NCBI GenBank assembly: GCA_009840355.1
Contig: VXNZ01000038.1
Location: forward strand, 1-36,173
Source: Chloroflexota bacterium
Lineage (GTDB): Bacteria > Chloroflexota > Dehalococcoidia > Lucifugimonadales > JADFKI01
Direction: 5' to 3'
Length of the DNA: 36,173 nt
This document shows, one piece after another, positions 1 to 36,173 of this stretch; within the stretch, counting starts at the first letter, position 1; every line of letters starts with the position of its first letter. Below the pieces are notes generated by a model. The model was not told the origin of the DNA. It saw only the letters and a program-made list of their open reading frames with translations, and ran no database searches. The position numbers and the translations under genes were made by a program.

Positions 1-12
1 GGACACATATTT

Positions 13-52
13 CGCCCCCATCCTAACCTTCCCCCATCAAGGGGGAAGGGAC
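13..52. repeat. C-rich/G-rich hairpin repeat, copy 1
   Basis: The sequence CCTTCCCCC (27-35) pairs perfectly with GGGGGAAGG (41-49) across a 5-nt loop and is preceded by a TCCTAAC motif. Related but degenerate sequences occur near 299-330, 1315-1345, 7507-7552, 8496-8532, 23423-23462, 25418-25450 and 35280-35318. It is an intergenic repeat family. There is no T-tract, so it is not a standard terminator. Confidence 0.8.
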
Positions 53-73
53 TTTTGAAATTGTCTTGTGGAT

Positions 74-254
74 GAGACGATTTCACAAATGCAATTTATA
101 CCTGTCATTTGCGGTCTATACCTGTCATTTCGAGCGAGGCGAGAAATCTAAAGTCGGAAACAGGGTTGCGTGCAACGATTTCAGATTCCTCACTGCGTTC
201 GGAATGACAAAGACAGCGCGGAATGACAACATTAGGGATTTGTGGAATCGTCTC
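74..254 (+). repeat. MITE-like dispersed element, copy 1
   Basis: Terminal inverted repeats are GAGACGATTTCACAAAT at 74-90 and its near-complement at 238-254 (one mismatch). Inside are two subterminal arms, GTCATTTCGAGCG... and ...CGTTCGGAATGAC, which are themselves roughly inverted, so the whole element is a long imperfect palindrome. The 6-mer GTGGAT occurs immediately outside both ends (68-73 and 255-260), as expected of a target-site duplication. An inner stretch (TATACCTGTCATTT) is duplicated in this copy. No transposase is encoded, so it is non-autonomous if mobile. Confidence 0.85.
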
Positions 255-298
255 GTGGATTCAGGACTTTAGGGCTGTGCATAATTCGTCATTTTCCC

Positions 299-330
299 CT
301 TCCTAACCTTCCCCCAAAGGGGGAAGGGAC
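299..330. repeat. C-rich/G-rich hairpin repeat, copy 2
   Basis: CCTTCCCCC (307-315) pairs perfectly with GGGGGAAGG (319-327) around a 3-nt loop, preceded by TCCTAA and followed by GAC as in copy 1. Confidence 0.8.
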
Positions 331-520
331 ATAAGGAACGGCAATTATGCCCACCTCAACGAGACTTTCGCCGCGAACGGTAGTGAAACGTGCCTGACCA
401 CCTAGAAGGAAACGCTATCAGGCGCTGCTTGACTAATGCATTATGATTGCATTTTAGAGTCCACTGATAGGCGAAGAACAATAACACTATTAGGCAAAAC
501 ACAAGATTAGGAGCATCTCA

Positions 521-1276
521 ATGACACTCGACGGCAAGGTGGCGCTGATTACTGGTTCGGGCAGGAATATCGGGCGGGCTACGGCGCTGGAGTTGGCGCG
601 GCGCGGGGCTAATGTGGTCGTGAATGCGCGCTCGAATCGTGCGGAGGCGGATGGCGTGGTCGCGGAGATCGAGGCGCTGGGCGGCTCGGCAATTGCCGCA
701 ATCGCGGATGTGGGCGTCAAGGAGGAGGTCGATGCGATGGTGGGGGACGCGCTCGCGACGTTCGGTCGCGTGGACATTCTTATCAATAACGCCGGCCTGC
801 GCGCCGCCGATTCCATCACCGACATGACTCTCGAACAATGGCGCGCGGTGATGGCGGTGAACCTGGACGGGCCGTTCTTCTGCTCGCAGGCGGTCATTCC
901 GGGGATGATGGAGCGCGGCTGGGGACGGATAATCAATGTGTCCGGGCTGAACGCGTTCAAGGGCAGAGCGGAGTGGGCGCATGTATGCGCGTCCAAGATG
1001 GGCGCGCTAGGTCTGACGCGCGCGCTTGCCGAAGAGCTCGCGGAGCACGGTATCCTCGTCAACCATATCGTGCCGGGTGCTTTCGACACGACACCTCCAC
1101 CGGGCAACGCTAACCCCTTTGCCGGACCGCCCGCCACACGCGCCGTCGGTATTCCGGTCGGCAGGCTCGGTTTCCCGCAGGAAATCGCGACGACTTGCGC
1201 ATTTCTTGCGTCGGACGACGCATCGTTCATCACGGGGCAGACGATTCATGTGAATGGCGGGGCGCTGGCTTATTAG
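521..1276 (+). CDS. SDR-family oxidoreductase with altered catalytic residues
   Basis: This 251-residue protein has the Rossmann fold of classical short-chain dehydrogenases: the cofactor motif TGSGRNIG (11-18), the NNAG motif (89-92), the structural Asn in MAVN (114), and a C-terminal end typical of FabG-like proteins. The active-site Tyr of YxxxK is missing: Lys159 is present, but the residue four before it is Val155, with His154 beside it. The usual catalytic Ser position also reads Gly142 (or Ser141 shifted by one). It may bind NAD(P) yet use a different mechanism or substrate, or be inactive. AGGAG at 509-513 sits 7 nt before the ATG, which fixes the start. It stands alone between repeat-rich regions. 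Confidence 0.88.
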   Translation: MTLDGKVALITGSGRNIGRATALELARRGANVVVNARSNRAEADGVVAEIEALGGSAIAAIADVGVKEEVDAMVGDALATFGRVDILINNAGLRAADSITDMTLEQWRAVMAVNLDGPFFCSQAVIPGMMERGWGRIINVSGLNAFKGRAEWAHVCASKMGALGLTRALAEELAEHGILVNHIVPGAFDTTPPPGNANPFAGPPATRAVGIPVGRLGFPQEIATTCAFLASDDASFITGQTIHVNGGALAY

Positions 1277-1640
1277 GTCGATTTATGGCATTTGGGGTTG
1301 CGTGGCGTTGGCTTTGCCTCTTTCCTAGCCTTCCCACTAGGAGGAAAGACGATTTCACAAATGCAATTTATACCTGTCATTTCGAGCAAAGCGAGAAAAC
1401 TAAAGTCGGAAACAGGCTTGCATACAACGATTCAGATTCCTCACTGCGTTCGGAATGACATGGGAGTTGGTTCGGAATGACAAAGACAACGCGGGATGAC
1501 AAAGACAACGCGGAATGACAACATTAGGGACTTGTGAAGTCGTCTCGGGGAAGGGGCTATTTGGGCGGCTGCGCCAATGGCAATCTGCGGCGTGGTATAA
1601 TTAGCGTATAGAGCGAGTACCAAGTGCCGGAGGTCGCGCG
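1277..1640. other. Intergenic region with nested repeats
   Basis: No gene is seen. A degenerate hairpin repeat (1315-1345) is interrupted by MITE-like copy 2 (1346-1546), and purine-rich GGGGAAGGGG follows directly at 1547. A TATAAT hexamer at 1596-1601 could be the -10 of a promoter for moaD, but no good -35 stands 16-18 nt before it. Confidence 0.6.
1346..1546 (+). repeat. MITE-like dispersed element, copy 2
   Basis: It begins AAGACGATTTCACAAATGC and ends with the inverted version (CTTGTGAAGTCGTCTC). It carries the same inner arms as the other copies, plus an extra GGAATGACA-type repeat near the 3' end. It sits inside a copy of the C/G-rich hairpin repeat, so it arrived after that repeat. 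Confidence 0.85.
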
Positions 1641-1895
1641 CTGCTAGTCAGAGTTAAGCTGTTCGCAAGCTACAAGGAAAAGGCGGGTACGGCGGACATC
1701 GAAATGAGCCTGCCAACGGGCGCCACAGTGTCTGATGCGGCGAGCGAATTGCTGCGCTTGCATCCCGCTATTGCCGGAGACAAGTCGCGCCTGATGATTG
1801 CGGTGAACGAAGAGTACCAAGAGCACGACTACCCGCTAAGCGAGAACGACGAAGTGGCATTCATTCCGCCCGTAAGCGGCGGCGCGCTGCCGTAG
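1641..1895 (+). CDS. moaD: Molybdopterin synthase small subunit MoaD, likely CTG start
   Basis: MoaD is a ubiquitin-like sulfur carrier; its C-terminal thiocarboxylate is used by MoaE to make molybdopterin. The first ATG in frame is at 1704, but the reading frame upstream encodes the expected first strand of MoaD (VRVKLFASYKEKAG). The frame is closed upstream by a TAG at 1602-1604 and has no ATG, GTG or TTG before 1704. A strong GGAGG at 1629-1633 lies 7 nt before CTG at 1641, so a CTG start giving 84 residues is the best reading. The C-terminus reads PPVSGG followed by Ala-Leu-Pro. Normally the protein ends at Gly-Gly, so processing would be needed. moaE follows after 89 nt. The family is clear; the start is inferred. 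Confidence 0.8.
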   Translation: MLVRVKLFASYKEKAGTADIEMSLPTGATVSDAASELLRLHPAIAGDKSRLMIAVNEEYQEHDYPLSENDEVAFIPPVSGGALP

Positions 1896-1984
1896 CGCTT
1901 CCAATTCTCGGTTAATTCTTCTGTGCTAGTCTTTCCGAAACTGATTCGGCGCGTGTCAGATTGCGCGCGCACAACGGTGAACTA

Positions 1985-2437
1985 ATGATTACCATTACCA
2001 ACGAAACTCTCTGCCCGGATGCGATAACCGACAGCGTTAAGAGCGACAGCAACGGCGCGGTCGTAACATTCCTCGGCTCGACGCGCGATTCAACTGCCGC
2101 GCGCAAGGTGCAGTACCTCGAATACGAGGCATATCGCCCGATGGCGGACAACCAACTCGCTCGAATAATCGATGAGATTCGCGAGCGTTGGGGCATCTCC
2201 CATGTGGCGATAGCGCACCGGCTCGGCAGGATTGAAATCGGCGACCTCAGCCTTGTGGTTGCCATCGCGTCGCCGCATCGCAAGGAAGCGTTCGAGGCGA
2301 GCGCCTACGCGATCGACCGCATCAAGCAGATTGTGCCAATCTGGAAGAAGGAATTCTTCGAGGGCGGCGAAGTGTGGGTCGGTAGCCAAGAGGACGAGGT
2401 TGCCAAGCAGGCCGATGCGGTGGCGGCAAGCGGTTAG
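1985..2437 (+). CDS. moaE: Molybdopterin synthase catalytic subunit MoaE
   Basis: The 150-residue product has the MoaE signature: a GAVVTFLGSTR strand near the start, the SPHRKEAFEA segment, and the conserved VPIWKKE motif with the active-site lysines, followed by GGEVWVG. With MoaD it adds two sulfurs to cyclic pyranopterin monophosphate to make molybdopterin in the cytoplasm. The ATG at 1985 is preferred to a TTG at 1961 because the domain starts right after it. Length is as usual for the family. It follows moaD on the same strand and is probably cotranscribed with it. No other moa genes lie in the window. Confidence 0.95.
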   Translation: MITITNETLCPDAITDSVKSDSNGAVVTFLGSTRDSTAARKVQYLEYEAYRPMADNQLARIIDEIRERWGISHVAIAHRLGRIEIGDLSLVVAIASPHRKEAFEASAYAIDRIKQIVPIWKKEFFEGGEVWVGSQEDEVAKQADAVAASG

Positions 2438-2499
2438 TTTGGCGCCTGGGCGGTAGCCTAAGCAGCTGTTGATTGTTACGCAAATCACAATCATTAATG

Positions 2500-2529
2500 T
2501 TGCCAATACTATGCTACGTCTGTTATATT
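2500..2529 (+). promoter_or_regulatory. Candidate sigma-70-type promoter for tRNA-Ser
   Basis: TTGCCA (2500-2505) is followed after 17 nt by TTATAT (2523-2528), or after 18 nt by TATATT. The predicted start would lie about 10 nt before the mature tRNA at 2547. The region upstream is AT-rich compared with the surroundings. Confidence 0.6.
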
Positions 2530-2546
2530 AATTCATTAACTAGAGT

Positions 2547-2637
2547 GGAGGGATCGCATAGAGGTCTAGTGCGGCCGCCTGCTAAGCGGTTAGGGTTGAA
2601 AAGGCCCTCATGGGTTCGAATCCCATTCCCTCCGCCA
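2547..2637 (+). tRNA. tRNA-Ser (anticodon GCU)
   Basis: The acceptor arms GGAGGGA (2547-2553) and TCCCTCC (2627-2633) pair perfectly, followed by G and an encoded CCA (2635-2637). The anticodon stem GCCGC/GCGGT encloses the loop CTGCTAA, with anticodon GCT at 2581-2583, which reads AGC and AGU. A long variable arm (AGGGTTGAAAAGGCCCT) is typical of class II tRNA-Ser. The T arm ATGGG-TTCGAAT-CCCAT is perfect. A T-rich run at 2643-2651 may end transcription or lead into miaB, whose start is 42 nt after the CCA. Confidence 0.97.
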
Positions 2638-2678
2638 TCTATTATTTTTTTACCCTGATTTTGAGAAAACTTTCACAA

Positions 2679-3962
2679 ATGGATGGATACTACATTTGGA
2701 CTGTCGGCTGCCAGATGAACAAGGCAGATTCCGAGCGCCTAGAAAGCGCACTCGGACAGATGGGATTGGAGCCACGCCAATCGCCTAAAGAAGCCGATGT
2801 CATCGTTCTCAATAGCTGCGTTGTGCGCCAGAGCGCCGAAGATCGCGTAGTGGGCATGATGACGAGCCTCAAGCCGCTGAAGCATCGTAAGCAAGACAAG
2901 GTTCTCGCGCTGATGGGTTGTATGGTCGGACCCAATACCGACGACCTGCAAAAGCGTTTCCCGTATGTCGATGTGTTCATGCAGCCGCAGCAGTTCCAGC
3001 CGCTGATAGACCTGCTTGGCGAGCGAATGGACTTGGACACCGACGGCTGCATCGGACCGCTAGTAGCTCGTCCCGATGTGGCGACTTACATTCCCATTAT
3101 CCATGGCTGCGACAAGTTCTGCACTTTCTGCATCATCCCATATCGGCGGGGCAGAGAAGTCAGCCGTCCGGTCGCGGAGATTGTGCTCGAATCTGAAATG
3201 CTGGTCAAGCGCGGCGTAAAAGAAGTTACGCTGCTTGGGCAGAATGTAGATTCCTACGGACATGATCTGCCCGAGGACAACGACTTAGGCGACCTGCTTG
3301 GCGCGGTCAACGATGTGTCCGGCATTGAGCGCGTGCGCTTTCTCACCTCGCACCCGAACGATATGAGCGACCATATCATTGATTCGGTCGCCGGGCTGGA
3401 CAAGGTTTGCGAGCATATCAACCTGCCGTTCCAAGCGGGCGACGATAAGGTACTCGCCGATATGCGGCGCGGCTATACGAACGACGAATATCGCCGCCTC
3501 ATCGACAAGATTCGCGAGCGCATACCCAATGTATCGCTGAGTACGGATGTTATCGTGGGCTTTTGCGGCGAATCGGATGCGCAGTTCGACGAGACGCTTT
3601 CGCTCATCGAAGACATTAAGTTCGACAAGGTTCACGCGGCGGCGTATTCCAACCGCCCCGGCACAATCGCCGAGCGCAAGCTGGTGGACGATGTGCCGCA
3701 GGACGAGAAGAAACTGCGATTGAAGGCGATCGAAATTCTGCAAGAGCGCATCGCCACCGAGATAAACGCCGAGCTGCTGGGACGCCGCTTCGATGTGCTT
3801 GTGGAGGGGCGCAAGCGGGGCAAGTGGTTTGGGCGCAATCGCAACGACAAACTGGTTTTCATCAACGACGGAGATACATACTCTGACCTTGCCGGGAAGA
3901 CGGTCAATGTGAAGATAGACAAGACAGCTCCCTGGTCATTGCAGGGGACGATAGCGCACTAA
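2679..3962 (+). CDS. miaB: tRNA methylthiotransferase MiaB
   Basis: This radical-SAM enzyme adds a methylthio group to N6-isopentenyladenosine-37 of tRNAs that read UNN codons. The 427-residue protein shows all three parts of the family. The N-terminal domain binds the auxiliary cluster through Cys11, Cys47 and Cys81. The radical-SAM motif HGCDKFCTFC has Cys144, Cys148 and Cys151. The C-terminus holds a TRAM RNA-binding domain (VLVEGRKRGKWFGRNRND region). The ATG at 2679 (MDGYYIWTVGC) was chosen because homology begins there; a longer frame would run back into the tRNA gene. MiaB is favoured over MtaB or RimO by its overall pattern, without a tree. Confidence 0.93.
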   Translation: MDGYYIWTVGCQMNKADSERLESALGQMGLEPRQSPKEADVIVLNSCVVRQSAEDRVVGMMTSLKPLKHRKQDKVLALMGCMVGPNTDDLQKRFPYVDVFMQPQQFQPLIDLLGERMDLDTDGCIGPLVARPDVATYIPIIHGCDKFCTFCIIPYRRGREVSRPVAEIVLESEMLVKRGVKEVTLLGQNVDSYGHDLPEDNDLGDLLGAVNDVSGIERVRFLTSHPNDMSDHIIDSVAGLDKVCEHINLPFQAGDDKVLADMRRGYTNDEYRRLIDKIRERIPNVSLSTDVIVGFCGESDAQFDETLSLIEDIKFDKVHAAAYSNRPGTIAERKLVDDVPQDEKKLRLKAIEILQERIATEINAELLGRRFDVLVEGRKRGKWFGRNRNDKLVFINDGDTYSDLAGKTVNVKIDKTAPWSLQGTIAH

Positions 3963-4002
3963 CGCCGCTGTGCGGTCGTGCGCGTCTGGAGGGATTATCG
4001 TT

Positions 4003-5211
4003 ATGGTTGTCAAGCAACGAATTCCGACGATACCCATTACTGAAATCGAGCAGTCCGCGTTCTGTCAGACGGACGACGAGCTGCAAGCGAAGACACTTGA
4101 GGACGAGTTCAGCGCCGGTGTTCGCTGGCAAAAGCTGCCGGTGAGTTATATGCGAATGTCGCCGGATGAGCTTGACGTGCGTATCGCCGACGCAAGGGCG
4201 AAGCTGGGCGACAGGGCTGTCATCCTGGGGCATCACTACCAGCGCGACGAAATAATCAAGTATGCTGACTATCGCGGTGATTCGTTCAACCTTTCGCAGT
4301 TCGCAGCCACGCAGAAAAATGCGGAGAGCATCATCTTTTGCGGCGTGCATTTCATGGCGGAGACGGCGGACATACTCAGCGCGCCGTATCAGCGGGTTAT
4401 ACTGCCGAACTTGACCGCCGGCTGCTCCATGGCAGACATGGCACGAATCGATGATGTGCTGGACTGCTGGGACGACCTGTACGACGAACTTGGCGACGAT
4501 GGCGACATTATCCCCATCACCTACATGAATTCCACCGCCGCGATCAAAGCGCACTGCGGACGCAACGGCGGCATCGTCTGTACATCGTCCAACGCGCCTG
4601 CCACCTTCGAGTGGGCATTAGAGCGCGGCAGCCGTATCCTCTTCTTGCCGGACCAGCATCTTGGTAGGAACACCGGCTTGAAGATGGGCATCGGACTGGA
4701 CGAAATGGTGGTCTGGAATCCGTTCAAGCCACTGGGTGGCAACACCGTCGAAGACCTTCGCGGAGCGCGGCTCATTCTTTGGCAGGGGCATTGCTCGGTA
4801 CATACGCGCTTTACCGTGCAGCAGATTGAGCAGGCTCGCGCGACGCACCCGGATGTCCATGTGGTCGTGCATCCGGAATGCACGATGGATGTCGTGCAGG
4901 CTGCGGACTCCAACGGCTCGACAGAGTACATCAAGCGGACGGTGGCGGACGCCGCGCCGGGCAGCGTTATCGGCATAGGAACCGAAATCAGCATGGTCAA
5001 TCGCCTCGCCGCCGAAAATCCGGACAAGACGATATTCTGCCTAGACTCGGTTGTCTGCCCGTGCTCCACGATGTATCGCATCCATCCGGCTTATCTCAGT
5101 TGGGTGCTTGACGGACTGAACGAAGGCGTGGTCGTGAACCAAATCAGCGTTGACGACGATACCGCAGAGCAGGCGCGCATCTCGCTGGACAGGATGCTAT
5201 CGGTCGTATAG
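4003..5211 (+). CDS. nadA: Quinolinate synthase NadA
   Basis: NadA condenses iminoaspartate with dihydroxyacetone phosphate to make quinolinate, an early step of de novo NAD synthesis. The 402-residue protein has the repeated three-domain fold and the three [4Fe-4S] cysteines: Cys113 in FCGVHFMAETA, Cys293 in HPECTMD and Cys352 in VVCPCSTM. Other conserved pieces are ILGHHYQRDEI, NLTAGCSMADM and YMNSTAAIKA. GGAGGG at 3988-3993 lies about 9 nt before the ATG at 4003, which is preferred to an upstream start at 3970. It has a longer N-terminus than minimal NadA. nadC follows about 130 nt downstream. nadB is not in the window. Confidence 0.96.
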   Translation: MVVKQRIPTIPITEIEQSAFCQTDDELQAKTLEDEFSAGVRWQKLPVSYMRMSPDELDVRIADARAKLGDRAVILGHHYQRDEIIKYADYRGDSFNLSQFAATQKNAESIIFCGVHFMAETADILSAPYQRVILPNLTAGCSMADMARIDDVLDCWDDLYDELGDDGDIIPITYMNSTAAIKAHCGRNGGIVCTSSNAPATFEWALERGSRILFLPDQHLGRNTGLKMGIGLDEMVVWNPFKPLGGNTVEDLRGARLILWQGHCSVHTRFTVQQIEQARATHPDVHVVVHPECTMDVVQAADSNGSTEYIKRTVADAAPGSVIGIGTEISMVNRLAAENPDKTIFCLDSVVCPCSTMYRIHPAYLSWVLDGLNEGVVVNQISVDDDTAEQARISLDRMLSVV

Positions 5212-5341
5212 CGGCTGCGTTTAACTACCTATTCAACACTGCTATTCAAGCCAAGTAAATGACCCGTCTTGGGCAGACGATATTGCGCCAAGATGGGTCT
5301 GTTCGTAGATGAAGGCAGCGAGGAACACGGCATTGTTTCAC

Positions 5342-6184
5342 ATGACACTGGAAACGGAGGCGCTGATAGACAGAGCGCTATCCGAAGACCTATCCATAGG
5401 CGACCCGACAACCGACATCCTGATTCCGCCGGATATGCAGGGCAGGGCGTCGTTTGTCGCGAAGGAAGACGGCGTTCTCGCGGGCTTGGATATCGCGCTA
5501 GCCGTTTTTCGGCGATTCGATCGCTCCCTTGCGGTCACCGCCAATGTCAGCGACGGGGAGCGCCTGTCATCGGGCGACCTGATTGCCACCGTCGATGGCA
5601 GGATGAATCCACTGCTCAAGGCGGAGCGAACATCGCTGAACTTCATTCGCAGGCTGTCCGGCATTGCGACTGAGACTTCCGCCTATGTGCGCGAAGTCTA
5701 TGGCTACGATGTGCGAATCGTGGACACGCGCAAGACGACTCCGGGCTTGCGCGCGCTTGAGAAATACGCCGTGCGGGTCGGCGGCGGATACAATCACCGG
5801 CAAAATCTCGGCGATGGCATTCTCATCAAGGACAATCATATCGCGGCGCTGCGCGATCTCGGCATGAACCTTGGCGATGTGGTGCGTAAGGCGAACAGCG
5901 AGAAGTCGCACACGATAAATGTCGAAGTCGAAGTCGAAGACCTTGCGCAAGTGGAAGAGGCGCTGGACGCAGGCGCGAAAATCCTGCTGCTGGACAACAT
6001 GGCGCCGGAGGATATGGCGCTCGCCGTGCGGATGTCAGAGGGCAGGGCGGTTACCGAAGCGTCGGGCAACATCACGCTCCGAACGGTGCGCGCCGCCGCT
6101 GCGTCGGGCGTCGATCTCATATCCGTGGGCGCGCTTACGCACTCCGCCAAAGACCTCGACATCAGCCTAGATTTCGCATCGTGA
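5342..6184 (+). CDS. nadC: Nicotinate-nucleotide pyrophosphorylase (carboxylating) NadC
   Basis: NadC converts quinolinate and PRPP into nicotinate mononucleotide with loss of CO2, the step after NadA. The 280-residue protein begins with the usual helix (IDRALSEDLSIGDPTTD). It carries the conserved AERTSLNFIRRLSGIAT helix (94-110), the DTRKTTPGLRALEKYAV substrate-binding segment (128-144), GGGYNHRQNLGDGILIKDNH, and the C-terminal barrel with EASGNI and SVGALTHS. The ATG at 5342 matches the family start; an in-frame ATG at 5309 would add 11 residues. Neither start has a strong ribosome binding site. It is followed after 10 nt by the propeller gene on the same strand. Confidence 0.95.
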   Translation: MTLETEALIDRALSEDLSIGDPTTDILIPPDMQGRASFVAKEDGVLAGLDIALAVFRRFDRSLAVTANVSDGERLSSGDLIATVDGRMNPLLKAERTSLNFIRRLSGIATETSAYVREVYGYDVRIVDTRKTTPGLRALEKYAVRVGGGYNHRQNLGDGILIKDNHIAALRDLGMNLGDVVRKANSEKSHTINVEVEVEDLAQVEEALDAGAKILLLDNMAPEDMALAVRMSEGRAVTEASGNITLRTVRAAAASGVDLISVGALTHSAKDLDISLDFAS

Positions 6185-6194
6185 GCGGCTGACA

Positions 6195-7481
6195 TTGGCT
6201 AGGCTATTCGTTGGCTTACTCGCGCTTGTTCTGCTACTCGCCTGCGCCGCCGTAATCGCGGCAGTGCGCCCGGTTACGGAACCCGGCGTCGATCTCATCG
6301 CCTTCGTCAGCACGGACGGCGAAGTGATGACGATGCGTCCCAACGGCTTGCAAGTCAACACTATCAGCCCCGATGTCGATGGGTTTTTCACCTGGCCTAC
6401 ATGGTCTCCTGATGCGAACACGCTTGTGTATTCCGGTGCCGTGGAAAACGACGGCGCATTGCAGCTGAACCTGTACGCATCGGACATCTCGGGCGGCGCG
6501 GAGAGGGTATTGCACGCCGGCGAACCGGGCGAAGTGGGGTTGCTGGCGCAGGGCGTCGTTCACTATCCGCTGTGGACTCCGAACGGTCAGCGGCTCGCTT
6601 TCATCGCGAACACCGGCAGTGAGCTGAGCCTCTTTATGGACGACCTGCGGGACGACCCGACAGCAAATCATCTATTGGACGATGGGCCGCTGTGGATGTC
6701 CTGGTCTGCTGATTCTTCCACGCTTGCAGTGCATCGCGGTGTAGAACACTTCGCCGTTTCTTGCGAGGAAGATTGCACCGCACAGCAATTGCAATTGCGT
6801 GAATCAGGCTATCGTGTGCCAGCACTGCATCCCATTGACGGCTCGCTGACTATACGCTCGCAGCCAGCGGTACGGCAGGCGAGCGTGTCCAGCGTGCGAA
6901 TGGACGGCGCACGAGTGCAGGCGATAACGCCACTGCGCAGCGTAGAAGGGGAGACGGCATTCCTTTGGTCGTCAACGGGCAGACACCTTGCGATTGCCGA
7001 AGCATCGCAATATCTGATGTACCGTGATACAGTGCTGCCCGTGTACGAAAGTCTAGCCGTCGTGCCAATCGGCACATCGGCAAGCGTGATCGAGTTAGAC
7101 GTGCCGGTTTTGGCATTCTTCTGGTCGCCTGACGGCACGAAAATCGCGTTCGTCACGCTGTCCAACAGGCAGGGCGCACTAAGCTGGGCGCTTTACGATG
7201 CTCATAGCGGCGAGAGCACGCTGCTGGTAGATTTCGCACCATCCGGCGAGCAGGTGACGATGTTCCAGTTTTTCGACCAGTATGCCTACTCGCATTCGCT
7301 GTGGTCGCCGGACAGCCGCAGCATCGTGTTCGCCGGCGACCTGTTGACCGACTCAGTTACGGCATCAATGGGCGCGCATCCTGGGCACTCGTCGTTCCAC
7401 ATCGTGGTGGTGGATGTGGAGCCGGTCGCGGAGGCGCATGTGGTCGGGGAAGGCATAATGGGCTTCTGGTCGCCGCGCTGA
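6195..7481 (+). CDS. TolB/WD40-like beta-propeller protein, exported or membrane-anchored
   Basis: The 428-residue protein starts with Arg3 and a hydrophobic stretch (4-23) that contains L-L-A-C17, so it may be a lipoprotein or an N-terminally anchored protein. Six motifs of the type W-S/T-P-D/N-x-x-x-L/I recur at Trp70, 127, 170, 258, 310 and 370, one per propeller blade as in TolB-like or PD40 repeats. Cys190 and Cys194 could form a disulfide outside the cell. The start is TTG, 10 nt after the nadC stop, which suggests cotranscription though not a shared function. No enzymatic motif is visible; a scaffold or ligand-binding role is likely but unproven. Confidence 0.8.
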   Translation: MARLFVGLLALVLLLACAAVIAAVRPVTEPGVDLIAFVSTDGEVMTMRPNGLQVNTISPDVDGFFTWPTWSPDANTLVYSGAVENDGALQLNLYASDISGGAERVLHAGEPGEVGLLAQGVVHYPLWTPNGQRLAFIANTGSELSLFMDDLRDDPTANHLLDDGPLWMSWSADSSTLAVHRGVEHFAVSCEEDCTAQQLQLRESGYRVPALHPIDGSLTIRSQPAVRQASVSSVRMDGARVQAITPLRSVEGETAFLWSSTGRHLAIAEASQYLMYRDTVLPVYESLAVVPIGTSASVIELDVPVLAFFWSPDGTKIAFVTLSNRQGALSWALYDAHSGESTLLVDFAPSGEQVTMFQFFDQYAYSHSLWSPDSRSIVFAGDLLTDSVTASMGAHPGHSSFHIVVVDVEPVAEAHVVGEGIMGFWSPR

Positions 7482-7506
7482 AACTCGGTTGTTGCCTGCG
7501 CCCTGT

Positions 7507-7552
7507 TATCCCTCTACCCTGATTGGGGGAAGGCTAGGAGCTGGGAAGAGGG
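7507..7552. repeat. Degenerate C/G-rich hairpin repeat
   Basis: A CCCTCTACCCTGATTGGGGG...GGGAAGAGGG arrangement gives a long imperfect inverted repeat between the convergent propeller and dtd genes. It resembles the hairpin family at 13-52 and could help separate the two transcripts. Confidence 0.55.
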
Positions 7553-7567
7553 CAATATCACTTGGCG

Positions 7568-8032
7568 TCAACCTCGCCTTGTGCGATGCCTGTCGGCGGA
7601 ATCAATCAGGATGGTTACTGGTCCGTCGTTGTGGATTGACACTTCCATGTGCGTTTGAAATCTGCCTGTTTGCACCTTCAGTCCGGTCTGCTCGAACAGG
7701 CGCAGTGTGCGGTTGAACAGGTCGGAGGCAGGCTCCGGTGGCATGGCATGACTGAAGCTGGGGCGTCGTCCGCGCCGTGTGTCGCCGTATAGGGTGAACT
7801 GGCTTATGACGAGCAATTCCGCGGATGTGTCGAGCGCTGATAGGTCGAACTTGCCGTCGTCGTCGCTGAATATGCGAAGATTGGTGGTCTTTCCGACGAT
7901 ATAGGCGGCATCTTCCTCGTCGTCGTCTTCGTGGATGCCGATGAGAACGACTAAGCCCGCGCCAATGCTGCCGGTGATCTCGTTGTCAACGGTGACGGAC
8001 GCATGTGAGACACGCTGGATGACGGCGCGCAA
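7568..8032 (-). CDS. dtd: D-aminoacyl-tRNA deacylase Dtd
   Basis: Dtd hydrolyses D-aminoacyl-tRNA and glycyl-tRNA-Ala, clearing mischarged tRNAs. The 154-residue protein carries the two family signatures: SQFTLYGD (77-84) and NDGPVT (135-140), which includes the Gly-Pro that rejects L-amino acids. The N-terminus MRAVIQRVSHASV is canonical. The start codon is TTG at 8030-8032, 8 nt after the stop of the zinc-ribbon gene, so the two genes form an operon. Confidence 0.95.
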   Translation of the reverse strand: MRAVIQRVSHASVTVDNEITGSIGAGLVVLIGIHEDDDEEDAAYIVGKTTNLRIFSDDDGKFDLSALDTSAELLVISQFTLYGDTRRGRRPSFSHAMPPEPASDLFNRTLRLFEQTGLKVQTGRFQTHMEVSIHNDGPVTILIDSADRHRTRRG

Positions 8033-8040
8033 TGGTGGGA

Positions 8041-8337
8041 CTACTCTTCCGAGCTAGAAGATGCGGAACTCGCCTTGGATGTCGAACCTGAGGAAGAGTC
8101 TTCGCTGCCGGAGTTTTCAGACGAGCCGTTGCGACTGGTGGTGTTGGTGTAGCTGCTGCCCTTGCCGTAGTCGTTCACATAAAAGCCGCTGCCCTTGAAG
8201 ACTATGGGCACGGCTACGAACTGGCGGCTGGCTTGGCTGTCACATATAGGGCAGTTCGCCACGGGATCGTCATAGAAACTCTGGCGTTCCTCAAAACGAT
8301 GGCCGCAACTGTTGCACTTGTAGTCGTAAGCAGGCAA
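8041..8337 (-). CDS. FmdB-family zinc-ribbon protein with Ser-rich tail
   Basis: The N-terminal 45 residues form a FmdB-type zinc ribbon: P-A-Y-D-Y-K-C8-x2-C11, then C29-P-I-C32, followed by a short beta segment (VPIVFKGSGFYVNDY). The rest (60-98) is low-complexity Ser/Glu/Asn/Thr and probably disordered. The TTG at 8335-8337 is the likely start: AGGAG (complement of 8346-8350) lies 8 nt upstream and the protein then begins M-P-A-Y-D-Y like its relatives; the frame extends slightly upstream to a GTG. FmdB proteins are proposed regulators of uncertain target. The gene leads the dtd pair and has its own promoter. Confidence 0.85.
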   Translation of the reverse strand: MPAYDYKCNSCGHRFEERQSFYDDPVANCPICDSQASRQFVAVPIVFKGSGFYVNDYGKGSSYTNTTSRNGSSENSGSEDSSSGSTSKASSASSSSEE

Positions 8338-8397
8338 TACAGACACTCCTATCCAATCCGATTTTAGCAGCAGCGCACCGCAACTGACAGCATTATT

Positions 8398-8426
8398 AAT
8401 GTAGCACTACGCCGTTTTAGTGTCAA
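8398..8426 (-). promoter_or_regulatory. Promoter for the fmdB-like gene and dtd
   Basis: On the minus strand a perfect -35 TTGACA (complement of 8421-8426) is followed after exactly 17 nt by TACATT (complement of 8398-8403). It ends about 60 nt before the TTG start at 8337, which is close for a first gene. Confidence 0.6.
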
Positions 8427-8495
8427 ATTGCGAGCGGCTTGTGCTTCGTGAATTTTCCAGTTGTAGTGTCAGGATGATTCGCGTTCCATTTGTCG

Positions 8496-8532
8496 TTTCT
8501 CGCCCTCAGGGGGAAGGTTGAGAAGGGGGCAA
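8496..8532. repeat. Degenerate C/G-rich hairpin repeat
   Basis: CGCCCTCAGGGGGAAGGTTGAGAAGGGGG resembles one arm of the hairpin family at 13-52. It lies just after the purL stop codon and before the fmdB promoter. Confidence 0.5.
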
Positions 8533-8581
8533 TGGTATAGGCAATTCGCAAGTCCCAAGTGTGCTGTGCAGTAAGATTTGC

Positions 8582-10813
8582 TTACAACCTGTCTTCCAGT
8601 CCGCGTCGCCATTTTGCATCTATCTCCGACAAGGGCAATTCAATCGCGCCGGCAATCGTAAACGAATCCGGCGCGACTGCGCCCAACTCGCAGAACGGCA
8701 CGCCTTCTTCCGCGCAGACTGCCGCGAATGAATCTAGCCTGTCCGGTGGGAGCGACACGACTATCCGGGACTGCGCTTCTCCAAATAGCGTGACATCCCA
8801 GCGCGCGCCAGGCTCCGCCAGCGTCATGCCTAGCGCCGTTTCCGCGCCGCAATCCATGCCCAACCCGCCTTCGATGCAGGATTCGGCTAGCGCGACTGCC
8901 AAGCCGCCTTCAGAGCAGTCGTGTGCTGAGCCGATTACACCTGTCGTTGCTAGTCTGCGGCAGGCGCGCTGCAACGCTGCTTCGGCTTCGATTTCAAGCG
9001 CGGGCTGCCCTGCTACCACGCCATGCATGACTTCGAGGTATTCGCTGCCCACTAGCGTGGATGGGTCGGCGTGGATGTCCGATGCGCCTAGCAGTGCGAT
9101 GATGTCTCCAGCCTGCCGGAAACCCATGCCCACATTGGCGCGCGCGTCGTCTAGCAAGCCCAGGCAGCCGATGATCGGTGTCGGGTATATGCCCACGCCC
9201 TGCGTCTCGTTGTACAGGCTGACGTTGCCGCTGATGACGGGCACATCCAGCGCGCGGCACGCTTCCGCCATGCCCAGGATGCATTGCTCCAGCTGGTAGT
9301 ATGTCTCCGGCTTTTCAGGGTTGCCGAAGTTTAGGCAATCGGTGAGGGCAATCGGTGTCGCGCCGGTGCAGGATACATTGCGGCACGCCTCCGAAACGGC
9401 AATCATCCCGCCGATGTACGGGTCGAGATAGCAGAGCCGCCCGTTGCCGTCCGTTGACAGCGCGATGCCCTTGTCCGTGCCCTTCACGCGCAATACCGCA
9501 GCATCCGCTCCCGGCGCCGCGACCGTGTTCGTCTGCACTTGATGGTCGTACTGGCGATACACCCATTCCTTGCTCGCTATGTTCGGCGAGGCGAGCAGGC
9601 GCAGCAGCACATCCGCCGGCGTCTCTTCAGGCAGCGGAAGCTCGGACAGGTCGCGCGATTGCAATGTCGTCAGCCATTCCGCCTTGACGCCCTGTAATCG
9701 GTACTGCGGTGCGTCCGTGAGCGTCCTGACCGGCGGCGCGCCCTGTGCTTCGCCGTCGTCTAGGATGCGCGCCAAGCCGTCATCGGTTGAAGTGCCGATG
9801 ACGGTCGATTGCAAATCCCACTTGTCGAACACTGCTTTTACCGCGTCTTCGTATCCGGGCTTGACGACCACTAACATGCGTTCCTGCGACTCGGACAGCA
9901 TCACTTCGTAGGGCGTCATGCCGGTTTCGCGGCGCGGTACAAGCGCGACATCAATCTCTATGCCACTCTCGCCGTTCGACGCCGCTTCAACCGATGCGCT
10001 TGTCAGTCCCGCCGCGCCTAGGTCTTGCAGTCCGATGATGTGACCGGTCTTGGCGACTTCTAAGCATGCTTCGATGAGAGATTTTTCCATGAACGGGTTG
10101 CCGACCTGCACGGTCGGGCGCAGCTCGCGTTCGTCCTCGAATGTGCGGGACGCAAGCCCGGATGCGCCGTGTATGCCATCGCGACCAGTGTCCGACCCGA
10201 CGAGCATCAGCAGATTGCCCGCGCCGCCGGTCGTGGCGCTCAGCAGGTCGTCCGCCGACAGTATGCCTACGCACATCGCGTTCACCAACGGGTTGCCAGC
10301 GTAGGAATCCGAAAAATATACTTCGCCGCCGACATTGGGGATGCCGATGCAGTTTCCGTAGCCGGAAATGCCTGCGACCACGCCGCCGAACAGATAGCGG
10401 TTGCGCGGCTCGTCCACGCTGCCGAATCGAAGCGAGTTCATAAGCGCTATTGGACGCGCACCCATCGCGAATATGTCGCGCACGATGCCGCCTACGCCAG
10501 TCGCCGCGCCTTCGTATGGCTCAATCGCGGAAGGGTGATTGTGCGATTCGATCTTCATTACGACCGCAAGCCCGTCGCCGATGTCCACGACGCCCGCGTT
10601 CTCGCTGCCGGGCGTTACCAGCAGGCGCGGGCTGTCGCTCGGCAACAGGCGCAGCAGCGGCTTGGAGTGCTTGTAACCGCAGTGTTCGCTCCACAGCGAG
10701 CCGAACAGCCCTAATTCCAAGTGATTCGGCTCTCTGCCGAGCCGTTCCACGATTGCCTCATATTCCGCGTCCGTGAGCGCGAGTTCGTCCAGCCTTTCCC
10801 TTGAGACCGCCAT
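8582..10813 (-). CDS. purL: Phosphoribosylformylglycinamidine synthase subunit PurL
   Basis: The 743-residue protein is the small-type PurL, which makes FGAM from FGAR, ATP and ammonia supplied by PurQ. Conserved pieces include LWSEHCGYKHSK near the N-terminus, KIESHNHPSAIEPYEGAATGVGGIVRDI (ATP and substrate site, given in the family's usual order), the QDLGAAGLTSAS motif, and in the second half GGNGRLCYLDPYIG-like and HDCSEGGLAVALAES segments. The start ATG at 10811-10813 has AGGACGG upstream. It is the last gene of yqeY-purQ-eamA-eamA-purL, 37 nt after the second EamA gene. Small PurL needs PurS, which is not visible here. Confidence 0.96.
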   Translation of the reverse strand: MAVSRERLDELALTDAEYEAIVERLGREPNHLELGLFGSLWSEHCGYKHSKPLLRLLPSDSPRLLVTPGSENAGVVDIGDGLAVVMKIESHNHPSAIEPYEGAATGVGGIVRDIFAMGARPIALMNSLRFGSVDEPRNRYLFGGVVAGISGYGNCIGIPNVGGEVYFSDSYAGNPLVNAMCVGILSADDLLSATTGGAGNLLMLVGSDTGRDGIHGASGLASRTFEDERELRPTVQVGNPFMEKSLIEACLEVAKTGHIIGLQDLGAAGLTSASVEAASNGESGIEIDVALVPRRETGMTPYEVMLSESQERMLVVVKPGYEDAVKAVFDKWDLQSTVIGTSTDDGLARILDDGEAQGAPPVRTLTDAPQYRLQGVKAEWLTTLQSRDLSELPLPEETPADVLLRLLASPNIASKEWVYRQYDHQVQTNTVAAPGADAAVLRVKGTDKGIALSTDGNGRLCYLDPYIGGMIAVSEACRNVSCTGATPIALTDCLNFGNPEKPETYYQLEQCILGMAEACRALDVPVISGNVSLYNETQGVGIYPTPIIGCLGLLDDARANVGMGFRQAGDIIALLGASDIHADPSTLVGSEYLEVMHGVVAGQPALEIEAEAALQRACRRLATTGVIGSAHDCSEGGLAVALAESCIEGGLGMDCGAETALGMTLAEPGARWDVTLFGEAQSRIVVSLPPDRLDSFAAVCAEEGVPFCELGAVAPDSFTIAGAIELPLSEIDAKWRRGLEDRL

Positions 10814-10850
10814 ATTCTATCCGTCCTGTCTATCGACGACTCTTATTACT

Positions 10851-11315
10851 CTATTCTATGCCTAGTGTAATCAGGGCTACGCCGATGATTACCATTATCG
10901 TGCCTATGAAGGTTCGTATCGTTACACGCTCTACGCCGCGCAGGAAAATCAGCGTCATTAGCAGCGCGAACAAGGGGCTGGTTCCCGCTAACGGCGCGAC
11001 TAGGATTGCGGGCGCTTTGCCGAGCGCAAGAAACCAGAATGTTACGCCCCAAGTAGAGGCGCAGCCGGCGAGCGCAACGAACAGCCAGCCCTTTCTTGAC
11101 GGGCGCACCCTGTAATCGGCGCGTATCTGGCCTTGGAATATGGCGAATAGCACCAGTGTCCCCAAAATCATGGAAAAGGCGTTAGCCACGAGCGGGGGGG
11201 CGATGTCGAGCGCGATTTTGCGCCCCAGAACCGCGAGCGCGCCGTAGCATGCCGCCGCGCCTATCGCTGCGGCGTAGCCAATTAGCGCATCTCGTCTGTC
11301 TATCTGTTCTTGCAT
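10851..11315 (-). CDS. EamA/DMT-type half transporter, second half
   Basis: The 154-residue protein is almost wholly hydrophobic with five probable membrane helices and matches one EamA repeat. Its short charged N-terminus (MQEQIDRRD) is followed by GYAAAIGAAACYGALAVLGRK, then helices up to the end. Its ATG shares one base with the stop of the gene before it (TAATG), so it is translated by coupling or is the second half of a single broken gene. Substrate is unknown; its place between purQ and purL hints at a purine-related solute, but EamA families are broad. Confidence 0.8.
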   Translation of the reverse strand: MQEQIDRRDALIGYAAAIGAAACYGALAVLGRKIALDIAPPLVANAFSMILGTLVLFAIFQGQIRADYRVRPSRKGWLFVALAGCASTWGVTFWFLALGKAPAILVAPLAGTSPLFALLMTLIFLRGVERVTIRTFIGTIMVIIGVALITLGIE

Positions 11316-11737
11316 TATTTTTGACCAACTATCATTGCGATTCCGCCGATGATTACAAGCGTTCCGGTGAAGATGAAGAAGTTCATGCTCTCTCCGCCGA
11401 GCGTTACGCCAAGAATACCCGAGAATAGCGGCGCGGCGCCGATTATGGGAGCGGAGCGCGACACGCCTATCTTGTTTACGCTGGTGAAGTTGAGAAGCCT
11501 GCCAAGCGGGAAGTTCAGCGTTCCGGTTATGAGGAACCAGACGAACGCGATGCCGCTCAACGCGAAGATATCGTCGAAGTGGAAGACGAGCGCAAGCGTG
11601 AGCGTGATGGCAATGCCTATCAGCAGCGATACAAACGCGCCTGTGGTGGGACGCATGTACTGCAAGCCGATGCGGGCGAATACGGCTGCCGCGCCGAATC
11701 CCATTGCCGCCGTCAGCGCCATCGCCGCGCCCAGCAT
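11315..11737 (-). CDS. EamA/DMT-type half transporter, first half
   Basis: The 140-residue protein has about five membrane helices and matches one EamA domain (N-terminal MALTAAMGFGAAAVFARIG; C-terminal FTGTLVIIGGIAMIVGQK). Typical EamA transporters are about 290-300 residues with two such halves; the downstream gene supplies the other half. Its ATG overlaps the purQ stop (TGATG). The end of the gene reads CAAAAATAATG: one extra A in the A5 run, or a -1 slip there, would fuse the two halves in frame. Either a two-subunit transporter or a recent frameshift is possible. Confidence 0.8.
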   Translation of the reverse strand: MLGAAMALTAAMGFGAAAVFARIGLQYMRPTTGAFVSLLIGIAITLTLALVFHFDDIFALSGIAFVWFLITGTLNFPLGRLLNFTSVNKIGVSRSAPIIGAAPLFSGILGVTLGGESMNFFIFTGTLVIIGGIAMIVGQK

Positions 11738-12453
11738 CAGCGAGATACGGCGCTTATGCTGGCGGCGTTCAGCGCGTCTATCATCGACTGGAAGATGACC
11801 TTGCCGTCCTCGCCGCCGAGCAGCGCGTCGCAGCAGCGTTCGGGATGCGGCATCATTCCGAGCACATTGCCTCGCTCATTGATGATGCCAGCGATGTTGT
11901 TCAGCGAGCCGTTGGGGTTGGCGTCAGGCGTGATGTCGCCGCTATCGTCGCTGTACCTGAACACGACACGCCCTTGATCTTCGAGCTGCCGTATGACCGC
12001 GGGTTCGGCGAAGTAATTACCCTCGCCGTGCGATATGGGAACGCGCAGCGTCTGCCCAACGGACGCCGCGCTGCTGAAGGAGGTGTCCGCGTTATCCACG
12101 CGCAGGGTCGTCCACTGGCAGCGAAATTGGAGATGGTCATTGGGCAGCAGGACGCCGGGCAGCAAGCCCGCCTCGCACAATATCTGAAAGCCGTTGCAGA
12201 TTCCGATGACAAGTTTGCCCTGTGCCGCGAAGTCGTTCACCGCCTGCATCGCTGGCGAGAAGCGCGCTATGGCACCGGGTCGCAGGTAGTCGCCATAGGA
12301 GAAGCCACCGGGCAGTATGATGCAGTCGTATGGCGAAAGATCTGTGTCTTTGTGCCAGACATATTCGACGGGCTTGCCGAACACATCGTTCAGCACATCG
12401 AAGCAATCTACATCGCTCCAAGTGCCGGGGAAGACGACAACGCCGAAGTTCAT
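11737..12453 (-). CDS. purQ: Phosphoribosylformylglycinamidine synthase subunit PurQ
   Basis: PurQ is the class I glutamine amidotransferase that feeds ammonia to PurL. The 238-residue protein has the nucleophile Cys86 in GICNGFQIL and the His203/Glu205 pair in MMPHPE, with [16 protein letters not shown] typical of PurQ. The ATG at 12451-12453 was chosen from the family start (M-N-F-G-V-V); a longer in-frame extension would overlap yqeY entirely. It begins 2 nt after the yqeY stop and its own stop overlaps the first EamA gene, so translation is probably coupled along the operon. Confidence 0.96.
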
Positions 12454-12455
12454 GC

Positions 12456-12908
12456 CTACAGGCTCCGCAGCGTCTGATTGACCAGCGCGCTGACCTGCTT
12501 GCCGTCCGCGCGCGCACGCACTTGCGGCATCACCTTGCCCATCACTTTGCCCATGTCCTGGGGGCCGGTAGCGCTTACATCGGCAATAGCTGACTGCACA
12601 ATCGCGGCAATCTCGTCCTCGCTCAACGGCTGAGGCAGGTATTGGACTACGATGGCGAGTTCTGCCTCTTCCTTGGCGACTAGGTCTGGGCGGTCGCCCT
12701 TCTGGTACGCCTCTATGCTGTCGCGGCGCTGCTGAGCCTGCCTGCTGAGCACTTGCATCACAGCGTCGTCGTCGAGGGCGTCGGTGCGCTTTGCCTTCTC
12801 TTCGTAGCCGATCGCGGAGAGCAGCAAGCGGATGGTGTCGCGGCGCACAGCATCGCGCTGGCGCATCGCGTCCTTGAGGTCGTTGGTAAGCGCTTCCTTT
12901 AGCGGCAT
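12456..12908 (-). CDS. GatB/YqeY domain protein
   Basis: The 150-residue protein is a YqeY-type protein: helical N-terminus ([23 protein letters not shown]), a central [18 protein letters not shown] segment and the C-terminal [17 protein letters not shown] motif that resembles the tail domain of GatB. Such proteins bind tRNA or assist amidotransferases, but the exact role is not known. It is first in the purQ-eamA-purL cluster; a MITE-like element separates it from gltX, so a promoter may lie in or near that element. Confidence 0.9.
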
Positions 12909-12930
12909 CGTACAATCCTAACTACTCTTG

Positions 12931-13091
12931 GAGACGATTTCACAAATCCCAATATCGTTATTTCGCACTATTTTTGTCATTCCGAACGCAGTGAGGAATC
13001 TGAAATCATCGCACGCAAACCTGTTTCCGACTTTAGATTTCTCGCTTCGCTCGAAATGACAGAGAAAAAATTGCATTTGTAAAGTCGTCTT
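12931..13091 (-). repeat. MITE-like dispersed element, copy 3 (inverted)
   Basis: This copy is the reverse complement of the others and is the shortest (161 bp). One end is GAGACGATTTCACAAAT (12931-12947), the other TTTGTAAAGTCGTCTT (ending 13091). The inner arms (GTCATTCCGAACGCAGTGAGGAAT and TCGCTCGAAATGAC) match the family. The stop codon of gltX (complement of 13090-13092) overlaps this end. It is the only separator between gltX and yqeY. Confidence 0.85.
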
Positions 13092-14583
13092 ACTTCCGGG
13101 CGGCTGTTGCGACATCCAGGCTGTCCCGCGCGTCCGCTATCAATGTGAGGCTGCGATCGCGTCCCAGCACTTCCAGCGATTCGAAGAGCGGCGGCGCGAT
13201 TCTCTGTCCCGTCGTTGCCACGCGCAGAGAGCCGAAGAGCTGCCCCGCTTTCACATCAATCTCCTTGACCATGCCGCGCAGCAGGGCTTCGATTGATTCG
13301 GCGTCGAAGTCGGGCAGGTTGGCAAGCCCGTCGTGCGCCGCTTCAAGGCACATCTGCGTTGATGCGACGTCCATCCTGCGCTGGATGAGTTCGTCCGGCG
13401 CGTACTCGATGTGTTCCTTGAACAGGAAGGCGACTAGCGGCGCGGCGTCTCGCAGCGTCTTCATGCGTTCTTGCACTAGCGGGACGATTTTCAGCGCAAG
13501 CTCGCGCGACGGCAGGCTGGGTATTTCCGGCGGCGGGTATGCTTGCCAGAAGTTTAGAAGCGCGTCCGCGAGTTCGTTTGCGCTCATCTCGCGGATGTAG
13601 TGGCCGTTCATCCAGTCGAGCTTTTCCGTATTGAATATCGCGCCCGCCTTGGACACGCGCTCGATGGAGAAATTGGCGATTAGGCTTTCGGTCGAGAACA
13701 GTTCCGTCTTGTCATCGAGCGACCAGCCGAGCAGCGTCAGGAAATTGACCATTGTGTGCGGCAGGTAGCCCATCTCGCGGTATTCGAGCAACGATGTCGC
13801 GCCGTGCCGCTTGCTGAGCTTGGACCTGTCCGGCGCGAGAATTATCGGCAAGTGCGCGAACTGCGGCGGTTTCCATCCCAGCGCGGCGTAAAGCTGTAGG
13901 TGGCGCGGTACGCTCGGCAGCCATTCCTCGCCGCGCAGCACATGCGTAATCCGCATCTCGTGGTCGTCAACCAAGTGCGCGAGGTGATATGTCGGGTATC
14001 CATCCGACTTGAGCATCACGAAGTCGTCCACCAGACGATTCTCGAAGGTGACCTCGCCGCGCACGAGATCGTCGATGGTGGTCGTGCCTTCGAGTGGCAT
14101 CTTGAAGCGCACGACAGGGTTTTCGCCGCGCGCGCGCAGTTCGAGTTCGAGCGCATCGCGCTCTTCATCTGTGAGACTGCGGCAGCGGCGGTCGTAGCCT
14201 GTCGTATTCTGCTGCTTGGAGCGTTGCTTGCGAACTTCAATCAGCCGTTTCGGAGAGCAGTAGCACTTGTACGCGAAGCCGGATTCGATGAGCCGGTCGG
14301 CGTACTTCGCATACAGCGGCAGGCGTTCGGACTGCTTGTACGGCGCGTATTCGCCGCCGATGTCCGGTCCTTCGTTCCATTCAAGCCCGAGCCATTTCAG
14401 CGCTTCGATGATGACTTCGACGGCACCATCGACGGCGCGTGCCCGGTCGGTGTCTTCCACGCGGACGATGAACTCGCCGCCGTGCCGTTGCGCCAGCAGC
14501 CAGTCAAATATGGCTGTGCGGATGTTGCCTACATGCGGTTCGCCCGTCGGACTTGGCGCAAACCTAACGCGAAAGTCGCTCAT
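13090..14583 (-). CDS. gltX: Glutamyl-tRNA synthetase GltX
   Basis: The 497-residue class I synthetase charges tRNA-Glu. It shows the HIGH-type motif HVGN (17-20), the zinc-site pattern C107-x-C109 ... Y130-x3-C134, WLPSVPRH and the KMSKS-type motif KLSKR (255-259). The C-terminal anticodon-binding part is complete. The ATG at 14581-14583 has GGAGG 10 nt upstream. The stop TAA lies on the boundary of MITE-like copy 3, so the last residues or the stop itself may come from that insertion. The gene could be discriminating or non-discriminating GluRS; sequence alone does not say. Confidence 0.96.
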   Translation of the reverse strand: MSDFRVRFAPSPTGEPHVGNIRTAIFDWLLAQRHGGEFIVRVEDTDRARAVDGAVEVIIEALKWLGLEWNEGPDIGGEYAPYKQSERLPLYAKYADRLIESGFAYKCYCSPKRLIEVRKQRSKQQNTTGYDRRCRSLTDEERDALELELRARGENPVVRFKMPLEGTTTIDDLVRGEVTFENRLVDDFVMLKSDGYPTYHLAHLVDDHEMRITHVLRGEEWLPSVPRHLQLYAALGWKPPQFAHLPIILAPDRSKLSKRHGATSLLEYREMGYLPHTMVNFLTLLGWSLDDKTELFSTESLIANFSIERVSKAGAIFNTEKLDWMNGHYIREMSANELADALLNFWQAYPPPEIPSLPSRELALKIVPLVQERMKTLRDAAPLVAFLFKEHIEYAPDELIQRRMDVASTQMCLEAAHDGLANLPDFDAESIEALLRGMVKEIDVKAGQLFGSLRVATTGQRIAPPLFESLEVLGRDRSLTLIADARDSLDVATAARK

Positions 14584-14605
14584 GTCGATATAGCCTCCGC
14601 AGACT

Positions 14606-14614
14606 ATTCTAACA
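14606..14614 (-). promoter_or_regulatory. Candidate extended -10 promoter for gltX
   Basis: The minus strand reads TGTTAGAAT (complement of 14606-14614), a TG-extended -10 element. It lies about 22 nt before the gltX ATG and leaves room for the GGAGG site. No good -35 is seen. Confidence 0.4.
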
Positions 14615-14713
14615 TGAGCGACTTAAACTTACACCGATATTAGAGGATAGCCAAGATGGGACGGTTGTTATCCTGCTCGTCCTGACTATCCAAGTGAATT
14701 GTGGTTTGCTGTG

Positions 14714-16222
14714 CTATTCGCTGGGCCAGCCTTCAGGGGTTTCGCCGGCGGCGAGGGCGATATGTATGCTCTCGGCTGCTTCGGAAGTTACCCAGTCTTC
14801 CCAGATGTCGGTGTTGGCGCTCAGCCACCAGAGCGCGGTCGCGTTGGTGTCCGCGTCCGGGTTGGTGTCCTGCCAGCGGACGACCGCCTTGTAGATGTCG
14901 ATGTTGAAGTCCCATGCGCGGAGCATGTTAATGACTTCCGGCGCTCTTGCGGGCAGGTCCGGCGCGACTGCTATCAGAATAGTGGCGTCCTCGTAGGCGC
15001 AAGCCTTCGTGGTGAACCAGCACTCGTCGCTGTAGGCTGGCTCTTCCAAGCGAACTAGGTCGAGCTTGAGCGCGGGGTCATTGGTGCCCCACTGGTAGCC
15101 GAGCCACGGCTCCTGGCGCTCGTATGCGCCGTAGATGTCTGCGTTCAGCGCTGCGCCGTCGCCGGGGTTGATGACTTCCACATAGTCGCCAAGCCCATAG
15201 GCTTCGATCTGCGCTTCGTTCACGACTTCGCAAGCCCAGCCGATGACGCAGGAAACCAGCCGCGCCTTGTCGCCGGTCTCGGCTGTGGTGAACAATGCCT
15301 GATACTGCGGGTCTTTCAGGTCTTCAACGCTGTCAAGCTCAGGATACTGCTCTTGCAGGTATGCGGGGATGACAAACGCGGACTGCCAGTCCTTGCCCAG
15401 GCTCAGACCGACGGAGACGACTTCGCCAGCGGCGCGCGCTTCGTCCCATGCCTCATCCTGGTTAGGCAGCCAAATCTCCATGGCAACATGCGTGTCGCCG
15501 TTTCGCAGCCCTTGGAACAGGGGCAGTGTCGCGCCGAACTTGACATCGGTCGGGTAGCCGTAACCCTTCTCGACGAGATACTGCGCAATACGGTTCTGCA
15601 GCAGTGCGCTCGACCAGTTCAGGTCGCCGAAAATGATGGTCTCGCGCGGCGGCTCTTCCATCATCGCGCGCTCTTCGAGCGCCATAGCGACGATGCTCTG
15701 CACTTCGTCAGCGGTGAGCGCGTCAGATTGTGCTTCCATGACTGCCATGCTGACGGCGGATTGCACATCTTCGCTTGTAACGGCAGATTCCTGCGCTTCC
15801 ATAACCGCCATGGAAATCGCGGATTCGACATCGTCGGCCGTAACGGCGTCCTCACTGGCAGCCATTACCGCGGATTCCACCATAGCCTGAATCTCTTCGG
15901 GGCTTGCGCCTTCCATGGCTGCGGACTCGACGGCTTCTTCCACCATCATCGCAATGTCGTCGGCAGATACTTGCGACTCTGCCATGCCCATCATGGACTT
16001 TTCGACCATCGCCGATATTTCTTCAGCCGTAACCTGTGGTGCTGCGGGGGCAGGAGCGGGCGCGGCGCTCGCGACTGCCGATTCAACTATACTTTGCAGC
16101 CGTGCTTCGTCGATCGCAGGCGCCGGTGCGGGAGCCGGTGCGGGCTGCGAGCAGGCGATTGCCGCGAACGCGACGAGCGCCATAATCAGCGCCGCCGGCA
16201 ACAACATTCCTTTCTTTACCAA
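14714..16222 (-). CDS. opuAC: Glycine betaine/proline-type ABC transporter substrate-binding lipoprotein with repeat stalk
   Basis: The 502-residue protein has a signal peptide ending in A-I-A-C24, so it is anchored to the membrane as a lipoprotein. An Ala-Pro-rich linker follows (25-63). Six consecutive 21-residue units start at 64, 85, 106, 127, 148 and 169, each with the pattern V/L/A-T/S-x-D/E-D/E-I/V followed by a helical M/A/V-rich stretch, likely an extended stalk. From about 194 to 502 is the OpuAC/ProX fold that binds quaternary ammonium compounds, with several Trp residues for cation-pi contacts and cysteines that may form disulfides. AGGAGGA lies 9 nt before the ATG. It is the last gene of the opuAA-opuAB-opuAC set, 263 nt after the permease. 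Confidence 0.9.
   Translation of the reverse strand: MVKKGMLLPAALIMALVAFAAIACSQPAPAPAPAPAIDEARLQSIVESAVASAAPAPAPAAPQVTAEEISAMVEKSMMGMAESQVSADDIAMMVEEAVESAAMEGASPEEIQAMVESAVMAASEDAVTADDVESAISMAVMEAQESAVTSEDVQSAVSMAVMEAQSDALTADEVQSIVAMALEERAMMEEPPRETIIFGDLNWSSALLQNRIAQYLVEKGYGYPTDVKFGATLPLFQGLRNGDTHVAMEIWLPNQDEAWDEARAAGEVVSVGLSLGKDWQSAFVIPAYLQEQYPELDSVEDLKDPQYQALFTTAETGDKARLVSCVIGWACEVVNEAQIEAYGLGDYVEVINPGDGAALNADIYGAYERQEPWLGYQWGTNDPALKLDLVRLEEPAYSDECWFTTKACAYEDATILIAVAPDLPARAPEVINMLRAWDFNIDIYKAVVRWQDTNPDADTNATALWWLSANTDIWEDWVTSEAAESIHIALAAGETPEGWPSE
15656..16033 (-). repeat. Six tandem 63-bp coding repeats
   Basis: Within the binding-protein gene, codons 64-189 form six units of exactly 21 codons (63 bp) with no insertions. 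The start of each unit encodes a T/S-x-D/E-D/E pattern. The nucleotide sequences have drifted, so the repeats are not a very recent expansion. Confidence 0.85.
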
Positions 16223-16485
16223 AGTCCTATCCTCCTTGCTGATTGCTTGTCCATTTCTTGTAAATTTACGATCCGATTACGATGCGGTCTCAAGCGCTCC
16301 GTAATGCGCTTGCCGAGAATCGATCGGCTGCGCGCGGATGCGACGACCGCGTTGTTTCTACCGTTGCACTATATCAGATAAGCAAGCCTCCTGACTTTCT
16401 TCGAGACGAAATTGCAAGAATCATTGATGAGAGTCTGCCGCGAATGCGCCACTGACAGCATTCTCAGGCAGTTCACCCCCTGCGA
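16223..16485. other. Gap between transporter permease and binding-protein genes
   Basis: The stretch holds the ribosome binding site of opuAC (complement of TCCTCCTT near 16231-16238) and no supported gene. Its length suggests a separate promoter or RNA processing site for the binding protein, which transporters often need in excess. No clear promoter or terminator is seen. Confidence 0.5.
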
Positions 16486-17550
16486 TTAACCAGCAGCATG
16501 GCTCAGTGCGTCTTGGCGGCCACGGGCTACGCCCTGCGTGAGCCGATCGAAGATGATGGCTAGGAAGACGATAGCTGCGCCGGAGATTAGCCCTTCGCCG
16601 ACCTGGTTCTTTTGCAGGGCGCGCAGAACGTTGTCGCCCAAGCCGCCGGCGGCGACCATGCTAGCGATTGTTACCATTGCGAGCGCCATCATCGTGGTCT
16701 GGTTGATGCCCGCCATTATCGTGGGCATTGCCATTGGCACTTGCACCTTCGTCAGCACCTGCCAAGGTGATGCGCCGAACGAACGCGCGGCTTCTACGAC
16801 TTCTTCATCTACTTGTCGAATGCCCAGATTGGTCAGGCGTATGACGGGCGGCACGGCGTAGATGAGCGTGGCGAATATGCCTGCCGGTGAGCCGAGTCCG
16901 AAGAACAGAATGCCCGGCAACAGGTACACGAAGCTGGGCATCGTCTGCATGGCGTCCAGAATCGGGCGCATTATGTTGTCCGCCAGCTGACTGCGTGCGC
17001 CAATTACGCCGAGCGGCAGTCCGGCGGCGACCGCGATTGCGACCGACACCAGCATGAGCGCCACTGTGTCTATCGTGTTCTCCCACAGTCCCATAAAGCC
17101 GAAGAACAGCATCGCGAAAGTGGTGAAGAGCGCCATAGGCCAACGCCCGACAGCGTACGACAGCAACGCGAGCGCGACGACTATCGCGGGCCAGGGAATC
17201 CATTTGAGAGTTTCTTCGATGTACCGCAAGGCGTATTGGATAGCCGCCTTAAGCCCTTCGAACAGCCAGTCGCCGTTCTTTGTCAGCCAGTCCGCCCAGC
17301 CGTCGATGCTGTCGCCGGTTACCTGCCGCAGCGATTTCTCGATGACGACCGTGTTTGCGCCGGCAGCGACTTCCGAGCTCGATACGGTGGTGGGGTATTC
17401 CATGTTGGGACCCCAGACAAGCAGGCATGCAAGGAGCACGATGATCACCGCGCCGATGCCGAGCAGCCAGAAGTAGATGCGCGGCACCTGGCTTGCGGTT
17501 ACTCGTTGTGCGTCTTCGGAGGTCTGTTGAAGGTTTTCGACTTGCGCCAT
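16486..17550 (-). CDS. opuAB: Glycine betaine/proline-type ABC transporter permease
   Basis: The 354-residue protein has one N-terminal membrane helix (about 27-46), an outward loop, and a further set of helices from about 118. The EAA loop that contacts the ATPase is EAARSFGASPWQVLTKVQVP. A region MPSFVYLLPGILFFGLGSPAG is typical of ProW/OpuAB. The gene begins 2 nt after the ATPase stop and is surely cotranscribed. It probably forms the homodimeric channel with the ATPase below. Confidence 0.93.
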   Translation of the reverse strand: MAQVENLQQTSEDAQRVTASQVPRIYFWLLGIGAVIIVLLACLLVWGPNMEYPTTVSSSEVAAGANTVVIEKSLRQVTGDSIDGWADWLTKNGDWLFEGLKAAIQYALRYIEETLKWIPWPAIVVALALLSYAVGRWPMALFTTFAMLFFGFMGLWENTIDTVALMLVSVAIAVAAGLPLGVIGARSQLADNIMRPILDAMQTMPSFVYLLPGILFFGLGSPAGIFATLIYAVPPVIRLTNLGIRQVDEEVVEAARSFGASPWQVLTKVQVPMAMPTIMAGINQTTMMALAMVTIASMVAAGGLGDNVLRALQKNQVGEGLISGAAIVFLAIIFDRLTQGVARGRQDALSHAAG

Positions 17551-17552
17551 GC

Positions 17553-18779
17553 TTAATCCTCCATCGAGTCGTCCGACATCCCTGTAAGCAGAGCGCCGCG
17601 GTGCACTTGGCCGAGCAGCCGACCGTCTTCGTTGACGACTGCGATGGGATGCTCCGTGCTCGCCGCCATCGGGATAAGTTCTTCGATGTACGCGTCCGGA
17701 CTTGAGGTCATCACTTCGGACAGTCGAACATCGCGCAGGGATTCGACTTTCTGCCGCGCGAGATTTCCGGCTTCGTCTTCGGTGATGATGCCCTTCAGGA
17801 TGCTGTTGTGCCCAAGCACGAGCAACACATCGGTATCGTTGCTGCGCATTGCTTGGAGCGCGGCGCGTGGGCCCTGCCAGTCGTTCACGACCACATCGGG
17901 TTCTTGCATAATCGCTTTCGCCTGAATGACCTTCGCGCGCGAAACATCCTGGATGAATGAAGTTACATAGTCGTCCGCGGGCAGGGTTACTATCTCTTCG
18001 GGCGTGCCTTCCTGCACAATCTCGCCGTCGCGCATAATGGCGATGCGGTCGCCGATTTTCAGCGCCTCGTTGAGGTCGTGTGTGATGAAGACGATGGTTT
18101 TCTGGATGGATGTCTGCAGCGAGATAAGTTCGTCTTGCATCTCTCGGCGGATGAGAGGGTCGAGTCCGCTGAACGGCTCGTCCATCAGCAGCACTTCGGA
18201 GTCGGCTGCGAGCGCGCGCGCCAGTCCGACACGCTGCTGCATACCGCCGCTCATCTCGCTGGGCAAGTAGTCTTCCCAGCCCTTCAGACCGACGGTCTCA
18301 ATGGCTTCGAGCGCCGCTTCGTAGCGCGCTTCTTTGTCAACGCCGCGAATCTCCAGCCCGTATGCGACATTGTCGAGCACGCGGCGATGTGGCAGCAGCC
18401 CGTAGTGCTGGAAGACCATCGCAATCTTCTCGCGGCGGAACTGGATGAGCTGTTCGGAGTCGAACTTCAGCACATCTTCGCCATCGAACAGCACCGCGCC
18501 TTGCGTGGATTCGATGAGGCGGATGAGGCAGCGTACCAGCGTTGATTTGCCGCTGCCGGACAGTCCCATAATGACGAAAATCTGCCCTTTGCCGACTCGG
18601 AACGACACATCGCGCAGTGCGACGACAAGCCCTAGTTCTTCCTGAATTTCGGCGCGCGATGACGAGGCATACTTGTCCTGGAGGGCGATTTTCGGGTTCT
18701 TGCCGAATACCTTCCAGAGGTTCTTGACCTCGATCTGCGTTGGCTGGCGCTGCGTATAATGAGGGTCTTCCGTTGCCAT
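17553..18779 (-). CDS. opuAA: Glycine betaine/proline-type ABC transporter ATPase with CBS domains
   Basis: The 408-residue protein has Walker A GLSGSGKST (72-80), the signature MSGGM (176-180) and Walker B VLLMDEPF (196-203), with the extra helix before Walker A seen in ProV/OpuAA. The C-terminus (about 286-400) forms a pair of CBS domains, which in OpuA sense ionic strength. It is the first gene of the operon; the 5' region is unusually long (about 620 nt to the next gene). Import of betaine or a similar osmoprotectant is likely. Confidence 0.94.
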   Translation of the reverse strand: MATEDPHYTQRQPTQIEVKNLWKVFGKNPKIALQDKYASSSRAEIQEELGLVVALRDVSFRVGKGQIFVIMGLSGSGKSTLVRCLIRLIESTQGAVLFDGEDVLKFDSEQLIQFRREKIAMVFQHYGLLPHRRVLDNVAYGLEIRGVDKEARYEAALEAIETVGLKGWEDYLPSEMSGGMQQRVGLARALAADSEVLLMDEPFSGLDPLIRREMQDELISLQTSIQKTIVFITHDLNEALKIGDRIAIMRDGEIVQEGTPEEIVTLPADDYVTSFIQDVSRAKVIQAKAIMQEPDVVVNDWQGPRAALQAMRSNDTDVLLVLGHNSILKGIITEDEAGNLARQKVESLRDVRLSEVMTSSPDAYIEELIPMAASTEHPIAVVNEDGRLLGQVHRGALLTGMSDDSMED

Positions 18780-19094
18780 ATACCAGCCTTTCCGGCGAAT
18801 ACCGTTCGCCTGACATGCCGCGCCGCGCTCGCGAGTGCGTGAAATCGCACTGTCATGACGGCTTGGTGTCTAGTGGCTGCTGAGGTTGTGGAGCCGATAA
18901 CTCTTGCGCTCTCGGCTACTGTGATTGACTAGTGCTTGTCTGAAATGCGGAGATGATGTAATTGTGGTTGTGAATGAATAAATGAATGATTAAGGCGGCG
19001 GAAGCCTACATATATCGCGTTGGCGATTAGGGTGTATTGACGGGCGAGCCGCTTTCGCTAGGGTGTTCAAGTCCGAATATCTGTGCAATGGGAT

Positions 19095-19123
19095 TTTGAC
19101 ACGCTGGCTATCAGCATGTCAAA
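19095..19123. promoter_or_regulatory. 29-bp palindrome overlapping a promoter-like sequence
   Basis: The sequence is TTTGACA (19095-19101), C, GCTG, five central bases GCTAT, CAGC, A, TGTCAAA (19117-19123): 11 of 12 pairs match. The left arm holds a perfect -35 TTGACA (19096-19101), and 17 nt later TCAAAT (19119-19124) could serve as a -10. This arrangement would let a dimeric regulator cover the promoter. It sits between divergent genes. Confidence 0.55.
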
Positions 19124-19360
19124 TATGGCAGGGGTGATGCGATCGTGTCGCATACTGCGATGGCGACTCTCGGCTGCGACGATTTGGAACGAATAACGAC
19201 GATTAACGTATGACTCTTATGGCTTGGCGGAAGAGCTGGCAAATCGTCTGTTGCCTAGGCTGTTTCCCAAAACTGCCCTTGCGATGGTAAAATCAGTCGC
19301 AATTAGGCGCGATGAATAGGCGACGAAATGAAGAACCACATTCATTGATAAAGAGGACGA

Positions 19361-19384
19361 ACATTCAGCAGTACATTCAGCAGT
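19361..19384. repeat. Perfect 12-bp tandem duplication
   Basis: ACATTCAGCAGT is repeated exactly twice, ending just before AAGGAGG (19386-19392), the ribosome binding site of the next gene. It lies in the 5' leader. Confidence 0.8.
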
Positions 19385-19400
19385 GAAGGAGGCTACCAAA

Positions 19401-21416
19401 GTGGCAGTCGTACAACTAGAAATCAGCAGGCGCGCTCCTTATGCGGGCGGCGAGAGATTTGGCGATGTGGGCGCGTATGAACAGATTGACGGCACGGTTC
19501 ACTATGCTGTCGATCCGTTGCATTCCGCCAACGAGGGCGTCGTTGACTTGCAGCTCGCGCCGCGCGATTCTAAGGGCAAGGTATGGTTCTCGTCGGACTT
19601 CACACTGCTGAAGCCCGAGAATATGGAGAACGGCAACGGCAGCGTGCTCTACGATGTGGTCAACCGCGGACGAAAGACAGTGATGGGGCGTTTCAACGAC
19701 ACGGGTAAGCCCACGATGCCGTCCGACCCGCTGGATTCGGGCAACGGCTTCCTTATGCGGCACGGCTATTCCGTGCTGTTCGGCGGCTGGCAGGCGGATG
19801 TGCCGCGTGGTGTTGGGCTTATCGGCTTGCAGGCACCACAAGCGCAGGACGCGGACGGCAACCCAATCCGCGGTAAGATTATGTGCCAGTTCCAAGCGAC
19901 GCACTTCACGCAGTTCTTCCTGCTTGCGGACAGGCAGCACACGCCGCATCCCGCCGCCGACGAGAACGAAGCGGATGCAACGCTGACTGTGCGCGACCAT
20001 CCCAACAGCCCATCCGAACCGATAGCGCGGGACAAGTGGCGCTTCCTGCGCTTTGAGGACGCGTCAATAGAGCCGGATCCTTGCCATATCTACATGGAAG
20101 AGGGCTTTGAGCCGGGCCGCATATACCAGCTCGTGTACACCACGACGGGCAGCACGATTGTCGGGCTTGGCTTTGCGGCGATGCGCGACATCGTTTCATT
20201 CCTGAAACATGGCACGGCAGGGCAGGGCAACCCGTGCGCGGGCGGCATTCAACGAGCACACGCGTTTGGCGCATCGCAGAGCGGCCGCTTCTTGCGCGAG
20301 TATATTCACACCGGCTTGAACACCGACGAAAACGGCAACATGGCGCTGGACGGCATAATCTCGCATGTCGCGGGCGGCATGCGCGGCGAATTCAACCTTC
20401 GATTCGGTCAGCCGTCTAAGGATGTGTGCTACATCATCCCGAAGCTGTTCCCCTTCGCGGACACGGAGCAGTCCGACCCCGTAACGGGTGAGAGCGGCTC
20501 GCTGCTGGAGAACTTGCAGGCGCGCGGACACATGCCGCGCATTATGTTCACCAACACATCGGCGGAGTATTGGCGCGGCGACGCGGCGCTGATACACACG
20601 AACTTTGCCGACATGAGCGACGCGCCGGAGGAAAGCGACTTTGTGCGGCGGTATCACTTCGCGGGTTCGCCGCATGGCTCAGGGCATTTCCCGCCGCTCG
20701 GCACGCGCGCGGACGGCATGCGCGGGCAGTTGCCGTTCAACATCATCGAGTACAATCCGCTGCTGCGCGCATCGTTGGAAAACCTAGACATGTGGGTACG
20801 CGGTGAGCGTCCGGCGCCGGCGAGCAGGCATCCGCGTATCTCGGACGGTACGGCGGTCGAATCGCACACGCTAGCGTCCAAGTTCCTGCGGATACCGGGC
20901 GTCGCGTTCCCTGAGAAGGTTACGCGCGCGATGCGCCTCGACTACGGACCTGACGCCAAGAACGGGCGCACGACTATGCTGCCGCCGGTGCAGGGCGAAG
21001 AGTTCCCCGCGCTAGTGGCGAATGTGGACGACGACTGCAACGAGGTTGGCGGCATTCGCCTGCCCGACCTGATGGTGCCGGTCGCGACTTACACGGGCTG
21101 GAATCTGCGGCATCCGGACATCGGAGCGCCCGGCTTGGTCATCGGCATCACGGGCGGACTCGCGGGCTGGGTGCTGCCGTTCCCGGCAACGCCTACGCAA
21201 GGCGCAGCGATCCGCGACCCGCGTCCTGCCATCAGCGAGCGTTATTCGTCGAAGGACGACTATCTGGCGCAGACGGAACGCGCCGCACAGGAGCTTGCCG
21301 GCGAAGGCTACATGCTGACTGAAGACATCGAAGATTCGCTTCGACGCGCGGCAGTTCGTTACGACTATTTCACCGCAAACGGCAGCGCGAACGGCGCGAC
21401 AAACGGCAGCGCATAG
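19401..21416 (+). CDS. Large alpha/beta-hydrolase-domain protein of unknown substrate
   Basis: The 671-residue protein resembles the Abhydrolase_10 type of proteins. The nucleophile elbow is GASQSGR with Ser292 (G-x-S-x-S), followed by F-L-R-E-Y; a likely catalytic His lies in SPHGSGHFPP. No signal peptide is evident. The start is GTG at 19401, 8 nt after AAGGAGG; a GTG at 19383 is in the ribosome binding site itself and unlikely. The substrate cannot be told; an ester or amide is plausible. The last residues are a Gly/Asn/Ala/Ser-rich tail (NGSANGATNGS). The Vms1-like gene begins 3 nt after the stop, so the two are cotranscribed. Confidence 0.8.
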   Translation: MAVVQLEISRRAPYAGGERFGDVGAYEQIDGTVHYAVDPLHSANEGVVDLQLAPRDSKGKVWFSSDFTLLKPENMENGNGSVLYDVVNRGRKTVMGRFNDTGKPTMPSDPLDSGNGFLMRHGYSVLFGGWQADVPRGVGLIGLQAPQAQDADGNPIRGKIMCQFQATHFTQFFLLADRQHTPHPAADENEADATLTVRDHPNSPSEPIARDKWRFLRFEDASIEPDPCHIYMEEGFEPGRIYQLVYTTTGSTIVGLGFAAMRDIVSFLKHGTAGQGNPCAGGIQRAHAFGASQSGRFLREYIHTGLNTDENGNMALDGIISHVAGGMRGEFNLRFGQPSKDVCYIIPKLFPFADTEQSDPVTGESGSLLENLQARGHMPRIMFTNTSAEYWRGDAALIHTNFADMSDAPEESDFVRRYHFAGSPHGSGHFPPLGTRADGMRGQLPFNIIEYNPLLRASLENLDMWVRGERPAPASRHPRISDGTAVESHTLASKFLRIPGVAFPEKVTRAMRLDYGPDAKNGRTTMLPPVQGEEFPALVANVDDDCNEVGGIRLPDLMVPVATYTGWNLRHPDIGAPGLVIGITGGLAGWVLPFPATPTQGAAIRDPRPAISERYSSKDDYLAQTERAAQELAGEGYMLTEDIEDSLRRAAVRYDYFTANGSANGATNGSA

Positions 21417-21419
21417 AGT

Positions 21420-22217
21420 ATGCTAGAACTGGTAGAGCGCCATTCCACCAGCAGGGCGCGGCTGCGTCGCCTGCTCGACGAAATTGCCGCTGAAGGCTGG
21501 TGCGAGAGGACGCTCTACCTTACGCCCGCGTCATATGAGGCGCGTATGCAAGACCGCCGCATCGTCCGTCCGAACATGCCGGACGACGATGCGATGGGCG
21601 TGGTCGCGCAATCCGTCGGCGAGTCTGATACGGGCCTTGCGCTCTTCATTGGAGATGGCAAGGCGGTCGCGGTATGCCCACCGTTTCCCTTTGCGGACGA
21701 CGTGTCGCGCTCCGGATTCGTCGCGTCGCCACTGCTTCGTATGCTCGACCGCGAATATGTCGTAGGTGTGGTGTTGTTGCGTCTAGGGCGCTACGCAGTC
21801 GGCGTTGTGCGTGGCAATAAACTCGTCGCATCCAAGACAGCGGGACGCTACATGAAAAATCGCCATCGCGCCGGCGGACAATCTCAGCGCCGCTTCGAGC
21901 GCAGCCGCGAACGCCTAATCCGTGAGCTTTACGACAAGACTTGCGAGATTGCCAATGCAGTCTTCGAGCCATACATCGACACCATCGACCACATTTTGCT
22001 AGGCGGCGAAAACTCTACGCTAACGGGCTTCGTCGACCGCTGCCGCCTACTCCGCGACGTGGACGACAGGGTGCTATCGCGCCGCCTAGCCGTGGACACG
22101 CCCAACCGCAAGGCGCTCGACAACATCGCCTTCGAAGTGTGGAAGAGCAGGGTGTACTCGTTTCAGAGCGTCCCCGAATCTGTCGAAACCGCTTCTCCAG
22201 CTACGGAACGCCAATAG
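21420..22217 (+). CDS. Vms1-like (VLRF1-type) peptidyl-tRNA hydrolase / ribosome-rescue factor
   Basis: The 265-residue protein looks like the bacterial branch of the Vms1/eRF1-like release factors. A beta-rich part (LLRLGRYAVGVVRGNKLVAS, 119-138) leads into a basic loop with GGQSQRR (152-158), which matches the Gln-bearing catalytic loop of VLRF1 proteins and recalls the GGQ of release factors. A long basic helix (RRFERSRERLIREL) follows. In eukaryotes Vms1 frees stalled peptides from tRNA on 60S subunits; a role in clearing stalled 50S-peptidyl-tRNA is the natural inference. The last 30 residues are variable. The gene is directly downstream of the hydrolase gene; no RqcH is in the window. 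Confidence 0.75.
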   Translation: MLELVERHSTSRARLRRLLDEIAAEGWCERTLYLTPASYEARMQDRRIVRPNMPDDDAMGVVAQSVGESDTGLALFIGDGKAVAVCPPFPFADDVSRSGFVASPLLRMLDREYVVGVVLLRLGRYAVGVVRGNKLVASKTAGRYMKNRHRAGGQSQRRFERSRERLIRELYDKTCEIANAVFEPYIDTIDHILLGGENSTLTGFVDRCRLLRDVDDRVLSRRLAVDTPNRKALDNIAFEVWKSRVYSFQSVPESVETASPATERQ

Positions 22218-22227
22218 AATCCGAGCC

Positions 22228-22456
22228 TTATTTGTACTCTACTGCGAGGCGCAAGCTAGTAGGGAGCGCTTGGCAGGTGAGGATGACGCCGCGCGCAATT
22301 TCGGTTTCCGTGAGAGCCATCCGCGTTCGCAGGCGTGCGCACGGCGTTCAGCACCGTCAGCCCCTCATCAACTGCCACGGTGAGCGTCTGACCGTTGAGC
22401 CGCACTGACGTTTTTGCCGCAATGCCCGCGGCTAGTATGGGAAGAACGCGCTCCAC
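22228..22456 (-). pseudogene. Relic of a 2Fe-2S ferredoxin-type domain
   Basis: On the minus strand one frame encodes SVRLNGQTLTVAVDEGLTVL, like the first two strands of a plant-type ferredoxin domain. After a frame change near 22350 another frame encodes MALTETEIARGVILTCQALP, then Thr-Ser and LRLAVEY-Lys before a TAA (22228-22230). This matches the last helix, fourth cluster Cys and final strand of PaaE-like domains. The segment that should hold the first three cluster cysteines is missing. So a deletion with a frameshift has removed the cluster. The parent protein was probably a reductase; the rest is not seen upstream. Not functional. Confidence 0.65.
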
Positions 22457-22524
22457 ATCCAGTACCAGCCCAGCGCGGTGGCAAGTAGCAGCGCCGCCAC
22501 TGCCACCACCGTTGGCGGCTTCAT
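22432..22524 (-). CDS. Possible 30-residue membrane microprotein
   Basis: A frame from ATG (22522-22524) to TAG (22432-22434) encodes Met-Lys-Pro-Pro followed by one hydrophobic helix (VVAVAALLLATALGWYWMW) and a short aromatic tail. GGGGAG precedes the ATG but is closer than usual. It overlaps the ferredoxin relic in another frame, which lowers the chance that it is real. A tandem TTAGAATGT repeat (22539-22556) lies just upstream. Confidence 0.3.
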   Translation of the reverse strand: MKPPTVVAVAALLLATALGWYWMWSAFFPY

Positions 22525-22601
22525 TCTCCCCAGCGCATTTAGAATGTTTAGAATGTAGCGTATCTTCAGGTTACCCGTGCTGCCGTCACGTTCGACATGG
22601 C

Positions 22602-23372
22602 CTACTGCGCCGTATATCCGCCGTCCACCACCAACGGCGTGCCTGTTACGAATGCGGACTCGTCAGATGCGAGGTACAGGGCTGCGTTGGCGATGTCGTC
22701 CGGCTGCCCCAGCCGCCCTATCGGATGCCTCTGCTTCAGGAACTCATAAGACTCCGGAACATCAGTCAGAATGCGGGTCATGTTCGTCTCCACATAGCCG
22801 GGGCATATGCAGTTAACGCGGATGCCTTTAGGCGCGAGATCAAGCGCCAGATTGCGTGTGAATTGGAGCACCGCGCCCTTGGACGGGTTGTATGGGCTGA
22901 AGCCGTTGGTCATTCCCATAGGATACCCCACCAGCGACATGATGGAGCCGATGTTGATGATGGAGCCGCCGCCCGCCGCTTCCATCTCAGGCGCGGCATG
23001 CCAAGAAACCAAGTAAGTGCCTTTAATGTTCACATCCATCACCTTGTCCCAAACATCTTCGTGCGTCGCGCCTTCTCCGAGGTCGATTCTGCCGCTCACT
23101 CCCGCGCTATTCAGCAGCGTATCGAGTTTGCCGTATGCGTCTATGGCGGCTTGCACCATCGCTTTCGCGTCTGAGTCGCTTACGACATCGCCGCCTATTG
23201 CCGTTGCTTCGCCGCCCGCTTCCCTAACGGCAGCGGCAGTCTCGACCGCGGATGCCTCGCTGATGTCAGACGCCACGATGCTCGCGCCTTCTGCCGCGAA
23301 CCTGAGCGCGGTTGCCCTGCCGATGCCCGCTCCCGCGCCCGTTATCAGCGCGACCTTGCTTTCCAAACGCAT
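22602..23372 (-). CDS. SDR-family oxidoreductase with intact active site
   Basis: The 256-residue protein is a classical short-chain dehydrogenase: TGAGAGIG (11-18), an NSAG motif (88-91), structural Asn in MDVN (115), catalytic Ser143 (IGSIMS), Tyr161 and Lys165 (YNPSK). The acidic Asp at the end of the second strand (SD, 36) suggests NAD(H) rather than NADP(H). Substrate is unknown; it resembles FabG- or sugar-alcohol-type members. ATG at 23370-23372. Unlike the first SDR in the window, it has all catalytic residues. Confidence 0.92.
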   Translation of the reverse strand: MRLESKVALITGAGAGIGRATALRFAAEGASIVASDISEASAVETAAAVREAGGEATAIGGDVVSDSDAKAMVQAAIDAYGKLDTLLNSAGVSGRIDLGEGATHEDVWDKVMDVNIKGTYLVSWHAAPEMEAAGGGSIINIGSIMSLVGYPMGMTNGFSPYNPSKGAVLQFTRNLALDLAPKGIRVNCICPGYVETNMTRILTDVPESYEFLKQRHPIGRLGQPDDIANAALYLASDESAFVTGTPLVVDGGYTAQ

Positions 23373-23422
23373 GAAATACCCTCGTCTAATCGTTCAATAC
23401 TCTTGCAGCCGTTACTCTTGCA

Positions 23423-23462
23423 TTCCATTCCCTCTTGACGCGGGAAGGTTAGGATGGGAAGT
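23423..23462. repeat. Degenerate C/G-rich hairpin repeat
   Basis: ATTCCCTCTTGACGCGGGAAGG followed by TTAGGATGGGAAG resembles the family at 13-52, here between two minus-strand genes. Confidence 0.5.
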
Positions 23463-23494
23463 AAAACGAACTATGAATGAATTGTGTGATTTCT

Positions 23495-24175
23495 TCAACC
23501 AATCTCAAAATGCTCGCCTTGCGTGTGTGTGCTCCACTCGCCGTCGCGGTACACTGTTACCTCTCCTTCGCCTAGCACGCGCCAGCCGTCGCCGTCGCTG
23601 ACGCAGCCGGTCGCGCCGTCTATGCCCAATGCGGTGAGTCTGCCGGTTGTTTCATGGCGCAGATCGCGTGCCGTTTCGTTCTTGCTGGCACGCTCGTGGT
23701 GCGGCAGCACAACCACACCCGGCACGATTGACAGCGCATCAGTCCACTGGCGAAAGCGCATACGCTCGCCCATTACCATCGCGCCGGCGCTGGAACCGGC
23801 GACTATCAGATTGCGCTCCAAGCCTTCTTGAACCTTTCGCAGCAGGAGCGACCCGCGCAGAACTTCCAGCAGATACGCAGGATTGCCGCCTGCGAAATAC
23901 ACGATGTCCGCCTTGTCCACCTGCGAGACCAGGCTTTCGTCGTCTGCCTCTTCGGAGCTTAAGACCATTAGCGGCTGCGCGTCGGCGCCCAGCGTCTCAA
24001 ATTGCTGGACGCCGTGGGTCGCTTGCAGAACCGGGCGTCCTTCCTGAGCTGTCGCTGTTGGCACGATAAGCACTCGCGGCTGTACGTGGCCCGTAGCGTT
24101 GACTAGCTCGTTGTCCATCTGACGGCAGGATACTTGAAATTCGTCTCCGCCGACTAAGGCAATCTTGCCTGCCAT
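23495..24175 (-). CDS. Peptidase S51 / cyanophycinase-like protein
   Basis: The 226-residue protein has the class I glutaminase-like fold of S51 peptidases. Motifs: IVPTATA near 37, a FAGGNPAYLLEVL substrate-site segment (94-106), the nucleophile elbow AGSSAGAM with Ser129, and LPHHE, a likely catalytic His. Such enzymes cleave Asp-containing dipeptides or cyanophycin-type polymers, often with isopeptide bonds. The ATG abuts the TAG of the phosphotriesterase-type gene upstream, with no gap, so the two are cotranscribed. Its exact substrate is open. Confidence 0.82.
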   Translation of the reverse strand: MAGKIALVGGDEFQVSCRQMDNELVNATGHVQPRVLIVPTATAQEGRPVLQATHGVQQFETLGADAQPLMVLSSEEADDESLVSQVDKADIVYFAGGNPAYLLEVLRGSLLLRKVQEGLERNLIVAGSSAGAMVMGERMRFRQWTDALSIVPGVVVLPHHERASKNETARDLRHETTGRLTALGIDGATGCVSDGDGWRVLGEGEVTVYRDGEWSTHTQGEHFEIG

Positions 24176-25249
24176 CTAACTCGCCTCCTGCGGCGCGGCG
24201 AATGTGAGTGCCGTCGCCGGATTGTTCACCAAAATATCGTCTATCAGGGCTTGGCTGAATCCGCGCATGCCCATTCTCGGCACGATATGCCCAAGAATAT
24301 AAGCGTAGCCGTGCCCGCCGTAGCGTTCCAGTCGGTTCTTGGTGCAGATGTCGTGCGACACCAGAATCTTATGCCCATAGCCCTGACTCGCCAGCCACGC
24401 GATGTCGTCCATTCGCTTGGCATCGTTCGGCATATCGATGGCGGAGTTCGCGCCGTAGTAGGACTGCTCAGTGCCGAACAGGTCCCATTCCAAGTAGCAG
24501 CCGGACTCTGCAATTTGCAGCAGCGTTTCGTGCAAGAACACGGTACGGTCGATATGCCCAACTATCGTGCGCTCCAAGTCCGCTCCCGCCTCGCGCAGCA
24601 CTTCGATGATTTCCAGTGGCGCGGTTTCGTCTCTGCCCGGGTGTATCAGAATTGGCGCGCCGGTGATGCGCTGCGCCCGCGCTGATGCGCGCAAAGCCTT
24701 GCGTTCGTTCGGCATGAGCGGCCAAGAGCAGCCGACTTCACCGATGACGCCGGACTTGTGCGGCGTGCCGTCCACGCCCTCGGTTACATCCAGCACGATT
24801 CGCGACATTGCATCGTCTTCGGTCATATCGTCCATGTTTGCGGGATGCGAATCATCAACATAGTAGGACGCACCCATAACTATGCGCACGCCGGTCGCCC
24901 GCGATATGCGCGCCAGCCCTTCGGCATCGCGCTTGATGCCGATGCTCGTCGCGTCCACCAGCGACCCGCCGCCATACTGCTGGTAGATGTTCACCTCGTC
25001 AATCGCGGTTGCCACATCAGTCAGCTGTACATTGTCGGCGTTGCGTTGCGCCCAGTGCTGTATGCGCCCGACATTCTGCAGCGACACGGGTTCGTAGTAG
25101 AAGCCCTTTGCACCTGCTTGTTCCGGCGGCGCAAATAGCGGCGACATGTCGATGAGCAAGTGTTCGTGCGTCAGCGTGATGCCGAGCTGCGCCGGGTTTA
25201 TCGCGCCTAGTACGGTCTGCACATTGCCCTCTAGATTGAAGTTTGCCAT
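24176..25249 (-). CDS. Phosphotriesterase-family metal-dependent hydrolase
   Basis: The 357-residue TIM-barrel protein belongs to the PTE/PHP family. Metal ligands are visible: H28-x-H30 in TLTHEHLL, the bridging Glu in VIGEVGCSW (Glu in place of the carboxylated Lys, as in PHP proteins), His in ILIHPGRDE, His in VGHIDRT and Asp in VSHD. The start ATG at 25247-25249 has GGGAG upstream; a longer frame extends to 25360 but lacks homology. Family members hydrolyse lactones, phosphotriesters or unknown metabolites. With the adjoining peptidase gene it forms a two-gene unit. Confidence 0.87.
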   Translation of the reverse strand: MANFNLEGNVQTVLGAINPAQLGITLTHEHLLIDMSPLFAPPEQAGAKGFYYEPVSLQNVGRIQHWAQRNADNVQLTDVATAIDEVNIYQQYGGGSLVDATSIGIKRDAEGLARISRATGVRIVMGASYYVDDSHPANMDDMTEDDAMSRIVLDVTEGVDGTPHKSGVIGEVGCSWPLMPNERKALRASARAQRITGAPILIHPGRDETAPLEIIEVLREAGADLERTIVGHIDRTVFLHETLLQIAESGCYLEWDLFGTEQSYYGANSAIDMPNDAKRMDDIAWLASQGYGHKILVSHDICTKNRLERYGGHGYAYILGHIVPRMGMRGFSQALIDDILVNNPATALTFAAPQEAS

Positions 25250-25364
25250 CGCGTTTCTCCCAGAATCGCCTGTGGAACATGTCAAGTAGGAGACTGAGCG
25301 AACCTCGCCATACGGCTTCGCAAATGTCTGCCTATTGCGTGACTCGCCTTGTATGCACATTCTT

Positions 25365-25412
25365 GGGCGCCCTTAGGCTTGGGTACACTTAGGCTTGGGC
25401 GCACTTATGCTC
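25365..25412. repeat. Three imperfect 16-bp tandem repeats
   Basis: Units GGGCGCCCTTAGGCTT (25365), GGGTACACTTAGGCTT (25381) and GGGCGCACTTATGCTC (25397) stand in a row. They lie in the leader of the phosphotriesterase gene and are followed by a hairpin repeat. Confidence 0.75.
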
Positions 25413-25417
25413 AATCA

Positions 25418-25450
25418 CCTTCCGATTCTCCGTCAAGGTGGAAGGGGAAT
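25418..25450. repeat. Hairpin repeat of the C/G-rich family
   Basis: CACCTTCC and a later GGTGGAAGG flank GATTCTCCGTCAA, giving a stem of about 7 bp. It is related to the hairpin at 13-52. Confidence 0.5.
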
Positions 25451-25507
25451 AGAATCAATATCGAAGGTAGAGCGCGAATGTATCGCCGTTGAACCTGCAT
25501 TGACCTG

Positions 25508-26032
25508 CTAATACCCTTCGCCGCGCCACTCGAATGCGAGCGTGGCGTAGCGAACGAACACGGCGCCACCCGGTCTGGCGATTGGTCCGTTGACCGCCAG
25601 CAGCGCGATTTTGTGCTTGTCACCGGGCTGTGGGTCTGCGCTTATCACGACGCGTTGCGGTATGTTGAAGCCTTGCACCGCGCCCTTCGACATGTCGAGT
25701 TCGCCGTTGACCCACACTTCGCCGTAGTCGTCGATGCAGGTCTCGAACAGGCATTGTGTGCCGCGCACATCGCGCCCGCCGATCGTCTCCGGTATCGTAA
25801 TCTCGATGCGATACCAGATGAACGACAGCCCGTATGTGCGCCATTCCGCGAGGTCGTCGCATACTTCCCAACCTGAGTCGTCGTAGTCGGGCAAGCGTGC
25901 CGGGCTGCCGTCGCTCAGCGCGACTAGCCCTTGATTCGGCTCGCCCGGCACAAGCCCGACTGCGTATCGCCATTTGCCGTTCACCGTCTTCAATGCGTCC
26001 GCGTCTTGCAAATCCAAATGCGCTCTTGGCAT
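25508..26032 (-). CDS. Stand-alone glycosidase-type sugar-binding (jelly-roll) domain protein
   Basis: The 174-residue protein resembles the N-terminal sugar-binding domain of GH2 glycosidases: a leading NGKWRYAV segment, a WYRIEITIP strand, an ETCIDDYGEVWVNG turn typical of that fold, and a closing strand VRYATLAFEW. No catalytic domain is attached and no signal peptide is present. The ATG at 26030-26032 has GGAGG 6 nt upstream. Its role and ligand are unknown. It stands between a hydrolase operon and a divergent oxidoreductase. Confidence 0.65.
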   Translation of the reverse strand: MPRAHLDLQDADALKTVNGKWRYAVGLVPGEPNQGLVALSDGSPARLPDYDDSGWEVCDDLAEWRTYGLSFIWYRIEITIPETIGGRDVRGTQCLFETCIDDYGEVWVNGELDMSKGAVQGFNIPQRVVISADPQPGDKHKIALLAVNGPIARPGGAVFVRYATLAFEWRGEGY

Positions 26033-26139
26033 ATTGCGCCTCCTTCAGCTTCATTGCCCCAACTATATGCTATCTTGCCTATCCTGTACATGCCCGCAGG
26101 TGATAAACTAGGCGCATATCCCAGTGACGAGGTGCAACT

Positions 26140-27318
26140 ATGCCAAACACAGCGCCAAACACAGCAGAAGCGGTAATCATCGGCGGCGGCGTGATGGGAT
26201 GCAGCATATTGTACAACCTAGCAGAGGAAGGCGTAACCAACACGCTGCTGCTAGAGCGCGATGTTCTGGCGTCCGGATCTACGAGCAAGTCACAGGCGAT
26301 ACTGCGAATGCACTACTCGAACGAAGTGACATCCTTGCTCGCGTGGAAGAGCTTGGACATCTTCAGGAACTTCGAGGAAATCACCGGCATGCCTTCCGGA
26401 TACACCAAAACCGGATACTTCCTGATAGTTGGACAGGAAGACAGGCAGGCGCTGTTGGATAATGTGGCGATGCACCGGCGGCTCGGTATCGCAAGCGAAG
26501 TTGTGTCCATCGAAGATATGCGCGAACTCGCGCCTATGCTGTCGGTAGAGGGCGACGAATCCTTCGCATACGAATCCGAGTCCGGTTACGCTGACCCGTA
26601 CTCGGTCACGCTCGGATTTGCCAACCGTGCCCGTGAGATGGGCGCGCGCGTTCAGGACAGCACGCCGGTTACGGGCATAGAAGTGAGCGGCGGCAGGGTA
26701 ACCGCAGTGTTGACCGCAGACGGTCGCATCGAGACGCCTATCGCGGTTATCGCAGCCGGGCCTTGGAGCGACAGTCTGCTGAACGGCGTCGGCGTGGATG
26801 TGCCGATACGACCGCTGCGACATCAGGTCGTGGTGCTTCGCCGTCCGCCGGGGCCGGACACGGAGCATCCCATAGTCGCCGACAATCTCAACGGCTTTTC
26901 CGCACGCCCTGACATTGGCGGGCTTACTATGATTGGAGCCGGCGAGGAAGAATTTGTGGACGCGGACACCTTTAATCAGGGCGTGGATATGGATGTCGTG
27001 GAGCCGACATTTGAGGGCATTGTTAAGCGCATCCCTGCGATGTCGCGCGCCGTATTCCGCGGCGGCTGGTCGGGCGCGTTCACCGTAACGCCGGATTGGC
27101 ATCCGGTATTAGACCGCATAGAAGGCATCGAAGGGCTATATTGCGCGGTCGGCTTCAGCGGGCACGGATTCAAAGAATCGCCGATGATCGGCAAGGCAAT
27201 GGCGGAGCTGATAACGCAGGGCAGCGCCGACTGCGTGGACATTTCAATGTTAAATCTAAACCGCTTTGAGACTGGCGACCTGCTGCGTTCAAGATACGCG
27301 ATGCAGGTGCTGGCGTAG
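26140..27318 (+). CDS. FAD-dependent DAO-family oxidoreductase (sarcosine/glycine-oxidase type)
   Basis: The 392-residue protein has the FAD-binding motif VIIGGGVMG (12-20) with an acidic LLERD end of the second strand, a middle substrate region, AAGPWSD typical of the DAO family, and a C-terminal FAD contact GFSGHGFKESPMIGKAMAE. Enzymes of this type oxidise secondary or tertiary amino acids such as sarcosine, dimethylglycine or proline. With an osmolyte importer in the same window it could take part in betaine breakdown, but that is only an inference. GAGGTG precedes the ATG. Confidence 0.88.
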   Translation: MPNTAPNTAEAVIIGGGVMGCSILYNLAEEGVTNTLLLERDVLASGSTSKSQAILRMHYSNEVTSLLAWKSLDIFRNFEEITGMPSGYTKTGYFLIVGQEDRQALLDNVAMHRRLGIASEVVSIEDMRELAPMLSVEGDESFAYESESGYADPYSVTLGFANRAREMGARVQDSTPVTGIEVSGGRVTAVLTADGRIETPIAVIAAGPWSDSLLNGVGVDVPIRPLRHQVVVLRRPPGPDTEHPIVADNLNGFSARPDIGGLTMIGAGEEEFVDADTFNQGVDMDVVEPTFEGIVKRIPAMSRAVFRGGWSGAFTVTPDWHPVLDRIEGIEGLYCAVGFSGHGFKESPMIGKAMAELITQGSADCVDISMLNLNRFETGDLLRSRYAMQVLA

Positions 27319-27656
27319 GGTCTTCCGCCGCTATTGTCCACCGCCGTAAGCCGCTGCTGCGCTGCCCCGTTCGATAGCGGTGATTTTCTTGTTTCGCGTT
27401 CTGTGATGCAGGCGCTATGTCAGCGCCATAATGTGATTTCACAGATGCAATTTATGCCTGTCATTTCCAGTGAAGCGAGACATCTAAAGTCGGAAACAGG
27501 TTTGCATGTTACGATTTCAGATTCCTCACTGCGTTCGGACTGACAAGAAAAGGCGCGGAATGATAAAGACTGCGCGGAATGGCAAAGACGGCGCGAGATG
27601 ACAACATTGGGGATTTGTGAAATCGTCTCAACGCGCTTGGCCGGTGCAACACGATG
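27319..27656. other. Intergenic region dominated by a MITE-like element
   Basis: The stretch between two convergent genes holds MITE-like copy 4 and otherwise only short flanks. No gene or terminator is recognised. Confidence 0.6.
27432..27629 (+). repeat. MITE-like dispersed element, copy 4
   Basis: The left end has drifted (TGTGATTTCACAGATGC), while the right end is intact (GGATTTGTGAAATCGTCTC). Inner arms are as in the other copies, with additional GCGGAATG-type units near the 3' end. No target duplication is recognisable, as expected of an older copy. Confidence 0.8.
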
Positions 27657-28433
27657 CTACAAGCCGCCAAAATCGCCGGACTCGATAGCGGTTATCTGCT
27701 CTTCGACATTGCCCAGCATGATGTAGTCTTCCTGCACGATGCAGTAACAGCGCTGCACGTAGAGCATCGTCAGCCTGCCCGCGTCGTCGCTGCCCTCCTT
27801 GATGGCGTCCACGATGCGGTCGGTCTTGTGGTCAAAGCCGAGATGCCGCGACAGCATGGCGATGTCCGTTTCGGCTTCGTTCATCAATGCCTGTTCGTTG
27901 CTGTCCACGGCGAATCGCAGTTTGCCGACAAGCGTCGTGAGTTCGCTGAGCTTGTCACTGTCGCTCATCAGCCCGTACATTACTTCGTTGACGCCAACGC
28001 TGTCCTCATCTAGCACGGACTCGGCAGATTCGGAGTCGATAACGGACGGCTGCCCGACGGTTGTGTTATACAGGTCGGTGTATTGTTGCACGGCGTCGCC
28101 CGCCGCCATCATCATAGATGGTAGGTCGCTTGTGTTGAAAGTGCCGGCGAACAATATGTCGTCGTCGCGCGTCTCGGCGAGCCGCTGAATCTGCTCAAAA
28201 CTCTCCATCTGCTCCGGCGCCGGCGGAAACGCGAACGCGGACAGATCCTGCATGCTGGCGTCGGGAATCTGGCTCATTAGGAACGGTGGCACATACTTCG
28301 CCACATCTACCGTTATCGGCAGAATCACGAGGTAGCTCGCCCACACCGCGCCCGCGTCCGTAGTGCTGCGGAAGTAAACAAAGGCGTGTCCCTTGGGCGC
28401 GTCCTCGCTGCCTCTATCGAAAGTAATGTCCAT
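27657..28433 (-). CDS. Unrecognised protein of 258 residues
   Basis: I do not recognise a family. The ATG at 28431-28433 has AGGCGG upstream and gives a protein with no signal peptide; an in-frame extension to 28580 has a basic, unlikely composition. The N-terminal part looks like mixed beta (GHAFVYFRSTTDAGAVWASYLVILP), the middle is acidic and helical, and the C-terminal third is a helical stretch with ALMNEAETDIAMLSRHLG and a Cys pair C-Y-C (near 226-236). Codon use matches the neighbours. It is likely cytoplasmic. It converges on the oxidoreductase gene. Confidence 0.7.
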   Translation of the reverse strand: MDITFDRGSEDAPKGHAFVYFRSTTDAGAVWASYLVILPITVDVAKYVPPFLMSQIPDASMQDLSAFAFPPAPEQMESFEQIQRLAETRDDDILFAGTFNTSDLPSMMMAAGDAVQQYTDLYNTTVGQPSVIDSESAESVLDEDSVGVNEVMYGLMSDSDKLSELTTLVGKLRFAVDSNEQALMNEAETDIAMLSRHLGFDHKTDRIVDAIKEGSDDAGRLTMLYVQRCYCIVQEDYIMLGNVEEQITAIESGDFGGL

Positions 28434-28685
28434 GTTTCCGCCTTGTTCGATTAGTGTCCGTGTAATACTGCCATCTACCTTGATTATACGCGAAAATTGG
28501 TGTGCGCATTGGCGTGTATATCGGTTTCGTCGGTATTTCGGTTGCTCGGTCGGTGCGATTCGTGGTGCGTTGCGGGTCATAGTGCAGCTATGTATGACTG
28601 CAACAGTCTGTATATTCTTGCCGGCAGCTTGGTATAATTGGATTTACTCAGTCTGAAGCATCGCAAGCGCAGTAGAGGACGAAAA

Positions 28686-29735
28686 TTGCTGATAATCAAT
28701 CCAGACACCTACCGCACGTTTATCAAGCCGCTGCTGTTTCGGCTGCCGCCTGAGACGGCGCAGTCGGTGGCGCACATGGCGCTGAAGCAGCACCAGGTTT
28801 GGCGGGCAGCATCGTCGCTGCTACAGGTGGACGATTCGCGCCTTGAGGTTGACCTTGCCGGGATGCGGCTGTCCAATCCCGTCGGGCTCGCGGCCGGCTA
28901 CGACAAGGACTGTGAATCGCTGCCGGCATTGGAATCGATAGGCTTTGGCTACTTGACCTGCGGTACGGTAACGGAAATGCCGCGCGCGGGCAATCCCGCG
29001 CCGCGTGTGCTGCGCTACGAACGCGATGATGCGCTGGTCAATTCCTACGGGTTCCCGAGCAAGGGCGTCGATTATACGGAGCGCCAGCTCCGAGAGGCGC
29101 AGCCGCTCTTGAAAGGCACGCCGGTTGTTGCCAGCGTATCTGGCGTTGCGGCGGACGAAATCCTGCGCTGCCATTTGCGCCTAGAGCCGTATGCGTCTGC
29201 AATTGAGATCAATATCAGCTCGCCGAACACATTGGGCTTGCGTATATTCCAGCAGCCGGACACGCTCAGGCAGTTGCTTGGCGCGCTGAATGAGCAAAGG
29301 CACAAGCCGCTGTTCATCAAGTTGCCGCCGTACATTGAAATGCCCTCCATCGGCAGCGAGCAACGCGATATGGTGCTCAGCCTAGTCGATGTCTGCGTGG
29401 AGCAGGGCGTTGAAGCCGTAACGATTGCCAATACATGGCCCATCCGCGATTCGCGCCTTGCGGTCGGCGCGGGCGGGCTGAGCGGCAAGCCCGTGTTCGC
29501 GGACATGGTGAAGATGGTTTCCGACATCCGCGCAGAGGCGGGCAGCGGGCTCGCTATCAACGCGTGCGGCGGCATATTCAGCGGAGAAGACGCGCTCGCT
29601 GCAATCCAAGCGGGCGCGACCACGGTGCAGATTCTGACAAGCTTGATATATAGGGGACCCGGCATCGTGCGCCGCATCAACCGGCAAATGCTCACTCAGA
29701 TGGACATAGAAGGCATGCCCGCGCTGACTTATTAG
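28686..29735 (+). CDS. pyrD: Dihydroorotate dehydrogenase (quinone), class 2
   Basis: PyrD oxidises dihydroorotate to orotate in pyrimidine synthesis, passing electrons to quinones. The protein (349 residues from TTG at 28686) has the class 2 layout: an N-terminal helical part (about 1-40) for membrane contact, the FMN-binding GLAAGYDKDCE segment, LVNSYGFPSKG, the catalytic Ser in NISSPNT (177-182), LFIKLPPY and TIANTW, and the C-terminal LIYRGPG. AGAGG at 28674-28678 lies 7 nt before TTG. A TTG at 28638 is less likely because it lies in a TATAAT (28633-28638) that could be a promoter -10. Confidence 0.93.
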   Translation: MLIINPDTYRTFIKPLLFRLPPETAQSVAHMALKQHQVWRAASSLLQVDDSRLEVDLAGMRLSNPVGLAAGYDKDCESLPALESIGFGYLTCGTVTEMPRAGNPAPRVLRYERDDALVNSYGFPSKGVDYTERQLREAQPLLKGTPVVASVSGVAADEILRCHLRLEPYASAIEINISSPNTLGLRIFQQPDTLRQLLGALNEQRHKPLFIKLPPYIEMPSIGSEQRDMVLSLVDVCVEQGVEAVTIANTWPIRDSRLAVGAGGLSGKPVFADMVKMVSDIRAEAGSGLAINACGGIFSGEDALAAIQAGATTVQILTSLIYRGPGIVRRINRQMLTQMDIEGMPALTY

Positions 29736-29751
29736 GTTGTATGGGCATTTG

Positions 29752-29879
29752 CGTCATTCCTGTGAAGCATGTCCTCGACCCTGATCGGGGAACGGGAATC
29801 CAGAGCCGTAAGATGGAGCCGAAGGCTTCCAATAATGCTATCTGCGAACCACTGGATTCCTGCTTCCGCAGGAATGACG
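29752..29879. repeat. 128-bp element with long inverted arms
   Basis: The left arm begins CGTCATTCCTGTG... and includes GGAATCCAG; the right arm is CTGGATTCC-TGCTTCCGCA-GGAATGACG, ending at 29879. The right arm is itself a short hairpin. A second arm occurs at 31838-31865, and a related hairpin (CCCTGCCTTCGCAGGG) is embedded in MITE-like copy 5. It is a dispersed repeat; it encodes nothing. Confidence 0.75.
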
Positions 29880-29933
29880 GGCTGAAAATCAGAAATGTCC
29901 ACAAAGCTTAGAAGCCTATCGCCGGAATGGATG

Positions 29934-30878
29934 CTATGGCGACTGTGCTAGCAGCGACTCGACATCTGTGCGGAAGGGCATGGCGTCTCGGGCGCCGGGC
30001 TTGGTGACGGCGAGTGCGCCGGCAGCCGCTCCGAACTTCAGCGCGTTGTCTATGCCATTGCCTTCTGCCAGGGCGACGGCGAGTGCTGCGCCGAATGCGT
30101 CTCCTGCTGCCACACTGTCCACCATATCGACTTTGAGTGGCGGCACGAAATACTCTTTGTCTGCGCTCGCTGCGTAAACGCCTTGCTGCCCCAATTTCAC
30201 GACCGCGACGCCTACGTCCTTGGCGAGCAGCGATTTCGCAGCATCGCGCGCGCCCTGCACACCTTTGACCGATATGCCTGTTAATTCTGCGGCTTCGATC
30301 TCGTTCGGCGTCAGGATGTCTGCGGTCGCAAAGCCATCATCGGGCATTGCGGCGGCCGGCGCCGGATCCCAGACAACGCGGACGCCGATGCTGCGTGCGT
30401 GCATTGCCGCCGCGACTGAAATCTCAGGTGGCGTCTCCAATTGCAACATCAGGATGTCCGCGCCATTCATCGCGCGCTTTGCCGCTACTAGCTGCTGCTC
30501 GTCGCAAGCCATGTTCGCGCCGTACACTGCTGCGATGCGGTTCTGCCCGGCGGCATCGACTAATATCATCGCAATGCCCGTGGAATGAGCGGCATCAAGC
30601 GCAACATCGTGCACATCGACGCCTTCTGCGCGCAGCCCGTCTAGCAGCGCGCGTCCGAAATCGTCGTCGCCCACTTTGCCGACCATCCGCACGTCCGCGC
30701 CAAGCCGCGCCAGCGCAACCGCCTGATTAGCGCCTTTGCCGCCGCCCGCGGTGAAGAAACCGTCGCCCGCCACCGTTTCACCCAAGTCCGGCATCCGCCG
30801 CATCGTTGCGACGAGGTCCATATTGACGCTGCCCAGCACTACGACCTTTGGTTTTGGTGGGTTCTTGCCTGTTGCCAT
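29934..30878 (-). CDS. PfkB-family carbohydrate kinase, ribokinase-like
   Basis: The 314-residue protein has the ribokinase hallmarks: a GSVNMDLV start of the fold, the GGGKGAN motif (45-51) of the sugar site, and the DSVAAGDAF motif with catalytic Asp260. Ribose is the most likely substrate but other sugars or nucleosides are possible. It is transcribed with the HAD gene upstream (gap 22 nt). Confidence 0.9.
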   Translation of the reverse strand: MATGKNPPKPKVVVLGSVNMDLVATMRRMPDLGETVAGDGFFTAGGGKGANQAVALARLGADVRMVGKVGDDDFGRALLDGLRAEGVDVHDVALDAAHSTGIAMILVDAAGQNRIAAVYGANMACDEQQLVAAKRAMNGADILMLQLETPPEISVAAAMHARSIGVRVVWDPAPAAAMPDDGFATADILTPNEIEAAELTGISVKGVQGARDAAKSLLAKDVGVAVVKLGQQGVYAASADKEYFVPPLKVDMVDSVAAGDAFGAALAVALAEGNGIDNALKFGAAAGALAVTKPGARDAMPFRTDVESLLAQSP

Positions 30879-30900
30879 GTCTGCTTGTCCGATTTATCCG

Positions 30901-31722
30901 CTATCCAATCTTGCCATCGCGCAGTAAATCTTCAAGCACCTGCGCAACGCCGTGTTCTGCGAATGCCGGCGCGATAATGTCCGCCGCCGCGAGCGCTTCC
31001 GGCACGGCGTCTCCGACTGCGATGCCGAGATTTACCCATTCGAGCATTTGGATGTCGTTGTAACCGTTGCCGAATGCGACCGTTTCGGACTGCTGAATGC
31101 CGAAGTGGTCGCACATCCACTCCAGCGCGTCTTCTTTACCGCCTTGCGAATGCAAGATTTCGCAGAAGTAGGGCAGGGAGCGCGTTACCAGCATTCTGTT
31201 GGACAATTCCGGCATAATGTCGCGTTCCAGCATCTCGATGTCGCAATCTTCGCCCACGGCGACGATTCGCGTCAGCCCCTCATCGGCGATTTCGCGCAGG
31301 TCTTCCACCAGAACGACATCCATCTCAGTGCGCTGACCGTAGCCTGCCGCCCACTCGCTCATCCTATCCACATAGATGCGCTCGCTGTGATAAGCTACCG
31401 CCTGCGTGCCGTCGTTTGATGTGTGATCTTCCAGCGCGTCCAACGCGGCGAGTGCCATATCGGTAGTGAGCGTGTGGTGGTGCAGCACTTCTTCGCTGAC
31501 CGGGTTGGCGATGTACGCGCCCTGCGATGTGGCGATCGGCACTTCGATGCCTAGTATGCCGCAGTTCGGCGTCGCCGAGCCGAATGTGCGCCCGGTCGCG
31601 AGCGTTACGATCGCACCGGCGCGCCGCACAGCATCGACCGCCCTGCGAGTGCGCTCCGCTATCGGGCTGCCCGCAGTGCGTATCGTGCCATCGACATCCA
31701 GCGCAATGAGCTTGTACGCCAT
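30901..31722 (-). CDS. HAD-superfamily phosphatase (Cof-like)
   Basis: The 273-residue protein has motif I DVDGT (9-13) with the nucleophile Asp9, motif II Thr43, motif III Lys196 and a motif IV GNGYND (218-223). Most Cof proteins have GD in place of GN, so the first acidic metal ligand is replaced by Asn; Asp223 is kept. Its C2 cap is typical of sugar-phosphate phosphatases. Together with the kinase downstream it may act in sugar phosphate turnover. A GACAT-ACA-ATGTC palindrome lies upstream (31764-31776). Confidence 0.9.
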   Translation of the reverse strand: MAYKLIALDVDGTIRTAGSPIAERTRRAVDAVRRAGAIVTLATGRTFGSATPNCGILGIEVPIATSQGAYIANPVSEEVLHHHTLTTDMALAALDALEDHTSNDGTQAVAYHSERIYVDRMSEWAAGYGQRTEMDVVLVEDLREIADEGLTRIVAVGEDCDIEMLERDIMPELSNRMLVTRSLPYFCEILHSQGGKEDALEWMCDHFGIQQSETVAFGNGYNDIQMLEWVNLGIAVGDAVPEALAAADIIAPAFAEHGVAQVLEDLLRDGKIG

Positions 31723-31837
31723 TTAATCACTTCGAATTGGTGTTAGAATTGTTCGGACTTGCTGACATACAATGTCGGGAAGTGCGAGTGTTCTCTATAA
31801 GCGCTGATAATGTAAATTGGACCTGACCACAACGGCA

Positions 31838-31865
31838 CTGGATTCCTGCTTTCGCAGGAATGACG
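31838..31865. repeat. Solo arm of the 128-bp repeat
   Basis: CTGGATTCC, TGCTTTCGCA and GGAATGACG repeat the right arm at 29852-29879 with one base changed in the loop. A solo arm suggests excision or a truncated copy. Confidence 0.75.
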
Positions 31866-31934
31866 ATTCGATAATCAATACGTGCCAAGAATACCGGAAG
31901 TACGAGCCACCTCGACAAGTCTAGATATTAGCTC

Positions 31935-32036
31935 ATGAACTTCCTCAAACGCCTGCCGCCGCGCCTGATTCTATGGATTATTCTGCTGCCGGTGGTGTTG
32001 TACATCATTATTACAGCACTGCGCGACAGCAATTGA
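31935..32036 (+). CDS. Candidate 33-residue single-helix membrane protein
   Basis: From ATG (31935-31937) to TGA (32034-32036) the frame encodes a basic N-terminus (Lys5, Arg6, Arg10) followed by one very hydrophobic helix (about 11-28: LILWIILLPVVLYIIITA) and a short polar tail, RDSN. This positive-inside layout is typical of small membrane proteins. No strong ribosome binding site is seen, and no neighbour is close on the same strand. The composition is unlikely by chance but the gene is unproven. Confidence 0.5.
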   Translation: MNFLKRLPPRLILWIILLPVVLYIIITALRDSN

Positions 32037-32097
32037 GCCGGCAGAAGCGCAGATTTACCTATGTCTGCGTGCCATATCTGCCTTACTCGCGCCGGCG

Positions 32098-32565
32098 TTA
32101 GTCGCGTATCTCCACGATCATCTCGATTTCGACGGGGATGTCGTTCGGCAGCGATGCCATGCCGACCGCGGATCGCGCGTGCCTGCCCTTGTCGCCGAAC
32201 ACTTCGACCAACAAGTCCGAGCAGCCGTTGGCTACCTGCGGCTGTTGGTTGAATTCCGGTGTGCAATTGACCATTGAAAGCAACTTGACCACGCGCTCCA
32301 CTCTATCCAAGTCGCCCAGCACGCTCTTGAGCCGCGACAGTAAGTTGATGCCGACCAGCCGCGCGGCTTCGTATCCTTCGTCTAGCGACAAGTCCTTGCC
32401 GACTTTGCCGTTCGGCGTGGTGCCGTCATCGCGAGCGGCAGGACCCAAGCCTGCGACGAATAGCAGATTGCCGGTCTGCACCGCAGGCACGTAGTTCGCC
32501 ATCGGCGGCGGGCTGTCCGGCAATGTGATTCCCAATTCTTTAATTCGCTTCTCGATTTCAGCCAT
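32098..32565 (-). CDS. RidA/YjgF-family protein
   Basis: The 155-residue protein has the YjgF/RidA fold: FVAGLGP near the N-terminus, and the terminal GRHARSAVGMASLPNDIPVEIEMI motif, with the Arg that binds carboxylates in enamine deaminases. It is longer than RidA (about 130) and belongs to a RidA-like subgroup. It may hydrolyse reactive imines made by amino acid oxidation, which fits the nearby DAO-family oxidoreductase. GGAGG lies about 10 nt before the ATG at 32563-32565. Confidence 0.9.
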   Translation of the reverse strand: MAEIEKRIKELGITLPDSPPPMANYVPAVQTGNLLFVAGLGPAARDDGTTPNGKVGKDLSLDEGYEAARLVGINLLSRLKSVLGDLDRVERVVKLLSMVNCTPEFNQQPQVANGCSDLLVEVFGDKGRHARSAVGMASLPNDIPVEIEMIVEIRD

Positions 32566-32643
32566 ATCGCGAGACCTCCTAACTGATTGCCGCCCCGCAT
32601 TTTATAGGAAATCGCGCATGGTTTGCCAGAGTGCTGTTAATTC

Positions 32644-32849
32644 AAGACGATTTCACAAATGCAATATGTACCCTGTCACTTCGAGCGGAGCGAGAAATCT
32701 AAAGTCGGAAACAGGTCTGCGTGCAACGATCCCTGCCTTCGCAGGGACGTGCTTCAGATTCCTCACTGCGTTCGGAATGACATGGCAGTAGGTTCGGAAT
32801 GACAAAGATAGCGCGGAATGACAACATTAGGGATTTGTGAAATCGTCTC
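32644..32849 (+). repeat. MITE-like dispersed element, copy 5
   Basis: It begins AAGACGATTTCACAAATGC and ends GGATTTGTGAAATCGTCTC. The 6-mer GTTAAT occurs 2 nt before the left end (32636-32641) and directly after the right end (32850-32855), a candidate target duplication. A segment with a small hairpin (CCCTGCCTTCGCAGGG) is inserted inside compared with the others. Confidence 0.85.
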
Positions 32850-32850
32850 G

Positions 32851-33054
32851 TTAATCTGCTGGTAACTTGCGGAGCGCCTCGGTCACCTGAGCCACTGGAT
32901 GAGCCACTAGATGCGCCGTCCTTATGTGCTTCTGGAAAAGCCTCTCAATCGTCGAATACATGCTCTCGGTATTGCTTCTGCTTGAAATACCGATCGAATG
33001 CGCTCTGGTCCTTATTCCTTGTCCTTTGGCGGAGAGTGTTGCGTTGACACTGGG
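32851..33054 (-). pseudogene. Possible transposase C-terminal remnant
   Basis: The minus strand after the LRR stop codon stays open for 67 codons in the same frame. It encodes SNTESMYSTIERLFQKHIR and Q-V-T-E-A-L before a TAA at 32851-32853. The pattern N-x-E-x-x-x-S-x-I-x-x-x-F and later Q-x-x-E-A-L recalls the end of IS5/IS1182-type DDE transposases, where the Glu is catalytic. There is no start and no other part. It lies next to MITE-like copy 5. Tentative. Confidence 0.3.
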
Positions 33055-35073
33055 TTAATCCGCTCCTTCACAGTAACGGCCCCAAACCGTGCCCACTTCG
33101 CCAAGCCAATTCTGGAAAGTAGCATCGATGGGAGCGCACAAGCCACTGCCGGTGAAGCGAAGGTAGATCAGGTTATCGAGATTCGTCAGACTTGACGGGA
33201 TCCCTCCAGCCAGGGCCGTATGCTCAAGTGCCAACTCTTCAAGCGACGATATGTTGCCTATCTCCGCCGGCAGACCTCCTCCAACGGCATTGTGGGACAA
33301 TTTCAACGCCTTGAGATTCGCCAATTCTCCAATAGACGAGGGAATCGTCCCGGTAATCCCGTTGCCGGCTAGGTTCAATTCAGTGAGCCTATCGAGGTTT
33401 CTTATGCTCGCGGGAATCTCTCCAACGAGGTTGTTTCTAGGCAGCGATATTGACTTGACTCGACCGTCATTCCACACTTCAATGCCTTCCCAGTTCCCAA
33501 GAGGTTCGTCGCTTTTCCAGTTGTTTCGGCGAGTCCAATCACTTCCACCCAGCGCGTCGTACAGCTCTGTCAGCGTATTGCGGTCATGGTCAGACTGGCA
33601 GATTGCGACGGAAGCTTTGTCCAAAGAGCGCATCCATTCGTAAAACTCGTCGGTAGCCGGCGCGCACAGTCCGGTTCGTTCAACTTGTAAGAGCCGCAGC
33701 GAAGGCATACTCAACAGGGCTGTGGGCAAAGATTGCTCGCCAATAGGATTGTGAGACAACATCAAGCCTCTTAATTCGGTCATTTCGGCGATCCAGATTG
33801 GCAAGCCTGTCACTCCGTTGTGAGAGAAATCCAGAAGTTCGAGCCTGTCCAAGTCCTTCATCTCGGACGGAATCTCGCCCGCAAGAGCATTGTAGGATAG
33901 GTCGAGCCGAGTCACACGCCCATTCTCGTCCGTATCGACGCCATGCCAATCGGAAAGGTCTGCTGCGCTCATCCAGTTTTCTTGTCGCGGCCACTCGATG
34001 CCATTCATACCTTGATAGATGGCTTCGAGCGCCGCCCTGTCTGTGGCGGGACAGTTGGAGTCGTCAACTGCGTATAGGTCAAGCGTGGCGATCCATGCTC
34101 GGAAGACGGCGTTATCAGGTGTACAAAGTTTATTGTTGCGAGCATCGAAACTCTTCATGTTCGCCAGATTCGCCAATGATACGGGAACGAAACCTCGCAG
34201 TTTGTTGTCATGAACGTGAAGCCTCTGGAGATTGGACAGCATACCGAAAGAGTCGGGAATGTTGCCTGTTAGTTTGTTGTTAGCCAAACCCACAATCTTC
34301 AGCTTGCTCATACTGCTCAGATTTGCCGGGATAGGCCCTTCCAAGTCGTTTCGGTTCAGCGCCAGTCTCTCCAGGTTCTCAAGGTTGCTTAGATTTGCAG
34401 GAATGGAACCGCTCAAGTCGTTGCCATTCAGCACGAGTTCTCTAAGGTTCGTCAGGTCTCCCAATTCCGAGGGAATAGCCCCACTCAAGTCATTGTCGCT
34501 CAAGATGAGAGACTCAAGGTCTTCTAGGTTGCCCAGCGTCGAAGGGATAGAGCCGCTCAATTCGTTGTCGCCGAGCCACACCTTCTTCAATTTGGCGCTT
34601 TGTCCCATTTGTCGGGGTATGCTTCCGCTGATGTCGTTCCCGGACAAGTTGATTTCCTCCATGACGGAGTGCAGACGCGCTATGTCGATAGGTATATCGC
34701 CCGTTAGCCGGTTGTCGCTAACGTCTATTTTCTTGAGCAGTAAGAAGTTTTTCCATACCCAGTCTTTTGACGGTAGGCTTCCCTGCAGATTGTTGTCAGC
34801 GAGGTTGATGCTCGATACCCCTTCAAAGTAGCCTAATCGCTCCGTGCTGACCCCATACCAATCTCTGAAGGCCGTGCCGGATTGGCACCAGCCGTCGTTA
34901 ATCGTCCACTGATCACCCCCCGTGGCGTCATATATGGCGCACAGAGCGTCTCTCTGGCTGTAGTTGTTCTGTTGAGCCAAAACGGTGTTGTCTGTGAATA
35001 CGAGCGTCAGCAGCAAGAGTGCCAATACGAACAATGACACTATTCGTGATAACAGAGATGTAATGTTCTTCAA
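33055..35073 (-). CDS. Secreted leucine-rich-repeat protein of three modules
   Basis: The 672-residue protein starts at TTG (35071-35073), with AAAGGGG 7 nt upstream. It has a signal peptide (1-33, cut near V-L-A-Q). Three modules follow: 41-344, 346-497 and 498-672. Each opens with a cap of the type A/T-L-x-x-I/L-Y-x-x-x-G-G/N-x-x-W ... W-x-G-V/I, then LRRs of plant type (N-x-L-x-G-x-I-P, 24-residue period), and ends with G/K-L-C-x-P and a W-x-x-x-L segment with a further Cys. The first module has about nine repeats, the others fewer. The Cys pairs likely form disulfides. No membrane anchor is seen. A binding role outside the cell is likely. A longer frame to 35217 lacks a credible start. 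Confidence 0.88.
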   Translation of the reverse strand: MKNITSLLSRIVSLFVLALLLLTLVFTDNTVLAQQNNYSQRDALCAIYDATGGDQWTINDGWCQSGTAFRDWYGVSTERLGYFEGVSSINLADNNLQGSLPSKDWVWKNFLLLKKIDVSDNRLTGDIPIDIARLHSVMEEINLSGNDISGSIPRQMGQSAKLKKVWLGDNELSGSIPSTLGNLEDLESLILSDNDLSGAIPSELGDLTNLRELVLNGNDLSGSIPANLSNLENLERLALNRNDLEGPIPANLSSMSKLKIVGLANNKLTGNIPDSFGMLSNLQRLHVHDNKLRGFVPVSLANLANMKSFDARNNKLCTPDNAVFRAWIATLDLYAVDDSNCPATDRAALEAIYQGMNGIEWPRQENWMSAADLSDWHGVDTDENGRVTRLDLSYNALAGEIPSEMKDLDRLELLDFSHNGVTGLPIWIAEMTELRGLMLSHNPIGEQSLPTALLSMPSLRLLQVERTGLCAPATDEFYEWMRSLDKASVAICQSDHDRNTLTELYDALGGSDWTRRNNWKSDEPLGNWEGIEVWNDGRVKSISLPRNNLVGEIPASIRNLDRLTELNLAGNGITGTIPSSIGELANLKALKLSHNAVGGGLPAEIGNISSLEELALEHTALAGGIPSSLTNLDNLIYLRFTGSGLCAPIDATFQNWLGEVGTVWGRYCEGAD

Positions 35074-35151
35074 CAGATTGCCCCTTTCGATCAAAATGGT
35101 GACGACGTTGTTTGGCTTTGCACATCGACCAAGGACAGTAGCCAACTTTCT

Positions 35152-35165
35152 ATGGCGATAGCCAT
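35152..35165. promoter_or_regulatory. Small palindrome in the LRR gene leader
   Basis: ATGGC-GATA-GCCAT is a 5-bp stem with a 4-nt centre, placed where transcription of the LRR gene would begin. It could be an operator or an RNA hairpin. Confidence 0.35.
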
Positions 35166-35172
35166 CGTTTAT

Positions 35173-35200
35173 ATAATAATAATCGTAACTATTCGTACAA
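35173..35200 (-). promoter_or_regulatory. Candidate promoter for the LRR gene
   Basis: On the minus strand TTGTAC (complement of 35195-35200) is followed after 16 nt by TATTAT (complement of 35173-35178) within an AT-rich run. The leader to the TTG start would be about 90 nt. Confidence 0.4.
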
Positions 35201-35266
35201 AACCTGGAATGTGCCATAAGTTACACCAGAATGCTCATATCCACAAGAGCGCTGGCTCGTGTGAGA

Positions 35267-35361
35267 AATATGCAAAAGTCCCTTCCCTCATCAGGAGGAA
35301 AGGCTAGGGTGGGAGGGGTGAAACTTCCGTCAATTGTCCTAAATGTACCCTTTTGCATATT
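35267..35361. repeat. 95-bp element with perfect 12-bp terminal inverted repeats
   Basis: AATATGCAAAAG (35267-35278) and its exact complement CTTTTGCATATT (35350-35361) enclose 71 nt. The inside contains a degenerate C/G-rich hairpin repeat (CCTTCCCTCATCAGGAGGAAAGG and a GGGTGGGAGGGG tail). It may be another small mobile repeat or a hairpin flanked by pairing arms. Confidence 0.6.
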
Positions 35362-35644
35362 CCTTTAATTCGCGTGGTGGGCCGTGGGCGAACCATCTCA
35401 ATCCTGTCTATCCTATCGATGCCGTTGGTCCATTAGTGCCGGGCGATTGATAGGCACCTCATAGCTGACGAATCGATACTGACGAGTTTGATATTGATAC
35501 TGAGCATCAATTTGCGTACAATTGCCGACGGTGAGATTAATGGAATTAGGCTTGACAGACTCGTTAAGGAATGACAAGGTTCGCCTGAATGGAGAATAAA
35601 CCACACCAAATCTTATAGAGTTAGGGATAGTGAGACACAGGAAA

Positions 35645-36118
35645 ATGGCAACTGTTCTAACCTCTCGTCCGGACATAATGGCAATACTTGAAGACAGGGG
35701 CTATCGGTCAACTGCGCCGCGCCGCGCCATAGTGAGAGTCGTCGAAGAAAAGCAGGAAGGTTTTACCGCTGAAGATGTGGTCCGTGAGCTGCCGAAGGTA
35801 GGCAGGGCAACCGTTTTCCGCACGCTCAAGCTCTTCCTAGAAGCGGGTATAATCTGCCGGCTGAGCCTGCTTGACGGCGCGCCGCGATATATGCTCTCGC
35901 GCATCGAGCATCACCACCATACTATTTGCATCAAGTGCGGCAAGATCGGCGAGTTCCGCGCGGCAACGGTCGAGCGTCTCATCAGGGCAATAGGCGCCGA
36001 CCTATCCGGCGAAATTGTCGGGCATCGGGTCGAGCTAGATGTGGTCTGCGAAACCTGCCTCAGCACCGGCGGATACAAGCACAACGGCACTACGGTATCC
36101 GGGCGTTATCACCATTAA
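35645..36118 (+). CDS. Fur-family metal-responsive repressor
   Basis: The 157-residue protein has the Fur layout: an N-terminal winged helix (ILEDRGYRSTAPRRAIVRVV ... FTAEDVVRELPKVGRATVFRTLKLF), then the metal-binding dimer domain with a His run (89-92), CIKC (95-98) and CETC (135-138), the two CxxC that hold structural zinc. Zinc, iron or peroxide sensing (Zur, Fur or PerR) cannot be decided; a His pair at the C-terminus (YHH) may add a site. ATG at 35645 is used; a GTG 15 nt upstream is possible. No metal transporter is in the window, so its targets are elsewhere. Confidence 0.9.
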   Translation: MATVLTSRPDIMAILEDRGYRSTAPRRAIVRVVEEKQEGFTAEDVVRELPKVGRATVFRTLKLFLEAGIICRLSLLDGAPRYMLSRIEHHHHTICIKCGKIGEFRAATVERLIRAIGADLSGEIVGHRVELDVVCETCLSTGGYKHNGTTVSGRYHH

Positions 36119-36173
36119 TTTCGGTACTGTATCAGTTTGAAATTTGTTCAATCGCTAAATGAGACTCAACCAA

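Follow-up and report, generated by a model that had tools for sequence, protein, structure and literature searches.

Palindromic repeats in the window

The window, the whole 36,173-nucleotide stretch of DNA that was analysed, is contig C38 of a 3.28-Mb genome (57 contigs) from a marine SAR202-type bacterium. It contains five repeats of 161-206 bp, all of them intergenic, which have ends of the form RAGACGATTTCACAAAT and its complement. Their inner arms are themselves inverted and form long hairpins (z of -4.9 for copy 1 as DNA and -5.4 for copy 3 as RNA).

68..73, GTGGAT, target duplication, left flank of copy 1
74..254, plus strand, MITE copy 1, 181 bp, with ends GAGACGATTTCACAAAT and its inverse
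255..260, GTGGAT, target duplication, right flank of copy 1
1346..1546, plus strand, MITE copy 2, 201 bp, without a clear target duplication
12924..12930, ACTCTTG, decayed target duplication at copy 3 (ACTTATG at the empty site of the sister species G002)
12931..13091, minus strand, MITE copy 3, 161 bp, site empty in G002
13092..13098, ACTTCCG, decayed target duplication at copy 3
27432..27629, plus strand, MITE copy 4, 198 bp, with an eroded left end, site empty in G002
32636..32643, GTTAATTC, target duplication at copy 5, the same as the G002 empty site
32644..32849, plus strand, MITE copy 5, 206 bp, containing the optional inner hairpin CCCTGCCTTCGCAGGGACGTGC, site empty in G002
32850..32857, GTTAATCT, target duplication at copy 5, with 2 changes

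All five copies proposed in an initial annotation of this DNA are present, copy 3 on the minus strand, and the complementary ends and inverted inner arms described there were also seen, the left end of copy 4 being eroded to TGTGATTTCAC. The flush GTGGAT claimed for copy 1 matches at 6 of 6 positions, and the duplication said to lie near both ends of copy 5 takes the form GTTAATTC and GTTAATCT. An Rfam search of the repeats matched no family, and a literature search gave no match to the palindrome sequence.

Copy number and target duplications

The 16-base end AGACGATTTCACAAAT has 237 matches in the 3.28-Mb genome when up to three mismatches are allowed, compared with 5 for the reversed control; consequently, the five repeats are not due to chance. 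A BLAST search with copy 1 pointed to 193 candidate places in the genome, and the long matches among the 40 that were scored are 75-95% identical to copy 1. Both searches show that the further copies sought as a check on the initial annotation exist, and the number of elements in the genome is of the order of 100. The 237 ends imply a genome average of roughly one element per 28 kb, and the five in 36 kb (about one per 7 kb in the initial annotation) therefore represent a local cluster. Nor do the data show that the spread was recent, as had been suggested, given the divergence of the copies from copy 1 and the mutations already present in the duplications at copies 3-5.

Elements were extracted as paired ends from the loci sampled (n=69; first batch, n=43), and permuted flanks provided the chance level for target duplications. 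Flush duplications above threshold flank 29 of the 69 elements, when 0.58 (about 0.6) would be expected by chance, and 21 of the 43 in the first batch, when 0.47 would be expected, which upholds the earlier reading of these duplications as a sign of transposition. Their length is variable, ranging between 5 and 10 bp and most often 7-8 bp; perfect duplications span 5-9 bp, and there is in addition one 9/10 match. The 9/9 duplications include AAGTAATAC, TGTTAGATA, and GTGGATTCA, and others are ATACTAAT, CGCGTTC, AACTGAT, and GTGAGC, among further examples. A strong motif is absent from the insertion sites across the 69 elements. In the remaining 40, either the duplications have decayed or the elements were otherwise formed. 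The elements are 97-291 bp long, and the longest open stretch without a stop in any of them is 80 codons, in agreement with the annotation of the copies as gene-less.

Empty sites and distribution of the ends

In the region of the window, a sister species, G002 (SB0664_bin_29), shows 90-94% identity and is without copies 3, 4, and 5. At the site of copy 3, G002 has AACTACTTATGAGCGGCTG, corresponding to AACTACTCTTG, copy 3, and ACTTCCGGGCGGCTG in the window; at the site of copy 5, it has CCAGAGTGTTGTTAATTCGTGCAG, corresponding to CCAGAGTGCTGTTAATTC, copy 5, and GTTAATCTGCTGG. The copy 4 site in G002 is a single uninterrupted stretch. Furthermore, copy 2 is missing from the syntenic intergene of three other genomes (G001, G003, and G004). 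Empty homologous loci in relatives, on which the mobile reading had been made to depend, are thus found for copies 3, 4, and 5.

Taken together, the additional copies, the excess of duplications, and the empty sites support the mobile reading. The five repeats are transposed non-autonomous mini-elements (MITEs): they are short and non-coding, and the family has 17-bp TIRs, target duplications, and empty sites.

Among the genomes sampled, the 17-mer end (up to one mismatch) is restricted to this genus; outside it, only 1 of 392 other genomes of the class matched, with a single isolated match. Paired ends are present in contig records of SB0664_bin_29, SAR202 bin90 (G001, obtained from the sponge Aplysina aerophoba [PMC5649159]), IRC4_bin_30, and a Gammaproteobacteria-labelled contig of SB0662_bin_2. 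The MITE on this last contig (VXNY01000017.1, locus L170, 3522-3673) is about 98% identical to the L057 element of the window's own genome (G000) and has its own duplication, TTTTCA; either it was transferred between symbionts of sponges, or the contig belongs to SAR202 and was binned wrongly.

Exchangeable interiors

Alignment of the elements reveals conserved ends and a modular middle. Both halves of one palindromic core, composed of GTCATTTC/GTCATTCC hairpins, are present in 49 of the 69 elements, one half in 5, and other interiors in 15, of which at least L142 is probably a false pair. In 18 of the 69, a 22-nt hairpin, CCCTGCCTTCGCAGGGACATGC, is present as an optional part. Thus, interiors of different kinds move between one set of ends, and in about one element in five the interior is unrelated to the main core.

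The minority interiors mostly contain GTCATTCC...GGAAT or CCTTCCCCC palindromes of the CGTC-type REP. This type has a CGTC tag, an 8-9-bp stem starting from AT, a loop of 4-5 bases, and a CCA tail; no transposase gene is associated with it, and Chloroflexi are not among the hosts reported in a 2013 survey (PMC3733652). Interiors such as those of L040, L035, and L123 fit this description, whereas the main core departs from it in having a TGTC tag and an imperfect stem. Two free repeats in the window (29850-29891 and 31836-31877), which read CGTC-ATTCCTGC-loop-GCAGGAAT-CCA, also agree with it in tag, AT-starting 8-9-bp stem, short loop, and CCA, and are CGTC-type REPs, a type that the same survey had not reported for Chloroflexi (PMC3733652).

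Two further sets of palindromes were noted. G002 carries a MITE subfamily of its own, with the same ends and the interior palindrome CCCGCGCAGG / CCTGCTTTCGCAGG, often at contig ends (for example, L123 4009-4205 and L125 743-914). A second palindromic family, CCTAACCTTCCCCC...GGGGGAAGGGA, is very abundant in G004, is nested within the MITE cores of L017, L039, and L056, and is found in the window as follows.

17-66, 290-334, 1323-1349, 7506-7539, 8500-8534, 23424-23458, and 35264-35313, second palindromic family

The repeat at 17-66 finishes in AAGACAATTTCAAAAGTCCC, which is a variant form of the MITE end. The sequence GTGGATTC (window 255-262, L004, and L057), beside this second family, has received several MITE insertions and is possibly a hotspot.

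Elements with the same ends that carry tnpB

The congeneric species G001 (SAR202 bin90, MPND01) has two gene-bearing elements with the MITE ends, 85% identical to each other and at different loci. No other gene-bearing element with these ends was found in the genus.

G001 C99:2215-3595, tnpB element, 1381 bp, TSD TAAGGT (6 bp)
G001 C182:497-1878, tnpB element, 1382 bp, TSD ATACACA (7 bp)

In both, the 17-bp inverted ends are perfect or near-perfect, and the homology between the two extends exactly from end to end. A degraded third copy on G001 C19 has kept the junction of the tnpB 3' region with the end. When 1.23 Mb were scanned for pairs of RAGAC...GTCTY that lie 0.6-3.6 kb apart and have an exact 6-10-bp duplication, the two tnpB elements were the only matches with matching ends.

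Each intact element has a single gene, tnpB, of 394 codons, which matches guided_TnpB NF040570 at 195.6 and 214.6 bits (cut-off, 100) as well as Pfam PF07282 and PF01385. Its closest solved relatives include ISDra2 TnpB (8bf8), and alignment with 8bf8 reveals the catalytic D/E/D (GIDMGV, AVEDLQ, and EDADINAA) and a CxxC...CxxC zinc finger. The catalytic residues of an active nuclease are therefore intact, and nuclease activity is predicted. Between the two copies dN/dS is 0.135 (dN 0.08, dS 0.59), indicating that the protein was under selection as the copies diverged. Directly past tnpB, AGAAACTTCACGC is invariant in the three copies, and its TTCAC is able to pair with GTGAA of the element end in two of the three; folding of the putative guide RNA gave z values of -1.9, -0.3, and +1.5, none of them significant.

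Many more TnpB-type genes and fragments, without these ends, are present in G001 (L179-L192). TnpB matches in this genome number 17 in all, most of them 28-65% identical to the element TnpB, and no pair of MITE ends was found around the others that are 39-65% identical. The window's own genome has one TnpB, which is distant and without these ends.

The search for a transposase

It had been postulated that a transposase elsewhere in the genome drives the spread, but none with these ends was found, and the only full element encodes TnpB. As for the full transposon with the same ends that the annotation proposed to look for, a full-size element exists in a related species (bin90), but its gene is tnpB and not a transposase. 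Among candidates, IS256 (PF00872) loci in the window's own genome, G001, G003, and G004 lack these ends, even with gaps allowed, and none of 30 DDE_Tnp_1 (PF01609) loci in five genomes is flanked by a pair of them. A transposase that adjoins one end on G002:C240 has no second end. A seeming 1.36-kb element at L140 (G000:C46, 4041-5401) resolves into two distinct small elements with a host gene between them. A search of G001, G003, and G004 for inward end pairs 0.7-4 kb apart (up to three mismatches) gave nothing beyond the two tnpB elements. The transposase could be hidden by contig breaks in these draft MAGs.

Only the ends are common to the MITEs and the tnpB element, so the former did not arise from the latter by deletion. 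The data are explained most economically by one unseen transposase that mobilises several kinds of cargo (the core, other REPs, and tnpB) between the same ends. TnpB is not known to act as a transposase and is unlikely to be the mover; by analogy, it could plausibly be a retention nuclease.

A model for the family and its alternatives

These results have led to the hypothesis, which we hold with considerable confidence, that the five repeats belong to a cut-and-paste MITE family moved through its 17-bp ends by a transposase acting in trans, and that one branch of the family carries tnpB. In this model, the transposase would bind the inverted ends RAGACGATTTCACAAAT, and any sequence between them would be inserted at staggered cuts, giving rise to the 5-10-bp target duplications; the mover would be, we infer, a DDE enzyme. 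The RNA-guided nuclease of the tnpB branch would probably serve as a retention device: it may cut a vacated site again, and repair would then bring the element back. What the MITE family displays is inverted ends, target duplications, empty sites, and exchangeable interiors. Against the model count the searches that found no transposase with these ends, the duplication length, which is more variable than in most DDE families, and the 40 of 69 elements that have no duplication above threshold. A more specific version, which we advance tentatively and at slightly less than even chances, is that TnpB moved from IS200/IS605 into a bacterial TIR/TSD family, where the end would supply the 3' portion of the guide-RNA scaffold, re-cutting would retain the element, and the MITEs would be gene-less passengers of the same transposase. 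The invariant AGAAACTTCACGC and its possible pairing with the end are a hint of this, although the fold lacks significance.

Improbably, the repeats could be REP/BIME palindromes that owe their spread to a tyrosine transposase of the Y1 type (RAYT/TIRYT), instead of DDE-moved TIR transposons. The interiors with GTCATTCC...GGAAT hairpins do resemble CGTC-REPs, and long TIRs flank some RAYT-like genes elsewhere (PMC3733652). However, conservation lies in the 17-bp end rather than in the hairpin. Furthermore, flush 5-10-bp target duplications are observed, and Y1 transposases of the IS200/IS605 kind are not known to produce them.

There is a still slimmer chance that TnpB itself drives insertion, with the element filling guided staggered cuts. 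Such cuts would account for duplications that range from 5 to 10 bp, the catalytic residues are intact, and tnpB is the sole gene found between these ends. Yet the insertion sites share no motif that could act as a TAM, the single distant TnpB of the window's genome is without these ends, and, in published work, TnpB is described as a nuclease dispensable for transposition (PMC8612924). Finally, static regulatory or RNA elements (such as mRNA hairpins) multiplied through recombination or gene conversion would fit the intergenic, strongly folding copies and the lack of an Rfam family, but are already contradicted by the clean empty sites as well as by the target duplications, and have hardly any likelihood left; a secondary regulatory role following insertion is possible.

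Relation to known systems

The Correia elements of Neisseria are abundant palindromic MITEs of about 100-200 bp with TATAGTGGATTAA-type ends and a TA duplication; the SAR202 elements are similar in abundance, palindromic structure, and size, but their ends differ. The MITEs of Haloquadratum walsbyi are mobilised in trans, in some cases with the transposase missing or broken (PMC3119063). They are likewise short and gene-less, with inverted ends, and the likeness presumably extends to a duplication set by the trans-acting transposase and interiors unrelated to the autonomous element (PMC3119063), whereas for the SAR202 elements no autonomous partner was found in the genomes searched, the interiors are exchangeable and consist of CGTC-type palindromes, and the duplications vary from 5 to 10 bp. 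CGTC-tagged REPs, which include Neisseria dRS3 and Rickettsia RPE-4/RPE-6, share their tag-stem-loop-CCA form with the interior hairpins and the free repeats of the window, but are 20-40 bp long and without TIRs or duplications (PMC3733652); the SAR202 palindromes sit inside TIR/TSD elements.

In the survey of Bao and Jurka, bacterial TnpB-only elements are without TIRs and TSDs, and Fanzors reside in eukaryotic TIR transposons (PMC3627910). The G001 elements resemble the TnpB-only elements (IS1341 type; IS200/IS605 group) in having one gene for a guided_TnpB of 394 aa with intact RuvC residues, but depart from the IS200/IS605 or IS607 type in having both TIRs and TSDs. In this respect, they are like the Fanzor1/Fanzor2* TIR transposons, non-autonomous TIR/TSD elements that encode only a TnpB-type nuclease; the Fanzor1 element of the SfAV ascovirus is of this kind, and its transposon family is unassigned (PMC10711439). 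However, the host of the G001 elements is bacterial, and the protein is a bacterial TnpB, not a Fanzor. No report of a bacterial TIR/TSD element carrying only tnpB was found in a search of mainly open-access literature; there, the combination is described for eukaryotic relatives of TnpB, not for bacteria.

Significance

By itself, the MITE family adds one more example to a known class; what is unusual is the link between tnpB and a TIR/TSD element. The exchangeable interiors indicate that CGTC REPs, which are said to lack a dedicated transposase, can move as passengers between borrowed ends. If the TnpB reading is true, it parallels the entry of Fanzors into the TIR transposons of eukaryotes, and the tnpB elements, once confirmed, would be a bacterial counterpart of Fanzor-bearing TIR transposons. 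They would then also offer a simple system for testing how an RNA-guided nuclease fits its guide RNA to a transposon that leaves target duplications.

What the first reader, a model, noticed from the sequence alone, without database searches (positions are those of the whole stretch)
21420..22217. Bacterial Vms1-like release factor beside a large hydrolase
GGQSQRR in a basic loop and the following helix match the VLRF1 type of peptidyl-tRNA hydrolases described from comparative genomics. In bacteria few have been studied. It is cotranscribed with an Abhydrolase_10-like protein, a pairing not explained by known rescue pathways.
Basis: partly seen in the sequence, partly recalled or inferred. 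Interest (0 to 1): 0.65.

Follow-up and report, generated by a model that had tools for sequence, protein, structure and literature searches.

The report
Vms1-like release factor partnering MutS2
This bacterial gene encodes a small relative of the factor that frees stuck protein chains from stalled ribosomes in our own cells, and in related bacteria it travels with the ribosome-splitting enzyme MutS2 while the usual bacterial chain-tailing factor is missing, which suggests a simpler, untested rescue route.

Summary
The gene is real and correctly identified. The 265-aa product scores 95 bits against Pfam acVLRF1 (cut-off 27), and its high-confidence model has the eRF1/Vms1 fold with a Vms1-like domain arrangement.

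The more informative partner lies outside the coordinates. In related Chloroflexota the acVLRF1 gene sits directly beside mutS2, the collided-ribosome splitter: in 45 of 61 class genomes where both places were listed, across 16 families, and elsewhere also in the reverse gene order. MutS2 accompanies acVLRF1 in 22 of 22 relatives and 133 of 146 class genomes, also within families (odds ratio 18). RqcH, which works after MutS2 in Bacillus, was found in 0 of 384 class genomes. The window genome has an intact, unlinked mutS2.

Best reading: MutS2 splits the stalled ribosome and acVLRF1 frees the nascent chain from the 50S, without RqcH. This is untested biochemically. Caveats: 13 acVLRF1 genomes lack a clear mutS2, many MutS2 genomes lack acVLRF1, and 16 of 62 loops lack the catalytic glutamine.

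The parts
21420..22217 (+). acVLRF1-type release-factor-like gene (265 aa)
   Evidence: Pfam PF18859 95.2 bits, cut-off 27.1; AlphaFold2 model pLDDT 93.1, pTM 0.86; homologues in 22 of 40 relatives
21420..21719 (+). N-terminal extension, residues 1-100 (alpha/beta domain; boundary approximate)
   Evidence: DSSP of the model; aligned with the N domain of eRF1/aRF1 and with Vms1
21762..22154 (+). RNase H-fold catalytic (eRF1 domain 2-like) domain, residues 115-245
   Evidence: Pfam match 115-245
21861..21908 (+). catalytic loop and start of the arginine-rich helix, residues 148-163; GGQSQ = residues 152-156 (21873-21887)
   Evidence: G152, G153, S155, R158 the same in 62 of 62 loci; Q154 in 10 of 62, Q156 in 46 of 62
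19383..21416 (+). Abhydrolase_10 gene upstream, 3-nt gap; likelier start GTG at 19401; probably not part of the mechanism
   Evidence: PF20091 3.7e-39; same pair in 8 of 22 relatives with the factor; start read

Best explanation
The gene encodes an acVLRF1 protein, a small two-domain member of the eRF1/Vms1 superfamily. Most likely it acts on 50S subunits that still hold peptidyl-tRNA after MutS2 has split a stalled or collided ribosome. Its basic loop (GGQSQ) would enter the vacant A site of the 50S, reach the peptidyl-tRNA end, and free the nascent chain, so that the 50S and tRNA are recycled without RqcH and without alanine tailing. Shown here by computation: family, fold, loop, presence of MutS2 in the genome, absence of RqcH, co-occurrence and operon linkage of acVLRF1 with mutS2 in relatives. 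Inferred: the order of events, the 50S substrate, and the chemistry (hydrolysis via Q156 and/or Q154 favoured; Vms1-type cleavage of the tRNA 3' end not excluded). The adjacent Abhydrolase_10 is most likely an unrelated operon neighbour.
For: Family. Fold: model pLDDT 93.1; Foldseek top hits are aRF1/eRF1, then Balon, Vms1 and Pelota. With Vms1 on the 60S (6r84, 6r87, 6r86) and 5whg the two domains superpose together, 166-178 residues over 6..248 at 4.2-4.6 A; two-domain eRF1/aRF1 alignments (219-230 residues) reach only 13-18 A, i.e. a different domain arrangement. Genomic link: mutS2 (MutS_V + Smr) is the immediate same-strand neighbour in 9 of 32 loci and, in the class sample, in 45 of the 61 genomes for which both places were listed, 16 families. 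Of 58 loci examined, 26 have mutS2 within about 1.5 kb, all 26 on the same strand, 24 upstream and 2 downstream. Co-occurrence: 40 relatives 22/0/3/15 (both, acVLRF1 only, MutS2 only, neither), p=2e-8; 16/0/3/14 with one genome per family. Specificity: Abhydrolase_10, as variable (20 of 40), is associated with neither. RqcH: 0 of 384. Own MutS2: Walker A GPNTGGKT, Walker B LILLDE, Smr HGRG. B. subtilis MutS2 splits collided ribosomes, leaving peptidyl-tRNA on the 50S (PMC10897456, passages).
Against: No experiment. In the window's own genome and in 19 of 22 acVLRF1-bearing relatives the two genes are not adjacent. 13 of 146 class genomes with a strong acVLRF1 have no clear MutS2 (one of the 13, G323, has a probable fragment; others may be assembly gaps). 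In the phylum sample two genomes outside the class (G077, G221) have acVLRF1 without MutS2. Actinobacteria, which carry acVLRF1 by Pfam's description, have 0 of 3213 with mutS2 in a published survey (PMC11633108, passage), so the partnership cannot be the only context of the family. 144 of 384 class genomes have MutS2 without a strong acVLRF1, so MutS2 does not need it. 16 of 62 loops have no glutamine at all, including MutS2-adjacent ones, which argues against glutamine-dependent hydrolysis as the universal chemistry. Adjacent genes are also lost together by single deletions, which inflates co-occurrence in the class sample (less so in the 40 relatives, where only 3 of 22 are linked). Absence of RqcH is class-wide, hence one event, not an independent correlation.
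Confidence: 0.6

Rival explanations
1. [quoted passage not shown]
For: Vms1-like domain arrangement; the glutamine is missing in 16 of 62 loops while G152, G153, S155 and R158 are the same in 62 of 62; several glutamine-free copies still sit beside mutS2. PMC11317155 (passage) describes Vms1/ANKZF1 as a tRNA endonuclease.
Against: The window protein keeps both Q154 (register of the aRF1 GGQ) and Q156; Burroughs and Aravind argue for hydrolysis and against RNase activity for this fold (PMC6514570 section 7).
Confidence: 0.2
2. acVLRF1 is a stand-alone rescue or backup release factor acting on stalled 70S or on dropped-off peptidyl-tRNA; its link to mutS2 reflects only a shared stress regulon.
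For: Occurs without a clear MutS2 in 13 of 146 class genomes and in 2 phylum genomes; the 2019 survey calls prokaryotic VLRF1 'standalone'.
Against: Tight operon linkage in two gene orders and within-family co-occurrence.
Confidence: 0.2
3. It is a non-catalytic A-site binder (Dom34- or Balon-like) that protects or empties ribosomes.
For: Fold similarity to Balon and Pelota; glutamine-free loops in 16 of 62.
Against: Glutamine kept in 46 of 62 at position 156 and an invariant GGxS loop; no third (Pelota) domain found; the window copy has GGQSQ.
Confidence: 0.12
4. The functional unit is the Abhydrolase_10-acVLRF1 pair, the hydrolase processing the released chain or a modified aminoacyl bond.
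For: 3-nt spacing and conservation in 8 of 22 relatives with the factor.
Against: No association of presence across 40 relatives (p=0.75); not seen beside acVLRF1 in the other 24 of 32 loci.
Confidence: 0.05

Closest known systems
acVLRF1 family (Pfam PF18859; Burroughs and Aravind 2019, PMC6514570)
   Same: Profile match well over the cut-off, RNase H-fold domain, GGxSQ loop, N-terminal extension, no Pelota domain, Chloroflexota host
   Different: Described as stand-alone and independent of other RQC parts; here linked to mutS2. The NCBIfam acVLRF1 model NF041024 scores 109.8, below its 125 cut-off
Eukaryotic Vms1/ANKZF1
   Same: Fold and relative placement of two domains
   Different: Only release-factor family profiles match: no ankyrin or other Vms1 accessory domain was reported; no Rqc2/RqcH partner found in the class
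Bacterial RQC of Bacillus subtilis (MutS2, RqcH, RqcP/YlmH, Pth)
   Same: MutS2 present and intact in the window genome
   Different: RqcH found in none of 384 class genomes; a Vms1-like factor stands where RqcH and Pth would act (inference)
Archaeal/eukaryotic aRF1/eRF1
   Same: Best sequence and fold hits; same GGQS stretch and following arginine-rich helix
   Different: No third domain; different domain arrangement; a role in ordinary termination is not expected (inference)
Balon hibernation factor and baeRF families
   Same: Same superfamily (66 bits to baeRF_family10; Balon Z 11.3-11.8)
   Different: Scores lower than acVLRF1; two domains, not three

Membership tests
acVLRF1 (PF18859) | Profile match over the curated cut-off and better than sister families | tested here: met
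   95.2 vs 27.1 bits; baeRF_family10 66.1, eRF1_2 39, bVLRF1 17.2
acVLRF1 (PF18859) | GGxSQ catalytic loop and arginines in the following helix | tested here: met
   GGQSQRRFERSR
acVLRF1 (PF18859) | No Pelota domain; short N-terminal extension instead of a stop-codon domain | tested here: inconclusive
   No further domain by Pfam and the model ends after the RNase H-fold domain; but the N-terminal 100 residues align with the eRF1 N domain, so 'lost' may be 'reduced'
acVLRF1 (PF18859) | Peptidyl-tRNA hydrolase activity | not testable with these tools
   Predicted only
acVLRF1_NCBI (NF041024) | Score over the curated cut-off of 125 bits | tested here: not met
   109.8 bits; not filed under this narrower model
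Vms1/ANKZF1 (eVLRF1) | Accessory domains (ankyrin, VIM, zinc finger) | tested here: not met
   Pfam reports only release-factor families at E up to 1; short motifs such as VIM were not searched separately
Vms1/ANKZF1 (eVLRF1) | Two-domain fold and arrangement as on the 60S | tested here: met
   6r84_R Z 10.4, 4.6 A over 178 residues; 5whg Z 8.8, 4.2 A over 166
Bacterial RQC (B. subtilis type) | MutS2 splitting factor | tested here: met
   G000:C25, 740.7 bits with its neighbouring piece vs 400 cut-off, Walker A/B and Smr motifs
Bacterial RQC (B. subtilis type) | RqcH (NFACT) | tested here: not met
   0 of 40 relatives over the cut-off, 0 of 384 class genomes; the profile rings in B. subtilis and 9 other control genomes
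Bacterial RQC (B. subtilis type) | RqcP/YlmH and Pth | not tested
   No genome searches left
Balon / baeRF | Three-domain protein, best match to a baeRF profile | tested here: not met
   265 aa, two domains; acVLRF1 outscores baeRF_family10 by 29 bits

The most novel reading that the evidence does not exclude
A minimal, RqcH-free ribosome-associated quality control exists in Dehalococcoidia-like Chloroflexota: MutS2 splits collided ribosomes and a Vms1-type factor, often encoded in the same operon, directly releases the chain. This would be the first functional setting for a prokaryotic VLRF1 and a bacterial parallel to the Vms1 step of eukaryotic RQC. Bacteroidota, with MutS2 in 1781 of 1956 but RqcH in 404 of 1956 FCB genomes (PMC11633108) and their own bVLRF1 family, might do the same; that last step is untested here.
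Probability: 0.5. Interest if true: 0.85.

Novelty: new variant of a known kind. Interest (0 to 1): 0.7.

Why it matters
Two open questions become directly testable: what happens to obstructed 50S subunits in bacteria that keep MutS2 but lack RqcH, and what prokaryotic Vms1-like factors do. The published survey found that genomes with RqcH nearly always have MutS2, and treats MutS2 as feeding RqcH (PMC11633108, passages). Here is a class in which RqcH was found in none of 384 genomes, MutS2 is over cut-off in 273, and a release factor is often its operon partner. If true, alanine tailing is dispensable in MutS2-based rescue, and the eukaryotic pairing of splitting with Vms1 release has a bacterial counterpart. 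The natural glutamine-free copies beside mutS2 also bear on the dispute whether Vms1-type domains hydrolyse the ester or cut the tRNA.

Tried and rejected
Abhydrolase_10 as functional partner: tested by linkage (8 of 22 relatives) and co-occurrence (p=0.75) and set aside. RqcH as partner: rejected, not found in the class; the weak PF05833 hits cover profile positions of about 163-268 only, below the cut-off, and look like the Fpg/MutM-like part (my reading). Mobile element: no match in plasmids or phages. The phylum-wide PF18859 hits of about 20-55 bits are not counted as acVLRF1: 8 of 8 tested scored higher as baeRF_family10. The 26 class genomes with PF18859 E above 1e-16 were treated as not strong and not rescored; at least G440 and G485 may be true but weak or partial copies. 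Leaving all 26 out of the table ('excl weak') gives 133/13/120/92 and does not change the result. Trans-translation as variable background: tmRNA over the cut-off in 33 of 40 relatives, present in the window genome. Promoter/terminator scan: about as many sites as in shuffles. A tree of 59 acVLRF1 rows (L032, L162 and L163 dropped as a fragment and two repeats) puts most MutS2-adjacent rows in one 25-row clade and L013, L019 and L021 elsewhere, at least six changes of adjacency; many forks are unsupported, so it is used only as a sketch. MutS2 presence is a proxy (best E below 1e-100, 277 genomes) against the tool's own 273 over cut-off. Genomes whose MutS2 place fell below the listing limit could not be scored for adjacency. 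No genome outside Chloroflexota could be searched, so Actinobacteria and Bacteroidota were not tested. Literature: searches found no paper in the held library that links VLRF1 to MutS2; subscription papers and supplements were not seen. Papers: PMC6514570 sections 6, 7 and 13 plus passages; PMC10897456, PMC11633108, PMC11317155, PMC8012679 passages only; Cerullo 2022, Svetlov 2023, Lytvynenko 2019, Verma 2018 and Su 2019 not seen, known through those passages or recalled.

Full report
What is in the window. ORF 21420-22217 (+) encodes 265 aa. Pfam places it in acVLRF1 (95.2 bits, cut-off 27.1), ahead of baeRF_family10 (66.1), eRF1_2 (39) and bVLRF1 (17.2, below cut-off). NCBIfam's narrower acVLRF1 model gives 109.8 bits, under its cut-off of 125. 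The nearest solved sequence is archaeal aRF1, 4af1, 1.4e-13. The window is contig C38 of a 3.28-Mb genome in 57 contigs, 97% complete; named relatives of the gene are Chloroflexi, SAR202 and Dehalococcoidia MAGs, so the host is a Chloroflexota bacterium of that kind (inference). There is one copy.

Loop. In 62 acVLRF1 loci (two genomes counted twice by repeat loci) G152, G153, S155 and R158 are the same in all, R161 and R163 in 61. Position 154 is S 41, Q 10, T 5, W 4, R 2; position 156 is Q 46, A 7, S 7, E 2. The window's GGQSQ therefore holds both the aRF1-register glutamine (Q154) and the family's usual one (Q156), as in the GGxSQ motif described for the family (PMC6514570 section 7). Sixteen of 62 have no glutamine in the loop.

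Structure. From 55 aligned sequences AlphaFold2 gives pLDDT 93.1 and pTM 0.86. Foldseek: aRF1 3.6e-11, eRF1, Balon 7.3e-7, Vms1 6r84 1.3e-5, Pelota. VIA-align: the RNase H-fold domain matches aRF1 8hku at Z 14.8, 2.7 A over 128 residues. Two-domain alignments with eRF1/aRF1 reach Z about 13-14 but only at 13-18 A, while Vms1 chains superpose both domains at 4.2-4.6 A over 166-178 residues. I read this as a Vms1-like placement of the two domains; it is an inference from one aligner.

Neighbour in the window. The Abhydrolase_10 gene ends 3 nt before the ATG. Of 40 relatives, 22 have acVLRF1, 20 have Abhydrolase_10 and 8 have the pair side by side: the 7 genomes of the window's family that have acVLRF1, and G012. 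Presence of the two is unrelated: 12 both, 10 acVLRF1 only, 8 hydrolase only, 10 neither, p=0.75.

The better partner. I fetched up to 16 kb around 31 further acVLRF1 loci and clustered the neighbours. In 9 of 32 loci the adjacent same-strand gene is a protein of about 790-820 aa (one cut by a contig end) with MutS_V and Smr domains and a MutS2-type SH3 (the last partly below its cut-off), i.e. MutS2. It lies upstream of acVLRF1 in seven and downstream in two. Of 58 loci with shorter flanks, 26 have mutS2 within about 1.5 kb, all on the same strand, 24 upstream and 2 downstream; the distance from the mutS2 stop to the aligned start is 30-213 nt in 23 of the 24, and 653 in L169. In the class sample, 61 genomes have both places listed; 45 have the adjacent same-strand pair, in 16 families.

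Co-occurrence. In the 40 relatives MutS2 is over the cut-off in 25; acVLRF1 and MutS2 occur as 22 both, 0 acVLRF1 only, 3 MutS2 only, 15 neither (p=2e-8); with one genome per family 16/0/3/14. Only 3 of these 22 are linked by position, so linkage does not explain it. In 384 class genomes at least 80% complete: acVLRF1 at E up to 1e-16 in 146 (counted), MutS2 over cut-off in 273 (277 by my proxy), RqcH in 0. Table 133/13/144/94; within families Mantel-Haenszel OR 17.9, p=5e-13. Genomes without either are often small, so streamlining contributes. Against a strict rule: 13 acVLRF1 genomes have no clear MutS2, and 144 MutS2 genomes have no strong acVLRF1, among them nearly whole families (f41, f48, f100).

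Phylum view. In 201 Chloroflexota at least 90% complete, acVLRF1 over 75 bits occurs in 10 genomes; none has RqcH over cut-off, against 93 of 201 in all; 8 of the 10, those of the window's class, have MutS2, and two outside it, G077 and G221, do not. Since RqcH is missing from the entire class sampled, this is one lineage-level fact.

The window genome. Its mutS2 is on contig C25, apart from acVLRF1, intact (836 aa; Walker A GPNTGGKT, Walker B LILLDE, HGRG in Smr; the DLR motif reads LDVRG), and is followed by DUF192 and formyltransferase (Formyl_trans_N/C, by my reading methionyl-tRNA formyltransferase) genes. tmRNA is present.

Mechanism. Bacillus MutS2 binds collided ribosomes and splits them, leaving peptidyl-tRNA on the 50S, where RqcH adds alanines (PMC10897456 passages), and Pth can release the chain (PMC11317155 passage). 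With RqcH not found, a factor that can enter the 50S A site and free the chain is what MutS2 would need; acVLRF1 has that fold, loop and operon position. Steps shown: identity, fold, loop, linkage, co-occurrence, RqcH absence. Steps inferred: 50S binding, order, chemistry. The glutamine-free copies leave tRNA cleavage or non-catalytic action open for part of the family.

Known or new. The family and its likely peptidyl hydrolase role were predicted in 2019, with the statement that prokaryotic VLRF1 occur independently of other RQC parts. The held library shows no report of a MutS2 link. I rate it a new variant of a known kind.

Noticed in passing
L119 (G167:C15), about 7861-8639: The acVLRF1 gene beside mutS2 reads as two ORFs (80 and 167 aa), an apparent frameshift or sequencing error.
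   Followed up: no
G540: C98 and C91: Two separate adjacent mutS2-acVLRF1 pairs in one genome bin (8% contamination listed), so either a duplicated unit or mixed strains.
   Followed up: no
L118 (G188:C48): Some genomes carry a second, divergent acVLRF1; the one in L118 has a glutamine-free GGRSE loop.
   Followed up: partly
Class families f41, f48, f100, f34, f36: MutS2 present in most members with neither a strong acVLRF1 nor RqcH found: what acts after splitting there is unexplained.
   Followed up: no
L181:4034-8286 (G000:C25): mutS2 of the window genome is followed within a few bases by DUF192 and formyltransferase genes, possibly a translation-linked cluster.
   Followed up: partly
window 14714-18779: A divergent glycine-betaine-type ABC transporter operon (OpuAC, BPD_transp_1, ABC_tran with CBS); the binding protein has a long Ala/Met/Glu-rich stretch before its OpuAC domain.
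   Followed up: no
window 22602-25360: SDR dehydrogenase, peptidase S51 and phosphotriesterase-family genes on the opposite strand, partly conserved in close relatives.
   Followed up: no
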